From NCBI RefSeq assembly GCF_014200015.1, contig NZ_JACHOT010000001.1:1488001-1552000 (forward strand): a DNA stretch of 64,000 nt. The letters are read 5' to 3'. Numbering within the stretch: the stretch's first letter is position 1; every line of letters starts with the position of its first letter. Under the pieces are notes generated by a model. It made no database searches, was not told the origin of the DNA, and worked only from the letters and a program-made list of their open reading frames with translations. Positions 1 to 64,000 of this stretch are shown one piece after another. This stretch comes from Aminobacter niigataensis (GTDB taxonomy: Bacteria; Pseudomonadota; Alphaproteobacteria; Rhizobiales; Rhizobiaceae). The translations under genes were made by a program, and so were the position numbers.

Positions 1-96
1 CGAGGCTGTGAAGGCGCTGTAGCGAAAATCGCCGGCTGCGGAACCGATCCCTTCTCCCTGCGTTGCAGACAGGACGTAATCGACGGGAGAAACAAG

Positions 97-174
97 ATGT
101 TCCGCAGCATCATTCTTTGGATGATCGGTATTCCGATCCCAATCATCATCCTGCTTTGGCTCTTCCTGCGCTGA
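97..174 (+). CDS. Tiny hydrophobic membrane peptide (25 aa)
   Basis: A 25-codon reading frame starts at an ATG preceded by GGGAGAAACAAG, a good ribosome binding site, and ends at TGA. The peptide is almost entirely hydrophobic with a single Pro-rich run (GIPIPIIILLWLF) and basic residues at both ends, so it would form one membrane span. A rho-independent terminator lies about 100 bases downstream, which supports a short transcribed unit. I recall similar tiny IPIP-containing peptides in rhizobial genomes but cannot verify this here. Function unknown. Confidence 0.55.
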   Translation: MFRSIILWMIGIPIPIIILLWLFLR

Positions 175-270
175 AGTAAGTAATTCTCAGGCGCCAATGT
201 TTTGCAAGCCTTTAGAAGGCCAGCATCACGGCATCTGAACCTACCTACTGTATTTTCAAATCTGACAATA

Positions 271-306
271 AGCCCGCCCTGCTCATGCAGGCGGGCTTTC
301 GTTTTC
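271..306 (+). terminator. Rho-independent terminator after the small peptide
   Basis: The arms AGCCCGCC and GGCGGGCT flank a short CTG/CAG-closed loop and are followed by a T-rich tract (TTTCGTTTTCTT). It separates the small membrane-peptide gene from the peptidase gene. Confidence 0.75.
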
Positions 307-410
307 TTGAGCCGAAAACCCGGCCGGCCCGGCATCAGGCGCGCAAAGCTTTGTTAACCCTAATAATGTGTAATCGGATGGTCGCTGTCTCGTTATGAGA
401 GTTCGGTCCG

Positions 411-1679
411 GTGAAACCAGAAAATCAGGCGGCCGTTTTCGGCAGGCGCAAAGAACCCCACACGGTCATCATCGCGCGCGGCAACGAGATCCGGCATTTT
501 ACCGTGCGCCCATGGGTCGCTGCCGCCGCAGGCTCGGCTTTGGCCGCTGTCGCGATCGGCTACCTCCTTGCGACCTCCTATCTTGTGCTGCGCGACGACC
601 TCATCGGCGCCGCCACGGCCCGCCAGGCGCGCATGCAGCACGCCTATGAAGACAGGATCTCGGCGCTCCGCGCCCAGGTCGACCGCATCACCAGCCGGCA
701 GTTGCTCGACCAGCAACTGATGGAGACGAAGGTCAGCGAGTTGCTGGCGCGGCAGTCGCAGCTCAGCGAACGAAACGGGCGCCTGGGGCCAGTCCTGGAA
801 CGGGCCACGGCAGTGGCGGAGCCAGCAGCGCCGGCCAAGACACCGGACAAACGCGCCAGCCTGACCGGCAAGACGATCGAAGCAGCCGGCGCGGTGACCC
901 TTGCCGCCAGCAGCGACGCGATGCGTCCCTTCTCCTTCTGGTCGACCAGATCGATCACACCCGACAGCGAAAGCCGCGCCGACCGCGCAGACAAGCTGTT
1001 TGTCGCCATCAACAAGTCGCTACGCAGCATCGAGGACGAGCAAGTCGCGCGCATCGGTACGCTGGCAGAAAATGCCTATCAGACGGCCGACGCCATTTCC
1101 GAAGCGCTGGAGGGAGCCGGGCTGCCGGTCGATGCCGGTCTTGGACAGTCGGGCGTTGGCGGCCCGCTCGTCGCGCTCGACAATCCGATGGCATTCGACA
1201 GCAAGGTCAAGGAACTCGACGAAGCGCTCGATACGCTCGACCGAATCAAGACGCAGGCGCGCAAACTGCCACTCGCCAACCCTGCCCCCGGCCATTCGAT
1301 CTCGAGCAGATTCGGCGTCCGCAAGGATCCACTGATCGGCATGCCGGCGCTGCATTCGGGCATGGACTTCCGCGCACCCTTCGGCTCTCCGGCGCGTGCA
1401 ACGGCCGCCGGCGTCGTTACCAAGGCCGGCTGGAACGGCGGCTATGGCCGCATGGTCGAGATCGACCATGGCGGCGGCTTCGTTACGCGCTATGCACATC
1501 TGAGTAAGGTGCTGGTGGCACCCGACCAGAAGGTCGTGGCGGGCGACGAGGTCGGAGAGGTCGGCAGCAGCGGCCGCTCGACCGGGCCGCACCTGCACTA
1601 CGAAGTACGCCGCGGCGGCGATGCCATCGATCCGCTACGCTTCATCAAGGCGGGCAAGAAGCTCGGCCAGTATCTCTGA
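411..1679 (+). CDS. M23 family metallopeptidase (membrane-anchored murein endopeptidase)
   Basis: The protein has 422 residues with a GTG start. A basic cytoplasmic N-terminus is followed by one membrane span at about residues 35-59, then a charged coiled-coil-like stretch (about 68-120), a variable linker, and a C-terminal LytM/M23 domain from about residue 295. The zinc ligands are present: HSGMD (H315, D319) and HLH (H394, H396), with the usual GYGRMVEIDHGGG strand before them. This predicts a periplasm-facing zinc endopeptidase that cuts peptidoglycan cross-links, or a divisome-type activator, but the intact ligand set favours enzyme activity. It is a single-gene unit with tRNA genes downstream. 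Confidence 0.9.
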   Translation: MKPENQAAVFGRRKEPHTVIIARGNEIRHFTVRPWVAAAAGSALAAVAIGYLLATSYLVLRDDLIGAATARQARMQHAYEDRISALRAQVDRITSRQLLDQQLMETKVSELLARQSQLSERNGRLGPVLERATAVAEPAAPAKTPDKRASLTGKTIEAAGAVTLAASSDAMRPFSFWSTRSITPDSESRADRADKLFVAINKSLRSIEDEQVARIGTLAENAYQTADAISEALEGAGLPVDAGLGQSGVGGPLVALDNPMAFDSKVKELDEALDTLDRIKTQARKLPLANPAPGHSISSRFGVRKDPLIGMPALHSGMDFRAPFGSPARATAAGVVTKAGWNGGYGRMVEIDHGGGFVTRYAHLSKVLVAPDQKVVAGDEVGEVGSSGRSTGPHLHYEVRRGGDAIDPLRFIKAGKKLGQYL

Positions 1680-1976
1680 CGCGAGCGCGCGAATCAGAAG
1701 CGATTCTCGAAGCAGGCTAACCGTAGGGACAGCAAAGCTGCATCGTGCACGGCCCAGATTGGCGGCGCCCTCCCCCGACCAGATCGATGGTTTTTGGCAG
1801 CAGTGATTCGCAGTTGAAGCGCGAAAAGGCAGCAGCACATAGGCTTGCGTGCAACATCGACCCAGCACCACCGCAAAAAGGTCGGCCAGGAACACAACGA
1901 ATACAGAAATTTGAAACGTGGCTGGGAGAAAGACTTGAAACTGGAGCAGTCTACAAGAGCTAAGCCCTTGAAAAAC
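1680..1976. other. Intergenic stretch, no gene seen
   Basis: About 300 bases lie between the peptidase stop and the 3' end of tRNA-Asp. Short open frames on both strands lack ribosome binding sites and recognisable composition. I see no hairpin with a T-tract and no repeat. Confidence 0.5.
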
Positions 1977-2053
1977 TGGCGCGAGTGACGGGGCTCGAAC
2001 CCGCGACCTCCGGCGTGACAGGCCGGCACTCTAACCGACTGAGCTACACCCGC
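1977..2053 (-). tRNA. tRNA-Asp (anticodon GTC)
   Basis: On the minus strand the acceptor arms GCGGGTG and CACTCGC pair with one G-U. The D-loop (AGCTCAGTCGGTTAGAG), the anticodon loop around CTGTCAC and the T-arm GGTTCGAACCC-type sequence (here GGGCTCGAACCCC) are all present. The discriminator is G and the terminal CCA is encoded. The anticodon GTC specifies Asp. Confidence 0.96.
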
Positions 2054-2266
2054 GCTCTGGACGTTGGCGCTGGGCGCCGCGTCGTTGGCGGTGAATTACG
2101 GCGTTCGTTGTTAGGTGTCAAGCGACATCGGAGAGATAATCGACAATCTTCGCCGTCTATTTTTCAAGGCACCGGAAACCCGGCTTCGGCGCACACTTGC
2201 CTGCCGTTGCGGCATGCATTTCAACTTGCAGATCAACAATGAACCGCTTATTGCTCCGCGCGGTTG

Positions 2267-2342
<76 letters not shown>

Positions 2343-2667
2343 CTCCTCCTCTGAAATTGTCAGGCGTTTCGGCTCGTTCGGTCCGAATTGCGAAGTTCGC
2401 CAAGGTCCAGACCTGGATGGACGGCCGGATCATCGGCAAAAACCACACATGGCACGATCGGGGGCGGATCGGCTCGCATTCTATGCGGTCACGTCAAGGA
2501 AGCATGAATTCAATTTGCAGCCGCTGCTGCAGCAGCGCTGCATCTGGCGCCCACCGCCATACGTCCGCGGGAGATGCGACAGCAGGCCGACAAGAATCGG
2601 CCTGCTGGTTGCGCCCTAGCCAGCGCTGCCGTCGCCCGACGGCATTTTCGCGATATACGGGCCGATC
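2343..2667. other. Intergenic stretch, no gene seen
   Basis: About 325 bases separate tRNA-Val from the stop codon of the QueD-like gene. The open frames running through it begin inside the tRNA and resemble no known protein. I found no clear terminator, repeat or regulatory motif. Confidence 0.5.
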
Positions 2668-3027
2668 CTAGTTCACCAGCCTGCCGCGATAGACGGTGCC
2701 TTCGGCCTGGCCGTCCGCGCCGCGCGCGACGGCAACACGATCGAGCTGCGGGAAGTGATCCTCCATCTGCTCCCAGATCCAGCGCGCTATGTTCTCGATC
2801 GACGGAACGGAAAGGCCCTCGATGTCGTTGAGATACGTGTGATCGAGAGTTTTGCGAACGATTTCGATTCGCTTCTCTACCTCGTAGAGGTTGGCCGGCC
2901 AGCCGAAAACGGGATCGGGAGCGCCAACCAAATGGACGCTGACCCGAAACGAATGACCGTGGAGCCCGGAAAATGGCGGCAATTGATGCGCTGCCTCGAA
3001 AGTAAACTCCTTGAACGTCTCAACCAT
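2668..3027 (-). CDS. 6-carboxytetrahydropterin synthase-like protein (QueD/PTPS family)
   Basis: This 119-residue protein has the PTPS-fold signatures: FEAAHQLP near the start, HGHSF at about residues 24-28 (zinc-binding histidines) and LDHTYLNDI with PSIENIARWIWEQ further on. QueD converts 7,8-dihydroneopterin triphosphate to 6-carboxy-tetrahydropterin for queuosine synthesis. The enzyme normally has a catalytic Cys four residues before the first HGH histidine (pattern C-x3-HGH); here that position is Phe (FSGLHGH). It may therefore be a divergent paralogue with altered chemistry. No other queuosine genes lie nearby, so no gene symbol is given. Confidence 0.8.
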   Translation of the reverse strand: MVETFKEFTFEAAHQLPPFSGLHGHSFRVSVHLVGAPDPVFGWPANLYEVEKRIEIVRKTLDHTYLNDIEGLSVPSIENIARWIWEQMEDHFPQLDRVAVARGADGQAEGTVYRGRLVN

Positions 3028-3225
3028 TTGCAGTCGTATCCATCTGAATTCTATTTAAAGCTCGTGCGCAATCTGCCATCGGACGTCCAACGGGTCAAAC
3101 CGGATAAAGCGCATGCGTCGACTTCCGGGCCGTGGCACATTAGGAAATTCGCATTCTATTAATACGTTGTTCAGCGAGCTCAGGCACCATCTGAAACAGC
3201 GCGACAGCACCAGGAGAGCACGCCA

Positions 3226-3756
3226 ATGTACCACGTTCCGTCTTCAATCTTTCGCGCCCTGGCGGTGGCGTCGTCGATAGTGCTGATTGCGCTCTCCGCC
3301 GCCAATGCCGAAGAGGGAAAACTCGGGACTCCCAAGGGTACTCCGATCCTGACAATCGAAGGCAAAATTGGTGTCACCAATGCCGACGGTAAGGCGCAGT
3401 TCGATCGCGACATGCTCGAGGAGCTTGGCGTCACGTCATTCGAGACGATGACGCCGTGGTTTACCGGCAAGGTAAAATTCGAAGGCGTCCCGCTAGATAA
3501 GATCATGAAGCTCGTTGGCGCCGACGGCGACGAGGTCGTCGCGGTAGCGCTCAACGACTACAGCACGACGCTCCCGCTCAAGGATTTCGCAGAACATGGC
3601 GTGCTCCTGGCTCTCAAGCGTGACGGTCAGTACATGCCAGTCAGCGACAAAGGCCCGCTCTTCATCGTCTATCCCTACGACAGCGATCCCGCGCTACAGA
3701 GCCAACAGTTCTATTCGCGCTCGGTATGGCAGCTTGCCCGTCTGATCGTGCGGTAG
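3226..3756 (+). CDS. Periplasmic molybdopterin-oxidoreductase-fold protein, cofactor ligand missing
   Basis: This 176-residue protein has a signal peptide (cleavage likely after ANA, residue 28). The mature part resembles the sulfite-oxidase molybdopterin-binding fold: TPILTIEGKIG near the start, PWFTGKVKFEGVPLDKIM in the middle and KGPLFIVYPYDSDP near the end. It contains no cysteine at all, so the Moco-ligating Cys is absent and it probably binds a ligand or partner rather than catalysing redox chemistry. The stop lies 12 bases before the GGDEF-EAL gene, so the two are almost certainly co-transcribed. I infer it works as a periplasmic sensor partner. Confidence 0.72.
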   Translation: MYHVPSSIFRALAVASSIVLIALSAANAEEGKLGTPKGTPILTIEGKIGVTNADGKAQFDRDMLEELGVTSFETMTPWFTGKVKFEGVPLDKIMKLVGADGDEVVAVALNDYSTTLPLKDFAEHGVLLALKRDGQYMPVSDKGPLFIVYPYDSDPALQSQQFYSRSVWQLARLIVR

Positions 3757-3768
3757 GGAACCCATGTC

Positions 3769-6186
3769 ATGGGTTCCTTGTTTGCGCCTGGTTCCCGCCG
3801 CGCGTTCGCATTCCACCTGCTCAAGACACTCCTGATCGGAACCATCGCCGCTTTCGCCGTTGCTGCAGCGTATCTGTCGTTCGTGATCTATGAGCGCCAG
3901 GCATCGATCGGCAAGATCTCCAGATATGACGTGGCGTGGAGCGCCAGCCAGGGCATGAACGAATATCTGCGGCTGTCGCAGCGCGTCACCGCGCTTGCGG
4001 CCTCCGGGAGCGAACCTCTCAAAGCCGAGGTGCAACTTCGATTCGACATCCTGAAAGGCCGGCTCAGCCTGTTCACAAGCGGTCAGTTCCAGACCTTCGT
4101 GAGCGAGGCGGCAGAGCGGGAGGAGACGATCCGCCGGCTGTCCGAGCTCATCGCGGAACTGGACGGCGTGATGAGCCGCATCGGCGAACCTGAAGTCGCC
4201 CGATCGGCGGTGCTATCGATGGCACCGCTGGAAACGGACCTCATCGGCCTCGCCTCGGAAGCCAATCAGTACAGCGCCATTCAGATGGCGAAGGTCGACA
4301 ACGAGTTGCTGCGGCTGCACAGCAATTTCTCCGCCGTTGCGGTTGGTTTCTTCCTTTGCAGCCTGGCCTTTATCGGCTTGCTCGGATGGCACAATCGCCT
4401 GCTGACCCATACCTACGATGCGCTGAACACCGTGAACGCAGACCTGCGGCGCACCTCAAAAGATCTGGAGGGTGCGAACGCTGCCGTGCTTGAAGCCAAT
4501 CATGCCCTGGCAACCCAGAACGGCCTTTTCGACGCGGCCTTGAGCAACATGTCGCATGGGCTTTGCATGTTCGATGCCGACGAGCGGCTGATCGTCAGCA
4601 ATGGCAAGTTCGCCACCATGTACGGGGTCCCGCCGGAAAGCCTGCCGCCCGGGACAACGCCAGAACAGGTCAAGTTGAGCTCGATCAAGGCAGGGACTTC
4701 GACGCAGCAGAGCGCCGAGCTCGCCTATTGGAAACAGCAACAGCTGATCGACCACCGCAAGCCCGGCATCCTGCTGCAGAAGCTGACCGATGGCCGCATC
4801 ATCTCCGTGAGCCACCAGCCGATGGAGCGAGGGGGCTGGGTCGCGACCTACGAGGACATCACCGAACGTCACCAGGCGGAAGAACGCATCGCCCATATGG
4901 CGCGGCATGACCCGCTGACCGGGCTTCCCAACCGCCTGCTGCTGCGCGAGCGCCTGGAACAAATTCTCATGCAAGGTCATGGCCACCAGAAGGACACTGC
5001 GGTCCTTTGCCTCGACCTGGACAATTTCAAGAACGTCAACGATACGCTCGGCCACCCTATCGGCGACGCATTGCTGCGCGAGGTCGCGTCCCGCATTTCA
5101 AGCCTCGTGCGCGATGACGACGTGGTGGCCCGACTTGGCGGTGATGAATTCCTCATCGTCCAGCCGGCAGTCGGACGCGACGAGGCGGGCCGCGTGGCGC
5201 GGCGCCTCATCGAAGCCCTCGAACAGCCGTATCAGCTTGATGGGCATCTGGTGGTCGTCGGCGCCAGCATCGGCATTGCGCTTGAATCGGAAACCAAGAC
5301 CGGCCCCGACGACCTAGTGAAGAATGCGGATCTTGCGCTCTATCGGGCCAAAAGCGACGGGCGCGGGACCTATCAATTCTACAAGCCGGAAATGGATGAC
5401 CGGCTGCAGCGTCGCCGCATGCTTGAACTCGACCTGAGAGCGGCCGATTTCGACAAGGAGTTCCAACTCGCCTTCCAGCCGATCATCAATCTTCAAAGCA
5501 AGGCAGTCACGACGGTGGAAGCCCTGCTGCGATGGCCCGGCTGCCAGCGTGGCCACGTTTCACCAGACGAGTTCATCCCCATCGCCGAAAGCACGGGCCT
5601 GATCGTGCAGTTAGGCGCCTGGGTCCTGGAAGGTGCCTGCCGAGAAGCCATGAGCCTGCCGGGCAATGTCAATGTCGCCGTCAATCTGTCGCCGAGCCAG
5701 TTCCGGAGAGGTAATATCGTCGAAACCGTTTCCGCCGTGCTGGCGATGACAGGCCTGCCAGCCGAGCGCCTCGAACTCGAGATCACGGAATCCCTCCTGC
5801 TCGACGACAGCAAGGAGACCTTGCATGCCCTGAACCGGCTCCATTCGCTGGGAGTCCTGATCTCGCTCGATGATTTTGGGACGGGCTATTCGTCGCTCAG
5901 CTACCTCAGGAACTTTCCGGTCGACAAGGTCAAGATCGACCGCTCGTTCATCGCGGAGATCGCCGGCAACAGGGATCACATGGCCATCGTCAGTGCGATC
6001 GTGAACCTGGCCCATGCACTGGAAATAACCACGATCGCCGAGGGCGTCGAAACCGAAGAACAGCTCCTGATCGTTCGGGCCACCGGATGTGATGCGGTTC
6101 AAGGACACTTCTTCAGTGCGCCGAAACCGGCTGCTCAACTCCGCAAATATCTCGAAAAGCCACACGACAGGCTGACCCTGGCCTAG
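3769..6186 (+). CDS. Membrane PAS-GGDEF-EAL bifunctional c-di-GMP protein
   Basis: This 805-residue protein has two membrane spans (about residues 12-38 and 188-210) enclosing a roughly 150-residue periplasmic domain, then a coiled linker and a PAS domain (about 245-370, with ALSNMSHGLCMFD). The GGDEF domain has an intact GGDEF motif at residues 457-461. The EAL domain begins with EALLRW at about 584, and its metal and catalytic motifs are intact (ELEITES, LDDFGTGYSS, KIDRSF, AEGVET). Both synthase and phosphodiesterase sites look competent, so net activity cannot be predicted. The preceding periplasmic Moco-fold protein is a plausible input. Start is the ATG 12 bases after that gene; its ribosome binding site is weak. 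Confidence 0.92.
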   Translation: MGSLFAPGSRRAFAFHLLKTLLIGTIAAFAVAAAYLSFVIYERQASIGKISRYDVAWSASQGMNEYLRLSQRVTALAASGSEPLKAEVQLRFDILKGRLSLFTSGQFQTFVSEAAEREETIRRLSELIAELDGVMSRIGEPEVARSAVLSMAPLETDLIGLASEANQYSAIQMAKVDNELLRLHSNFSAVAVGFFLCSLAFIGLLGWHNRLLTHTYDALNTVNADLRRTSKDLEGANAAVLEANHALATQNGLFDAALSNMSHGLCMFDADERLIVSNGKFATMYGVPPESLPPGTTPEQVKLSSIKAGTSTQQSAELAYWKQQQLIDHRKPGILLQKLTDGRIISVSHQPMERGGWVATYEDITERHQAEERIAHMARHDPLTGLPNRLLLRERLEQILMQGHGHQKDTAVLCLDLDNFKNVNDTLGHPIGDALLREVASRISSLVRDDDVVARLGGDEFLIVQPAVGRDEAGRVARRLIEALEQPYQLDGHLVVVGASIGIALESETKTGPDDLVKNADLALYRAKSDGRGTYQFYKPEMDDRLQRRRMLELDLRAADFDKEFQLAFQPIINLQSKAVTTVEALLRWPGCQRGHVSPDEFIPIAESTGLIVQLGAWVLEGACREAMSLPGNVNVAVNLSPSQFRRGNIVETVSAVLAMTGLPAERLELEITESLLLDDSKETLHALNRLHSLGVLISLDDFGTGYSSLSYLRNFPVDKVKIDRSFIAEIAGNRDHMAIVSAIVNLAHALEITTIAEGVETEEQLLIVRATGCDAVQGHFFSAPKPAAQLRKYLEKPHDRLTLA

Positions 6187-6380
6187 ACGTTGCGCATGCA
6201 GCGGGCGGTGGATGCTGCGCGTGGGACGGGTTCCCGGGAACCACCCTGCTGCCTCGATCATGGGGCTTGCTACGGCGATGCCAGAGGTTGAGAATTCAGC
6301 AATCGTTAACCTTACCGCTTCTTAGCTGTGATGCATGATCGATGCGCCTGTCTCTCAGTTGCCAGGTCGGATAAGCCGAA

Positions 6381-7190
6381 ATGATCGGGCAGCAGAAGCT
6401 TGAGTCGCGGGGACGGATGTTCAGCAAGCTCAGTGCATTTTCAAACCGCAAGTGGTTTCAGGTTACACTCCTGACGGTAGCCGGCACTCTCGCATACATA
6501 GCTATTTCGTGGGCCCTGCAGGCCCTCGTTTTCGGCGGCGCCGACGCCGTTCGTCCGGGCCTCCTGACCGCCTTCATTCTCCCGGTCCTGTTCATCGCGC
6601 CGCTGCTTGCCTTCCTCGGCCTGAAACTGCACGAGAATGCGTCACTGAAGCAGCAATACGCGCAAGAGCTTGCGCATGACAGCCTGACCTCCTGTCTCAA
6701 CGGAACGCTTTTCTCGGCAGCAATCGACGTTTTCGCGACGGGAACCGGCCGGCGAAAGGGCGCGCTCCTGATGGTCGACATCGACCATCTGAAGAGGATC
6801 AACGAGCACATCGGCTACAGCGCGGGAAACCAGGCGATCAGTGTCATTGCGGGCATCATCCGCAGCACGGTCCGGAGCGGCGATCTGGTCGGCCGCATCG
6901 GCGGCGACGAATTCGGCGTATACCTGCCCGGCGCCAGCAAGGAAAACGCCGAAAAGGTCGCGGAACGCATTCGTCATGCCGTGTCCGAAGTGCGCTTCGA
7001 ACCCAGCGGGTCGAACTGGCCGCTGACGGTCAGCGTCGGCGCGGTGCTGTTCGAGACGGAGGCTACTGCCGACGACCTGCTTGTTGCTGCCGACCACCAG
7101 ATCCGGATTGCCAAGGAAAAAGGCCGCAATCGCATCGAATCGACCCGCCTGCCGGACAGCCGTTCGTCGTCCCGGCCTTCGCTTCACTGA
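6381..7190 (+). CDS. Membrane diguanylate cyclase (GGDEF)
   Basis: This 269-residue protein has two N-terminal membrane helices (about residues 27-85) and a single GGDEF domain with intact RIGGDEF at about 173-178. It should make c-di-GMP from two GTP. No EAL or sensor domain is visible beyond the short membrane module. It follows the GGDEF-EAL gene by about 195 bases, so it may have its own promoter. A second in-frame ATG at 6417 has a purine-rich GGGGACGG just before it and could be the true start. Confidence 0.9.
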   Translation: MIGQQKLESRGRMFSKLSAFSNRKWFQVTLLTVAGTLAYIAISWALQALVFGGADAVRPGLLTAFILPVLFIAPLLAFLGLKLHENASLKQQYAQELAHDSLTSCLNGTLFSAAIDVFATGTGRRKGALLMVDIDHLKRINEHIGYSAGNQAISVIAGIIRSTVRSGDLVGRIGGDEFGVYLPGASKENAEKVAERIRHAVSEVRFEPSGSNWPLTVSVGAVLFETEATADDLLVAADHQIRIAKEKGRNRIESTRLPDSRSSSRPSLH

Positions 7191-7464
7191 CCATCTCCCC
7201 AAGGGGACGGATCCCTCCGCTGAGACACGAAGCGTATGCTCAGCGCGAAGGCCCCGGGAGCCGATGCCTCCGACGGTTCCGCAAAGCTGCGACGGCAAAG
7301 CATCCCTGCCCCAGCGTCATTCGCAAATCTCGTAGGTAGTGTGGATTTTCTTGCTCCTGCAGGCCAATAGCTGAGCATGACATTGCCTGCTGCAGGCGAT
7401 TGGGTGTTGACCTTTGATCCATCTGGCCATCCGATCACGGCCAGCAGAATCCAACCAGGGCGAA

Positions 7465-8409
7465 ATGCGGGATACTTCAGGGGTGACCAGGGAAAGTGCA
7501 GCAGAGCGTCACGCGATCAGTGCGGACCTGATCGCGGTGCTCGTCGCAGCCCCCAACGGCAACCCGGTGGTGCTGACCGTCAAGGATGGCTCCGCCCTGC
7601 CCTCCGGTCCGTTCGAACTTATCCACCGCTCGCTGCAATCGGGCCTGCGCAACTGGGTGGAGCAGCAGACCGGCCATCCGGTCGGCTATATCGAACAGCT
7701 CTATACCTTTGCCGACCGTGACCGCAGCAGCGACGAACCGGCCGGCCGGGTTATCTCGATCAGCTATCTTGGCCTGACGCGCGAAGAACCCTCGCACCGC
7801 ACCCCGCCAGGAAGCTGGCGCAACTGGTACGAGTTCTTTCCATGGGAAGACCATCGTGAAGGCGCACCTGAAATCATCGGCGACATCATCGTGCCGCGCC
7901 TGCGCCAGTGGGCCGACGAGGCCGAGCAGCAGGACGAGCGGCAGAACCGCCTGCGTCGCGCCGCAGGCGCCTTCGGGTTCGACGATCGCCACTGGAACGA
8001 AGAAATGGTGCTGCAGCGCTACGAATTGCTCTACGAGGCAGGGTTGGTCGAAGAGGCGGTTCGCGCACGGGGCGCCAAGGTTGCAGCGACCGTTCCCGGC
8101 CGGGCCATGACCGGCGACCACAGGCGTATCCTGGCAACCGGGATCGGGCGCCTCAGGACCAAGATCAAATACCGTCCCGTGGTGTTCGAGCTGATGCAGC
8201 CATCCTTCACGCTGCTGCAACTGCAGCGCGCGGTCGAAGCGCTGGCCGGCGTGACGGTCCACAAGCAGAATTTCCGCCGTCTCATCGAACAGCAGGACCT
8301 CGTCGAGGAGACCGGCGAAATGAGCGCCGACACTGGCGGACGCCCGGCGAAACTGTTCCGCTTCCGTCACTCCGTGCTCGACGATCGCCCGGCCGCCGGA
8401 ACCAAATAA
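7465..8409 (+). CDS. nadQ: NAD-biosynthesis transcriptional repressor, NUDIX-like plus winged helix
   Basis: This 314-residue protein has an N-terminal Nudix-like domain (about residues 15-150, with HPVGYIEQLYTFADRDR and VISISYLGLTRE) lacking a recognisable catalytic Nudix box. The C-terminal winged-helix-like region contains YRPVVFELMQPSFTLLQLQR and HKQNFRRLIEQ. This architecture matches the alphaproteobacterial NadQ (COG4111) regulators of de novo NAD synthesis. It sits immediately upstream of nadABC and the intervening region holds large palindromes, its expected operator. I chose ATG 7465, preceded by AGGG; a TTG at 7414 would add 17 residues. Confidence 0.85.
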   Translation: MRDTSGVTRESAAERHAISADLIAVLVAAPNGNPVVLTVKDGSALPSGPFELIHRSLQSGLRNWVEQQTGHPVGYIEQLYTFADRDRSSDEPAGRVISISYLGLTREEPSHRTPPGSWRNWYEFFPWEDHREGAPEIIGDIIVPRLRQWADEAEQQDERQNRLRRAAGAFGFDDRHWNEEMVLQRYELLYEAGLVEEAVRARGAKVAATVPGRAMTGDHRRILATGIGRLRTKIKYRPVVFELMQPSFTLLQLQRAVEALAGVTVHKQNFRRLIEQQDLVEETGEMSADTGGRPAKLFRFRHSVLDDRPAAGTK

Positions 8410-8421
8410 GCAAATCACCGC

Positions 8422-8485
8422 TTGACAGGACTTATGCTCATGCTAAGCATATGTCCTTATTATACTCAACTAGAGCATAATAAGG
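8422..8485 (+). promoter_or_regulatory. Promoter and double palindromic operator of the nad-bio operon
   Basis: A TTGACA hexamer at 8422-8427 is a good -35 candidate. Downstream are two palindromes. ATGCTAAGCAT at 8440-8450 is perfect about its central base and lies within a wider TATGCT...AGCATA repeat at 8433-8451. The second, at 8455-8485, is 31 bp centred on 8470; its arms CCTTATTATACTC and GAGCATAATAAGG match at 12 of 13 positions. It covers the AAGG ribosome binding site of nadA, so a bound repressor would block both the promoter and the leader. NadQ is the obvious candidate protein. Confidence 0.8.
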
Positions 8486-9466
8486 ATGACGATGTCTGGC
8501 ATGACCCTTTCCGCCGCCTCGCTCTATGACCGCGTCCAGCGCGTCATTCCCGCCATCGAATGGCCGGTGTTTTCCGACGACATCGACGCCATTCTGAAGC
8601 TGAAGCGCGAGCGCAACGCCGTCATCCTGGCGCATAACTACCAGACGCCGGAAATCTTCCATTGCGTCGCCGACATCGTCGGCGACAGTCTGGCGCTCGC
8701 CCGCAAGGCGATGGAGGTCGAGGCCGACGTGATCGTGCTCGCCGGCGTTCATTTCATGGCCGAGACGGCAAAGCTGCTGAACCCGTCCAAGACGGTGCTG
8801 ATCCCTGACATGCGCGCGGGCTGCTCGCTGGCCGATTCGATCACGCCCCAAGACATCCGTCTGCTGCGCCAGCGCTACCCCGGCGTGCCTGTCGTGACCT
8901 ACGTCAACACCTCGGCCGCGGTGAAGGCCGAGTCGGACATCTGCTGCACCTCGGGCAATGCCAAGGCGGTCGTCGAGTCGCTGGGCGTGCCGCGCGTACT
9001 GATGCTGCCCGACGAGTACCTGGCGCAGAACATCGCAAAGCAGACCGATGTCGAGATCATCGCCTGGAAGGGCCATTGCGAGGTGCATGAGCGCTTCACC
9101 CCCGAAGACATCCGCGAGATGCGTGCCGCCCATCCCGGCGTCACCGTGCTGGCACACCCGGAATGCCCGCCGGAGGTTGTCGCCGAGGCCGATTTCGCCG
9201 GCTCGACCGCTGCGATGTCGGACTATGTCGGCAGGGAGAAGCCGGCAAGCGTCGTGCTGGTGACAGAATGCTCGATGAGCGACAACGTCGCGGTCGAGCA
9301 CCCCGATGTCGAATTCATCCGGCCCTGCAATCTCTGCCCGCACATGAAGCGGATCACGCTCGGCAACATCCGCTCGGCATTGGAGCGCAACGAACATGCC
9401 GTGACCATAGACCCCACAGTTGCCGCCCGCGCCCGCCTGGCGGTCGAGCGGATGCTCGCCGTATGA
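8486..9466 (+). CDS. nadA: Quinolinate synthase A
   Basis: NadA condenses iminoaspartate with dihydroxyacetone phosphate to quinolinate using a [4Fe-4S] cluster. The protein has 326 residues. Candidate cluster cysteines lie in CCTSGNA (about 150), GHCEVHERF (about 195) and CNLCPHMKR (about 283), the usual three regions. Substrate motifs such as [10 protein letters not shown] and [13 protein letters not shown] are present. It is the first gene of the operon and overlaps nadB by ATGA. The ATG at 8492 has better spacing from the AAGG ribosome binding site than the one at 8486, so the real protein may be two residues shorter. Confidence 0.97.
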
Positions 9467-11007
9467 GCTTCGATTTCCGCGCGCTTTCCGGTCGTCCCGT
9501 CATCATCGGCGGCGGTCTGGCCGGGCTGGTGACGGCGCTGGAGATGGCACCGGAGCCGGTCGTGCTGTTGTCAGCGGCACCGCTCGGCTACGAAGCGTCG
9601 AGCGCGCTGGCCCAAGGCGGGCTCGCCGCCAGCATCGGCAGCGACGACAGCCCTGCCTTGCATCTCGCCGACACACTGGCAGCCGGCGACGGGCTTTGCG
9701 ACGAAGTCGTGGTCAGGCGCGTCGTCGAGGCGGCGCCTGCCGCAATCGCGAAGCTGGAACATTTCGGCGTCGCTTTCGACCGGGCAACGGGTCGTGGGCT
9801 GCATCTTGGGCTGGAGGCCGCGCATAGCCGCCGGCGTATCGTGCATGCAGCCGGCGCGGCGACCGGCAGCGAGTTGATGCGGGCGCTTGTCGCAGCCGTC
9901 AGGCGAACTGTATCAATCACGGTTGTCGAAGGTTTCGAAGCCCGGCAGCTGCTGGTCGAGGACGGCACAATCGCAGGCGTGAACGCTGCGGGCGCATTGG
10001 GCGACCTAGTGCTTGCAACCAGTCGCGTGGTGCTCGCCACCGGCGGTGTCGGCGGCTTGTTCCGTGACACCACCAATCCGCTCGGCTGCTTCGGCCAGGG
10101 ACTGGCGCTTGCGGCACGTGCGGGAGCCGAACTCGCCGATCTCGAATTCGTACAGTTCCACCCGACCGCGCTCGACGGACCGCAGCGCCCGATGCGGCTG
10201 ATCAGCGAGGCGGTGCGCGGCGAAGGCGCCATACTGATCGACGAGACGGGCCGGCGTTTTCTTGCCGACCTGCCGGGCGCGGAACTTGGTACACGTGATA
10301 CCGTGGCGCGCGGCGTGCACCGACATCTGGCTCGTGGGCACCGGGTGTTTCTCGATACGCGCGCCTGCCTGGGCGCAAGCTTTGCCGGCCGCTTCCCGAC
10401 CATTGCCAGTTACTGCAGCGAGGCTGGCATCGACCCCGCGGTCGATCCGATCCCGGTACGGCCGGCGGCGCATTACCACATGGGCGGCGTCGCCGTGAAC
10501 GCAGAAGGCCGCAGCTCGGTGGCGGGCTTGTGGGCCTGTGGCGAGGTCGCCTCGACCGGCCTGCATGGCGCCAACCGGCTAGCCAGCAATTCGCTGACCG
10601 AAGCGGTGGTGATGGCGGGTTGGGTGGCCGAAAGCGTGGCCGCCTCGTCGAGCATGGAACGGAAGACCATCGCAATTCCTGCAGCAGCACCTGCACGCGC
10701 CGATCCCGCGCTGGTTCGCAGCATCGTCTCGCCCGCGCTGGGCGTGTTGCGCGACGGCGAAAGCCTGCGCGATGCGGCGTCGACGCTGCTGCCTCTTGCC
10801 AGGGGAAGCACTTCAGCCGCAGAGCCGGCGGCGGTGGCGCTGATGATGGTTGTCGCCGCCCTTCGGCGCGAGGAAAGCCGTGGCGCGCATTGCCGGGCCG
10901 ACTTCCCGCTTCGCAGTGCTGTCGCACGCCGCTCGAAGATCACGTTGGTCGAGGCACTGGAGACAGCTGCAGCAATCGACGCCACGCCGCTTGCACGGAG
11001 CGCCTGA
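9463..11007 (+). CDS. nadB: L-aspartate oxidase
   Basis: NadB oxidises L-aspartate to iminoaspartate, the substrate of NadA. This 514-residue flavoprotein begins with the FAD-binding [13 protein letters not shown] and has the family motifs [21 protein letters not shown] and YHMGGVAVN, followed by the typical [20 protein letters not shown] near residue 370. The C-terminal helical domain is present. The start ATG overlaps the nadA stop (ATGA), implying translational coupling. The frame extends upstream inside nadA, but that part is nadA in another frame. Confidence 0.97.
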
Positions 11008-11010
11008 CAG

Positions 11011-11862
11011 ATGAACCTCTCGCCCCTGCCCCAGATCATGCTCGAGCCGCTGGTCCGCGCAGCACTTCTGGAAGACCTCGGCCGCGCCGGCGACATCACC
11101 ACCGAGGCCGTCGTGCCCGCCGACCACCGGGCGACAGTCGTGCTCGCGGCGCGCCAGCCGGGCGTGGTCGCCGGGCTCGATCTGGCGGCACTCGCCTTTC
11201 GGCTCATCGACCCAGCCATCGATATCAAGGTCGCCAGACCGGACGGCAGCGTGCTCGTGGCCGGCGATGTCATCGCCACGCTCAGCGGACCAGCGCGCGG
11301 ACTTCTGACCGCCGAGCGCGTCGCGCTCAACTTCCTTTGCCATCTCAGCGGCATCGCCACCGCCACCGCAGGCATCGTCGAGGCCGTGCGCAGCCACAAG
11401 GCAAGCATCGTCTGCACCCGGAAAACCACGCCGGGCCTGCGCGCGCTGGAAAAATACGCGGTGCGAGCAGGCGGCGGCTCCAACCACCGCTTCGGCCTCG
11501 ACGACGCCGTACTGATCAAGGACAACCACATCGCCATCGCAGGCGGGGTGAAGCAGGCGATCGAGCGGGCCAAGGCCAATGTCGGGCATCTGGTGAAGAT
11601 CGAGGTCGAAGTCGACACGCTCGAACAGCTGGATGAAGTGCTGGCGCTCGGCGTCGACGCGGTCCTCCTCGACAACATGACGCCCGAGACACTTGCCCGC
11701 GCTGTGAAAATGGTCGGCGGCCAAGCGATCACCGAAGCGTCGGGGCGGGTGAACCCGACGACGGCGCCTGATATTGCGGCTAGTGGCGTCGACCTCATTT
11801 CGGTCGGCTGGGTGACGCACAGCGCGCCGATCCTCGATATTGGACTGGACACGGCCCCTTGA
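11011..11862 (+). CDS. nadC: Nicotinate-nucleotide pyrophosphorylase (quinolinate phosphoribosyltransferase)
   Basis: NadC converts quinolinate and PRPP to nicotinate mononucleotide. The 283-residue protein carries [17 protein letters not shown] near the N-terminus, [17 protein letters not shown] (substrate-binding Arg and Lys) at about 134, [20 protein letters not shown] at about 151, and the C-terminal [20 protein letters not shown] barrel end. It starts three bases after the nadB stop. Downstream, bioB begins 62 bases later on the same strand with no terminator visible between. Confidence 0.97.
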
Positions 11863-11924
11863 CGGGGGCAATGGTCCCGCCCCGGGTGGGCATGGCAAAG
11901 ACACATCTTGGCAATGGAGAGCGC

Positions 11925-12923
11925 ATGAACGCCGATTTGCACCTCAATGCAGCCGCGACTGAGATCAACGGGGCGCATCCCCAGTGGAGCCGCGCGGAAG
12001 CGCAGGCGATCTACGACCTGCCCTTCAACGACCTGCTGTTTCGCGCGCAGACGGTGCATCGTCAGAATTTCGACCCCAACCGGGTGCAGCTTTCGCGCCT
12101 GCTGTCGATCAAGACCGGCGGCTGCCCCGAGGATTGCGGCTATTGCAGCCAATCGTCACGTCACGAATCCGGCCTCAAGGCCTCCAAGCTGATGGAAGTG
12201 CAGCGCGTTCTCGCCGAAGCCAAGAAGGCGAAGGACGCCGGCGCGACGCGCTACTGCATGGGCGCTGCCTGGCGCAGCCCCAAGGAGCGCGACATGGATG
12301 CCGTCGTTGCCATGATCGAGGGCGTCAAGGAACTCGGCATGGAGAGCTGCATGACGCTCGGCATGCTCGATCTCGGCCAGGCGCAGCGCTTGAAAGAGGC
12401 CGGCCTCGACTATTACAACCACAACATCGACACCTCCGAACGCTACTACAACGAGATCATCACCACCCGCACCTTCGCCGACCGTCTGGACACCCTCGCC
12501 AATGTCCGCGACAGCGGCATCAAGGTCTGCTGCGGCGGCATCGTCGGCATGGGCGAGGAGAAGGCCGACCGCGTCGACATGCTGGTGACGCTGGCCAACC
12601 TGCCCGAGCATCCCGACAGCGTGCCGATCAACATGCTGATCCCGATCGAAGGCACGCCGCTGGGCGAAGCCGAGCCGATCGAGCCGATCGAGTTCGTGCG
12701 CACTATCGCACTCGCGCGCATCATGATGCCCAAGTCGCATGTCCGCCTGTCCGCCGGGCGCACGGCGATGAGCGACGAGATGCAGGCGCTGTGCTTCTTT
12801 GCCGGCGCCAACTCGATCTTCGTCGGCGACACGCTGCTGACCGCCGAGAACCCCGGGGAAGACAAGGACACAGCGCTGTTCCGCCGTCTCGGCATCCAGC
12901 CGATGGAGCGCGGCGCCCAGTGA
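11925..12923 (+). CDS. bioB: Biotin synthase
   Basis: BioB inserts sulfur into dethiobiotin; it is a radical-SAM enzyme with [4Fe-4S] and auxiliary clusters. The CxxxCxxC motif is in [16 protein letters not shown] at about residues 66-81. Later motifs [21 protein letters not shown] and [11 protein letters not shown] are typical. I place the start at ATG 11925, preceded by GGAGAGCGC; the open frame extends to a TTG at 11859 but the upstream segment is not BioB-like. The stop overlaps the bioF GTG by GTGA. I see no TTAT-type BioR box in the 62-base gap after nadC. Confidence 0.97.
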
Positions 12924-14056
12924 ATGGACGAGCCTTGCTCGACCGCTACGAGGCCAGCCTGCGCGGGCTGGCCCGCAAGAGCCGGCTGCGGGCGCTCAGC
13001 GGCCGCGCCGGGCTCGATTTCGCTTCCAACGACTATCTCGGGCTTGCCGGCTCGAAGCGTTTGACCGACTCGGTTGCCACCGCACTCGCCAACGGCACGC
13101 CTGTCGGCGCCACCGGCTCGCGGCTGCTGCGCGGCAACGACCCCGAGCACGAGGCGCTTGAGGCCAAGGCAGCCCGCTTCTTCGGCGCCGAGCGGGCGCT
13201 GTTCTTCGGCGGCGGCTATGTCGCCAATTTCGCCGTGCTGACGACCCTGCCGCAGAAGGGCGACCTGATCGTGCTCGACGAGCTGATCCACGCCAGTGCC
13301 CATGAAGGCGCACGCGCCGGCCGCGCCGAAGTGGTGGAAGCCAGCCACAACGATGCCAATGCGGTCGCTGACGCTATCAGTGCCTGGCGTACCAAGGGCG
13401 GCACCGGCCGGCCGTGGATCGTGGCCGAAAGCCTCTACAGCATGGATGGCGACCGCGCCCCGCTGGACGAACTGATGGCTGTGGCCGACCGGCACGACGC
13501 CTTCCTGTTCGTCGACGAAGCGCATGCCACCGGCGTCCATGGCCCTGATGGGCGCGGGCTGGCGCATCATCTCGAAGGCCGCGACAACGTCGTGGTGCTG
13601 CACACCTGCGGCAAGGCGCTGGGTGGTTCCGGCGCACTGATCACGGCGCCGGCAGTGCTGTGTGACTACATCGTCAACCGTTGCCGGCCCTTCATCTATG
13701 CCACGGCGCCCTCGCCGCTGATGGCGGTGGCGGCCATGGAAGCGCTCGATATCCTCGCCGACGAACCCGAACGCCGGGAGCAACTGGCCGGGCTTGTCGC
13801 GCTGGCAGGAAAACGGGCACAGGCACTGGGTTTCAAGCCAAGCGGCTCGCAGATATTGCCCATCATCGTCGGCGACAACGGCCGCGCCGTGGCGCTGGCC
13901 GAAGGCCTGCAGGCCCGCGGCTTCGACGTGCGTGGCATCCGCCCGCCGACCGTGCCGGAAGGCACGGCCCGGCTCAGGATCTCGCTGACGCTGAACATCG
14001 GCGAGGACGACGTTTCGGCGTTGTTCAACGCCCTTGCCGAGGAATGGGACCGATGA
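12920..14056 (+). CDS. bioF: 8-amino-7-oxononanoate synthase
   Basis: BioF is a PLP enzyme joining pimeloyl thioester and L-alanine to give 8-amino-7-oxononanoate. The 378-residue protein has [16 protein letters not shown] near residue 33, the PLP-site histidine in [16 protein letters not shown], and the Schiff-base lysine in [14 protein letters not shown] at about residue 232. The start is a GTG sharing bases with the bioB stop. In this operon its pimeloyl donor should come from the BioZ route. Confidence 0.96.
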
Positions 14057-14691
14057 GCCAGGCGATCGTCGTGACAGGCACCGACACCGGGATCGGCAAG
14101 ACCGTGTTCGCCGCAGGCCTCACCGACCTGCTCGACGGCACATACTGGAAGCCGGTGCAGTCGGGTATCGAGAAAGAGACCGACAGCCAGGTCGTTGCCC
14201 GGCTCGCCCAGCTTTCTCCGGATCGTGTGTTGCCGGAAGCTTGGCGGCTGAAGGAACCGCTGTCGCCGCACCGCGCCGCCGAACTCGACGGCGTGGAGAT
14301 CGATGCCGATGCGCTCATCTTGCCCACAACCAACCGGCCACTCGTTGTCGAAGGCGCGGGCGGGCTGATGGTGCCGGTCAACCGGCGCACGTTCTACATC
14401 GACGTCTTCGCGCGCTGGCGCGCACCGGTGGTGCTGTGCGCCCGCACCGGGCTCGGCACGATCAACCACACGCTGCTGTCCATCGAGGCGTTGCGCAGCC
14501 ACGCGATTCCGCTACTGGGAATAGCCTTCATCGGCGACGAGATGGCCGACACACAGCGAACCATCGCCGAAATGGGAAAGGTGCGCGTGCTTGGCCGCCT
14601 GCCCCGGCTCGACCAGCTGACGCCCGAAACACTGGCTGAAGCCATGCGCGCGAATTTCAAGACAGCCGACTTCCTGGAGGCCAGTCGATGA
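14053..14691 (+). CDS. bioD: Dethiobiotin synthetase
   Basis: BioD closes the ureido ring of dethiobiotin using ATP and CO2. The 212-residue protein starts with the P-loop GTDTGIGKTVFAAGL, followed by YWKPVQSG with the substrate-site lysine and VEGAGGLMVPVNR. It overlaps bioF upstream and bioA downstream by ATGA, so translation of the three genes is probably coupled. Confidence 0.96.
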   Translation: MSQAIVVTGTDTGIGKTVFAAGLTDLLDGTYWKPVQSGIEKETDSQVVARLAQLSPDRVLPEAWRLKEPLSPHRAAELDGVEIDADALILPTTNRPLVVEGAGGLMVPVNRRTFYIDVFARWRAPVVLCARTGLGTINHTLLSIEALRSHAIPLLGIAFIGDEMADTQRTIAEMGKVRVLGRLPRLDQLTPETLAEAMRANFKTADFLEASR

Positions 14692-15953
14692 GCCGTTCAG
14701 CCGTCTGGCATCCCTTCACCCAGCACGCCACGGAACCTGTGCCGCCGACGATTGTCCGCACCGAGGGCGCTTATGTCGAGACATCAGATGGCAAGCGCAT
14801 CCTCGACGCGATCTCGTCCTGGTGGGTCGTCACCCACGGCCACAGGCATCCGAAAATCGTCAGTGCGATCCGCAACGCCACCGAAACGCTCGACCAGGTC
14901 ATCTTCGCCGGCCTGACCCACGAACCGGCGGAGCAATTGGCCTCGGCACTGGCCGACATGACGCCTGCCGGGCTCGACTGGGTGTTCTATTCCGACAGCG
15001 GCTCTACAAGCGTCGAGGTGGCGCTGAAGATGGCGCTGGGCTTCCACCGCAACAACGGTGACGCACGCACGCGCATCGTCGTCATGGAGCACAGCTATCA
15101 CGGCGACACCATCGGCACGATGAGCGTCGGCGCGCGCGGCGTGTTCAACGCCGCCTACGACCCGCTGCTGTTCGAGGTCGACACCATCCCCTTCCCGGAG
15201 GCGGGACGCGAGCAGGAGACGCTCGACAGCTTCGAGGCGCTGAGCCGTGACGGCAAGGCGGCTGCCCTCATTCTGGAGCCACTGGTGCTAGGTGCCGGCG
15301 GCATGCTGATGTACCCGGCCCGGGTGCTGACCGAACTCAAGCGCATCGCCGAACGTTCCGGGACTCTGCTCATCGCCGACGAGGTGATGACCGGCTGGGG
15401 CCGGACCGGGACGATGTTCGCCTGCGAGCGGGCCAGTGTTTCGCCGGACATCCTCTGCACCTCCAAAGGGCTGACCGGCGGCTCGGTGCCGCTGGCGGCG
15501 ACACTGGCGACCGAGGCAGTCTTTCGCGCGCATTTCTCCATCGACCGCGCCAAGACCTTCTTCCATTCCAGCTCCTACACGGCAAACCCGATCGCCTGTG
15601 CTGCCGCGCTCGCCAATGTCGCGATCTGGCGCGACGAGCCGGTGGCTGAGCGCGTGGTGGCATTGACCCGGATGCAGTCGGAAAAGGTCGCACGGTTCAT
15701 AGGCGACCCACGCTTCGAGAACATACGGACTACGGGAACCATCGCCGCGCTCGACCTGCGCGTCGGAAAGGCCGGCTATCTGGCCGAAGTGGGCCCGAAG
15801 CTGCGGGCGTTCTTCCTCGAGCGCGGCCTTTTGGTCAGGCCGCTCGGCAACGTCATCTACGTGCTGCCGCCCTATTGCGTGACGTCAGGCGAACTCGACC
15901 GCCTCTATGGCGCCGTGGACGAGGCCGCAGATCTCGCGGGCCGCGCCGCGTGA
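14688..15953 (+). CDS. bioA: Adenosylmethionine-8-amino-7-oxononanoate aminotransferase
   Basis: BioA makes 7,8-diaminononanoate, normally with SAM as amino donor. The 421-residue class-III aminotransferase begins with the BioA hallmark WHPFTQH. The PLP contacts [18 protein letters not shown] and the Schiff-base lysine in [17 protein letters not shown] (about residue 270) are present. It overlaps bioD by ATGA and shares GTGA with bioZ. Gene order B-F-D-A puts it last of the ring-assembly enzymes. Confidence 0.96.
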
Positions 15954-16933
15954 ACCGCTCGGCCCGTATCCTCGGCTTGGGCCACCATGTACCTGGCCGC
16001 AAGGTAGGCAACGCCGAGATCGAGGCCAGCCTCGGTCTCGATGCCGGCTGGATTGAGGGCCGCACCGGCATCCGCTCGCGTTTCTGGGCGGAACCCGGGG
16101 ACACGTTGTCGGGACTGGCAGCCAAGGCCGGAGACATGGCGCTCGAAGCTGCCGGCATCAACCGAAGTGAGATCGGGCTACTGTTGCTCGCCACCTCGAC
16201 GCCTGACCACTTGCTGCCGCCGAGCGCACCGCTGGTGGCGCACCGGCTCGGCCTTGCCAATGCCGGTGGCGTCGACCTCGCCGGCGCCTGCGCCGGATTC
16301 ATCTACGCCATGACATTCGCCGACGGCTTCGTGCGGCTGCACAACAAGCCTGCGGTGGTGATTGCCGCCAATATTCTCAGCCGTCGCATCAACCCGGCAG
16401 AACGTGCGAGTGCCGTGCTGTTCGCCGATGCTGCCGGTGCCGTGGTGCTCGGCCCATCCGACGACCCCGGCCACGGCATCCTGGGTGCGTCGTTGGCAGC
16501 CGACGGCTCCGGCTATGGCCTGATCCAGATTCCCGCCGGTGGTAGCAACCGACCCTTCGCCGACGAACTCGACATTGCCGAGACGCGCATGACCATCGCC
16601 GACGGGCGCGCGGTCTTCGCCAAGGCTGTCGAGATGATGAGCCGCTGCTCGACGGACGCGCTCACAGCTGCGGGGCTGGACACTGCCGCCGTCAGCCGCT
16701 TCGTGCCGCATCAGGCCAATGCCCGCATCTTCAACGCGGTGGGCAAGTCGCTTGGCATCGCCGATGACAGGATCGTCAAGACCATCGCCGACTACGGCAA
16801 TTCGTCGGCCGCGACGATCCCGCTGTCGCTGTCGCTGGCGCACCAGGCAGCGCCGTTCCAGCGAGGCGAAAAGCTGCTGCTTTCGGCAGCCGGCGCGGGC
16901 CTGACCGGCGGTGCGCTGGTGGTGGGCATGTAA
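15950..16933 (+). CDS. bioZ: BioZ, FabH-like ketoacyl-ACP synthase for biotin precursor synthesis
   Basis: This 327-residue KAS-III-fold enzyme keeps the catalytic triad: Cys in [12 protein letters not shown] (about 111), His in [10 protein letters not shown] (about 250) and Asn in [11 protein letters not shown] (about 280). Sequence alone would say FabH, but its place as fifth gene of bioBFDA-Z identifies BioZ, which in alphaproteobacteria condenses glutaryl-CoA with malonyl-ACP to start pimelate synthesis. The GTG start overlaps the bioA stop. The housekeeping fabH would be expected elsewhere in the genome. Confidence 0.9.
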
Positions 16934-16963
16934 GAAGCGAACGCTGGCTTAGCAGGAGGAAGA

Positions 16964-17416
16964 ATGCGCAAGATCGTCGCCGGCAAGCTGCACGGCATCC
17001 ACGTCACCGAAGCCAACCTCAACTATCACGGCTCGATCACCCTCGACCCCGACCATTGCGAGGAAGCCGGCATCCTGCCGATGGAGTTCGTCGAAATCTG
17101 GAACAAGAGTTCCGGTGCGCGGATTTCGACCTACGTGATCCTCGGCGAGCGCGGCTCGCGCTGCTGCATCCTCAATGGCGCTGCCGCCCGCACCTGCCAG
17201 GCCGGCGACCAGATCATCATCTGCAACTCGGTCTATGTGACGGAGAATGAGATCACCACGCTCAAGCCACGCGTGCTGACCTTCGACAAGGACAACCGCA
17301 TCGCCGACCGGCTGACCTATTCGGTCGAGCGAGACCAGTTCGGCCGCTACAGCTTCTCGATCCTGGACGAGACCAGCGCGAGGCTTTCGATACCCGCGCT
17401 GGTGAGCAGCCACTAG
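16964..17416 (+). CDS. panD: Aspartate 1-decarboxylase
   Basis: PanD makes beta-alanine for pantothenate and CoA. The pro-enzyme self-cleaves at a Gly-Ser bond to form a pyruvoyl group; here the site is in NYHGSITLD (G23-S24). [18 protein letters not shown] is also typical. At 150 residues it is longer than the usual ~126 because of a C-terminal extension after about residue 115. A strong AGGAGGAAG ribosome binding site precedes the ATG. It lies 30 bases after bioZ, so it is probably the last gene of the cofactor operon. Confidence 0.93.
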
Positions 17417-17602
17417 AGCTTGCAGCAGACGCCGAGGCTCCAGGAGGACCATCGCCCACGGCGAGACGTTCTATTGCCCCGCGGCTGAATTTCCCGCAAG
17501 GATGCAACCAACGGCATGTGCGGGCGGTCGTGGGAACAACTCGTGCCCGTGAAGGCCTTCCAGTTCGGCCAGCTTGACCCCGACCAGCAAATGCAAGGCA
17601 CC

Positions 17603-18364
17603 ATGGGCGAAACCGTCAATTTCATCTGGATCGGCGAGAAGCTCGGTCCATTGCATGCCGCATGCATCCGCTCTTTTCGGCGACATGGACATCGTACGGT
17701 GCTGCACGCGTTCGACGCGCCCAAGGACACGCCCGATGGCGTCGAGATCTTCGACGCATCGCAGTTGCTGTCGCAGAGCGAGATCGTGGCCTACAAGCAC
17801 GAGAAGAGCCTGGCGCTGACCGCAAACATCTACCGCTACAGGCTGCTTGAGGCAGGGCTCGGCATCTACGCCGACTGCGACGTCTACTGCGTTCGGCCGT
17901 TTCCCGAGCAACAATGGCTTTTCGGGTGGGAGAAGAAGGATGTCATCAATTGTGCGGTGCTGAAAGCACCAGCCGACAGCGATCTCGTCAAGAGCCTCGT
18001 CCAGTGCACCTCCGGCCGACATTTCATCGCCCCGTGGTGGTCGCCAATTAAGAAAGCGGCCTACAATCGCCTCATGAAATTAGGGGTTGGGCGTGACATC
18101 AGGCGGACCCGATGGGGGACGACTGGCCCCCAACTGCTCACCTTTCTCATCAAGAAATACGGGTTGGCAGACAAGGCGCTCCCGATGGACGCCTTTTATC
18201 CTGTCCATCAAGCGATGACCGACTTGCTCTTCGACGCTGAGCTGTCGATCAAGGACGTCACGACGCCACGGACCTACGCGATCCACCTGTACAACAACTC
18301 GATTGCGCCGACGTTCAACCCGCCACCCGGCAGCCCGCTCGCAGAAATCCTCGCGGGACCCTAG
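17603..18364 (+). CDS. Glycosyltransferase with DXD motif (GT32/capsular sugar-transferase type)
   Basis: This is a 253-residue protein from ATG 17603, which is preceded by AAGG. A longer form from ATG 17516 would add 29 residues with poorer ribosome binding site spacing. ETVNFIWIGEKLGPLHAACI at the N-terminus and ANIYRYRLLEAGLGIYADCD with the DCD metal motif mark a GT-A-fold transferase related to the DXD/GT32 family. No membrane span is visible. The substrate is unknown; a role in surface glycan decoration is inferred from the family only. It stands alone between panD and the peptide-transport locus. Confidence 0.78.
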   Translation: MGETVNFIWIGEKLGPLHAACIRSFRRHGHRTVLHAFDAPKDTPDGVEIFDASQLLSQSEIVAYKHEKSLALTANIYRYRLLEAGLGIYADCDVYCVRPFPEQQWLFGWEKKDVINCAVLKAPADSDLVKSLVQCTSGRHFIAPWWSPIKKAAYNRLMKLGVGRDIRRTRWGTTGPQLLTFLIKKYGLADKALPMDAFYPVHQAMTDLLFDAELSIKDVTTPRTYAIHLYNNSIAPTFNPPPGSPLAEILAGP

Positions 18365-18454
18365 AGAGGGCTGCTCCTAGATCCTCTCGTGAAGTAGGCT
18401 GCCGGCGCGGGGAAGCGCCGACAATACACCGCGGTCATGACGGCATCGGAGGAC

Positions 18455-18961
18455 CTAGCGGCGTTCCAGATGCTCGACGGCGAGGAAGGCAGCCTTGGCG
18501 GCCAGGGACAGCTGCTTGGCGGCCTCGACGCGCTGGGGCGTGTAGTAGTGCTCCTCGTGCAGCATGTTGACGGTGCCGAGCATGGTGTCGCCGACAAAGA
18601 CCGGCCAGTTGAGCACCGAGCCGCAGCCGAGCGACCAGATCGTCTCGTGGTCGGGGAAGACGTCGGCGATGTCCTTGATGGTGTTGGCGACGAAGGGCTT
18701 GCGCTGGACGTGGATCGTGTCGAACCAGTGGGTGCGGTTCATCGGCTTGGTGCCGGAGACCGGATAGGTGTCCGGGTGGCTGGTGTAGGTGCGGCTCGAA
18801 AGCTCGCTGGCCCAGTCGAGCTTCATCACCGTGAAGAGCTTGGCGCCGACGACGACATCGGCCAGCGCCTGCAGGGCCTTCCACACGCCCTCGACTTCGG
18901 TCGTGGTCGCAATGGCGGCATCGAAGGCGACGAGCGCCTCGGCGAGTTTGGTCTCTGTCAT
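18455..18961 (-). CDS. GAF-domain protein in the peptide-transport operon
   Basis: This 168-residue protein is essentially one GAF domain: ALADVVVGAKLFTVMKLD, NTIKDIADVFPDHETIWSLG, then SVLNWPVFVGDTMLGTVNML, followed by a C-terminal helix. It lacks an attached output domain. The start is 15 bases after the stop of the upstream ATP-binding subunit, so it is probably the last gene of that operon. GAF domains bind small ligands or act as dimer modules; which applies here cannot be read from the sequence. Confidence 0.82.
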   Translation of the reverse strand: MTETKLAEALVAFDAAIATTTEVEGVWKALQALADVVVGAKLFTVMKLDWASELSSRTYTSHPDTYPVSGTKPMNRTHWFDTIHVQRKPFVANTIKDIADVFPDHETIWSLGCGSVLNWPVFVGDTMLGTVNMLHEEHYYTPQRVEAAKQLSLAAKAAFLAVEHLERR

Positions 18962-18975
18962 GATGTACCTCTATT

Positions 18976-19719
18976 TCAAGTCTTGGGATGAGACGCGCTG
19001 AACCTGGTCAGTTCACGCGAATAGGGGTCCTGCAGTTCGCCACGCTTGAGCTGGTCAACGCTGGCGACCTCCACGACCCGGCCGTGGCGCATGACGGCAA
19101 GGCGATCGCACAGGAACGAAACGACGGGAAGATTGTGGGTGACCATCAGATAGGTCAGCCCCTGCTCGCGGCGCAAGCGCTTGAGCAGGTTGAGGATTTC
19201 TGCCTGCACCGACACGTCGAGCGCCGAAGTCGGCTCGTCGAGCAACAGCAGTTTGGGCTTGAGGATCAGGGCGCGGGCAATAGCGACGCGCTGGCGCTGG
19301 CCGCCCGAAAGCTGGTGCGGGAAGCGGAAGCGGAAACGCCGGTCGAGGCCGACCGACTGCATCACCTCGTCGACGCGCGCACCGCTGTCACCGACGCCGT
19401 GGATGGCCAGCGGCTCGCTCAGCGTCGCATCGACAGTCTTGCGCGGGTGCAGCGAGCCGTATGGATCCTGGAACACCATCTGGCACTGCCTGGCGAAACC
19501 GCGGTCGATGCCCGGCGTGCGGGCGTGGCCGAAGGCGGTGATGGAGCCGGTCCAGCTCCTGGCCATGCCGGCGATGGCCTTGAGCACGGTGGTCTTGCCC
19601 GAGCCGCTTTCGCCAACGAGCGCGAAGCTCTCGCCCTCGGCAACGTCGAAGCCGATGCCGTGAGTGACCTTCGAATCGCCGTAGGAGATGTCGAGGTTTT
19701 CGATCTTCAGCGCGCTCAT
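18976..19719 (-). CDS. Peptide ABC transporter ATP-binding subunit (DppF/OppF-like)
   Basis: This 247-residue ATPase carries Walker A GESGSGKTTVLKA at about residue 36, the signature LSGGQRQRVAIARAL at about 150, and Walker B KLLLLDEPTSALD. The start MSALKIENLD shares ATGA with the preceding ATPase gene; the longer open frame upstream is shadow. It pairs with the second ATPase to drive uptake by the two permeases of the same operon. Confidence 0.93.
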   Translation of the reverse strand: MSALKIENLDISYGDSKVTHGIGFDVAEGESFALVGESGSGKTTVLKAIAGMARSWTGSITAFGHARTPGIDRGFARQCQMVFQDPYGSLHPRKTVDATLSEPLAIHGVGDSGARVDEVMQSVGLDRRFRFRFPHQLSGGQRQRVAIARALILKPKLLLLDEPTSALDVSVQAEILNLLKRLRREQGLTYLMVTHNLPVVSFLCDRLAVMRHGRVVEVASVDQLKRGELQDPYSRELTRFSASHPKT

Positions 19720-20546
19720 GTCGAAGCCTCGTCGCGTTGCAGGACAGGCAGCTCTTCGCGATCCTCGTCGAGACGCGGGATCGAGGCGAGCAGGCCGCGC
19801 GTGTAGGGATGCTTGGCATTGCGGAGTTCGCCCGCGACGCATTCCTCCACCACCTCGCCGCCGCGCATCACCAGGATGCGGTCGCAATAGGCCGAGACCA
19901 GGTCAAGGTCGTGGCTGATCAGGATCAGGCCCATGCCCTTACGCTTGACCAGGTCGTCGATGATCTCGAGCACCTGGGCCTGGACAGAGACGTCGAGGGC
20001 CGATGTCGGCTCGTCGGCGATGAGCAGGTCCGGCTCGGGGATGAGCATCATGGCAATCATGACGCGCTGGCCCATGCCGCCCGACACTTCGTGCGGGTAG
20101 AGGCCGAGCACGCGCTCGGGGTCGTTGATGCGCACGGCTTCCAGCATGGCGAGCGTGCGGCCCCTGATATCGGCACGGCCGAGCTTCTGGTGGGTCAGCA
20201 GCGCCTCGGCGATCTGGTCGCCGATGGTCATGACAGGGTTCAGCGAGAATTTCGGGTCCTGCATGACCATGGAAATGCGAGCGCCGCGGATAGAGCGCAT
20301 CTGCCGTTCCGATTGGGCGAGCAGGTCAATGCCGTCGAAGCGCAGCTTGTCGGCGGTGACCTTGCCGGGCGCACGGATCAGCCGCAGGATCGAGCGGCCG
20401 GTCATGGACTTGCCGGAGCCGCTTTCGCCGACGATGCCGAGGCGTTCGCGGCCGAGCGTGAGCGACAGGCCCTTGACCACGTCGATCGGACCCCGCGCGG
20501 TCGGGAAGGTGACCCGCAGGTTCTCGATTTCAAGCAAGGCGCTCAT
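19716..20546 (-). CDS. Peptide ABC transporter ATP-binding subunit (DppD/OppD-like)
   Basis: This 276-residue ATPase has Walker A GESGSGKSMTGRSILRL, Walker B DLLIADEPTSALDVSVQAQV, and MVMQDPKFSLNPVMTIGDQI, characteristic of the OppD branch. The signature region reads VSGGMGQRVMIAMML, a slight departure from the usual SGGMRQR form. It overlaps both neighbours by four bases, giving a tight permease-permease-ATPase-ATPase operon. Confidence 0.93.
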   Translation of the reverse strand: MSALLEIENLRVTFPTARGPIDVVKGLSLTLGRERLGIVGESGSGKSMTGRSILRLIRAPGKVTADKLRFDGIDLLAQSERQMRSIRGARISMVMQDPKFSLNPVMTIGDQIAEALLTHQKLGRADIRGRTLAMLEAVRINDPERVLGLYPHEVSGGMGQRVMIAMMLIPEPDLLIADEPTSALDVSVQAQVLEIIDDLVKRKGMGLILISHDLDLVSAYCDRILVMRGGEVVEECVAGELRNAKHPYTRGLLASIPRLDEDREELPVLQRDEAST

Positions 20547-21448
20547 TGGCGGTCTCCATGCTTGGGGTCGAGCACATCGCGCAGGCCGTCTCCGAGGAAG
20601 CAGAAGCCGAGGCTGACGATGACAATGGCAAAGCCGGGCATGGTCGCCACCCACCACTGGTCGAGGATGAAGGAACGGCCGCGCGAGATCATCGCACCCC
20701 ATTCGGGCAACGGCGGCTGCGCGCCGAGGCCAATGAAGCCGAGGCCGGCGGCGGTCAGGATGATGCCTGCCATATCGAGCGTGACGCGAATGATCATCGA
20801 CGAGGTGCACAGCGGCAGGATGTGGTTGACGATGACGCGCAAGGACGAGGCACCCTGCAGCTCGACCGCGGCGACGAATTCCGAGTTGCGAATGGTCAAC
20901 GTCTCGGCACGGGCGATGCGGGCATAGCCGGGCCAGGTGGCGATCGCGATGGCGATGATGGCGTTCTGGATGCCAGGCCCGAGGGCCGCGACGAAGGCCA
21001 GCGCCAGGATCAGTTTCGGCATCGACAGGAAGATATCGGTGATGCCCATCAGGATGCGGTCGGTCCAGCCGCCGAAATAGCCGGCGACGGCGCCGATGAC
21101 GAGGCCGACGGGCGCGGCAAGAACGGCCACCAGCGCCACGATCATCAGGGTGATGCGCGCGCCATAAACGACGCGGCTCCAGATGTCCCGGCCGAGCTCA
21201 TCAGTGCCCATCCAGTTTTCGGCGCTCGGCGGTTTGAGCCGGTTGGCAAGATCCTGGCCGATGGGCGAATGCGTGGCGATCCACGGCGCGAACAGCGCGA
21301 CCAGGATCAGCGTCAGCACGATGATCGCGCCGACCATCGCCAACGGGTTGCGCGCCAGCGCGCGGCTCAGCCGGTAGCTGCGGCCGAGACGCGCCTGCAG
21401 GCGCGAGGACGGCGAATCGTCGAGAAGCCAGTCACGTGTCGTCGCCAT
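20543..21448 (-). CDS. Peptide ABC transporter permease (DppC/OppC-like)
   Basis: This 301-residue inner-membrane protein has the OppC N-terminal signature (LSRALARNPLAMVGAIIVLT), then GTDELGRDIWSRVVYGARI and the EAA-loop motif ASSLRVIVNHILPLC. Five to six membrane spans are apparent. The start MATTRDWLLD shares one base with the dppB-like stop. It forms the translocation pore with the DppB-like subunit. Confidence 0.92.
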   Translation of the reverse strand: MATTRDWLLDDSPSSRLQARLGRSYRLSRALARNPLAMVGAIIVLTLILVALFAPWIATHSPIGQDLANRLKPPSAENWMGTDELGRDIWSRVVYGARITLMIVALVAVLAAPVGLVIGAVAGYFGGWTDRILMGITDIFLSMPKLILALAFVAALGPGIQNAIIAIAIATWPGYARIARAETLTIRNSEFVAAVELQGASSLRVIVNHILPLCTSSMIIRVTLDMAGIILTAAGLGFIGLGAQPPLPEWGAMISRGRSFILDQWWVATMPGFAIVIVSLGFCFLGDGLRDVLDPKHGDRQ

Positions 21449-22536
21449 CAGCGTGCCCTCGGGTCGAGGACGCGGTAGAGCACGTCCGAAATCTTGTTGA
21501 TGCCGATGAAGACCGCGCCGATGACCAGCGTCGAGCCGAGCACGGCGTTCATGTCGGCGTTGAGCAGCGCCGTGGTCAGGTAATTGCCGATGCCGGGCCA
21601 GGAAAAGACGGTCTCGATCATCACCGACCCTTCGAGCAGACCGGCATAGGACAGGCCGATGACGGTGATCAGCGGCACAAGGATCGGACGGAAGGCATGG
21701 CGCCACAGCACCAGCCGCTCCGACACGCCCTTGACGCGGGCGGTGGTGACATATTCCTGCGCCAGCTGGTCGAGCATGAAGGAACGCGTCATGCGGGCGA
21801 TGTATGCCAGGCTGAAGAAGCCGAGCACGGCTGCCGGCAATGCGATGTGCGAGAGCGCATTGAAGAAGATATCGGTCTCACCGGCAATCAGGCTGTCGAT
21901 GAGGATCAGGCCCGTCACCGGGTCGACCATGCCGTCATAGAAGATGTCGAGCCGGCCGGGGCCACCGACCCATTGCAACTTGGCATAGAACAGCGCGAGA
22001 CCGACAAGGCCGAGCCAGAAGGCCGGCACCGAATAGCCGAGCAAGCCGACGACTCGGATGACCTGATCGACGAGGCTGCCCTGGCGGCTGGCGGCATAGA
22101 CACCCATCGGCACGCCCAAAAGCACGCCGATGATGATGCCGAGCGTGGCCATCTCGAGGGTCGCCGGGAAGACGCGGGCCAGGTCCTCGGCCACGGGCTT
22201 GCCTGTCGACACCGAAATACCGAGGTCGCCCGTCAGGACATTGCCGACATAGTGGAAGAACTGCACGATCAGCGGCTTGTCGAGGCCCATCTCGATGCGC
22301 GCGGCCTCATAGACGGCGCGCGGGGCCCTATCGCCGACGACGGCGAGCACCGGATCGATCGGCACGACGCGGCCGATGAAGAAGGTGATGGCCAGGAGGC
22401 CGAGGAAGGTGAATGCGACGGCGACGAGGACGCCAAGCACGCTCTTCAGCGTTTTCCAGGCATGCCGCGCATTGCGCGACGAGCCGCCGGGCCCTGTTGG
22501 AAGCGCCTGAGCGGCGGAGTCGATTTCTGATGCCAC
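21448..22536 (-). CDS. Peptide ABC transporter permease (DppB/OppB-like)
   Basis: This protein of about 360 residues has FFIGRVVPIDPVLAVVGDRA, ARIEMGLDKPLIVQFFHYVG and the EAA motif YVTTARVKGVSERLVLWRHA, then LLEGSVMIETVFSWPGIGNY, all DppB-family features. The start is uncertain: GTG at 22536 is my choice, and an ATG at 22581 would add 15 residues lying closer to the operator repeats. First gene of the minus-strand operon, divergent from the XRE-cupin regulator. Confidence 0.9.
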   Translation of the reverse strand: MASEIDSAAQALPTGPGGSSRNARHAWKTLKSVLGVLVAVAFTFLGLLAITFFIGRVVPIDPVLAVVGDRAPRAVYEAARIEMGLDKPLIVQFFHYVGNVLTGDLGISVSTGKPVAEDLARVFPATLEMATLGIIIGVLLGVPMGVYAASRQGSLVDQVIRVVGLLGYSVPAFWLGLVGLALFYAKLQWVGGPGRLDIFYDGMVDPVTGLILIDSLIAGETDIFFNALSHIALPAAVLGFFSLAYIARMTRSFMLDQLAQEYVTTARVKGVSERLVLWRHAFRPILVPLITVIGLSYAGLLEGSVMIETVFSWPGIGNYLTTALLNADMNAVLGSTLVIGAVFIGINKISDVLYRVLDPRAR

Positions 22537-22595
22537 GCGGTGTCTGTTCCTACCACATTGGCCGCGCTGCGAATGCGGCACGGATGTTGTCTGTC

Positions 22596-22666
22596 GAGCA
22601 AAATTCCACTTGGACTATACAAATAATTTTGCTTAGATCAAAAAAATTTTGATGGGAGCAAAATTC
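22596..22666. promoter_or_regulatory. Divergent operator: three AGCAAAATT repeats plus a palindrome
   Basis: The AT-rich gap between the divergent genes contains GAGCAAAATTC at 22596-22606 and again at 22656-22666, exactly 60 bases apart, with an inverted copy AATTTTGCT at 22625-22633. A perfect palindrome, ATCAAAA-AAA-TTTTGAT, lies at 22637-22653. The repeats overlap the expected promoters of both operons and the regulator start region. They are the likely binding sites of the adjacent XRE-cupin protein. Confidence 0.72.
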
Positions 22667-23323
22667 AGCGTGTCCTCCGAGGCCAGCAAGAACGCGACGG
22701 CGAGCCAGCCAAAGGTGGGTGCGCTGATCCGTGCACGCCGTCGCCAGCTGTCGCTGACACTGCAGGAATTGTGCGATGCGGCGGGCATTTCCGTCGGTTA
22801 TCTCAGCCAGGTCGAACGCGATCATGCTACCCCGTCGCTGGGCACCCTCGCCCAGCTCGCCCGCAGCCTCGACGTGGCTGTGGATTATTTCATCGCCACC
22901 CCCTCGATGGAGGACGGGCTGACCCGCGCCGACCAGCGCAACCGCTTCTCGGTCGACGGATCGTCGATCGTCTACGAGCGTATCGCCGCCGACTTTACCG
23001 GCAATGTGTTGTCCTCCTTCATCCTCAATGTTCCGCCAGGCTATCGCTCCGAGACGGTCAGCCACGAGGGCGAGGAAATCCTGTTCATCCTCGAAGGCTC
23101 GATCACTCAGCGCCTCGAGGACGACGAGATGGTGCTTACGGCCGGCGACAGCCTGCATTTCCGCGGCAATCGTCCGCATTCATGGTCCAACGACACGGAC
23201 AAATTCGCGCGCATGCTCTGGACCGGCACCTTGCCGATGTTCAGGTCACGCACGGAGCATCCGGCCCTGCGCGGTTCACGGGCCGAGACAAAGAAACCGG
23301 GAACCAAAAAGGAGAGAAAATGA
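22652..23323 (+). CDS. XRE-family regulator with C-terminal cupin sensor domain
   Basis: This protein of about 223 residues has an N-terminal helix-turn-helix (GALIRARRRQLSLTLQELCD, then ISVGYLSQVERDHATPSLGT) and a C-terminal cupin domain (about 110-190, with PPGYRSETVSHEGEEILFIL and GDSLHFRGNRPHSW). This class typically senses small amine or amino-acid metabolites and controls the adjacent catabolic genes. The GTG at 22670, 11 bases after GGGAG, may be the true start rather than ATG 22652. Its stop overlaps the binding-protein ATG, so it is co-transcribed with that gene. Confidence 0.9.
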   Translation: MGAKFSVSSEASKNATASQPKVGALIRARRRQLSLTLQELCDAAGISVGYLSQVERDHATPSLGTLAQLARSLDVAVDYFIATPSMEDGLTRADQRNRFSVDGSSIVYERIAADFTGNVLSSFILNVPPGYRSETVSHEGEEILFILEGSITQRLEDDEMVLTAGDSLHFRGNRPHSWSNDTDKFARMLWTGTLPMFRSRTEHPALRGSRAETKKPGTKKERK

Positions 23324-24915
23324 TGAAACTGTTCAAAGCCGCGCTGCTTGCGGCGGCGCTGGCCATGCCGATGACGCCGGCAATCAGTCTGGCCGCTACG
23401 CCGGCCGACATTCTCGTGGTGGCGCAGAACATCGACGACATCGTCAGCATCGACCCGGCAGAGGCCTACGAGTTCTCGTCGGGCGAATATGTCGCCCAGA
23501 CCTATGACCGTCTCGTCCAGTACGACGCCGCCGACACCAAGACGCTGGCCGCCGGCCTCGCCAAGGAATGGGCAGCCGACGACGCCTCCAAGACCATCAC
23601 GTTCACGCTGCGCGACGGCGTCAAGTTCACCTCCGGCAATCCCCTGCGCGCCGAAGACGTGGTCTACTCGTGGAAGCGCGTCATCGTGCTCAACAAGGCG
23701 CCCGCCTTCATCCTGACCCAGCTCGGCTGGACGCCGGAAAACTTCGATTCCATGGTCAAGACCGACGGCAACAAGGTCGTGGTCAAGTATGAGGGCGATT
23801 TCGCATCGGCCTTCGTGCTCAACGTCCTCGCAGCCCGCCCCGCTTCGGTGGTCGACGCGGTCACGCTGCAGGCCAACGAGACCAATGGCGACATGGGCAA
23901 TGGCTGGCTGAAGTCCAATTCGGCAGGATCTGGCCCGTTCGTGCTGAAGACCTTCCGTCCGGGCGAACTGATCAACTTGACGGCCAATGCCGAGTATTTC
24001 AACGGCGCACCCGCGATCAAGGGTGTCATCATCCGCCACGTCGCCGAAGCGGCGACCCAGCAGCTGCTGCTGGAATCGGGTGACGTAGACATGGCCAAGA
24101 ACCTGACGTCGGACCAGATCGCGACAATCGCTGGCAAGGATACGCTGATCACCGAGACCTATCCGCAGGCGGCCGTGCACTTCCTGTCGTTCAACCAGAA
24201 GGACGAGGCCCTGCAGCCGGAAGCCGTGTGGGATGCCGCGCGCTACCTGGTCAACTACAAGGGCATGACCGATACCTTCCTGAAGGGCCAGATGCAGACC
24301 CACCAGGCCTTCTGGCCCTCGGGCTTCCCCGGCTCGCTCGACGAGACGCCCTACACCTACGATCCGGCCAAAGCCAAGCAGATCCTGGCCGATGCCGGCA
24401 TCAAGACGCCGATCACCGTCACGCTCGACGTCATCAACTCGACGCCGTTTACCGACATGGCGCAGTCGCTGCAGGCAAGCTTCGCGGAAGCCGGCATCAA
24501 CTTCGAGATCATCCCGGGCACCGGCTCGCAGGTGATCACCAAGTACCGCGCCCGCACCCACGAGGCGATGCTGCTGTACTGGGGCCCCGACTTCATGGAC
24601 CCGCACTCCAACGCCAAGGCGTTCGCCTACAACGAGGACAACTCGGACGACCACTATCAGTCGACCACCACGTGGCGGAACGGCTGGGCTGTGCCGGAAG
24701 AGCTGAACAAGGCGACCAAGACAGCACTCGCCGAGCCTGACCAGGCCAAGCGCAGCGCGATGTATGTCGACTTGCAGAAGAAAGTGCAGGAGAAGTCGCC
24801 GATCGTCATCATGTTCCAGGCGGCGACCCAAGTGGCGCGTGCGAAGAACGTCGAAGGCTACGTCAACGGCGCAACCTCCGACTTCGTCTACTACCGCCTC
24901 GTCAAGAAGAACTGA
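23320..24915 (+). CDS. Peptide ABC transporter substrate-binding protein (SBP family 5)
   Basis: This 531-residue secreted protein has a clear signal peptide (KLFKAALLAAALAMPMTPA, cleavage after ISLAA). Family-5 motifs include SIDPAEAYEFSSGEYVAQTY, WAADDASKTITFTLRDGVKF and YSWKRVIVLN. It binds peptides or related solutes in the periplasm for the permeases encoded divergently. The ATG overlaps the regulator stop; the adjacent ATG at 23323 has better spacing from GGAGAG. A GC hairpin follows the stop, which fits a highly expressed binding protein within an operon. Confidence 0.94.
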   Translation: MMKLFKAALLAAALAMPMTPAISLAATPADILVVAQNIDDIVSIDPAEAYEFSSGEYVAQTYDRLVQYDAADTKTLAAGLAKEWAADDASKTITFTLRDGVKFTSGNPLRAEDVVYSWKRVIVLNKAPAFILTQLGWTPENFDSMVKTDGNKVVVKYEGDFASAFVLNVLAARPASVVDAVTLQANETNGDMGNGWLKSNSAGSGPFVLKTFRPGELINLTANAEYFNGAPAIKGVIIRHVAEAATQQLLLESGDVDMAKNLTSDQIATIAGKDTLITETYPQAAVHFLSFNQKDEALQPEAVWDAARYLVNYKGMTDTFLKGQMQTHQAFWPSGFPGSLDETPYTYDPAKAKQILADAGIKTPITVTLDVINSTPFTDMAQSLQASFAEAGINFEIIPGTGSQVITKYRARTHEAMLLYWGPDFMDPHSNAKAFAYNEDNSDDHYQSTTTWRNGWAVPEELNKATKTALAEPDQAKRSAMYVDLQKKVQEKSPIVIMFQAATQVARAKNVEGYVNGATSDFVYYRLVKKN

Positions 24916-24934
24916 CCTGACGGCCTGAACTTCA

Positions 24935-24959
24935 GGGACCGCCCATCAAGGGCGGTCCC
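24935..24959 (+). promoter_or_regulatory. Intercistronic hairpin after the binding-protein gene
   Basis: GGGACCGCCC and GGGCGGTCCC form a perfect 10-bp stem with an ATCAA loop. No T-tract follows, so it is more likely an mRNA-stabilising or attenuating hairpin than a full terminator. It lies between the binding-protein and M24 peptidase genes. Confidence 0.6.
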
Positions 24960-24990
24960 ATCCCTCCCCCAATCCCAAAGGCAAAAGACA

Positions 24991-26085
24991 ATGTACGAAG
25001 AGCGGATGGCGCGGTTGCGCGAACGCATGGCTGAAACCGGGACCGACCTTGTGATCGTCGGCCCCTCCTCGCACCTTGTCTGGCTCACCGGCATGTCGCC
25101 ACATGGCGACGAACGCCCCGTGCTGCTGATCGTCTCCAGGGACCATGCTGGCTTCCTGATGCCGGCGCTCAATGTCGACAGCCAGCGCCCGTTCACCAAG
25201 CTGCCCTTCTATCCCTGGACCGATGCGGATGGTCCCGGTGCCGCGCTCGCCAAGCTTCTCAAGGATTGCGGCGCCAACCGCGACAGCCTCAAGATCGCAC
25301 TCGACGAGACCATGCGCGCCGATTTCGCACTGCTGGTTATCGACGCCCTGCCCGGTGCTGCCCGCGGCTTCCTCACCGATACGGTAAGCTTCCTGCGCGG
25401 CCAGAAGGACGAGGCGGAATACGCGCTGCTGAAGATGAATGCCGTCCTCAATGACGGTGCCATGAAGGCCGGCTTCGCCGCGCTGAGAGAAGGCGTGACC
25501 GAGCTCGAAGTCGCCCGGGCGATCCGCGACTTCTACGCAGCAAACGGCGCCACGGGAGAATTCGTCAGCGTCTGCTTCGGCGAGAACGGCGCTTTCCCGC
25601 ATCATCATACCGGCGATCGCAAGCTCAGGGCGAACGAGGCCGTGCTGATCGACATCGGCGGCCGCAAGGACGGATATCCCTCCGACATGACCCGCATCGG
25701 CGTGTTCGGCGACAAGCCCGAAGGTTTTGACGAAGTGCACGGCGTGCTCGAACGCGCAGTCCAGGCAGCGATCGCCGTCGCCAAGCCAGGCGTCGCCGCC
25801 AAGGAGGTCGACAAGGCCGCACGCGACGTCATTACCGCTGCCGGCTATGGCGATTTCTTCCTGCACCGGACCGGGCACGGCCTTGGCATCGACATTCACG
25901 AGCCGCCCTACATCACCGGCACGTCGGAAACGATCCTTCGCGAAGGCAACGTCTTCTCGATCGAACCCGGCATCTACCTGCAGGGCCGGTTCGGCCTTCG
26001 CCTCGAGGAGATCGTCATCCTGCGCGGCAATCGTGCCGAGGTGCTGTCCGACCTGCCGCGCGAGGCGTTCATGGTCAAGGCCTGA
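24991..26085 (+). CDS. M24 family metallopeptidase (Xaa-Pro aminopeptidase-like)
   Basis: This 364-residue protein has an N-terminal creatinase-like domain (residues 1-130) and a C-terminal pita-bread domain. The dinuclear-metal ligands are visible: DIGGRKDGYPSDMTR (two Asp), HRTGHGLGIDIHE (His), VFSIEPGIYL (Glu) and LRLEEIVIL (Glu). No signal peptide is present, so it acts in the cytoplasm. Its position after the binding protein suggests it hydrolyses the imported peptide or amide. The exact substrate cannot be read; Xaa-Pro peptidase, creatinase-like and related activities share this fold. Confidence 0.9.
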   Translation: MYEERMARLRERMAETGTDLVIVGPSSHLVWLTGMSPHGDERPVLLIVSRDHAGFLMPALNVDSQRPFTKLPFYPWTDADGPGAALAKLLKDCGANRDSLKIALDETMRADFALLVIDALPGAARGFLTDTVSFLRGQKDEAEYALLKMNAVLNDGAMKAGFAALREGVTELEVARAIRDFYAANGATGEFVSVCFGENGAFPHHHTGDRKLRANEAVLIDIGGRKDGYPSDMTRIGVFGDKPEGFDEVHGVLERAVQAAIAVAKPGVAAKEVDKAARDVITAAGYGDFFLHRTGHGLGIDIHEPPYITGTSETILREGNVFSIEPGIYLQGRFGLRLEEIVILRGNRAEVLSDLPREAFMVKA

Positions 26086-26109
26086 GCCTAACCTGCCTGG
26101 AGCATGACG

Positions 26110-26137
26110 AAAGGGCCGCTACAGCGGCCCTTTTTGT
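26110..26137 (+). terminator. Rho-independent terminator of the peptide operon
   Basis: AAGGGCCGCT and AGCGGCCCTT form a stem with a very short loop followed by TTTTTGTT. It lies 25 bases after the M24 peptidase stop. Confidence 0.85.
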
Positions 26138-26251
26138 TGAGCTGCCCTGCCGCCCCCGCCAGCTTCAGACACCCGGCCGGCATACTTTTCAACCGCCGAG
26201 CGCGGATGATATCGTCTCAACCAGCAGCCTGAATTGGCGTTGGAGGGGACT

Positions 26252-26671
26252 GTGCGTTCTTTGCTCTTGGCGGTGGCCGCCTTGATCTCCGTCGATGCCA
26301 GTGCGGCGGAACAGTCTTTCCCGACCGATGGCGGAGTGATCTATTTCAACATGCCCTCAGGCAATGTCGGCTGCCAGTACACGCCGGCAGGCGGCTCAGA
26401 CGTCTACATGCCCGAGGATGGCGGCCCCGAACTCGGCTGCGACCGCATTGAGCCGACCTATCAGCGTTTCATCCTCGGCAAGGCCGGCAAGGCCAAGCGC
26501 TACCAGAATGTCGGTGACACCGGCTGCTGCGACGGCTCGCACACGCTCGAATACGGCAACAGCTGGAAGAAGGGGCCATTCAGCTGCGAGGCGACCAAGG
26601 CCGGGCTGAGCTGCACCCGCAAGGACGGCCACGGCTTCTTCATCAGCCGGTCGAAGACCGAGATCTACTGA
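26252..26671 (+). CDS. Secreted DUF6636-like protein
   Basis: This 139-residue protein starts at a GTG with an excellent ribosome binding site (GGAGGGG) three bases upstream; a TTG at 26234 is less likely. It has a signal peptide (LLLAVAALISVDASA, then AEQSFPTDGG). The mature domain shows NMPSGNVGCQY and several cysteines that probably form disulfides (GCDRIEP, GCCDGS, FSCEATKAGLSC), a pattern I associate with DUF6636. Function unknown. Convergent with the hup gene, sharing a bidirectional terminator. Confidence 0.78.
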   Translation: MRSLLLAVAALISVDASAAEQSFPTDGGVIYFNMPSGNVGCQYTPAGGSDVYMPEDGGPELGCDRIEPTYQRFILGKAGKAKRYQNVGDTGCCDGSHTLEYGNSWKKGPFSCEATKAGLSCTRKDGHGFFISRSKTEIY

Positions 26672-26694
26672 TCGTCCGCACGCGCAGGCAAAAG

Positions 26695-26720
26695 AAAAGC
26701 CGGGCGAGCCCGGCTTTTCA
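26695..26720. terminator. Bidirectional terminator between the DUF6636-like gene and hup
   Basis: AAAAGCCGGGC and GCCCGGCTTTT form an 11-bp inverted repeat with A and T runs on both sides, serving the two convergent genes. Confidence 0.8.
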
Positions 26721-26744
26721 GTCATTGCGTCGGCAAGAAAGCGA

Positions 26745-27017
26745 TCAGTTGACCGCGTCCTTGAGGCCCTTGCCAGCCGAGAACTTCGGCACCGTACGGG
26801 CCGGAATCTTCACTTCCGCGCCGGTCTGCGGGTTGCGGCCGGTGGACTCCGCACGTTTTGACACGGTGAAATTTCCGAAACCGACAAGCCGGACATCGCC
26901 GCCACCCTTCAGTTCGCCGGTGATGACGGAGAACACTGCATCAACGGCGGACTGCGCATCGCCCTTGGACAGCTTGGCAGCCTCAGCGACGGCGGACACT
27001 AGTTCGTTCTTGTTCAT
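26745..27017 (-). CDS. hupB: DNA-binding protein HU
   Basis: This 90-residue protein is a complete HU: MNKNELVSAVAEAAKLSKGD at the N-terminus, VRLVGFGNFTVSKRAEST and the DNA-binding arm GRNPQTGAEVKIPARTVPKF. HU dimers bend and compact DNA without sequence specificity. It sits just downstream of lon in the same direction, a common arrangement in proteobacteria, but a terminator lies between them, so it probably has its own promoter. Confidence 0.95.
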   Translation of the reverse strand: MNKNELVSAVAEAAKLSKGDAQSAVDAVFSVITGELKGGGDVRLVGFGNFTVSKRAESTGRNPQTGAEVKIPARTVPKFSAGKGLKDAVN

Positions 27018-27144
27018 TCAAATTCCCTTCCATGAGAAAACCGGGACATAGACTCAGCCGGTAGGACACGGACTTTAGAAAGAAGCTTTGGCACAACCAA
27101 GTCGAAAAGGCTCACAAAGCCCGGAATTCCGCGCTTTTTCACAT

Positions 27145-27177
27145 GAAAAAGCCGGGCGCGAGCCCGGCTTTTTTGTT
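27145..27177 (-). terminator. Terminator downstream of lon
   Basis: AAAAAGCCGGGC and GCCCGGCTTTTTT form a stem with a GC-rich loop and T-runs on both strands. It lies 24 bases beyond the lon stop and upstream of hup. Confidence 0.8.
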
Positions 27178-27200
27178 TTCTGTGCAACTTTAGATGCAGC

Positions 27201-29615
<2,415 letters not shown>

Positions 29616-29886
29616 TGTCCAACCTTTCATATCGCGGCCGCGCAGGGCCAACCGCGAATCTCATATTAACGACCATGGACGGTTCCGCCTACCGCCGATT
29701 ACCGCGCGGCATTACAGCACGAAAGCCAACCCATCGCCTCTTCTCCGTTAGTTGGAGTTTCGCCGGGTAAACATCAAGGCCAAACACGCTGCAGTGTAGG
29801 GGGCCGGGATCGGCGGAGTTCCAAATGCCGAACGGCGCCGCTGGGGCGCCGTTCGCTGGAGCGGTTGATAGGGAAACGGCCAAGCC

Positions 29887-31158
29887 TCAGGCGCTGACGT
29901 TGCCCTTCTTTTCCTTCTGCTCGGAATAGATGTAGAGCGGCCGGGCGCTGCCGGTCACCACCTCATCCGAAATCACCACTTCCTGGACGCCTTCGAGGGC
30001 CGGAAGTTCGAACATCGTGTCGAGCAGGATCGCTTCCATGATCGAACGCAGTCCGCGTGCGCCGGTCTTGCGCTCGATGGCGCGCTTGGCGATCGCCGAC
30101 AGCGCGTTCTCGTGGAAGGTCAGGTCGACGTTTTCCATCTCGAACAGGCGCTGGTACTGCTTGACCAACGCGTTCTTCGGCTCGGTCAGGATCTGGATCA
30201 GCGCCGGCTCGTCGAGATCCTCAAGCGTCGCCAGAACCGGCAGACGGCCGACGAACTCGGGGATCAGGCCGAACTTCAGCAGATCCTCAGGCTCGACCTG
30301 GCGGAACAGGTCGCCGGTACGGCGATCTTCGGGCGAGGCAACCGTGGCGCTGAAGCCGATCGAGGTCTTGCGGCCACGATCCGAAATGATCCTGTCGAGG
30401 CCGGCAAAAGCGCCGCCGCAGATGAACAGGATGTTGGCGGTGTCGACCTGCAGGAACTCCTGCTGCGGGTGCTTGCGGCCACCTTGCGGCGGCACGGAAG
30501 CGACAGTGCCTTCCATGATCTTGAGCAGTGCCTGCTGCACGCCTTCGCCCGAGACGTCGCGGGTGATCGACGGGTTGTCGGACTTGCGCGAGATCTTGTC
30601 GATTTCGTCGATGTAGACGATGCCGCGCTGGGCGCGCTCAACATTGTAGTCGGCCGACTGCAGCAGCTTGAGGATGATGTTCTCGACGTCCTCGCCGACA
30701 TAACCGGCCTCGGTCAGCGTCGTCGCATCGGCCATGGTGAACGGCACGTCGATGATGCGGGCCAGCGTCTGGGCGAGCAGGGTCTTGCCGCAGCCGGTCG
30801 GGCCGATCAGCAGGATGTTCGACTTCGCCAACTCGACGTCGTTGTTCTTGCCGGCATGCGCCAGGCGCTTGTAGTGGTTGTGGACGGCCACCGACAGCAC
30901 GCGCTTGGCGTAGGGCTGACCGATGACGTAGTCGTCCAGAACCTTGAGGATTTCCTGCGGTGTCGGCACGCCCTCGCGCGACTTCACCATCGAGGTCTTG
31001 TTCTCCTCGCGGATGATGTCCATGCACAGTTCGACGCACTCGTCGCAGATGAAGACGGTCGGGCCGGCGATGAGTTTGCGTACCTCATGCTGGCTCTTGC
31101 CGCAGAACGAGCAATAGAGCGTGTTCTTGGAGTCGCCGCCGTTGCTGACCTTGCTCAT
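29887..31158 (-). CDS. clpX: ClpX, ATP-dependent Clp protease unfoldase subunit
   Basis: This 423-residue AAA+ unfoldase delivers substrates to ClpP. It has the N-terminal zinc finger (CSFCGKSQ with CDECVELC), Walker [13 protein letters not shown] at about 117, pore loop [10 protein letters not shown], Walker [11 protein letters not shown], and the IGF-type loop (KTSIGFSA) that docks onto ClpP. The start is ATG 31158, preceded by AAGGAC. It lies downstream of clpP on the same strand with a 300-base gap, so a separate promoter is likely. Confidence 0.98.
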
Positions 31159-31459
31159 CTTGTCCAAGTCCTTTCACTGCCGCCCGGCCGTTGGTCTGGC
31201 TGATGGGCGCATATGCAATCTAACGCCGGACACCGCCACCGCCAGTCCCTGGCCGCCGCAACGAGCTCCGTACAACTCACATTCCAGAAGTCGCTGCAAC
31301 GAGTCGCGGCACCCTTGAACAACGCTAAGCCGTCGAAGCTCAACGCAGCCTTAACGTAGGCCGCCGCTTTCGCCGAGGGAACAGCAAAATGTGTCCGAAA
31401 TGCCGCAGGGCATCTCAAAAATGCGAGATGTGACCTCGTAGGCAGGTCGCAGCGTCCAA
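31159..31459. other. Gap between clpP and clpX, presumed clpX promoter region
   Basis: About 300 bases contain no convincing gene. The stretch should hold the clpX promoter and the end of the clpP transcript, but I could not pick out clear -35/-10 boxes or a strong hairpin by eye. Confidence 0.45.
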
Positions 31460-32092
31460 TCACGAAGCGGTGGCACCCTCAACGGCTTCACGGCTGTCGA
31501 TGACCTTGTCGATCAGACCGAAGTCGCGTGCCTCGTCCGCAGTCATGAAATGGTCGCGGTCGAGCGTCTTTTCAATGGTCTCGTAGTCCTTGCCGGTGTG
31601 CTTGACATAGACCTCGTTGAGACGGCGCTTAAGCTTGATGATGTCCTGGGCGTGGCGCTCGATATCCGAGGCCTGGCCCTGGAAGCCACCCGAGGGCTGG
31701 TGCACCATGATGCGCGCGTTCGGTGTGGCAAAACGCATGTCCTTGTGGCCGGCGCAGAGCAGCAGCGAACCCATCGAGGCGGCCTGGCCGATGCACAGCG
31801 TCGAAACCGCGGGCCTGATGAACTGCATAGTGTCGTAGATCGCCATGCCCGAGGTCACCACACCGCCTGGCGAGTTGATGTAGAGACTGATCTCTTTCTT
31901 CGGGTTCTCGGCTTCGAGGAACAGCAACTGGGCGCAGACCAGCGTCGCCATGCCGTCTTCGACCGGGCCGGTGATGAAGATGATGCGCTCCTTGAGGAGC
32001 CGCGAGAAGATATCGTAGGCGCGCTCGCCCCGGTTGGTCTGCTCGACCACCATCGGAACGAGGTTCATGTATGTTTCGACGGGGTTCTTCAT
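31460..32092 (-). CDS. clpP: ClpP, ATP-dependent Clp protease proteolytic subunit
   Basis: This 210-residue serine protease assembles as a tetradecamer. The catalytic Ser is in [14 protein letters not shown], His in [12 protein letters not shown], and the Asp follows in the [18 protein letters not shown] segment. [18 protein letters not shown] is the conserved oxyanion region. The length is normal. It pairs with ClpX encoded downstream. Confidence 0.98.
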
Positions 32093-32376
32093 CGACTATC
32101 CCTTTATCGAGATGGGATTCCAGCGCCGGACGGGCAGAATCGGTTCAGAGGCTTTGCCCTGTAAATAGGATGCCGTGTCATCATTGCGCAAGGCCGGTGA
32201 AGGGGCTTGATTTCAGCTATCGCTAACTTTCGCTGCGACAGCTGGCTCAATGCTCGGCACTGGAACTTGCCGCAGCCACGGCGATATTGAAGCCACCAAC
32301 CGATTTATGGCACTCGGTGCCCCTGCCCTGCGCCGGCGACATCAAGGCGCTGCACGCGTCTTGGAGAGCAACGCCC

Positions 32377-32979
32377 GTGACGGAAGCCAAGGACCACGAG
32401 ACGATCAAGTTCTACGCGAACGAGGCGGAAGCTTATACGACGCGGGGCCAACCGGCGAGCGTGCACCACCTGCGCACCTTCATGGCGCGCCTGCCGAGGG
32501 GCGGCCGTGTGCTCGAACTCGGCTGCGGCGCTGGCCAGGACAGCGAAGCGATGCTGGGGGGCGGTTTCGACGTTGTACCGACCGACGGCACCCCCGAGAT
32601 CGCCGCTGCTGCCGCGAAACGCCTCGGACGGCCGGTCAGAGTGCTGCTCTTCGAAGACATCGACGGCACTGAAAGCTACGATGGTATTTGGGCCGACGCC
32701 TGCCTGTTGCATGTGCCGCGCGCGCAATTGCCATCGATTGTTGGTCAAGTGCATGCCGCGCTCAAGCCGGGCGGCGTATTCTACGCCAGTTTCAAGGCCG
32801 GCGAAGCCGAAGGACGGGATCGCTTCGGCAGGTACTACAACTATCCGTCTGCCGAATGGCTGGAACAGGCCTATGGCGTCGACCACTGGAGCGCCCTGGA
32901 AATCGGCCAAGAAACCGGAGGCGGCTATGACGGCCTGCCGACGGACTGGCTTCATGTCACGGCCACGAAGGCCGGCTAA
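32377..32979 (+). CDS. Class I SAM-dependent methyltransferase
   Basis: This protein of about 200 residues starts at GTG 32377, preceded by GGAGAG; the open frame reaches a TTG at 32287. Motif I is VLELGCGAGQDSEAML, motif II begins DVVPTDGTPEIAA, and YDGIWADACLLHVPRAQLP and ALKPGGVFYASFKAGEAEGR follow, a pattern typical of small-molecule methyltransferases. The substrate is unknown. It precedes the acetyltransferase gene by 24 bases and is probably co-transcribed with it. Confidence 0.85.
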   Translation: MTEAKDHETIKFYANEAEAYTTRGQPASVHHLRTFMARLPRGGRVLELGCGAGQDSEAMLGGGFDVVPTDGTPEIAAAAAKRLGRPVRVLLFEDIDGTESYDGIWADACLLHVPRAQLPSIVGQVHAALKPGGVFYASFKAGEAEGRDRFGRYYNYPSAEWLEQAYGVDHWSALEIGQETGGGYDGLPTDWLHVTATKAG

Positions 32980-33003
32980 TTCGAACCAAATGGAATGCAC
33001 GCG

Positions 33004-33660
33004 ATGAATGATCCCACCCAAACCAACAAACACTGGTCCAAGGTCGAGTACCTGCACGAGACCGTAAAGAATCCGAACATCCGCGTTCGCGGCACGCATA
33101 GCTATTACAGCAATGCCTGGACTGGATCGTTCGAAGAAAGCGTGGTGCGCTACCTCTATGGCGACGACTACAGCCTCAAGGCGTGGGAGCCTGCTTGGCC
33201 GATCGACCAGCTCGATATCGGCGACTATGTCTGCATCGGCGCAGAGGCGGTGATCCTGCTCGGCGGCAACCATACGCACCGGACGGACTGGTTCAGCCTC
33301 TATCCCTTCGCCGAATTCATTGTCGACGCCTATGCCGGAAAGGGTAACACCACCATCGGCGACGGCGCGTGGATCGGCATGCGTGCCATGATCATGCCCG
33401 GCATCACCATTGGCGAAGGCGCGATCGTCGCGTCAGGCGCCATCGTCACCAAGGACGTGGCGTCCTACACGATCGTCGCGGGCAATCCGGCTGTGCCTAT
33501 CAAGACCCGTTTTCCGCAGGCCGTTGTCGACAGGCTGCTGGCACTGAAGGTCTACGCATGGCCGGCGGAGAAATTCGAGGCGTTGAAACCGCTGCTTTGC
33601 GCGAGCGAGATCGACGCACTCGCAAGTGCTTCGTCAAAGTTTGACGAAGGGCGGCCCTGA
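33004..33660 (+). CDS. CatB/Vat-type hexapeptide-repeat acetyltransferase
   Basis: This 218-residue protein has left-handed beta-helix repeats in the middle ([54 protein letters not shown]) and ends the helix with [12 protein letters not shown]. The order matches xenobiotic acetyltransferases that modify chloramphenicol or streptogramins, although many chromosomal members act on sugars or have unknown substrates. The catalytic His is probably in [10 protein letters not shown]. Resistance cannot be concluded from the sequence. Confidence 0.86.
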
Positions 33661-33664
33661 CCGC

Positions 33665-34015
33665 TCAGACCCGGATCACATATTCCTTGCGAGTCGTTTC
33701 AAGCACTTCCCAGCTTCCCCTAAAGCCGGGCCTGAGCACGAAACTGTCGCCGGCGCGGACGGTGCGGGCCTCGCCGCCCTCCTCCGCGATCACCGAAACA
33801 CCCGAAAGGATGTGGCAGAACTCCCATTCGTCATATTCGATGCGCCATTTTCCGGGGGTCGATTCCCAGATACCGGCGTAAAGGCCGCCTTCGGCCTCCT
33901 CGGCGTTCCAGGTACGGAATTTCGGGTCGCCAGCGATCAGCCGGCCCTCCGCCGGAGCACCGGCTTCCGGCTCGATGCCATCGGTCCCGATTTTCAGAAA
34001 TCTCGGCAAGTCCAC
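33665..34015 (-). CDS. Small cupin protein (DUF861-like)
   Basis: This protein of about 116 residues is one cupin barrel: KFRTWNAEEAEGGLYAGIWE, EYDEWEFCHILSGVSVI and AGDSFVLRPGFRGSWEVLE. This resembles the ethanolamine-ammonia/ureidoglycine-type small cupins (DUF861). The reading frame stays open back to 34063, but the upstream part coincides with the terminator hairpin of the metY gene, so I start at GTG 34015. Function unknown; tail-to-tail with the acetyltransferase gene. Confidence 0.72.
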   Translation of the reverse strand: MDLPRFLKIGTDGIEPEAGAPAEGRLIAGDPKFRTWNAEEAEGGLYAGIWESTPGKWRIEYDEWEFCHILSGVSVIAEEGGEARTVRAGDSFVLRPGFRGSWEVLETTRKEYVIRV

Positions 34016-34024
34016 CCCCGAATG

Positions 34025-34060
34025 CAAAATGGCCCCGGCCTGAGGCCGGGGCCATTTTTG
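34025..34060 (-). terminator. Terminator of metY
   Basis: A 13-15 bp inverted repeat (ATGGCCCCGGCC with GGCCGGGGCCAT, loop TGA) flanked by A and T runs lies 10 bases beyond the metY stop. The same hairpin overlaps the apparent 5' end of the cupin open frame. Confidence 0.85.
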
Positions 34061-34069
34061 CACGGTCGA

Positions 34070-35377
<1,308 letters not shown>

Positions 35378-35497
35378 TCAAATCGGCTGACATCTTTGGC
35401 GGAGCCGGCCACGGAATGCAAAGACGAAAATTTCCGACTAGCCGGCTGTCGCGGACGAAATTTCCAATCGGCGCTGCAAAGCAACGGCTTCGGCCAT

Positions 35498-36019
35498 CTA
35501 CTTTGCGCGGATGCCGAAACTCTGGAAGCCTTGCCGCATCACCGGCCGCTTGGACGAAATCACGCCGGAATTAACGCCGGTCCAGCCAATCTCGCCTGCC
35601 AGCCTGGCGTATTCGATCTTGGGGCAGCGGTTCATGACGATCTTGATGCCGGCAGCTTCGGCGCGCGCGGCGGCTTCGTCGTGGCGCACGGTCAATTGCA
35701 TCCAGACAACCTTGGGCAGCGGATCGAGCTTGAGCACTTCGTCGACGATGGCAGGCACGGCGCTCGACGCCCGGAAGACGTCGACCATATCGACCGCAAC
35801 GGGGATGTCGGCAAGGCTGGCATAGGTCATCCGACCGAGGATTTCCTTGCCGGCATGGCCCGGATTGACCGGGTAGACCTCGTAGCCCTTGGCGATAAGA
35901 TATTTGGTGACGAAAAAGCTCGGTCGTACGTCGTTGGCCGAAGCACCGACGACGGCGATGGTCCTGACCGAATTCAGGATGCCGGCGATATAGGCATCAT
36001 CGTAGGTGTCGTGGTTCAT
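35498..36019 (-). CDS. CoA-binding (Rossmann) protein, YccU type
   Basis: This 173-residue protein has a single CoA-binding Rossmann domain: IAVVGASANDVRPSFFVTKY, YEVYPVNPGHAGKEILG, VDMVDVFRASSAVPAIVDEV and VVWMQLTVRHDEAAARAEAA, ending with NRCPKIEY. It resembles the stand-alone domain of succinyl-CoA synthetase alpha without the catalytic histidine domain. Function unknown. The last gene of a minus-strand run with VOC and enoyl-CoA hydratase-like genes upstream. Confidence 0.88.
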   Translation of the reverse strand: MNHDTYDDAYIAGILNSVRTIAVVGASANDVRPSFFVTKYLIAKGYEVYPVNPGHAGKEILGRMTYASLADIPVAVDMVDVFRASSAVPAIVDEVLKLDPLPKVVWMQLTVRHDEAAARAEAAGIKIVMNRCPKIEYARLAGEIGWTGVNSGVISSKRPVMRQGFQSFGIRAK

Positions 36020-36092
36020 GGCCGTCCTCGTTCGACGGTTCCGGATACCGCCTTTCGGCAGTCGCCGCAAACCCGGTCGGCGATGTGGAGCC

Positions 36093-36515
36093 TCATGGCA
36101 GCGAGATGCTGCCATCCTCGGCGATGGGGAAGTCGGGATTGTGGGCGACTTCCCAGAGGTGGCCTTCGGTGTCGGCAAAATAGCCGTACCAGCCGCCCCA
36201 GAAGGCGCGTTGAGCCTGTTTGACGATGTGACCGCCGGCCCGCTCGGCAGCCGCGAGAATTTCATCCACTTCGGCTTCGGTGCGCGTGTTGTAGGCCAGC
36301 GAGACGCCGGAAAAGCCGCCCTTGCCGCCGGCAATGCCCGCATCGGACGAAAGGTGCTCGCGCCCCCAAAGGCCCAGCACCAGGCCACCCATCTGGAAGA
36401 AGGCGACGCCTTCGGTGATCGATTGATTGCGCTTGAGCCCCATCGCCTCATAGAAGCGCACGGCACGGTCGAGATCGTCGACCCCCAGGGTCACGAGAGA
36501 AATCCGCGGTTCCAC
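36093..36515 (-). CDS. VOC (glyoxalase/bleomycin-resistance) family protein
   Basis: This 140-residue protein has two beta-alpha-beta-beta-beta modules: RISLVTLGVDDLDRAVRFYE at the N-terminus and GYFADTEGHLWEVAHNPDFP near the C-terminus, with metal-ligand candidates in EGHLWEV. The GTG start at 36515 follows GGGAGAAT and lies two bases after the enoyl-CoA hydratase-like stop. Substrate unknown; likely co-transcribed with its upstream neighbour. Confidence 0.85.
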   Translation of the reverse strand: MEPRISLVTLGVDDLDRAVRFYEAMGLKRNQSITEGVAFFQMGGLVLGLWGREHLSSDAGIAGGKGGFSGVSLAYNTRTEAEVDEILAAAERAGGHIVKQAQRAFWGGWYGYFADTEGHLWEVAHNPDFPIAEDGSISLP

Positions 36516-36517
36516 GC

Positions 36518-37339
36518 CTATTCTCCCTTCCACTCCGGCTGGCGCTTGTCGAGGAACGCACCGATGCCCTCCTCGGCGTCGCTTGCCAGCATGTTCTCGA
36601 CCATCACCCGTGCGGCATGATCATAGGCTTCGACCAGCCCCATCTCGGCCTGGGCGTAGAACGCCTCCTTGCCGATCTTCAGTGTCGAAGACGATTTCGA
36701 AACAATGGTTTGGGCGTACTTGCCGACAATATGATTCAGGTATTCGCGGGGCACGACGCGGTTGACCAGGCCGAAGTCGCGCGCGGTCGTGGCGTCGATC
36801 GTCTCGCCGGTCAGCAGCATCTCCATCGCCTGCTTGCGCGAGACGTTGCGCGACAGCGCCACCATCGGGGTGGAGCAGAACAGGCCGATATTGATGCCCG
36901 GCGTGCAGAAGGCAGCCTGATCGGTGGCGATAGCGAGGTCGCAGCTGGCGACCAGTTGCAGGCCGGCCGCGGTCGCCAGGCCATCGACTTCGGCGATGAC
37001 AGGCTTGGGGTGGCGCACGATCGACTGCATCAGTGCCGAACAGCGCGACATGGTGAGCTCGAAGAAGGCACGGCCGCGGTCGGCATCGCTCCTGTGCGCC
37101 GTCATCTCCTTGAGGTCGTGACCAGCGCAGAAGACCTTGCCCTGCGCTGCAAGCAGAATGACGCGCACGGCCTTGTCGTCCCTCGCGCCGTCCAGTTGCG
37201 CCTGCAACGCGGCCATCGTCTCGATCGACAGGGCGTTGGCCGGCGGATTGGCGAGCACAATGCGCAGCACGCCTTTCTCGAGACTGGACCAAACCGGACC
37301 TTCCGGTGTGCTGCGCTTGATGGCGACGATTTCTGCCAT
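36518..37339 (-). CDS. Enoyl-CoA hydratase/isomerase-like protein (ECHDC3 type)
   Basis: This 273-residue crotonase-fold protein has GVLRIVLANPPANALSIETM, VFCAGHDLKEM and PKPVIAEVDGLATAAGLQLV. The two glutamates used for hydration are replaced: the GGGCE position reads AGLQL, and the second falls in TPGINIGLFCSTP. This combination with GLFCSTP matches the ECHDC3-like branch, whose members need not be hydratases. The start MAEIVAIKRS is preceded by GGGGACACT. The activity is therefore uncertain. Confidence 0.85.
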   Translation of the reverse strand: MAEIVAIKRSTPEGPVWSSLEKGVLRIVLANPPANALSIETMAALQAQLDGARDDKAVRVILLAAQGKVFCAGHDLKEMTAHRSDADRGRAFFELTMSRCSALMQSIVRHPKPVIAEVDGLATAAGLQLVASCDLAIATDQAAFCTPGINIGLFCSTPMVALSRNVSRKQAMEMLLTGETIDATTARDFGLVNRVVPREYLNHIVGKYAQTIVSKSSSTLKIGKEAFYAQAEMGLVEAYDHAARVMVENMLASDAEEGIGAFLDKRQPEWKGE

Positions 37340-37512
37340 AGTGTCCCCTGACTGATTCAATGCGGCGAAAGGAGAATCGCCAGCATCAAATTTGAGCCAT
37401 ATACGCTTGCACTCAAGTTTTAGTTCCCAACTATGTCTCGGTTTGGAACGCAAAGGTTCGCAAGTGGCGGATGATGCGGGGCACGGCTCCGGAAACCCAA
37501 TGGGGAGAGTTA

Positions 37513-37977
37513 ATGCCCGAGCAGCACGGATTGGCGCCGATCATGACGGCAAGCGAGGTCAACGGCCTGTTGAGACAGGTCTACCCGCAGCTGAACGAAC
37601 ACCACGATTTCTACCAGGTCACGGAGGTCTACCCAGGCGGTTGCACCGTGCGGCTCAACGCCGATGAGCGCCACCTCCGACCCGGTGGAACAGTGTCGGG
37701 GCCGTCGCTGTTCACGCTCGCCGACATCGGTGGCTATGTCTGCGTGCTCAGCCATGCCGGGCCGGACGCGCTGTCGGTAACGACCAATCTCAACATCAAT
37801 TTCATGCGCAAGGCTGAAGCCGGCCCGATCGACGGCCACTGCCGCATCCTGAAGCTGGGCAAGAGCCTGATGGTGTTCGATATCGACATCGTCGCCGGCC
37901 CGGAACAGCACACCGTGGCGCACGCAACCGGCACCTATTCGATCCCGCCGAAGCGGCAAAATGGTGAGGTAAAATAA
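37513..37977 (+). CDS. PaaI-type hotdog thioesterase
   Basis: This 154-residue protein has a hotdog core: RLNADERHLRPGGTVSGPSL, FTLADIGGYVCVLSH with the catalytic-type Asp, VTTNLNINFMRKAEAGPIDG and VAHATGTYSIP. It predicts a cytoplasmic acyl-CoA thioesterase. The start MPEQHGLAP is preceded by GGGGAGAG; 14 upstream codons are open but lack a ribosome binding site. Divergent from the enoyl-CoA hydratase-like gene. Confidence 0.86.
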   Translation: MPEQHGLAPIMTASEVNGLLRQVYPQLNEHHDFYQVTEVYPGGCTVRLNADERHLRPGGTVSGPSLFTLADIGGYVCVLSHAGPDALSVTTNLNINFMRKAEAGPIDGHCRILKLGKSLMVFDIDIVAGPEQHTVAHATGTYSIPPKRQNGEVK

Positions 37978-38191
37978 TACCTCTACCTTATCTTATTGTT
38001 TTTGCTTCATTTTACAGGACAACACCCGGTCCGAAGCGCTTGACGGGCTAGCCGCCCTCGCCTATAAGCCCAACCAAAGCAGCGGCCCGCATCGGGTCGC
38101 CGTTTTGTTATTGGCGTCGGGCAGCGTCTCTCGCCAATGAAAGCAACAAGAAACGCCTTCTCCGGAAGGTCCCAAACGAAAGCATGTAACC

Positions 38192-38656
38192 ATGGCAACC
38201 TTTTCGCAGAAGCCTGCGGACGTGGTGAAGAAGTGGGTGCTGATCGACGCCGAGGGTCTCGTCGTCGGCCGTCTCGCCACTATCGTCGCCAACATCCTCC
38301 GCGGCAAAAACAAGCCCACCTTCACGCCCCACGTCGACGACGGTGACAATGTCATCATCATCAACGCCGACAAGGTCGTGTTCACCGGCAAGAAGTTCAC
38401 CGACAAGGTGTATTACTGGCACACCGGCCACCCCGGCGGCATCAAGGAGCGCACCGCGCGCCAGCTGCTCGAAGGCCGTTTCCCCGAGCGCGTTCTCGAG
38501 AAGGCAGTTGAGCGCATGATCCCGCGTGGTCCGCTCGGCCGTCGCCAGATGAAGAACCTTCGCGTCTATGCAGGCGCCGATCATCCGCATGTCGCTCAGC
38601 AGCCCGTGACGCTCGACGTCGGCGCGCTGAACGCCAAGAACAAGAAGGCGTCGTAA
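38192..38656 (+). CDS. rplM: 50S ribosomal protein L13
   Basis: This 154-residue protein matches L13 throughout: [50 protein letters not shown] and [20 protein letters not shown]. It is the first gene of the rplM-rpsI pair, with a two-base gap to rpsI. The roughly 200-base leader may hold its promoter and autoregulatory structure, which I could not define. Confidence 0.98.
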
Positions 38657-38658
38657 TC

Positions 38659-39135
38659 ATGGCTGATCTCAGCTCGCTCGCAGAACTCGGCACCGTCGCT
38701 GTCGCCGCACAGCCGGCAGCTCCGGTCCACGTCCAGAAGCTCGACAAGAGCGGCCGCGCCTATGCCACCGGCAAGCGCAAGGACGCCATCGCCCGCGTCT
38801 GGGTGAAGCCCGGCTCCGGCAAGATCGTCGTCAACGGCAAGGAATTCGCGGCCTACTTCGCCCGCCCCGTGCTGCAGATGATCCTGAACCAGCCGATCGT
38901 CGCGGCAAACCGCGTCGGTCAGTACGACATCATCGCCACCGTCGTCGGTGGCGGTCTGTCGGGCCAGGCCGGTGCCGTTCGTCACGGCATCTCCAAGGCG
39001 CTGACCTACTACGAGCCGACGCTGCGCGGCGTGCTCAAGAAGGGCGGCTTCCTGACCCGCGACAGCCGTATCGTCGAGCGTAAGAAGTACGGTAAGGCCA
39101 AGGCCCGTCGTAGCTTCCAGTTCTCGAAGCGCTAA
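38659..39135 (+). CDS. rpsI: 30S ribosomal protein S9
   Basis: This 158-residue protein has an N-terminal extension of about 30 residues, usual for alphaproteobacterial S9, then [55 protein letters not shown] and the basic tail [17 protein letters not shown] that reaches the P-site tRNA. It follows rplM by two bases and is followed by a strong terminator. Confidence 0.98.
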
Positions 39136-39158
39136 GCGTCTCGAACCTGCAGTTTCGG

Positions 39159-39188
39159 AAAGGCCGCCTTCGGGCGGCCTTTTCTTTT
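39159..39188 (+). terminator. Terminator of rplM-rpsI
   Basis: AAAGGCCGCC and GGCGGCCTTT form a 10-bp stem with a TTCG tetraloop followed by TCTTTTT. It begins 23 bases after the rpsI stop. Confidence 0.92.
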
Positions 39189-39259
39189 TGCATGCCGTTG
39201 GGCCATTGCTGACGTATGATCCCTGCGTAGATGCCGACAGTCCGGCTGGAGAGATCTCA

Positions 39260-39541
39260 ATGGTCCGCATGCTCGCATTGGCAATCGCAGTGACCTTCGC
39301 CGCCCCCGTCACAATGGTGGACGCCGCCACCAACAAGTTCCTGAAATGGTCGTCGCAGTTCGACACCTGCTGGATGCGGGCCAATGAAAAGGCGCTGGAG
39401 AAGGGCGCCGATGCAAGGAAGGCCGCCAAGAAGGCCGACAACCACTGCAAGAAGCTGGGCCGAAAGATGCTAAAGGAGGGCGGCTCGAAATATTCGCTCA
39501 AGGACCGGCGCAAGGCTCTCCGGAAGTCCAGCGAGTACTAG
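39260..39541 (+). CDS. Small secreted basic protein
   Basis: This 93-residue protein starts at an ATG preceded by GGAGAG. It has an N-terminal signal sequence (MVRMLALAIAVTFAAPVTMV, cleavage near VDA-A). The mature part is strongly basic and helical, with two cysteines (FDTCWMRANE and DNHCKKLGRK) and repeated Lys-Ala runs. I recognise no family. The codon usage and ribosome binding site support a real gene. Confidence 0.68.
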   Translation: MVRMLALAIAVTFAAPVTMVDAATNKFLKWSSQFDTCWMRANEKALEKGADARKAAKKADNHCKKLGRKMLKEGGSKYSLKDRRKALRKSSEY

Positions 39542-39573
39542 CTGGCGGTGCCCGTCGTCACCCATCGCTCCTA

Positions 39574-40644
39574 TCAGTTGGTCGGCGCAGATACTTGCTC
39601 CTCGCCCATTGCAGCTGCCACCGATTCATCAGTATCGGCATAAGGCACGCGATAGCCGTTGGCCGACAGCCACTCGATCGCGGCACTTGGTTCGTCGGTC
39701 TGGATCATGGTGGCGCCGCGTTCGGCCCAGAAGCCGAACACCTCGTTGGGAAAACCTGCTGTCACAGCCAGTTCGTCACCGCGACCGCCGGAGAGAAAAC
39801 CGCCGGGCTTGTTGACGATGGCATGGGTGTCGACCCAGATGTGCCAGTTGTCGCGGATGGCCGCGGCCTTCACCTTGGCCGAAAACAGCGGCCCGCCTGA
39901 CGCTGTCATCTCTTCGGCTTCGCCGCGCCAGGTGATCATTTCCACCGCCCGCGCCGAGAATGCCCTCCCCGCCGCCGCGATGAAGCCGGCGTCGCGCACC
40001 GCATCGTCGGCGATGATCGGCATGAACTGGAACCCGCTGCCGACCTGACTCATGGTTTGCTTGACCGAAGTCACGCGTTCGGCGCTCCAGAGGTTTGCCT
40101 TGACCACGACCTGCTCTTCCATGCCCATGGCGCGCGCCAGCACCACCATATCGGCGAGGTCGGCAGTTTCCAGCTTGTTGTCGAGATTGACCAGGATCTT
40201 GCCCTTGGTCGCCGCAAGCATCTCCCGCAGTGTCGGCACCGGCTCGTCGGTCACAGTGCCAGTGCCTTCGACGACGAGCCGGCATTGGCTGAGTTCGTCC
40301 ATCGTGCGGGCGATGACCTCGCCCTTGCAATTGGTGGTCCGGTCGAGCCAGCTGTCATGCATGACGATCAACTCGCCGTCCTTCGAACGGCGTATATCGA
40401 TCTCGACCATTTCGGCGCCCGAGGAGATGACGCCGCGGATCGAAGCCATGGAGTTCTCGGGATAGCGCGTCTTGCCGGCCTCCAGCCCGCCGCCGCGATG
40501 GGCCACAACCATGACGTGGTCGCGCCAACGATTGGCGTTCTCGTAGCGTTCGAGGATCTGCTCGACGCGGGAGCCGGCATGACCCGCGGTGACAATGCCG
40601 AGTGTAACAAGCAGCGAGGCTGCGCCTGCCAGGACTGTCCGCAT
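39574..40644 (-). CDS. Secreted glycerophosphodiester phosphodiesterase-like protein
   Basis: This 356-residue protein has a signal peptide (MRTVLAGAASLLVTLGIVTA, then GHAGS). The GDPD motifs are VVAHRGGGLEAGKTRYPENS and VEIDIRRSKDGELIVMHDSW, supplying the catalytic histidines and metal-binding Glu and Asp; IQTDEPSAAIEWL closes the barrel. It should release glycerol-3-phosphate from phospholipid head groups in the periplasm. The start is the ATG preceded by GGAGC; 11 upstream codons are open but unlikely. Confidence 0.9.
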   Translation of the reverse strand: MRTVLAGAASLLVTLGIVTAGHAGSRVEQILERYENANRWRDHVMVVAHRGGGLEAGKTRYPENSMASIRGVISSGAEMVEIDIRRSKDGELIVMHDSWLDRTTNCKGEVIARTMDELSQCRLVVEGTGTVTDEPVPTLREMLAATKGKILVNLDNKLETADLADMVVLARAMGMEEQVVVKANLWSAERVTSVKQTMSQVGSGFQFMPIIADDAVRDAGFIAAAGRAFSARAVEMITWRGEAEEMTASGGPLFSAKVKAAAIRDNWHIWVDTHAIVNKPGGFLSGGRGDELAVTAGFPNEVFGFWAERGATMIQTDEPSAAIEWLSANGYRVPYADTDESVAAAMGEEQVSAPTN

Positions 40645-40851
40645 CGGAATCGCTCCAAGGCTAGAGGATGCGTGCAACGACCTACCCGGCTGCGATGACA
40701 GGGGCGTGTAAGGCAGATGACATTCAAATGACCCGAGAAAGCGCCGGCTGCGGCCCTGTCATACGCAGTGCGCTACGGGGCTGGCATCTTGCGCCCTGCT
40801 TCTGTAGTTCTTGCGCCTCGCATTCCGATAGACCGACTGAGGAGACTGCCC

Positions 40852-41808
40852 ATGCCCGCTTCATCGATCGATCACGCCTTTACCGCGCGGACGAACACCG
40901 GCCGTTCGAGTGATCCGACCTATGCAGGGGCACTGTCTTTCATGCGCCGCAAATATTCGAAGAACGTCGCCGGCGCCGACGCTGTCGTCTGGGGTATTCC
41001 GTTCGATGCCGCCGTCACCAACCGGCCCGGCGCACGCTTCGGCCCGCAGGCGATTCGCCGCGCGTCGGCGATCTTCGACTGCGACCCGCAATATCCGTTC
41101 AACCGCGACCTGTTCGAGGATCTCTCGGTCGTCGACTATGGCGACTGCCTGCTCGACAGCGGCAATCACCAGAAGACGCCTGGGACGATCGAACGCGAGG
41201 CGGCCAAGATCCTCAAGTCCGGCGCCTTCCTGCTGACGCTCGGCGGTGACCATTACGTCACCTGGCCGGTGCTGAAGGCGCATGCCGCGATCCACGGTCC
41301 GATGGCGCTGGTGCAGTTCGATGCGCACCAGGACACCTGGCCAGACGACGGCAAGCGCATCGACCACGGCTCGTTCGTCGGGCGCGCGGTGCGTGACGGC
41401 ATCATCGACCCCGACCGCTCGATCCAGATCGGCATACGGACGCACGCGCCGGAGGATTTTGGGATCAAGATCCTCTACGGCCACGAAGTGGAGGAAATGC
41501 GCGCCGCCGACATCGCCTATGCGATTGCCGAGCGTACCGGCGGCAAGAAGACCTATGTCACCTTCGACATCGACTGCCTCGACCCGGCCTATGCACCCGG
41601 AACGGGCACGCCTGTCGCAGGTGGCCCGTCATCGGCCAAGATCCTTTCGGTGCTGCGCCAGATGACCCAGATCGATATTGTCGGCGCCGATATCGTGGAG
41701 GTTGCACCGGCCTACGACCATGCCGATATTACGGCCATCGCCGGATCGACGGTCGCGATGCACTATCTCGGCCTGCTGGCTGAACGGAAGGCACGAGACA
41801 ACGGCTGA
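40852..41808 (+). CDS. speB: Agmatinase / ureohydrolase
   Basis: This 318-residue ureohydrolase has the three manganese motifs GGDHYVTWP, QFDAHQDTW and TFDIDCLDPAYAPGTGTP. This family hydrolyses agmatine to putrescine and urea; guanidinobutyrase and related activities share the motifs, so the substrate is inferred. The start MPASSIDHAF is preceded by GAGGAGA. No arginine decarboxylase gene is visible nearby, so the speB name is tentative. Confidence 0.88.
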   Translation: MPASSIDHAFTARTNTGRSSDPTYAGALSFMRRKYSKNVAGADAVVWGIPFDAAVTNRPGARFGPQAIRRASAIFDCDPQYPFNRDLFEDLSVVDYGDCLLDSGNHQKTPGTIEREAAKILKSGAFLLTLGGDHYVTWPVLKAHAAIHGPMALVQFDAHQDTWPDDGKRIDHGSFVGRAVRDGIIDPDRSIQIGIRTHAPEDFGIKILYGHEVEEMRAADIAYAIAERTGGKKTYVTFDIDCLDPAYAPGTGTPVAGGPSSAKILSVLRQMTQIDIVGADIVEVAPAYDHADITAIAGSTVAMHYLGLLAERKARDNG

Positions 41809-41894
41809 GGCGATGATTCAACGGCTTGCCGGCTTGAGTCCGATTTTGGCCACAACCCACTGACACTGCTTAATTTTCGACGGAACGACAGACA

Positions 41895-42833
41895 ATGAAA
41901 CCGAAAATCTTCATCGACGGCGAGCACGGCACCACGGGCCTCCAGATCCGGACGCGACTTGCCGCCCGCGACGATCTTGCCGTCCTGTCGATTCCGGAGG
42001 CCGAGCGCCGCAACGTCGATCTCAGGGCCGAGCGGCTGCACGAGGCCGACGTCGCCATCCTGTGCCTGCCCGACGATGCATCCAAGGAGGCTGTGCGCAT
42101 CCTTGAAGGCAACAATTCGACGCGCGTCATCGACACCTCGACGGCGCACCGCGTCCACCCCGACTGGGCCTATGGTTTCGCCGAAATGGACGCTGCCCAG
42201 CGCCAGCGCATCGCCGATGCACGGCTGGTCGCCAACCCGGGCTGCTATCCCACCGGCGCCATCTCGCTCATCCGCCCGCTGGTCGCGGCAGGCATCCTTC
42301 CCGCCGACTATCCGGTCAGCGTCAATGCCGTCTCCGGCTATACCGGCGGCGGCAAGCAGATGATCGCCCAAATGGAGGACCCCAGCCGGGAGGATCACAT
42401 CGCCTCGCCGCATTTCCTCTACGGGCTGCCGCTGATGCACAAGCACGTTGCCGAGATGAAGCAGCACGGCCTGCTCGAGCGGCGGCCGATCTTTGCGCCG
42501 TCGGTTGGCCGCTTTGCCCAGGGCATGATCGTGCAAGTGCCGCTGCACCTCGCCGATCTCAACGGGGCGGTGTCGATCGCCGACATCCATGCGACGCTCG
42601 CTGCGCACTATGCCGGGCAGGACATCGTCGAAGTCGTGCCGCTGGCGACCAGCGCCAAGCTTGATCGCCTCGACCCGACCGAACTGGCCGACAGCGACCG
42701 CATGAAGCTCTACGCCTTCGGCACGGAAGGCCAGGGCCAGGTCAACCTGGTCGCCCTGCTCGACAATCTCGGCAAGGGCGCCTCGGGTGCAGCCGTGCAG
42801 AACATGGACCTGATGCTCGGGCTCAAGCACTAA
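41895..42833 (+). CDS. argC: N-acetyl-gamma-glutamyl-phosphate reductase (short type)
   Basis: This 312-residue enzyme catalyses the NADPH-dependent third step of arginine synthesis. It has the short-form N-terminus [20 protein letters not shown] and the catalytic cysteine in [17 protein letters not shown] at about residue 116, followed by [10 protein letters not shown]. In alphaproteobacteria argC often follows rpsI; here it lies 2.8 kb downstream after two inserted genes. The next gene starts two bases after its stop. Confidence 0.95.
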
Positions 42834-42834
42834 G

Positions 42835-43677
42835 GTGGATCAGGCTGCCTTTCCAGCGCGCTGGAACGTCAGCGATCCGCAGCTCATCGCAGAGACATTC
42901 TCCAGCCGCATCTGGAAAGTGCGGCTGGCCGACGGCTATCCGGCCGTCATCAAAGCCCTCAAGCCGTTCGATGACGTCGCCGACGAGCTTCGCGGCGCGC
43001 ATTATCTGTCGTGGCGCGATGGCGTGGGCGCGGTGCGGCTGCTTGGCTTCGAGGGGCACAGCATGCTTCTAGAATATGCCGGCGACCGGCTTCTGGCCGA
43101 CGAGTTGAACGCGCATGGCGACCGCCACGCCACCGACATAGCCAACGAGGTGATGGCAAGGCTGTTGTCGCCGTCCGACATCCCTCCCCCCGCCGACCTG
43201 CAGCCGCTGAGAGAGCGGTTCGCCAGCCTGTTCAAGAAGGCCCGGATCGACCACCATGCCGGCGTGGAGAGCCCCTATGTCGAGACGGCCGCGGTTGCCG
43301 AGCGGCTACTGTCAAACCCGCACGAATTGCGCGTGCTGCATGGCGACCTGCATCACGACAACGTCCTGCTTGGCGAGCGTGGCTGGCTGGTGATCGATCC
43401 GAAGGGCATTCTTGGCGACCCCGGCTTCGACGCGGCGAATTTCTTCTACAATCCGCTGGACCGCCAGGGCGATCTTTGTCTCGATCCGGAGCGCATCGCG
43501 CATATGGCCGAGACCTTTGCCAGAACGCTTGGCCAGCGCCCAGACGCGATCCTCGACCATGCCATCGCCTGGGGCTGCCTGTCGGCTTCCTGGCACGCGG
43601 AAGACAACAACGACGAGGACGAACAGAGCGAACTCGGCGTGGTCGCTGCAATCCGCGACGTGCGCTCTAGCTTCTGA
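42835..43677 (+). CDS. APH(6)/hydroxyurea-phosphotransferase family kinase
   Basis: This 280-residue protein kinase-like phosphotransferase has a GTG start two bases after argC. The catalytic loop is [20 protein letters not shown] and the DFG-equivalent metal site is [20 protein letters not shown], both characteristic of the aminoglycoside/hydroxyurea antibiotic resistance kinase family. Chromosomal members often have unknown natural substrates, so streptomycin resistance should not be assumed. The last 11 bases overlap the convergent ctaA gene. Confidence 0.87.
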
Positions 43678-44761
43678 CTTCCACGTCGTTCTCCAGGGCA
43701 TAAGCGCCCTTGGTGCCGCGCCAATGGGCGGTGGCGAAGATCAGCACGACCAGCGCGAATCCCTGATGCAGCAGTGCCCAGTGCATATGCGCCTGCATAA
43801 GCAATGTGCCGACGCCGATCGCGCCCTGTCCCACGATCAGCAGCGCCAGCAGCCATGCCCGGCGCGCGTGCGTCGACCCGGGTGCTGCCCGCATGGTCGA
43901 AAATGCGTGCCACAGCGCCACCACCAGAACCGTATAAGCAAACATACGGTGGACGAACTGGACCGTCTTGGGGCTTTCGAAGAAGTTGCGCCATATCGGC
44001 TCGATGACGAGCAGATCACCGGGAACGATGGCGCCATCCATCAGCGGCCAGGTATTATAGGAGAGGCCGGCATGCAGGCCGGCGACCAGCGCGCCGAGAT
44101 AGATCTGGAACATGACCAGCAGCACCATGATGCCCGAGAAGCGCTGGACGCGGCGATCGGCCGGTGTTTGCGAATAGGTCGCGAGGCCGCGCGCGATGTA
44201 GGTGACGGCCATGACGATGATGCAGGCGAAGGTCAGGTGGATCGCCAACCGGTACTGGCTGACCGAAACCCGCTCCGAAAGCCCCGAGGCGACCATCCAC
44301 CAGCCGATGAAGCCCTGGAAGCCGCCGAGCGCCAAAAGTCCGACCAAGCGCGGCTTGAGGCGGCGTTCGAGGCGGCCGGAGAGCCAGAAGAAGGCAAGCG
44401 GAATTGCCACCAGGAAGCCGACGCCGCGGGCGAGCAGGCGATGCGCCCATTCCCACCAGAAGATGCCCTTGAACTCGTCAACGGTCATGCCCTTGTTGAT
44501 CTGCTCGTATTGCGGGATCTGCTGGTATTTTTCGAACTCTTCCTGCCATTCGGCCTGATTGAGCGGCGGGATGACGCCGTGGATCGGTTTCCACTCGGTG
44601 ATGGAAAGCCCCGAACCGGTCATGCGCGTGGCGCCGCCGACCATGACAAGAGCGAACAGGACCAGGAGCACGACATAGAGCCAGCCGCGCACGAGCGTGC
44701 GATTGCGCAGTTCGCGGTTTCGCTCGGCAAGCGGTGCGGCGGTGTTGGTCATGGCTGACAT
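43667..44761 (-). CDS. ctaA: Heme A synthase (COX15/CtaA)
   Basis: This 364-residue polytopic membrane protein has about eight spans. The COX15 type-2 motifs [40 protein letters not shown] and [20 protein letters not shown] contain the conserved haem-ligating histidines. It converts haem O to haem A for cytochrome oxidase. I chose the start MSAMTNTA; longer open codons upstream lack support. Confidence 0.95.
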
Positions 44762-44920
44762 TGCAATCGTTCCCGGCTCGTTCGAAACCGCGGGACTGGT
44801 GGACCATAGCGGCCCCGCTGGCAAGTTCGGCCCACGCGACACGCAGTCGCGCCGCATGTCCTCACCGGTTGCGCCGGTTGGCCAGAGCGACTATGCGGAA
44901 CCTGGACAAAGGATCAAGAA

Positions 44921-45139
44921 ATGCCCGTGCGCGTCAAGAAGCTGATCGGAACCGTGCTGCTGGTGCTGCTGGTGATCGTCTACGCGCTGATCGCGACCAT
45001 GGTGGCGGTGGCACAGCTGTCGCAGTCGGGCCCGGTCGTCCACCTCGCCTTCTTCTTCTTCAGCGGGCTGCTGTGGATCCTGCCGGCGATGTGGATCATC
45101 AAATGGATGCTCAAGCCGTCGAAGGCCGCCGGCCGCTAA
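44921..45139 (+). CDS. DUF2842 small inner-membrane protein
   Basis: This 72-residue protein has two membrane helices (about residues 6-30 and 40-62) separated by a short loop (LSQSGPVVHL) and a basic C-terminus. The pattern VKKLIGTVLLVLLVIVYALI followed by GLLWILPAMWIIKWM fits DUF2842, a small alphaproteobacterial family that I recall near ctaA. It lies 160 bases upstream of ctaA on the opposite strand. Function unknown. Confidence 0.85.
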   Translation: MPVRVKKLIGTVLLVLLVIVYALIATMVAVAQLSQSGPVVHLAFFFFSGLLWILPAMWIIKWMLKPSKAAGR

Positions 45140-45142
45140 ACA

Positions 45143-46192
45143 TCACACAGTGACGACCCGCCGGCCGCCGTTGGCCAGCAGCGTCGTCGTGCCCGACAGC
45201 ATGGCCCGCACCGCCGCGAGATCCTGATACCTGCCGTTGACCGAAAGCCTGGGAAGGGCGTGCAGGTTACCAGCATGCTCGGGCCGCAGGATGCCGTGAC
45301 GCGTGGTCACCGCCGAGAGATAGCCCGCCTCGCGCGCCAGTTCGGTCTCGCGCAAACCCGCCGCCGCCGGATAGCCGTAGGGATAGGCAAAATGGCGCGG
45401 TGCATAGCCAAGCTCGACTTCGATCATGCTGCGCGAGCGGTACATCTCGCGCAATGCGACTTCCCTGCTCAAACGCTTGAGGTTGTAGTGGTGCACGGTA
45501 TGCGCGCCGATGGTGACCAGCGGGTTCGCGGCACAGCGCCTGATCTCGTCCCAGTTCATCAGCAGCTTGCGGTTGAGGGCCGAAGCGTCGACGCCGGCCA
45601 TTTCGGCCCAACGGCGCAGAACAGCGCGCTGATCTTCCTCGCGCACGTCCGTGGTGATGTGGGCCGACAAGCGCCGGAACGCGTTCGATCGTCCTTCCGG
45701 CGTCGAGCAATCGAGATTCACCTCGCCCTCCGGCATGGCCACAGAAAGCGGCCTGCCTGCCTCGACGATGTCGTCGAGCACCTCCCACCAAAGATCGGCG
45801 TCGCCGCCAGTCAGGCCCGAGGCGACGTAGATGGTCATCGGGGCTGCGTGCTTTTCCAAAACAGGGAGCGCTTCGGTGAGGTTGTCGCGATAGGCATCGT
45901 CGGCAGTCAATGCTGCAAACCGGCCGCCCTTGTCGCCCAAGCGCAGGCGCGCCACGGCTTCGTCCATCGAGACGAAAGCATATCCCATGCGCTTCATCTC
46001 GCCGATCAGCGCGTCGAGGAAGTGCGGCGCGATGCTGAGATGGCGGTTGGGCCCGTCCGGTCGATCGAGGAAGGCAGTGACCCGATGCAGCATGAGAATA
46101 GCGCCGACGCTGCCGACGAGCGGCCTGGCCAGCGCACCCAGCCCTGCATATCCGATCAGCATGAGAGCCAGCTTACGGGCTGCGTCGATCAT
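45143..46192 (-). CDS. Polysaccharide deacetylase (NodB-homology) family protein
   Basis: This 349-residue protein has the NodB motif 1 as ALTADDAYRDNLTEALPV (usually TFDDG; the trailing Gly is Ala here) and the metal histidines in GAHTVHHYNLKRLS; FAYPYGYPAA is the later conserved motif. The N-terminal hydrophobic segment is ALMLIGYAGLGALARPLVGS. The family removes acetyl groups from glycans; the context points to exopolysaccharide. The upstream open frame of about 375 codons antisense to the next gene is a shadow; the start is the ATG after AAAGGTGAAGGA. Confidence 0.87.
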   Translation of the reverse strand: MIDAARKLALMLIGYAGLGALARPLVGSVGAILMLHRVTAFLDRPDGPNRHLSIAPHFLDALIGEMKRMGYAFVSMDEAVARLRLGDKGGRFAALTADDAYRDNLTEALPVLEKHAAPMTIYVASGLTGGDADLWWEVLDDIVEAGRPLSVAMPEGEVNLDCSTPEGRSNAFRRLSAHITTDVREEDQRAVLRRWAEMAGVDASALNRKLLMNWDEIRRCAANPLVTIGAHTVHHYNLKRLSREVALREMYRSRSMIEVELGYAPRHFAYPYGYPAAAGLRETELAREAGYLSAVTTRHGILRPEHAGNLHALPRLSVNGRYQDLAAVRAMLSGTTTLLANGGRRVVTV

Positions 46193-46282
46193 TCCTTCAC
46201 CTTTGGTGCGTAGGCTTGGCCGCATCGAACACGCAGGGAAACGCGTTCCACATGCCGATGAATAGCCGGCAAGGATTGAAGT

Positions 46283-47485
46283 ATGGTTGACGCTGCCGCC
46301 CCCCGCGAAAACAGCGCCTTGTTGCGCCAGGGCGCGAATGCTGGCGACATCCTGACCGCTGTCGCCATTCCAGCCACGCGCGAGGCAATCAAGGCCTATG
46401 GCAAATCGGCAGGAGTCTCGGCACCGGCACAGTGCCCGGGATGGGTGTCTACCTGGATCGAAACGAACAATGTCGATGCGGTGATTGCGACGCTGAACGC
46501 CAAGGGACGGCCGGTGCTGTCCGTTGCGCTTGAGGTCAGCCACGAAGGGCCGTTCCGCATTGCCCGATTTCTCAGCGGCAAGCACGCGAACGGCAATTTT
46601 CCTGCAGCTGACAGGAACTGGCTTGCAACGGCAAGCACTGCCGAGATTGAAAGCCTCATCGGCTCGATCCGCCGGGCACGTCCAGATATCGACGTGGTCG
46701 CGTTCGACCGCCTCATCACCGATCTCGACGGGCTGCCCAATCCGCTGCTCAAGCTCATTTCCACGCCTAGCCCCAACGTCGCCCTGGGGGTCGACCTGGT
46801 CGGCGGTTTCGAGGCTGTTCTGACGCGCACCAGCGGCAAGAAGAAACGCAAACGGCATCGCAGCCAGGAACGCAAGTACGACGCCGTGGGCGGTGCCCGC
46901 CGTATCGTTGCGACGACAGAAGCGGACGTCAACGCCATGCTGGACGCGTTCTTCGCGATGAAGGAACAGCGTTTTGGCGCTATGGGCATTACCGACGTCT
47001 TCGCCGATGCCGGCGTCCGTACATTCTTCCGCAAGCTGTTTGTCGATGCACTGCAGAAAGACCCGTCGCCCTTTATCCTTCACGGCCTGGACGTCGGCGG
47101 AAAATACCGCGCGGTCACCGGGTCGAGCCGCGCCGGCAACCGCATGGTCTGCGAATTCGGCGCCATCGCCGACGACGAACTGGGCTATGTCAGCCCGGGC
47201 GAATACCTGTTCTTCGACAACATCTCCGAGGCTTGCGACCAGGGCTTCGACATCTACGATTTCAGCGTCGGCGACGAGCCGTACAAACGGCAATGGTGCG
47301 ATATCGAAATCCAGCACGCCGACGTTCTGGTGCCGATGACGGCAAAGGGCCGGCTCTATGCGCTCGGGCTGAAGTCGACCGCGCGGCTCAAGAGCGCGGT
47401 CAAAAACAACACCACGTTATGGGCCGTGGTAAAGCGTCTGCGTTCGGGCGTGCGCGGCAAGGCTTCGCCTGCAGGGGAAGACTAG
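46283..47485 (+). CDS. FemAB/CelD-like GNAT acyltransferase of the polysaccharide locus
   Basis: This 400-residue cytoplasmic protein resembles the CelD/BioF2-like acetyltransferase group: CPGWVSTWIETNNVDAVIA at the N-terminus and a C-terminal GNAT-like fold with GGARRIVATTEADVNAMLDA, FFAMKEQRFGAMGITDVFAD and QGFDIYDFSVGDEPYKRQWC. Members of this group are common in exopolysaccharide loci, where they are thought to add acyl groups. It is divergent from the deacetylase gene and overlaps the convergent Wzz-like gene by four bases. Confidence 0.8.
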   Translation: MVDAAAPRENSALLRQGANAGDILTAVAIPATREAIKAYGKSAGVSAPAQCPGWVSTWIETNNVDAVIATLNAKGRPVLSVALEVSHEGPFRIARFLSGKHANGNFPAADRNWLATASTAEIESLIGSIRRARPDIDVVAFDRLITDLDGLPNPLLKLISTPSPNVALGVDLVGGFEAVLTRTSGKKKRKRHRSQERKYDAVGGARRIVATTEADVNAMLDAFFAMKEQRFGAMGITDVFADAGVRTFFRKLFVDALQKDPSPFILHGLDVGGKYRAVTGSSRAGNRMVCEFGAIADDELGYVSPGEYLFFDNISEACDQGFDIYDFSVGDEPYKRQWCDIEIQHADVLVPMTAKGRLYALGLKSTARLKSAVKNNTTLWAVVKRLRSGVRGKASPAGED

Positions 47486-49683
47486 GCCGCCGAGCGCGTC
47501 GGCTGTGGCGTCGTCGGCAAGTCATGGCCAACCGGAGTCACAAGGATGACATCCTCATAGCCGCCAGCACGCAGGCCATCGGCCACATCGGCGATCTCGT
47601 CGTCATGCTGAAGGAAGCTGACCAGCACCTCGGTACCGTCGCCGACCAGGCGCCTGATCTCGTCGGCATCGGCCGGGCCGCATTCGACGACCACCAGATC
47701 ATAGGCCGTCGTCAACGATTCCATGATGATCGGCAACCGATCGGCGGCACGCATGGCGCGCGCCGGATCGGCGGTGCCCACCGGCATGACATCGCAGTCC
47801 GAATAGTGGTCGGCGCGGATGACATCGCTAAACTGGGCCTCCGAAGCCAGCAGGTTGGTGATGCCGGGATAGCGGCCACCATCGAGCATCGGCCGAGAGG
47901 CAGCACCTGAGGCGGTCAGATCGAGCAACAGCACGCGCAGGCCGGTGTCGGCCACTTCGCGGGCCACAAGTACCGCGGTCGCCGCCGCGTCATCACCTTC
48001 GGGCGAAATGAAGATTGCGCGCGCGGCACCGCCAGCGATGAGCTTTTCGGCTGCCGTCTCGATGCTGATGCCGGCATGGACGATCGGCGCGGCTGGCGTC
48101 GCGGCAACGAGCGGCTCTTCGTCGTCAAGCGGCTGAACTTCTGCCTGCGTGTCTTCGTATTCTACGGCGACGACCGGCTCTCCGGCATCATCCCACGACC
48201 GGGGCTCCGCTTCGTCGGGCAGGCTTGCCGCGCGGCGCACCGGCATGGGAACCTGTGTCACCGGTGACACGCGGGAACCGGCAGCCGGGCGCATCGCACG
48301 GCCGGAGAACAGCTCCCGCAGCAATGTGAAGATCGCCATCAACAGCAGCGAACCGACGAAAGCCGCACCGACGATCGGCATGACCTTGGGGAAATAGGAT
48401 TCGGACGGCACGATGGCGCGCGAAAAGACGCGTGCGTCGACCGGAAGATAGTTGCGATCCTGACGCGAGGAGGCCTCGCGGTAGCGGGTCAGGTAGGATT
48501 CGAGAAGCGCGCGCTGGGCGGCTGCCTCGCGCTCGAGCGCCCGCAGCTCGACTTCTTCTTCCGACACGCGCCCGGATTCCACTTTCAGCCTGTTGAGGTC
48601 GGCAACCAGCTGCTTTTCGCGAAGATCGGCGCTCGCCGCCTCATTGACCAGGCCCGCAAGAACCTTTTCCGCCTGCGCACGTATCTGGACATCCAGGTCG
48701 GCAAGTTGGGAATTGAGCGCCTTGATGCGTGGATGATTGGGCAGCAGGGTCGTCGAAAGATCGGCAATGTCGGTCCGCAGTTGGATCTGCCGCTCGCGCA
48801 GGCGCTGGATAAGGCCCGAAGACAGAACCTCCGGCACCGCGTCGATCGAGCCGCCGTTCTTCAATGCCTGGCGCACGCTCTGGGCTGTCGCCTCGGCGGC
48901 CGAGCGGTTGGCACGAACGCGCGACAATTCGCTGGAGAGTTCGGAAAGCTGCTGGGTGGCAAGCGCAGAATTGTTCTGGCCGATCAACAGGTCGGACTGC
49001 GACCGGAAGCTGGCGACGCGCGCTTCGGCATCCTTGACGCGCTGGTTCAGGTCGGCGATTTCGGGCTTCAGCCAGTCGGTCGCCTCGGTGCTCGACTCGA
49101 GCTTGGACGTGCGCTGGAAGGCCAGATAGGCGTCGGCAATGGCGTTCGGCACTTCCGCGGCGAGCTTGGGATCCGATGACGAGAACTGGATGACGATGAC
49201 GCGCGACTTCTCGACGCGATAGATGGTCAGCTGCTCGCGGAACGCCTTGAGTACACGTTCCTCCGGCGGCATTTCATTTGGATCGGCCTTGAGCCCGGCA
49301 ATGACCAGAAAACGCGAAATCGTCGACATTTCTTCGGCCGCGTCGAATTCCGGCCGGCTTGCCAGATCGAGCTGCTTGGCAACCTGCTTGAGGATGTCGG
49401 TCGAACCGATGACCTCGACCTGACTGGTCACCCCCTCCTCGTCGAGCATGGGTCGTTCGTTCTCGCCGCTGCCGTCGGGTCGCGTGAAGACCGATTCCCG
49501 CGTTTCGATCAAAAGGCGCGTCTCGGCGCGGTAATGAGGCGTCGCCAGCGAAGCAAGCACAAAGGCCAGACCGGTGACGGCCAATGCAACCAACAGCAAG
49601 CGCAGCCAGTTTCTCGCAAGACTGGCGAAGAGATGGCCGAGATCAACATCGACATCACCGGCAGTGGATTGGACGCCAGACAT
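47482..49683 (-). CDS. Exopolysaccharide chain-length/transport protein (Wzz/ExoP/GumC-like) with degenerate kinase domain
   Basis: This 733-residue inner-membrane protein has a Wzz domain with two spans (about 24-48 and 431-453) enclosing a long coiled-coil periplasmic region with RLRERQIQLRTDIADLSTTL and the GNVR/PNHPR-type segment LLPNHPRIKALNSQLADLD. The C-terminal cytoplasmic part has a Rossmann-like ATPase fold (AIFISPEGDDAAATAVLVAR, LRVLLLDLTASG, YDLVVVECGPADADE) but no Walker A GKT, and its C-terminus has no tyrosine cluster. It probably controls chain length or export without kinase activity. Confidence 0.88.
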   Translation of the reverse strand: MSGVQSTAGDVDVDLGHLFASLARNWLRLLLVALAVTGLAFVLASLATPHYRAETRLLIETRESVFTRPDGSGENERPMLDEEGVTSQVEVIGSTDILKQVAKQLDLASRPEFDAAEEMSTISRFLVIAGLKADPNEMPPEERVLKAFREQLTIYRVEKSRVIVIQFSSSDPKLAAEVPNAIADAYLAFQRTSKLESSTEATDWLKPEIADLNQRVKDAEARVASFRSQSDLLIGQNNSALATQQLSELSSELSRVRANRSAAEATAQSVRQALKNGGSIDAVPEVLSSGLIQRLRERQIQLRTDIADLSTTLLPNHPRIKALNSQLADLDVQIRAQAEKVLAGLVNEAASADLREKQLVADLNRLKVESGRVSEEEVELRALEREAAAQRALLESYLTRYREASSRQDRNYLPVDARVFSRAIVPSESYFPKVMPIVGAAFVGSLLLMAIFTLLRELFSGRAMRPAAGSRVSPVTQVPMPVRRAASLPDEAEPRSWDDAGEPVVAVEYEDTQAEVQPLDDEEPLVAATPAAPIVHAGISIETAAEKLIAGGAARAIFISPEGDDAAATAVLVAREVADTGLRVLLLDLTASGAASRPMLDGGRYPGITNLLASEAQFSDVIRADHYSDCDVMPVGTADPARAMRAADRLPIIMESLTTAYDLVVVECGPADADEIRRLVGDGTEVLVSFLQHDDEIADVADGLRAGGYEDVILVTPVGHDLPTTPQPTRSAA

Positions 49684-49884
49684 GCATTCCTACTCCCGAG
49701 GCTAGGCAGGCTGCATGGTAAACAAACATGGTAACTCAGGCGTTAACATCGCCGAGCGGCATTCTCCTGCGCTCAATCAAGATCGGCCAGCCCTTTACCC
49801 GGCATTAACCCTAACAAGACGATAACGGACGCGAACCGATATCCCGCAGCGTGGCGGCAAGCAGTCGAAGGTGTGTCTGCCGAA

Positions 49885-50451
49885 ATGAAAAGCTCCCTTC
49901 CCGTCAGCCACGCGCTTGTTGCCGTCATGCTCGCCCTCACCGGCTGCTCGAGCTACAAACCGGCACCGGCTGCTTTTCATGAGGTTCTCGACCAGCCCTA
50001 CCGCCTCGGCGCAGGCGACCGCATCCGGGTCACCGTATTCGAGCAGGAAGGACTGACCAACACCTACAGCGTCGACCAGTCGGGCTACATCTCCTTCCCG
50101 CTCGTCGGCGGCGTTGCGGCGCGCGGCTACACCGCGCAGGAAGTCGAGAAGGCATTGGCAGCCAAGCTGCGCCAGGGTTATCTGCGCGATCCCGACGTTT
50201 CGGTCGAGGTCGACCGCTACCGGCCGATCTTCGTCATGGGCGAAGTCGGAGCCGCAGGCCAATATTCCTATGTTCCCGGGCTGACCGTGCAAAAGGCCGT
50301 GGCCATGGCCGGCGGCTACAGCGCCCGCGCCAACCAGGGCAATGTCGACATCACCCGCGACATCAACGGGAAGGTGATGACCGGTCGTGTATTGACCAGC
50401 GACCCGCTCCTGCCCGGTGATACGATCTACGTCCGCGAACGGCTGTTCTAA
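49885..50451 (+). CDS. Outer-membrane polysaccharide export lipoprotein (Wza/ExoF-like)
   Basis: This 188-residue protein has a lipoprotein signal ending in LALTGC. The polysaccharide-export domain follows (YRLGAGDRIRVTVFEQEGL, YSVDQSGYISFPLVGGVAAR), then a SLBB segment (YRPIFVMGEVGAAGQYSYVP, GLTVQKAVAMAGGYSARA). It should form the export channel with the Wzz-like partner encoded divergently. GTG at 49873 is an alternative start, adding four residues. Confidence 0.9.
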   Translation: MKSSLPVSHALVAVMLALTGCSSYKPAPAAFHEVLDQPYRLGAGDRIRVTVFEQEGLTNTYSVDQSGYISFPLVGGVAARGYTAQEVEKALAAKLRQGYLRDPDVSVEVDRYRPIFVMGEVGAAGQYSYVPGLTVQKAVAMAGGYSARANQGNVDITRDINGKVMTGRVLTSDPLLPGDTIYVRERLF

Positions 50452-50457
50452 GTCGCC

Positions 50458-51603
50458 GTGCAGCAGACCGTGCCCCGCAAACTCCGGATCGTCCACTGCT
50501 TCAGGTCGCCGGTCGGCGGCATCTTCAGGCATGTGCGCGACCTGACCGAGGCGCAGGTGGCAGCCGGCCATCAGGTCGGCATCATCTGCGACTCGACGAC
50601 CGGCGGCGAACACGAGGAGCGCCTGTTCGAGGCGATCCGGCCCATGCTCGCACTGGGCATCAAGCGCACATCAATGCAGCGCCACGTCGGCCCCGGCGAC
50701 ATTGCCGACGGCTGGCGCACCTACAAGATCATCAAGGAATTGCGGCCGGACGTGCTGCACGGGCACGGCGCCAAGGGTGGCGTCTATGCACGTGCGTTCG
50801 GCTCACTGTTGCGGGTTTCAAGGTATTGCGTGGCCCGCCTCTATTCGCCGCATGGCGGCAGTCTGCACTATGACGAGAGGACCGTCACCGGAAAGCTGTT
50901 CTTCGGCCTCGAACGCCTGATGGAACGCTTCACCGACCACCTCTTGTTCGTCTCCGACTACGAACGCCGCACCTTCATCCGCAAGGTCGGCGCGCCGCGC
51001 GTGCCGAACAGCCTGGTCTACAACGGGCTGAGAGACGAAGAATTCGAGCCAGTGCCCGCCGGCGGCGCCGACTTTCTCTATATCGGGATGATGCGCGACC
51101 TGAAGGGCCCAGACCTTTTCATCGATGCGCTGGGCAGACTGCGGCAAAATCTCGACCGCAAGGTCACTGCCGTGATGGTCGGCGACGGCGAGGATCTGCC
51201 GCGCTACCGTGCGCAGGTCGAAAGACTTGGCCTCGCCGACGACGTCCGCTTCATGCCGCCCATGCCGGCCCGGCAGGCATTCGCCCTTGCCGGCTGCGTC
51301 GTGGTGCCCTCGCGTGCCGAAGCCATGCCCTACATCGTGCTCGAGGCGTTGGCCGCGGGCAAGCCGATCATTGCGACTGCCGTCGGCGGCATTCCTGAAA
51401 TCCTGGGAGCGAACTCCCCTGCCCTTGTCATGCCAAGTGCCGAGGAAATCAGCAAGAAGATGCGATTGGTGCTGGAAAGGCCCGATACATACGCAAAACT
51501 GATGCCTGGGGCTGTCGATCTGAAGTCCCGCTTCGGGGTGGCTGTGATGGCGAGCGATGTCGAGAAAGCATATTTCTCGGCCCTCTTGCCGCGCCGCGGC
51601 TGA
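50458..51603 (+). CDS. GT4-family glycosyltransferase
   Basis: This 381-residue retaining GT-B transferase has a donor-side C-terminal domain: FLYIGMMRDLKGPDLFIDAL, AVMVGDGEDLPRYRAQVERL, and the EX7E region AEAMPYIVLEALAAGKPIIA. The N-terminal acceptor domain starts LRIVHCFRSPVGGIFRHVRD. Expected to extend the lipid-linked repeat unit; the sugar is not predictable. GTG start six bases after the Wza-like gene, so co-transcribed. Confidence 0.9.
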   Translation: MQQTVPRKLRIVHCFRSPVGGIFRHVRDLTEAQVAAGHQVGIICDSTTGGEHEERLFEAIRPMLALGIKRTSMQRHVGPGDIADGWRTYKIIKELRPDVLHGHGAKGGVYARAFGSLLRVSRYCVARLYSPHGGSLHYDERTVTGKLFFGLERLMERFTDHLLFVSDYERRTFIRKVGAPRVPNSLVYNGLRDEEFEPVPAGGADFLYIGMMRDLKGPDLFIDALGRLRQNLDRKVTAVMVGDGEDLPRYRAQVERLGLADDVRFMPPMPARQAFALAGCVVVPSRAEAMPYIVLEALAAGKPIIATAVGGIPEILGANSPALVMPSAEEISKKMRLVLERPDTYAKLMPGAVDLKSRFGVAVMASDVEKAYFSALLPRRG

Positions 51604-51700
51604 ATACCTTTAGAAGTCGCCCGACCCGCTCAAGAGTTTCTTAGCTCATCTTTGTTATGCCGATCTGGCAATCGGGCAGCCGACCAACAGATCGACGACA

Positions 51701-53236
51701 ATGACCAACTCCGACCCCAAGCACCGCTTCAGCGCGGAAGCCGTCAAGGCGGCTAGCGGCGACGGCACGAAGTCCGATACCGCCAAGCTGAGCAGCGTCG
51801 CCCAGGAAGTGGCGGCCCAATACCGGCGCGACACCATGTCCCCGGTCATGGTCAGCGGCTGGCTGCGCCTCGCCGAGTTCGCTTTTCTTGTTGTGTCAGG
51901 ACTGGCGCTCTATGCCTACCATGTCGGCTTCCTCAGCCATCTCAGCTGGCAATACCCGCTCGTCATCCTGGCTGGGTCCTTTGCAGCGGTCCTCTTCTTC
52001 GAAGTCATGGACTGCTACCAGTTGCAATCGCTGCTGCGGCCGAGCGGCTCGATCGGGCGGATCGCCCTGGGTTGGGCAACGACCTTTGCGCTGATGTCGC
52101 TTACGGCCTTCTTCATGAAGGTTTCGGCAGAATATTCCCGCCTGCTGTTCGGCAGCTGGTTCGTCCTTGGCCTGTCGTTGCTGATCGGGTTGCGCCTGGT
52201 CATGGCGCGCGTCATCCGCAAGTGGGCGCGCAACGGGCGGATGGAGCGGCGCGCCGTCATCGTCGGCGGCGGCAAGGCCGCCGAGGTGCTTATCCGATCG
52301 ATCGAGCAGCAGCCCTACAACGACATCCGCATCTGCGGCATCTTCGACGACCGCGACGACAGGCGCTCGCCGCCGATCGTCGCCGGCTATCCGAAGCTGG
52401 GGACCGTCTCGGAACTGCTGGAGTTCGCGCGCATCGCCCGCATCGACATGCTGATCGTCTCGCTGCCGCTGACGGCGGAGACCAGGGTGCTGCAGCTGCT
52501 GAAGAAACTGTGGGTGCTTCCGGTCGACATCCGGCTGTCGGCGCATTCCAACCAGTTGCAGTTCCGGCCACGCGCCTATTCCTACATCGGCGCCGTGCCG
52601 ATGCTCGACATCTTCGACAAGCCGATCAACGACTGGGATTCGGTTGCCAAACGCGCATTCGACATCGCATTCAGCCTGCTCGGCATCATCGTCTTTTCGC
52701 CTGTCATGATCGCCACCGCCATCGCCATCAAGCTCGACAGCAAGGGCCCGATTCTGTTCCAGCAGAAGCGCCACGGCTTCAACAACGAGGTGATCGAGGT
52801 CTACAAGTTCCGCTCGATGTATACGGACCAGTCGGACCCGTCGGCGCGCAAGAGCGTGACCAAGAACGACCCTCGCGTCACCCGTGTCGGCCGCTTCATC
52901 CGAAAGGCCTCGATCGACGAGCTGCCGCAGTTCTTCAATTCGCTGTTCGGAAGCCTGTCGCTCGTCGGTCCACGCCCGCACGCGATCGCGGCCCAATCGC
53001 ACAACCTGCTCTATAATGAAGTGGTCGATGGCTACTTCGCCCGCCACAAGGTCAAACCCGGCGTCACCGGCTGGGCACAGATCAACGGCTGGCGCGGCGA
53101 GATGGACACCGATGAGAAGATCCGCAAGCGCACGGAATTCGATCTCTACTACATCGAGAACTGGTCTCTCTGGTTCGATATGAAGATCCTGTTCCTGACG
53201 CCGATCCGCCTGCTCGACACGGAAAACGCCTATTGA
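51701..53236 (+). CDS. Undecaprenyl-phosphate sugar phosphotransferase (WcaJ/ExoY-like)
   Basis: This 511-residue polytopic protein starts the repeat unit by transferring a hexose-1-phosphate to undecaprenyl phosphate. It has four N-terminal spans, a CoA-binding-like soluble domain (ERRAVIVGGGKAAEVLIRSI) and the C-terminal bacterial sugar transferase domain (KRAFDIAFSLLGIIVFSPVM, VIEVYKFRSMY, DELPQFFNSLFGSLSLVGPR, VKPGVTGWAQINGWRGEMDT). Glucose or galactose is the usual sugar, not proven here. It overlaps the next gene through TTGA. Confidence 0.92.
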   Translation: MTNSDPKHRFSAEAVKAASGDGTKSDTAKLSSVAQEVAAQYRRDTMSPVMVSGWLRLAEFAFLVVSGLALYAYHVGFLSHLSWQYPLVILAGSFAAVLFFEVMDCYQLQSLLRPSGSIGRIALGWATTFALMSLTAFFMKVSAEYSRLLFGSWFVLGLSLLIGLRLVMARVIRKWARNGRMERRAVIVGGGKAAEVLIRSIEQQPYNDIRICGIFDDRDDRRSPPIVAGYPKLGTVSELLEFARIARIDMLIVSLPLTAETRVLQLLKKLWVLPVDIRLSAHSNQLQFRPRAYSYIGAVPMLDIFDKPINDWDSVAKRAFDIAFSLLGIIVFSPVMIATAIAIKLDSKGPILFQQKRHGFNNEVIEVYKFRSMYTDQSDPSARKSVTKNDPRVTRVGRFIRKASIDELPQFFNSLFGSLSLVGPRPHAIAAQSHNLLYNEVVDGYFARHKVKPGVTGWAQINGWRGEMDTDEKIRKRTEFDLYYIENWSLWFDMKILFLTPIRLLDTENAY

Positions 53237-54468
53237 GCGCGATCACCTACGATCTGCCGCGGGCTGCGATCAATGCCAAGCTGATCGGGCTGATTTCCAC
53301 CGGCGCCATTGCGCTGGGCGTGTTGCTGTCCGGGTTCGTCATCCGCGAGCCTGCCCCATACGAGCTCTACATGGCCGGGCTGATCGCCGTCTGGTCGCTC
53401 TTCGGGTTGCGCATCACGCGGGCCATCACGCCGCTGGTTGTCCTACTCGTGGTGTTCAACATCGGCGGCATGATTTCGATGACCCAGATGTCGAACCTGA
53501 TGGGCACGCCGCTCTATCTCGCGGTGTCGCTGTTCCTGGCCTTCACCGCGATCTTCTTTGCCGCGGTGACCGAGACCGATCCGAAACTCTACCGGGTCAT
53601 CTTCCTGTCCTGGGTGACGTCGGCCGTGGTCACCTCCGTGCTCGGCATTCTCGGATATTTCGGCGCCGTGCCAGGGGCCGAGATGTTCACAAAATTCGGC
53701 CGCGCCGCCGGCGCTTTCCAGGACCCCAACGTCTTCGGGCCGTTCCTGGCCCTGCCGGGCATCTACCTGCTCTACCGCGTCTTGACCGAACGTCCCGCCA
53801 GGATGGCGCTGCATGCGGTGCTGCTGCTGGTCGTCACCGGCGGAATCTTCCTGTCCTTCTCGCGCGGTGCCTGGGGCCTGTTTGGCGCGTCGGCAATCCT
53901 GCTCACCGGCTTCCTGTTCCTGCAGAGCAACAGCGGCCGTTTCCGGCTCAGGATCGCAGTCATGAGCATGGCCGTCGTGACATTGCTGGCTGCCGCACTG
54001 CTCGTTGCGCTCCAGATTCCCGGCATCGGCGAACTGTTCGCGACACGCGCCCAGCTCGTGCAGGATTATGATGGGGCGCGGCTCGGCCGCTTCGCCCGCT
54101 ACGCCATCGGTTTCCTGCTGGCCACCGAAAAGCCGCTCGGCATCGGTCCGCTGGTCTTCGGCCAGATCTATGGCGAGGACACGCACAACATCTGGCTGAA
54201 GGCGCTGATGGACTATGGCTGGCTCGGCTTCGCCAGCTACCTGACGCTGATCGTGTGGACCGTAGCCGCTGGCTTCCGCATCCTCCTGCGCAACCGGCCG
54301 TGGCAGCCCTACCTGCTGTCTGCCTATGTCGTGTTCCTCGGCCACATCGCCCTTGGCACCGTCATCGACACCGACCACTGGCGCCATTTCTACCTGCTGC
54401 TCGGGCTGATCTGGGGCGCGATCGCGCTCGAGGCACGCCACCAGCGCGCCTTCGACGCCGCCAACTGA
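53233..54468 (+). CDS. O-antigen ligase/polymerase family protein (Wzy/ExoQ-like)
   Basis: This 411-residue polytopic membrane protein has about ten spans. The Wzy_C-type loop region includes AGAFQDPNVFGPFLALPGIY and FLSFSRGAWGLFGASAILLT, with TLIVWTVAAGF and the downstream EDTHNIWLKALMDYGWLGFA typical of polymerases. It should join repeat units in the periplasm. The TTG start overlaps the stop of the sugar phosphotransferase gene. Last gene of the plus-strand exopolysaccharide operon. Confidence 0.88.
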   Translation: MSAITYDLPRAAINAKLIGLISTGAIALGVLLSGFVIREPAPYELYMAGLIAVWSLFGLRITRAITPLVVLLVVFNIGGMISMTQMSNLMGTPLYLAVSLFLAFTAIFFAAVTETDPKLYRVIFLSWVTSAVVTSVLGILGYFGAVPGAEMFTKFGRAAGAFQDPNVFGPFLALPGIYLLYRVLTERPARMALHAVLLLVVTGGIFLSFSRGAWGLFGASAILLTGFLFLQSNSGRFRLRIAVMSMAVVTLLAAALLVALQIPGIGELFATRAQLVQDYDGARLGRFARYAIGFLLATEKPLGIGPLVFGQIYGEDTHNIWLKALMDYGWLGFASYLTLIVWTVAAGFRILLRNRPWQPYLLSAYVVFLGHIALGTVIDTDHWRHFYLLLGLIWGAIALEARHQRAFDAAN

Positions 54469-54590
54469 CGCGGTCATTGCCGGCGATTGCGCCCATCATT
54501 CCGGCTTGGCGAACGTTGCGGCACCCATTTGCCGGCTCAAATTGCCGTGAGCGATTTGTGACACAGAGTTACCGCTCGGCCAGTGGCAAT

Positions 54591-54616
54591 CAGACAGATA
54601 GGCGCCTATGTGTCTG
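54591..54616 (+). promoter_or_regulatory. 26-bp palindrome upstream of the first DUF1344 gene
   Basis: CAGACA and TGTCTG flank the perfect core ATAGGCGCCTAT, with one mismatched pair between, 65 bases before the start codon. It is followed by GTGGTAAGCGAAATG, which is repeated before the second paralogue. It may be an operator or a leader hairpin. Confidence 0.7.
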
Positions 54617-54680
54617 TGGTAAGCGAAATGGCCGACAAAAAATTCCGGCCACGCTACCGAAAAGTGAAAGGAATAATACA

Positions 54681-54917
54681 ATGAACAAGCTCATCCTCGC
54701 CGCTTCCGCATTTGCTCTTATGACCGGCGCTGCACTTGCTTCGTCCTCTGACGGTGTTGTTGCCAAGATCAATGCCGACGCTCGCGTCATTACTCTCGAG
54801 AGCGGCCAGAGCTACACCGTTCCGCGTGACGTTGCTCTGCCCGCGATCCAGGCCGGCGAAAAGATCTCGATCCAACTCAACGACGAAGGCGACCGCGTCC
54901 AGAGCGTTCTGCGCTAA
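54681..54917 (+). CDS. DUF1344 small secreted protein, copy 1
   Basis: This 78-residue protein has a signal peptide (MNKLILAASAFALMTGAALA) and a small mature domain of about 58 residues: RVITLESGQSYTVPRDVALP and GEKISIQLNDEGDRVQSVLR. This is the DUF1344 family, small periplasmic proteins of unknown role. The ribosome binding site GAAAGGAATAATACA is shared with the next two copies. It is the first of four paralogues in tandem. Confidence 0.88.
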   Translation: MNKLILAASAFALMTGAALASSSDGVVAKINADARVITLESGQSYTVPRDVALPAIQAGEKISIQLNDEGDRVQSVLR

Positions 54918-54975
54918 GCCGCCACCAACGATGGCTTGATGCCCCAATCAAACTGTCGCGATTGCCAAAACAAAG

Positions 54976-55010
54976 CCATGGGTCCTCCCACCCATGGCTT
55001 TCTTTGCGTT
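54976..55010 (+). terminator. Terminator after DUF1344 copy 1
   Basis: AAAGCCATGGGT and ACCCATGGCTTT form a stem with a CCTCC-type loop, followed by CTTTGCGTTT. A very similar hairpin follows copy 3. Confidence 0.82.
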
Positions 55011-55170
55011 TGGCGCCCGGGCAACCGGCAACATGCGATGGGCCAACAGCTAGAACCCAACGCATCCGCAAACGACTGCGCCTTGAGGCACCCGCATGCT
55101 CGGCGCCTCCCTTGCCTGGCTGGCTGAAGCCCCTCCTCCCTATCCCTCTCGTCCACGCCCCGCGACCGCA

Positions 55171-55260
55171 AGGCGACAAGGTCCAGCCATCCTCCACTGA
55201 GTGCGGCGGCCAGACCCCAATACTTGGTGCCCTGCATCAAGAGATAGCAGCCTGCGAAAG
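55171..55260 (+). pseudogene. Decayed 3' end of a fifth DUF1344 copy
   Basis: This stretch aligns with the last codons and the 3' flank of copy 2 (55900-55985): GGCGACAAGGTCCAG, then a degraded TCCTCCxCTxAGTGCGGCG, then ACTTGGTG-CCTGCA-CAAGA-ATAGCAGCC. The upstream coding part is gone or unrecognisable and no start or frame remains. It shows the array once had at least one more unit. Confidence 0.7.
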
Positions 55261-55287
55261 AAGGCCATCGGCCCTTCTTTGCGTTTG
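55257..55287 (+). terminator. Terminator-like hairpin after the DUF1344 remnant
   Basis: AAAGAAGG and CCTTCTTT flank an 8-base loop and are followed by GCGTTTGG, the same bases that follow the hairpin of copy 1. It is probably the relic terminator of the lost copy. Confidence 0.6.
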
Positions 55288-55594
55288 GACTTCCGGATAG
55301 CCACCGAGCAACCCGCTCTCTCGGCGCCCGCCGCACTCATCCGCCGGAAATCCCATCACCGCCTGCCGGCAGCCCCAAAGCCAGCGCCCCCGGCATCGCC
55401 TGCCCCTTTGTACCAGGCGCAGGCACCAATTCCGCACCGGCAGCGCCGGCCACCAGAGTTCGGGCATCCACCGCAACGAGTCACATCCGCAGCCGGCCAT
55501 TGCACACACGGAGCCGCTTTTGTGAACAGTCCGGCACCATTTGCCGGCTCAACACGGCGTGACTGCTTTGTGAATCAGAGTGACCACCCGGCCC

Positions 55595-55632
55595 GTAGCA
55601 ATCACAGAGATAGGCACCTATCTGATTGTGGT
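55595..55632 (+). promoter_or_regulatory. Palindromic leader upstream of DUF1344 copy 2
   Basis: AGATAGG-CA-CCTATCT is a perfect inverted repeat, and CAATC/GATTG extend it outward asymmetrically. It occupies the same place as the palindrome before copy 1, and GTGGTAAGCGAAATG follows in both. The flanking 150 bases are recognisably duplicated too. Confidence 0.68.
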
Positions 55633-55692
55633 AAGCGAAATGACGAAATAAACGCCTCGTCCTCGCTACGAAAAAATGAAAGGAATACGAAA

Positions 55693-55929
55693 ATGAGCAA
55701 GATCATCCTCGCCGCATCGGCACTTTCTATCATGGCAGGCGCTGCCTTTGCTTCGCCAGCTAACGGAATTGTTGGAAATATCAACACAGGCACCCGTGTC
55801 ATTACTCTTGAAAGCGGCAAGAGCTTTACCATCCCGCACGACGTTGCCCTGCCTGCGATCCAGGCCGGCGACACCGTCTCGCTCCAACTGAACGATGAAG
55901 GCGACAAGGTCCAGGCCGTCCTCCGCTAA
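55693..55929 (+). CDS. DUF1344 small secreted protein, copy 2
   Basis: This 78-residue paralogue of copy 1 has the signal peptide MSKIILAASALSIMAGAAFA and mature core RVITLESGKSFTIPHDVALP, then GDTVSLQLNDEGDKVQAVLR. The ribosome binding site is GAAAGGAATACGAAA. About 1 kb downstream of copy 1, with a duplicated palindromic leader. A His replaces the usual Arg in PRDVALP. Confidence 0.88.
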   Translation: MSKIILAASALSIMAGAAFASPANGIVGNINTGTRVITLESGKSFTIPHDVALPAIQAGDTVSLQLNDEGDKVQAVLR

Positions 55930-56023
55930 GTGCGGCGACTCCGAGACTTGGTGACCTGCAACAAGAAATAGCAGCCCGACAAAGATTTCGGCCTCGCTAC
56001 GGACCTATGAAAGGAATACGAAA

Positions 56024-56260
56024 ATGAAGACGATCATCCTCGCCGCCTCTGCACTTTCGATCATGACCGGCGCCGCATTTGCCTCGACTGCAAGTGGTGT
56101 CGTTGGCAACATCAATGCGGACACGCGCGTCATTACCCTGGAGAGCGGCAAGAGCTACACCGTTCCGCGTGACGTCGCCCTGCCCGTGATCCAGGCCGGC
56201 GAAACCGTCTCGATCCATTTCAACGACGAAGGCGACAAGGTCCGGGCGGTTCTCCGCTAA
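56024..56260 (+). CDS. DUF1344 small secreted protein, copy 3
   Basis: This 78-residue paralogue has the signal peptide MKTIILAASALSIMTGAAFA and mature core RVITLESGKSYTVPRDVALP, then GETVSIHFNDEGDKVRAVLR. It lies only 94 bases after copy 2. The 40 bases before its ATG match those before copy 2 but the palindromic leader is missing, so it is probably read from the copy 2 promoter. Confidence 0.88.
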   Translation: MKTIILAASALSIMTGAAFASTASGVVGNINADTRVITLESGKSYTVPRDVALPVIQAGETVSIHFNDEGDKVRAVLR

Positions 56261-56306
56261 GTGAGGCCGCATCGAGAGGCCGATTTCCGTCGGCCTGTCA
56301 GACTCA

Positions 56307-56345
56307 GAAAAGCCATGGGCCCCCACCCGTGGCTTTTTCTTTTTC
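56307..56345 (+). terminator. Terminator after DUF1344 copy 3
   Basis: AAAAGCCATGGG and CCCGTGGCTTTT pair (one G-T), followed by TCTTTTTCC. It ends the copy 2-copy 3 unit. Confidence 0.85.
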
Positions 56346-56565
56346 CACGATCAGCGCCATTGCTTCAACGCCGGCCCAGGCGTCGCGCGTGAACGATGAC
56401 TTTCCATTCCGGTTTCAGCGCGCAGGGCAAGATCGCGTGATCAAAACGTGTCCCGAGTTTACCGCGGCGGCAGCAACAAGCGGACGCTGCCGGTCGTAGT
56501 TGTAGATGTCACCCGAGGTGCCCCAGGGCCCCGGACCTCAACAACCACCATAGGGAGTTACGATC

Positions 56566-56820
56566 ATGAACAAGCTCATTCTTGCCGCCGCCGCGATAGC
56601 CCTTTTTTCAGGCTCGGCCCTCGCATCCGACGCCAGCGGCATCGTCGCCCGGTTCAATGCCGGCGCTCGCGTCATCACCCTGGATCATGGCGGCAGCTAT
56701 ACGATTCCGCGCGACGTTGCCTTGCCGTCGATCAAGGTGGGCGAGAAGGTGACGATCCTGCTCAACGACGAAGGCGACGTCGTCCGCAACGTCTTTGTCA
56801 GCCCGCAGTCGATGATGTGA
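56566..56820 (+). CDS. DUF1344 small secreted protein, copy 4 (divergent)
   Basis: This 84-residue protein has the signal peptide MNKLILAAAAIALFSGSALA and core RVITLDHGGSYTIPRDVALP, then GEKVTILLNDEGDVVRNVFV plus a six-residue tail. It is the most divergent copy. Its ribosome binding site (AGGGAG) and leader differ from those of copies 1-3, so it is probably separately expressed. Confidence 0.87.
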   Translation: MNKLILAAAAIALFSGSALASDASGIVARFNAGARVITLDHGGSYTIPRDVALPSIKVGEKVTILLNDEGDVVRNVFVSPQSMM

Positions 56821-56851
56821 CTGCCGGTGCCGTCAGCGGCACGCTACGATC

Positions 56852-56884
56852 AACGCCATGGGCGCAAGCGTCCATGGCGTTCTT
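56852..56884 (+). terminator. Hairpin after DUF1344 copy 4
   Basis: AACGCCATGG and CCATGGCGTT form a 10-bp stem with a GCGCAAGCGT loop that can itself pair. Only a short T-tract follows, so termination strength is uncertain. Confidence 0.6.
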
Positions 56885-56947
56885 GCGGAACACCGTTGCG
56901 AGCCGTTGTGCTCGCAATGCAAATGGAAATCAGGGGAAGGGATATAA

Positions 56948-57029
<82 letters not shown>

Positions 57030-57107
57030 AGGGGAGCCATATATATTCAGGGTTTGCGGCGCAAGGCCTAAAACGCTCGCCGAGAACAGAAGCCGATCAT
57101 TTCCGGC

Positions 57108-57155
57108 AATGTGGGATCAAGCCAGACGAAAAGTCCCACGAAAAGTCCCACAGTG
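57108..57155 (+). repeat. Left-end copy of an integrase C-terminal tail
   Basis: ACGAAAAGTCCC occurs twice in tandem (57126-57137 and 57138-57149) and encodes TKSPTKSPT on the plus strand. The same tail, SPTKSPT, ends the integrase fragment at the right end of the island. This suggests a second integrase 3' end or a duplication at the left junction. Confidence 0.55.
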
Positions 57156-57251
57156 TTCGCGGCCCGTTCTGTGGATATCTGGCGACTGCGAATCGCCCCC
57201 TGCCCCCGCTGGCGCGGTCAAAGAGTTGGTGATGGCGACAGCCTTGGAGGC

Positions 57252-57642
57252 CTACCGTCCGTATTCCCGAAAGAACCGCGGCAATTGCAGCGGGCCGCAT
57301 CGTTCGACCAGCTTCCATTCGTCGCTCCGCAGCCAGGCGCCGTTGACGCGGCCGCCCTCTCGGTCCTTGGCAGGATCGAAATGCGTGCCCTCGAACTCAG
57401 CCGCAAAGACGTCAGCGTCAGCCTTGGTCGCGAAGCAAAGCCGAAAGTCCTCTTGCTTGCCGTTCGGCCATATTGCCCGTGACCTGCTGGGTCTTGGGGC
57501 GGGGTTCGAAGCGCCGGCAATACCGCTCAAGGAGATCGTAGTTCTCCATGCAGCACAGGTCGTTCGGCAGCGCGACCTGATGCGGTAAGTTCTGGCGGAT
57601 GTACCAGCGCTTTGAATTCTCGCGCTTCTTGGAGGACGTCAT
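57252..57642 (-). pseudogene. Frameshifted hypothetical gene of the island
   Basis: Two overlapping frames make sense only if joined. The first runs from ATG 57642 (MTSSKKRENSKRWYIRQNLP ... CRRFEPRPKTQQVT) and the second continues AIWPNGKQEDFRLCFATKAD ... RSDEWKLVE to 57252. Removing one G in the GTCACGGGCA tract near 57476-57484 restores one frame of 129 residues; the span of 391 bases is 3n+1, consistent with one extra base. The start overlaps the upstream gene's stop (ATGA). Function unknown. It may be a real mutation or a sequencing error. Confidence 0.65.
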
Positions 57643-57875
57643 TCTTCTTTCCACACAGGGATGCGCCTGATCTTGATCGCCACGAGTTTGCGGATCTTCA
57701 ACCCGACAGCCTCGCCAGCAGTCGGCACTAACCGCGAGACGTCGAGATTGCCGCGCGTCCCAGTCGGCGTGTTCTCGCAAACCATCCGAAGGGCAAGGGA
57801 ATCGACGTCCACGTCGCCGCAAGCGGATATGGCTCGGATCTGTTCGACTGCGGCATGAGAACGAAATAGGAACAA
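57639..57875 (-). CDS. Hypothetical protein of the island, coupled to the frameshifted gene
   Basis: This protein of about 78 residues has a TTG start and AAGG just upstream. The sequence is ordered and charged (GDVDVDSLALRMVCENTPTG, SRLVPTAGEAVGLKIRKLVA, IKIRRIPVWKEE). I recognise no family. The stop TGA overlaps the ATG of the downstream frameshifted gene, which argues that both are genuine genes of one small operon. Confidence 0.55.
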   Translation of the reverse strand: MFLFRSHAAVEQIRAISACGDVDVDSLALRMVCENTPTGTRGNLDVSRLVPTAGEAVGLKIRKLVAIKIRRIPVWKEE

Positions 57876-58028
57876 ATGCCTTGCGAAGTCAACAGCCGCT
57901 AATATACCGTCCTCGGACGGAGTGTTGCAGCGCTACAACTGTGCATATTTTCACAACCGGGAAGGGAGACCGCAGGTTGCGCACGCATTTGGCGAGCGCT
58001 ATAGAACCGTCAAATAATGAGGTGGGGC

Positions 58029-58706
58029 ATGAAATCGATTCTATTGACCGCGACCTTCCTGTGCGCTGTCTCGGGCGCTGCGTTTGCAGCCGATACTGTG
58101 GAAGTTGCTCCTGTTTCCGCCGGTTTCATCTGGACCGGGGGATATGTTGGCCTTCAGGCTGCTTACGGCTGGGGCGATACACGATTTGACGACGGCGCCA
58201 CCTCCAACTGGTTTGATGTGGACGGCTTTGCCGGCGGTCTTACAGCCGGTTACAACGTGCAGTTCGCAGGCAACTGGGTCGCCGGCATCGAGGCCGACCT
58301 CTCAATTTCCGGCGTTGACGGAGCCTTTGGCCCGGGCAACTTGGGTCAGCCGGACGGTAGCAGCTGGGGCTGCGGTTCCGACGCCTGTACGACCGACGTA
58401 GATTGGTATGCTACCGCCCGCGCTCGACTAGGCTATGCTTTTGACAATCTGTTGGTTTACGGAACTGGCGGTCTCGCTATTGGCCGGGTCAAGTCGCAGA
58501 TCGTCGATGACTCGGCTTTCTACGTCTCCGACACGAACATTGGATGGTCTGCCGGTGCTGGCGTTGAATATGCGCTAAACCAAAACTGGTCCGTCAAAGC
58601 CGAGTATCTCCACGTCGATCTGGGGTGGACCGAACTCGCAAACGACTTTTTTAAATCGGAAACCAAATTCGACACTGTTCGCCTCGGGGTGAATTACAGG
58701 TTCTAA
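58029..58706 (+). CDS. Omp31/Omp25-like outer-membrane beta-barrel protein
   Basis: This 225-residue protein has a signal peptide (MKSILLTATFLCAVSGAAFA) and the family pattern FIWTGGYVGLQAAYGWGDTR, GFAGGLTAGYNVQFAGNWVA, ARARLGYAFDNLLVYGTGGL and the terminal FDTVRLGVNYRF, ending in Phe as BAM substrates do. Eight amphipathic strands are expected. The ATG is preceded by GGTGGGG. Common rhizobial and Brucella surface protein family; no lectin or adhesin domain is visible. Confidence 0.9.
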   Translation: MKSILLTATFLCAVSGAAFAADTVEVAPVSAGFIWTGGYVGLQAAYGWGDTRFDDGATSNWFDVDGFAGGLTAGYNVQFAGNWVAGIEADLSISGVDGAFGPGNLGQPDGSSWGCGSDACTTDVDWYATARARLGYAFDNLLVYGTGGLAIGRVKSQIVDDSAFYVSDTNIGWSAGAGVEYALNQNWSVKAEYLHVDLGWTELANDFFKSETKFDTVRLGVNYRF

Positions 58707-58724
58707 GATAGCCGACACGCAATC

Positions 58725-58751
58725 AAACCCCGGCTCCGGCCGGGGTTTTTG
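58725..58751 (+). terminator. Terminator of the Omp31-like gene
   Basis: AAACCCCGGC and GCCGGGGTTT form a 10-bp stem with a TCCG loop followed by TTTGT. It lies 18 bases after the stop. Confidence 0.88.
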
Positions 58752-58828
58752 TATTCGGAGATTGCCATTCACATAGCGCGGACCTGCGCTGTCGTCATGC
58801 ATCCGGTCTATTCGCCGGGCAGACGAGA

Positions 58829-59528
58829 TCAATCCTCAATCGGGTCGAGAATGTCGGGCGTGTCATTTCGCGGTGATCCGACCTTCCGGCCGATCTTCCA
58901 CATCGTCATCCGGTCCGACGGGAACGGCTTCATCAGGTCGGCAGGGTCCAATTCTGGCCCGATCCACCGGGCATAGTCGGAAGGTGCCAGGATGACCGGC
59001 ATCCTGTCATGGATCGTCGCCATCAGTTCGTTCGGCGGACAGGTGACGACGCAGAAGGTCTGTACCAATTCGCCTGTGGCAGGGTTGCGCCAGATGTCGA
59101 GATGCCGGCCAGCGCGAAGGGGCGAGCCGTCCTTCATGGCGATGGCGTAGGGTTGCTTGTCCTTGCCCGTGCCATGGATGTCCCGCCATTCGAAATAGCC
59201 GTCGATCGGTATCAGGCACCGCCTGGAGGCGTAGGCGCGCTTGAACATGCCACTGGTAGCGTTGGTCCCGGAACGAGCATTGATCGACGGTGGCCTCCTC
59301 GAGCCCGCTTCCTTCTGCCAGGATGGGATCAACCCCCATTTGGCCGAGACGAACATCGCGCTGCCCTTCACCGCGTCATCCTGCACGATGATGGGATAGG
59401 TCAGGCTGGGGCGCGCCGTTGTAGCGCGGAAAGGCATTGTCGAGGCCACCAACGGCTGTTGGATCGGCGAAGCGAAAGCTACGCAGCATTTCGGCGAGGG
59501 TCGATTTGACAAAGACGCGGCCGCACAT
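58829..59528 (-). pseudogene. Frameshifted SRAP (YedK/HMCES-type) gene
   Basis: The normal start MCGRVFVKSTLAEMLRSFRF lies at 59528, with the catalytic Cys2, and reads to RYNGAPQ. The rest (TYPIIVQDDAVKGSAMFVSA, KWGLIPSW, NARSGT, RRCLIPIDGYFEW, ATIHDRMPVIL) is in another frame. Removing one C in the CAGCCTGACC tract near 59403-59407 joins them; the 700-base span is 3n+1. SRAP proteins crosslink to abasic sites in single-stranded DNA to protect them. As read, the product would lack Cys2, so it is inactive unless this is a sequencing error. Confidence 0.78.
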
Positions 59529-59686
59529 GGGCCAGCATACCCATCAATTCCACCGGAGCAATCGAGACGACAGGACTAGGGCCATCTTGCAGTTGGTGCG
59601 CCAAGTATCGAGCAGGCGGCGTCGTATTTGACGGAACGAAGTCGAATCCATATCACTCTCAATAGAGTGAGAGCGACGCGGCAAAT

Positions 59687-60823
59687 ATGTCTAGCATCAC
59701 GTTGGAAGACTTCAATAATCTCGTCCATTCGGTCTATCAAGCAGGTTTGGACCCTCGGGAATGGTCGCTGTTCGTCGAGAATTTGGCGGGCTTTCTGGGT
59801 GGAACGATAGTCTGCTTGCAAGCGCATGACGCTGTCGCCAGCGCTGGCCTTGGATTGGTGTCGTCCAAAACAGATCCCGATTTCCTGAGCGCTTATGACG
59901 CGTATTATGCGGCCAAGAATGTCTGGGCACCAGGCTTGGCCAAAGCATCGACCGGGAAGGTCGTTCAGTCGGAACAGCTTTACGACAGAGATGAATTCTT
60001 CAGGACCGAATTCTACAATGATTATTTCAGCACTCAGGGGCTTGTGGCGGCCAGTGCCATCGTCCTGCACAACGCTCCAGACAGACTTCTGTTTCTATCA
60101 GGCAACATACGATGCAAGGAAGCCGAATGGGTGCGAGCACCATTGAGCCGGTTGCTCGACCTTCTTGGACCTCACATCTCGCGTTCATTCGACTTGCTGC
60201 GCCATGTCCCTACCTTGGTGAATGGTGAAGACTATCGCGCCACTGCCCAGCTTGCGGACGATGCGATGTTCTTTATCGACCGGTCGGGGCGGATCACTTA
60301 CTCCAACCGGGCTGGCGATGCACTGCGTCGGGAAAATACGATAATCCGCGTCGATCGTGCGGGGTACATGCATTTGCTAGACTTGGAGGCCGATGCGGCG
60401 CTGCAAGCTGCTTTGGGCGCAATGGCCAGGGCAAATTACGCGCAATTGCAGCGGGACTTCGTAGTTCGATGTGCAACCGGCTCGCCTCTGCAAGCGATCC
60501 TCGCCCCGGTTCGTCACAATGCCAAGTCATTGATGTTCGATTGTCTATTCGAAGACCATCCGGTCGCAATGTTGGTTTTCCACCGCCAAACGGAATGCGC
60601 AAATTCGGATGTTCCATCACTCGACAGATACGGGATGACGCCGGCGGAGCTGGCGCTGGCCAAGGCTATAGCGGAGGGCATCTCCCCCCGCGAGTATGCC
60701 GACATCCGGTCGATCAGCATCAATACGGTAAGGACGCAGTTGAAGTCCATTTATGCGAAAACCGAAACCAGCAGGCAAAGCCAGCTCGCAGTGTTGATTG
60801 CACGCGAACACCCACGCCTTTGA
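59687..60823 (+). CDS. LuxR-family regulator with N-terminal sensor-like region
   Basis: This 378-residue protein ends in a LuxR/GerE helix-turn-helix: YGMTPAELALAKAIAEGISP, then YADIRSISINTVRTQLKSIY and AKTETSRQSQLAVLIA (about residues 312-375). The N-terminal 300 residues look like a sensor with a PAS-like segment (AQLADDAMFFIDRSGRITYS) but lack the autoinducer-binding signature. The codon usage is more A/T-rich than flanking chromosome. The targets are unknown; the neighbouring outer-membrane genes are candidates. Confidence 0.84.
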   Translation: MSSITLEDFNNLVHSVYQAGLDPREWSLFVENLAGFLGGTIVCLQAHDAVASAGLGLVSSKTDPDFLSAYDAYYAAKNVWAPGLAKASTGKVVQSEQLYDRDEFFRTEFYNDYFSTQGLVAASAIVLHNAPDRLLFLSGNIRCKEAEWVRAPLSRLLDLLGPHISRSFDLLRHVPTLVNGEDYRATAQLADDAMFFIDRSGRITYSNRAGDALRRENTIIRVDRAGYMHLLDLEADAALQAALGAMARANYAQLQRDFVVRCATGSPLQAILAPVRHNAKSLMFDCLFEDHPVAMLVFHRQTECANSDVPSLDRYGMTPAELALAKAIAEGISPREYADIRSISINTVRTQLKSIYAKTETSRQSQLAVLIAREHPRL

Positions 60824-61018
60824 CAAAGTTGCGGTCGATGGATCGAGGTTTGGCAACGCTTGGCTCGGGTATTTTGCCAACACATGTCTTCTGGCCGGCC
60901 CGATCTAATATGATCACGGCACACGTAACCCACCTAGGTGATGCGAAGACCTTGTCCAAGCGCATAGGTTAGCGCATCGCGCGTTCAGGCCGATGTGACT
61001 GCTGGGCTGGGGATTAGA

Positions 61019-62323
61019 ATGGAATTGAAGAAATTGGCTCTCGCAGCGTCGGCTGCGTGGCTAACAGGAACCTTTGCGGCCAGCGCCCAAGACACACACT
61101 CGGATGACAAGCGGAAATCGGTCCGAATAACGATCGACGGGCAGGTGTCCAACGATGAGTTCCAAGAGCGGCTCAGTGCACGAATCGTTGCTGCATTTGC
61201 CGATCTCCCAATCGCGTTCGGTGCGACCGCGGAGAAGGGGAATGGCCTTGAACGATTGATGCTCGGCAGCGCTGCAAATCTGAGCGAGGCATTGGGTTTT
61301 AGCATCACCGGTCAATTCGTTCGCGAAGATGCAGACAATGTCTTCGGATTGGCCACCGATCAAAACGTAGACACCTGGAGCATCGCGAGTTCCCTTGATC
61401 TGCGTCTCAACGGCTCATCAAAAATTTCCCTTGGCGTCGACGGCTGGAACAGTCCCTCAGTCCTGCTGGCGGATACGCCAATCTTCCAAACACGCTTCGA
61501 CGGCGCCAGTGGAGCCCGCATTTCGGCTGGCCTGGAAACGTACCTCGACCCGACACTGAGGGTAGATGCAAAGCTAGGCTATGAACTGGCCGTTGAAAAC
61601 GGCGACGATGGAATCTTTGCGAAGATCGACTTCAGCAAGGCCTTTGGAAAGCTTTCGGTCGAAGGCTCCGCTTGGACTTCGCCAAATTTCGGCGACGGCG
61701 GACAGATTGGGCTGGGCTATCGTTTCGACTCCGACCTGATTGCATCCGTCTATGCCGGCTATCGTGATGGCGCAACCGAAGGGGCCTATGCCGGTGCAAG
61801 GCTCTCCATGGAGTTCGGACCGAGCACATCCGAGGCCGACGGCGCACTGGCCGACCGCCTCGACCGGCAGATGCAATATGCCCAACTGACGATGCCTGGC
61901 GTTCCCAAGACGGCCCGCACCTCGACGGTCACCAAGGTCACCTTCCCCTTCGTGACCGCCTACGGTGACGTGTGCCAGACTGTCGAAGCGACACCCGGCT
62001 GTACGTTCTTCGGTGCCGACGGCACGCGCATCACTGTTGCCGAAGATCCTGACTACAACAAATTCGGAAATGGCGCCGACGACCTCTGGTATGTCAGGTT
62101 TGATATTTCGGGGCGCGGAGCAGTTTACAATCAGCTGGGGCAATTTCAGCGATATGAAGACGTTAGTGCGTTTTCTGGATATATGGGCGGAACGACGATA
62201 GGCGTTGGAAACACTGGGTTTTACTGGGAAAACGTAGTCAATGGGACATATTGGCTGGGCAAAAATAGTGTTCTCTATTCAGCCAATATGAGCGGATCCA
62301 ACTTCGGACAGGCAATCAACTAG
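61019..62323 (+). CDS. Secreted, probably outer-membrane beta-structured protein
   Basis: This 434-residue protein has a signal peptide (MELKKLALAASAAWLTGTFA, then ASAQDT). The middle (about 95-290) shows alternating strands with Gly and aromatic turns (SLDLRLNGSSKISLGVDGWN, DAKLGYELAVENGDDGIFAK, GQIGLGYRFDSDLIASVYAG), suggesting a beta-barrel. A less regular C-terminal region contains two cysteines (VCQTVEATPGC). It does not end in the aromatic strand signature; one follows right after the stop. I do not recognise the family. Confidence 0.7.
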   Translation: MELKKLALAASAAWLTGTFAASAQDTHSDDKRKSVRITIDGQVSNDEFQERLSARIVAAFADLPIAFGATAEKGNGLERLMLGSAANLSEALGFSITGQFVREDADNVFGLATDQNVDTWSIASSLDLRLNGSSKISLGVDGWNSPSVLLADTPIFQTRFDGASGARISAGLETYLDPTLRVDAKLGYELAVENGDDGIFAKIDFSKAFGKLSVEGSAWTSPNFGDGGQIGLGYRFDSDLIASVYAGYRDGATEGAYAGARLSMEFGPSTSEADGALADRLDRQMQYAQLTMPGVPKTARTSTVTKVTFPFVTAYGDVCQTVEATPGCTFFGADGTRITVAEDPDYNKFGNGADDLWYVRFDISGRGAVYNQLGQFQRYEDVSAFSGYMGGTTIGVGNTGFYWENVVNGTYWLGKNSVLYSANMSGSNFGQAIN

Positions 62324-62397
62324 GTAATGCTACAGACAACGCCGAAGCCGACATCGATGTCCACACGACAACGGTCAGGCTGAATTACCGGCTTTGA
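62323..62397 (+). pseudogene. C-terminal relic of an outer-membrane protein
   Basis: In the frame beginning at 62323, directly after the preceding gene's stop codon, the sequence reads GNATDNAEADIDVHTTTVRL followed by NYRL and TGA. This resembles the closing strand of an Omp31/Omp25-type barrel (compare FDTVRLGVNYRF in the island's other barrel). No start or upstream barrel remains, so it is a deletion or fusion scar. Confidence 0.55.
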
Positions 62398-62484
62398 GGG
62401 GTACACACTCCCCTAGCCCCGGCCTCGCGGGTTTTTGCTTGCACCTGAAATGCAATAGCCTCGCCGGCCGGAGCCCGCGGGCGA

Positions 62485-62693
62485 ATGAGCGTCAGGCGCG
62501 TCGCAACGTGCGTGCTGCGCAAGAGCGTCCAGGAGCTGCTGGGCCATCGCGACGTCGCGACCACCACCAAATATGCCATGCGATGAAAGAAGACGTGCGT
62601 GCTGCGCTGGAAGCAACCAGCCCCACGAAAAGTCCCACAACGAGTGCAGCGACAGATCAGAATGCATTGGATTCTTTGAATAAAGCGCGCTGA
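62485..62693 (+). pseudogene. C-terminal fragment of a tyrosine-recombinase integrase, frameshifted
   Basis: The frame from 62485 reads SVQELLGHRDVATTTKYA, the box with the HxxR-region His and the Y of LGHxxxxTTxxYA, then hits a stop. A second frame continues AMKEDVRAALEATSPTKSPT to the stop at 62693. Adding one base near 62577 (restoring TATGCCCATGCG) joins them into KYAHAMKEDVRAALEA, the normal integrase C-terminus. The N-terminal and most catalytic parts are missing. It points towards the right att-like repeat 12 bases downstream. Confidence 0.75.
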
Positions 62694-62705
62694 GAGACTA
62701 TACCG

Positions 62706-62747
62706 CCCAGTCAAGTGCGCTACCCGGCTGCGCTACACTCCGGACCG
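62706..62747. repeat. Right copy of the tRNA-Pro direct repeat (att-like)
   Basis: Forty-two bases match 56988-57029 with one mismatch, covering anticodon, D-arm and 5' acceptor of tRNA-Pro(GGG). The 3' half of the tRNA is absent, so this is a tRNA fragment, not a gene. It lies between the integrase fragment and merR. Confidence 0.85.
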
Positions 62748-62866
62748 GTCGCGATGTATCTTGATAATGGCGTCCTGGTCAACCCAATTCGGCGGCTTTC
62801 CCGCCAAACTTCTCCATCGCCAGGCAAGATATTGATGCCGCTGGCCAAAATCCCAGTGGAGCCGTT

Positions 62867-63406
62867 TCAGCGCACCTGATCGAGCAGCCGCTTGCACTCG
62901 AGAAGGTCGAACAAGGCCTCCTGCAGCAGGGCGCGATTGTCACGGGAAAGCTTGCCGCTGTCGGCGGCAACGGGCCCGTCATCGTCGCCCTTGCCAAGCC
63001 CGAAGAAACGGCGGCTCGGCTTGGCCCGAGCCTCGCCGACCAGCATCTCCTCGTCGGCGCCGCGCGGCTGAGCTGCGGGCGTCATCGGTGCTTCGGCCTG
63101 CTTGCGCTGTGCGATCGCCTCGACAGCCTTCATGTCGCCGCTGCCGACCGCGACGAGGAACTGGTTGCCGTTGTCGCGCAACAGCTTCTGCACGCCCTTG
63201 ATGGTGTAGCCCTGCTCGTAGAGCATGTGCCGAATGCCCTTGATGAGCTCGACATCCTGCGGCCGGTAATAGCGGCGGCCACCACCGCGCTTCATCGGCT
63301 TGATCTGGGTGAAACGCGTCTCCCAGAAGCGCAGCACGTGCTGCGGCAGGTCGAGGTCTTCGGCCACTTCGCTTATGGTGCGGAAGGCGTCGGGGCTCTT
63401 GTCCAT
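62867..63406 (-). CDS. MerR-family transcriptional regulator
   Basis: This 179-residue protein has an N-terminal MerR helix-turn-helix and wing: [40 protein letters not shown] and [20 protein letters not shown]. The C-terminal half is low-complexity and charged, ending in a helix ([20 protein letters not shown]), without metal-binding cysteines typical of heavy-metal MerRs. The start is ATG 63406 (GTG 63415 is possible). Paired with ihfA upstream, a conserved order in Hyphomicrobiales. Confidence 0.9.
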
Positions 63407-63520
63407 GGTCGCCACTTTCGCAAAAACGATTCGTGATTCATTTCAGCGGTTTGCGCGGCAACATTCAAGCCCGGTGCGAATCACGCACCAGGCTTTCAAC
63501 CGTTTAGAGCGAGGTATTCG

Positions 63521-63844
63521 CTATTTGGCGGCTTTCGACTTGCCGTTCTGGTGAGCCCGCAGGATACGGCTCTTGAGCACGTTGGACGCCTTGAAGGTCA
63601 TCACCCGGCGCGGCAGGATCGGCACTTCTTCGCCGGTCTTGGGGTTGCGGCCGACACGTTCGTTCTTGTCGCGGACATGAAATGTGGCGAAAGACGACAA
63701 TTTGACTGTCTCGCCGCGCACGATCGCTTCGCAGATTTCGTCGAGAACCGTTTCGACCAGTTGCGCCGATTCGGTGCGCGAAAGGCCGACTTTCCGGTAG
63801 ACGGATTCAGCGAGGTCGGCACGCGTAAGTGTCTTTCCCCCCAT
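63521..63844 (-). CDS. ihfA: Integration host factor alpha subunit
   Basis: This 107-residue HU/IHF-fold protein begins [20 protein letters not shown] and has the DNA-bending arm [20 protein letters not shown] with [11 protein letters not shown], the IHF-alpha pattern. With IhfB it bends specific DNA sites in recombination and transcription. The start is ATG 63844. It is longer than the ~99-residue E. coli protein by a basic C-terminal tail ([12 protein letters not shown]). Confidence 0.94.
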
Positions 63845-64000
63845 GCGACGGTCCAATCCTCAAAAATCTGAAATTCAGCAAACGCGGCGGAGGTTAAGTA
63901 ATTGATCCGTCAAGGTCAAGGACCGATGCCATGACCTTGGGGCGGACGCCATACGGGCTTGCCGAGGCGCCGAAATCACCACCTGAGAAGGACGGCACCC
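63845..64000. other. End of window upstream of ihfA
   Basis: In related genomes fabH precedes ihfA. The minus-strand open frame that ends at 63894 does not resemble the FabH C-terminus, and no start is in view. A TTGACC/TTGACG run on the minus strand near 63913-63925 may be the ihfA -35 element. I cannot assign a gene. Confidence 0.4.

Follow-up and report, generated by a model that had tools for sequence, protein, structure and literature searches.

The question raised by this locus is why Aminobacter niigataensis carries a row of small paralogous genes next to its exopolysaccharide genes, and what such a row might do. We analysed a 64,000-nt stretch of DNA (the window, to which all positions refer) and compared it across the genus Aminobacter, using the window's species and nine further genomes, one genome per species. 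Four DUF1344 open reading frames lie on the + strand inside 54681-56820, three of a head type and one of a conserved tail type:

53233..54468, + strand: Wzy_C / O-antigen-ligase-type gene, the fixed left neighbour of the array
54681..54917, + strand: DUF1344 copy 1, head type, 78 aa, with its own promoter and terminator
55693..55929, + strand: DUF1344 copy 2, head type, 78 aa, probably leading a two-gene unit
56024..56260, + strand: DUF1344 copy 3, head type, 78 aa, without a promoter box
56566..56820, + strand: DUF1344 copy 4, conserved tail type, 84 aa, with its own promoter box but without the palindrome
56948..57024, - strand: tRNA-Pro(GGG), right neighbour in nine of ten genomes

All four copies scored above the curated cut-off of the Pfam profile DUF1344 (PF07076), which is 23.1 bits, with 30.1, 23.4, 32.1 and 25.2 bits for copies 1 to 4, respectively. 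The score of copy 2 is marginal (23.4; 23.0 in the genome search and 23.3 with neighbours). A 227-nt block is common to the four copies, with 72-81% identity to copy 1. A signal-peptide-like start was recognized by eye in all 39 array copies of the ten genomes, and these apparent signal peptides suggest that the DUF1344 products are exported. The first-pass annotation, which had described four paralogues in a row with a signal peptide each, is thus supported; its figure of about 58 mature residues fits copies 1, 2 and 3 (58 each) but not copy 4 (64), the cleavage sites being judged by eye.

The array stands directly behind the Wzy-type gene in 10/10 Aminobacter genomes, and a sugar transferase, a glycosyltransferase and a Wzz gene lie nearby. 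Its reported place right after an exopolysaccharide operon is therefore a conserved one, behind genes of exopolysaccharide type. Genomes G000 to G009 contain 4, 4, 4, 4, 2, 3, 5, 4, 4 and 5 array copies, respectively (range 2-5, total 39). Further DUF1344 copies, 64 in all, are dispersed elsewhere in these genomes, and the profile matched 6-12 times per Aminobacter genome (n = 10) vs. 0-3 times in 27 other genomes of the family. DUF1344 proteins in general are small exported proteins, and the array copies resemble them in profile score, in a signal-peptide-like start judged by eye and in a mature length of about 60 residues; Aminobacter differs in having 2-5 copies in tandem, served by a promoter box of their own. 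For DUF1344 function, the open-licence literature searched yielded only mentions in two papers, in a motif table and a gene list, and PF07076 is not named there.

The array has also lost a copy:

55170..55261, + strand: fifth-copy remnant, comprising roughly the final ten codons and downstream DNA

Of all array copies, the one that the interval 55170-55310 matches best is A. aganoensis copy 2, at its 3' end and in the DNA downstream (107 bits, self-match left out); the next-best array match is window copy 2 (84 bits). Relative to A. aganoensis the remnant has one base missing, and the DNA alignment between the two is broken over the promoter and the first ~68 codons of A. aganoensis copy 2. 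These alignments indicate that the remnant is what a deletion left of a copy that the sister species A. aganoensis retains intact. A decayed fifth copy, of which only the tail is preserved, is thus real, but it sits between copies 1 and 2 and not on an outer flank.

How old are the copies? The 39 array copies comprise 14 tail copies, united in a single conserved group, and 25 head copies, which have multiplied by lineage. In the codon tree of the 39 copies the tail copies make up one side of a branch (support 99/97), and the group persists when 15 dispersed copies are added (95/93). The protein tree of 79 copies, including 40 dispersed ones, has few resolved forks and divides the tail copies between two supported groups, of 6 and 8 rows, that lie apart. 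Among the heads, three copies of G008 cluster (99/96; 99/95), as do five of G000 and G006 (95/95; 100/96). The heads do not form a group of their own, as seven dispersed copies branch among them (98/92, with the heads of G008 and G009). Support for uniting the four heads of G009 is not firm (84/70 in the 39-copy tree); with dispersed copies included they stand apart in the best tree, and holding them together was not rejected (p-AU 0.386).

Within the window, copies 1, 2, 3 and 4 pair with A. aganoensis copies 1, 3, 4 and 5, respectively (99/98, 100/97, 100/99 and 99/96). The six paralogue pairs of the window have dS values of 0.40-1.36 vs. 0.15-0.39 for the four orthologue pairs, the margin being thin for copies 1/3 (0.402 vs. 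0.390). Because paralogue dS exceeds orthologue dS and the trees are one-to-one with A. aganoensis, we rejected recent or strain-specific duplication in the window, which the first-pass annotation had proposed. The repeated gain and loss that it had also proposed agrees with a copy number of 2-5, with most heads clustering by lineage and with the copy lost in the window. One-to-one orthology, the mark of old paralogues, was found for the tail and within subclades but not for heads between subclades. The dN/dS ratio was 0.06-0.28 in the 12 orthologue pairs computed, which indicates purifying selection on the window copies.

Three promoter boxes precede the genes of the window:

54546..54573, + strand: promoter box of copy 1, CGTGA-N7-GTG-N8-TTACC, starting 135 bp before the ATG
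55558..55585, + strand: promoter box of copy 2 (and 3), starting 135 bp before the copy 2 ATG
56436..56463, + strand: promoter box of copy 4, starting 130 bp before the ATG

The box is 28 bp long and contains GTGA-type direct repeats with a pitch of 11 and 10 bp in head copies. Since copy 3 has no box and starts 94 bp after copy 2, it is probably co-transcribed with copy 2. With a relaxed pattern sought at -138 to -120, the box was found before 31/39 array copies, starting 125-136 bp ahead of the start codon. Every boxed copy (31/31) either opens its array or lies 262 bp or more from the gene before it, and five of the eight box-less copies stand 75-137 bp behind the previous copy. The other three (G006.2, G008.2 and G009.2), 264-326 bp behind their neighbour, are exceptions to this operon rule.

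Ten 16-kb array stretches contained 25 exact boxes, and 50 single-base shuffles contained none. A slightly wider pattern matched exactly 34 times in 12 whole genomes (28 in the arrays, two before DUF1344 genes of a second genus and four elsewhere), compared with 12 matches for the reversed-pattern control. The three exact matches in the window's genome all lie in the array; allowing one mismatch added 17 vs. 14 for the control, nothing beyond chance. None of 40 dispersed Aminobacter DUF1344 copies examined (of 64 known) is preceded by a box, so the family as a whole, judged from its upstream DNA, is not one regulon. We further derived a scoring matrix from the 31 Aminobacter boxes and applied it to 48 DUF1344 genes outside the genus, 43 from 40 stretches chosen among the listed matches and five of the second genus. 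One gene (L133, second genus) scored 26.7 bits and the next 0.7, whereas the training boxes scored 25.1-42.8 bits (18.9-42.9 with their own genome left out). The whole-genome pattern search added the counterpart of this boxed gene in genome G159. Because the 48 genes gave a single strong score, these comparisons argue against the box being common to DUF1344 genes in general. What is new here is the regulation, i.e. a putative control element that appears almost confined to DUF1344 promoters in the genomes searched. The box is therefore a direct handle on function; its binder and the inducing stress should point to what DUF1344 proteins do.

The leaders and ends of the transcription units carry further elements:

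54596..54611, no strand assigned: palindrome AGATAGGCGCCTATGT, upstream of copy 1
55608..55623, no strand assigned: palindrome AGATAGGCACCTATCT, upstream of copy 2
54972..55001, + strand: terminator-like hairpin after copy 1, from the terminator scan
56307..56338, + strand: terminator-like hairpin after copy 3, from the terminator scan
56852..56881, + strand: related hairpin following copy 4, lacking a proper T run and absent from the scored terminators

Related hairpin terminators had been said to separate three of the copies. Three related hairpins do exist, but only two of them score as terminators, and the 94-bp gap from copy 2 to copy 3 contains none. A sigma-70 scan of the array region found no promoter, and the hexamers were assigned by eye; by this assignment the -10 would sit in the right half of the palindrome at 54596-54611. 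We considered a structured RNA or riboswitch in the leader and rejected it. Rfam over 54300-57100 returned only the tRNA and one chance-level match (E 0.99), and the palindrome changes between species, examined by eye, break pairs and do not compensate. The palindrome is therefore likelier a DNA operator or -10 context than an RNA structure. In G004.1, G008.1 and G008.2 only its right half is retained. A genome-wide palindrome regulon was likewise rejected. At up to one mismatch the window's genome contains the two array sites only; at up to two there are 12 forward matches (including the two array sites) and 10 reverse, mostly at the same places, vs. 3 and 3 for the reversed palindrome, and those outside the array are scattered.

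A protein model (pLDDT 94.7) predicts a five-stranded OB barrel, and in model comparison its fold matches include CusF (Z 7.4) and PilY2 (Z 7.3); by the tool's own guidance, Z values near 7 are often reached between unrelated folds. Foldseek gave no match at E ≤ 0.001. SipA, YgiW and VisP are stress-inducible periplasmic proteins with an OB fold, each a single gene with a product larger than those of DUF1344. No Pfam match to the SipA/YgiW (BOF) family was obtained at E up to 1, and YgiW is absent from the fold matches listed; both results are compatible with distant kinship. We thus use these proteins as a works-like comparison only, small size and a periplasmic location, the latter predicted for the array proteins, being what the two have in common. 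SipA is described as periplasmic and expressed in dependence on a two-component system (PMC6370654, PMC5636140), and V. cholerae SipA as binding antimicrobial peptides and interacting with OmpA (PMC6370654).

We tentatively favor, at somewhat less than an even chance, a reading in which small periplasmic OB-fold proteins, encoded by a long-established tandem family, have a regulon of their own, a stress set driven by a response regulator. Its regulator, inducer and ligand are what we infer. A response regulator of the OmpR/PhoB type would bind the box, immediately ahead of the -35, and envelope stress would switch on all array units together. The exported proteins might then bind an unwelcome or exposed periplasmic ligand (a peptide, a polysaccharide or an unfolded protein), by analogy with SipA/YgiW. 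Copy number would set the amount of protein, and diverged copies may widen the binding range. The envelope role and the dosage effect suggested in the first-pass annotation may thus hold, with partial support added by the dedicated promoter box and the predicted exported OB fold. A bolder version, which we regard as quite unlikely, makes the array a miniature dedicated adaptive regulon. One response regulator, with hardly any targets outside this family, would tune envelope protection by the number and variety of OB-fold binders; the promoter-plus-gene unit would multiply in the head and shed copies elsewhere in the genome, and the tail would keep the ancestral function. With its heads and tail, the array allows dosage and specialisation to be tested apart from each other in a single genus.

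Neutral birth and death, with redundant heads whose number drifts by unequal crossing-over and with dose and variety irrelevant, would account for the absence of an apparent trend in copy number, the loss of a copy in the window, the repeats that flank the copies and the ~350-bp repeated units of G009 (starts 354 and 349 bp apart). The dN/dS ratios are low in 12/12 orthologue pairs, however, the box and its distance are kept in 31/39 copies and none of the ten genomes has fewer than two copies, and we consider pure drift unlikely. The fixed place behind the Wzy_C-type gene and the polysaccharide genes around it raise the thought that the proteins are accessories of the adjoining exopolysaccharide pathway, e.g. 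periplasmic carriers or modulators of polymer chains. Such a role appears improbable, as the array has promoter boxes and terminators of its own, relatives are dispersed in the same genomes, the ligase-type gene is unmatched in five stretches from the second genus, and 86/119 other genomes of the family have one to four DUF1344 matches. Less probable still is a metal or metalloid chaperone like CusF or the ExtJ of selenite/tellurite operons. CusF is the best Foldseek and best PDB match (E 0.0064; 2vb2, VIA Z 7.4 with an rmsd of 2.3 across 58 residues, although by the tool's guidance such a Z may reflect only a common arrangement), it is alike to the model as a small OB barrel, and all four copies match it weakly in Pfam, below the cut-off. 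ExtJ (NF040942, NCBIfam) also matches 4/4 copies, along most of their length, at E 1e-6 to 3e-4 without reaching its curated cut-off, and no selenite/tellurite operon of the ExtJ kind was seen at the array. But the metal ligands of CusF are His, Trp and two Met, and a 34-row protein alignment contains no invariant or near-invariant His, Met, Cys or Trp column; the mature part of copy 1 has none of these residues. The neighbours scanned with Pfam include polysaccharide genes and no metal transporter or metal-efflux gene.

The regulon that we favor could instead be a small part of a broad envelope regulon, if the box is simply a site to which the global regulator CenR (or ChvI) binds strongly. 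According to PMC9275681, Rhodobacter sphaeroides CenR recognises TGA-N8-TGA upstream of activated promoters, i.e. direct TGA repeats with an 11-bp pitch as in the box, and TGA-N8-TGA occurs at -131 to -134 in 16/25 head copies. It is exactly present in 0/14 tail copies, however, and within 250 bp before 6/40 dispersed copies, five at -236 to -248 and one at -139, near the array distance. The array box is also longer, has a third element and, in its full form, is nearly absent outside DUF1344 promoters. We therefore consider a global regulator possible, if rather unlikely. For ChvI, PMC9731502 quotes GCC-N8-GCC (S. meliloti) and TTGC-N3-GCAA (Caulobacter).

Judged by eye, and without being an exact ChvI-motif match, a TTTGCCGGCTCA-type block ahead of the box is conserved in first copies.

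The tandem array of four DUF1344 genes reported by the first-pass annotation is real: all four score above the Pfam cut-off and are recovered by repeat analysis. The fifth, decayed copy was also confirmed, as a remnant standing at the position of intact copy 2 in A. aganoensis (G006). The ligase-type gene to the left of the array is preceded on its 5' side by genes for a bacterial sugar transferase and a glycosyltransferase, and a Wzz gene lies close by.

53233-54468: Wzy_C/O-antigen-ligase-type gene, left neighbour of the array
54681-54917, + strand: DUF1344 copy 1
55170-55261: remnant, the tail of another DUF1344 copy, between copies 1 and 2
55693-55929, + strand: DUF1344 copy 2
56024-56260, + strand: DUF1344 copy 3
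56566-56820, + strand: DUF1344 copy 4
right neighbour of the array: tRNA-Pro(GGG)

The array lies behind the same ligase-type gene in all ten Aminobacter genomes analysed and is followed by tRNA-Pro in nine. In the tenth, an 81%-complete genome (G008), just a 47-bp piece of tRNA-Pro was matched right of the array (stretch L044), possibly because another element was inserted in the tRNA gene or because of an assembly gap. The array holds two copies in Aminobacter sp. HY435 (G004), three in G005, five in A. aganoensis and G009, and four in the window genome (G000), G001, G002, G003, G007 and G008. Matches to the Pfam profile (E <= 0.01) numbered 6-12 per Aminobacter genome, 0-3 in 27 other genomes of the family, which GTDB names Rhizobiaceae, and 0-3 in 24 genomes from other families of the order; these counts are lower bounds because the profile misses some diverged copies. 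A profile built from the array's own proteins, and so biased toward Aminobacter, gave 10 matches apiece for the two Aminobacter genomes in the sample and at most 4 in any of the 119 others. With copy 1 as query (E <= 1e-12), 7 of 297 genomes matched, five of Aminobacter and two of a second genus (g53). Tandem DUF1344 pairs were also found in other genomes by the Pfam profile (G051) and the array-protein profile (G079, G131, G140 and G141), therefore pairing is not unique to Aminobacter. No array larger than a pair was seen outside Aminobacter among the matches listed.

In a codon tree built from the 39 array copies, the 14 copies from the right-hand end (tail copies) fell on one side of a branch with 99/97 support (bootstrap/SH-aLRT) and formed orthologous sub-types across species. 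This group persisted when the 15 nearest dispersed copies, that is, DUF1344 genes outside arrays, were added (95/93); in a protein tree that included the full set of 40 fetched dispersed copies, the tail copies formed two separate supported groups instead. The 25 head copies grouped mostly by lineage. Three G008 copies clustered (99/96; 99/95), as did five copies of the window genome and A. aganoensis (95/95; 100/96). The four G009 head copies were not firmly one group (84/70); with dispersed copies added, p-AU was 0.386 for all four together, and copies 2-4 alone held (96/85). One-to-one copies are common to A. anthyllidis (G001), G002, A. ciceronei (G003) and A. carboxidus (G007). Seven dispersed copies (L069-L072, L075, L078 and L079) fell among the heads in the codon tree, joining those of G008 and G009 at 98/92. 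The promoter box described below is not present before these seven; possibly a head copy left the array and changed its promoter, or the move was the reverse.

The interpretation in the first-pass annotation, which read the array as a product of repeated duplication and loss, was partly right. Window copies 1-4 correspond, in that order, to A. aganoensis copies 1, 3, 4 and 5. Between the two species, the DNA alignment is interrupted across the promoter and first ~68 codons of A. aganoensis copy 2. The dS values were 0.15-0.39 for these orthologues vs. 0.40-1.36 for the window paralogues, and dN/dS was 0.06-0.28 over the 12 orthologue pairs computed. Thus, the family is old and constrained, with a single loss in the window genome.

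A 28-bp promoter box, CGTGA-N7-GTG-N8-T[TG]ACC, was found upstream of 31 of the 39 array copies by a relaxed search between -138 and -120 that allowed a few single departures. It starts 125-136 bp before the start codon, and in head copies it can be read as a triple GTGA repeat, with spacings of 11 and then 10 bp. Every box-bearing copy either opens its array or is separated from the copy before it by 262 bp or more. Five of the eight box-less copies lie 75-137 bp from their predecessor, a spacing as in genes of one transcript; for the remaining three (copy 2 of G006, G008 and G009) the distance is 264-326 bp. The ten array stretches contain 25 exact boxes, vs. none in 50 single-base shuffles. 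A slightly wider exact pattern, searched across the whole of 12 genomes (ten of Aminobacter and two of g53), gave 34 matches, and the pattern read backward gave 12. Of the 34, 28 are in the arrays; two are in g53, one per genome, each some 125 bp ahead of a DUF1344 gene; and of the four elsewhere, three look like one site common to G001, G003 and G007. The box is thus nearly private to DUF1344 genes, but weaker sites, invisible to this pattern, could also serve a regulator. Across the genus, the array is stable and under selection; its head copies vary, and its promoter box is close to exclusive.

Fifteen head copies contain the palindrome AGATAGGNNCCTATCT (small departures allowed), centred ~76 bp before the start; all but one, G006 copy 2, also have the box. 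By eye, its right half reads as a CTATCT-type -10, with a -35-like ATGGCA 17 bp upstream. The box would then sit directly upstream of the -35, the position where OmpR/PhoB-type activators bind.

The dispersed copies have conserved upstream sequences that differ from the array's. Of the 40 fetched, 10 (within L080-L094) have a putative ECF-like promoter pair, GCAACC-N14/16-CGTTG, in front of them. When up to two mismatches were allowed, a longer version of this pair gave one site in the window genome, before a dispersed copy (G000:C4:403171-403199); its reversed control also gave one match. Three other dispersed copies (L091, L095 and L096) carry a putative GGAAC-N16/17-GTT pair resembling the promoter of the general-stress sigma factor EcfG. 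Another group (L065-L068, L073, L074, L076 and L077) has a common conserved leader with the block CTGAAACAAACGAAACA. The ECF-like and EcfG-like pairs suggest that several stress circuits may each own one DUF1344 copy, which lends indirect support to a stress role.

DUF1344 is a known but uncharacterised family. The mature form of copy 1 (58 residues), with a 34-row alignment, gave a confident model (pLDDT 94.7) of a five-stranded barrel. Its best matches among solved structures were CusF (Z 7.4) and PilY2 (Z 7.3), followed by many OB-fold proteins. Foldseek with this model gave no match at E <= 0.001, so kinship is not claimed from the fold. The metal-ligand residues of CusF are absent. NCBIfam gave only sub-threshold similarity to ExtJ of selenite/tellurite operons.

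The array probably works through regulator-driven, exported periplasmic binders. A presumed response regulator, answering a presumed inducer, would bind the box and drive the window's four genes as three units, namely copy 1, copies 2 and 3 together, and copy 4. The products would be exported and act in the periplasm as small binders of a putative ligand. Among experimentally studied proteins, the nearest functional analogue we came across is SipA of V. cholerae. This homologue of YgiW is reported to depend on a two-component system for its induction, to bind antimicrobial peptides and to interact with OmpA (PMC6370654, PMC5636140). The published CenR site, TGA-N8-TGA (PMC9275681), fits 16 of 25 head copies and none of 14 tail copies, so CenR is only a candidate regulator.

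To the right of the array, a 42-bp direct repeat (56988-57029 and 62706-62747, 97.6% over 42 columns) covers the 5' part of tRNA-Pro. The repeats bracket ~5.7 kb that is missing from A. aganoensis, an apparent integrated element. No integrase was found among the six of its ORFs that were given to Pfam; its genes include:

58017-58703: outer-membrane-barrel gene
58832-59512, - strand: SRAP-family gene

Elsewhere in the window, 42835-43674 matches the aminoglycoside/hydroxyurea kinase family APH_6_hur with 265 bits, far above the cut-off.
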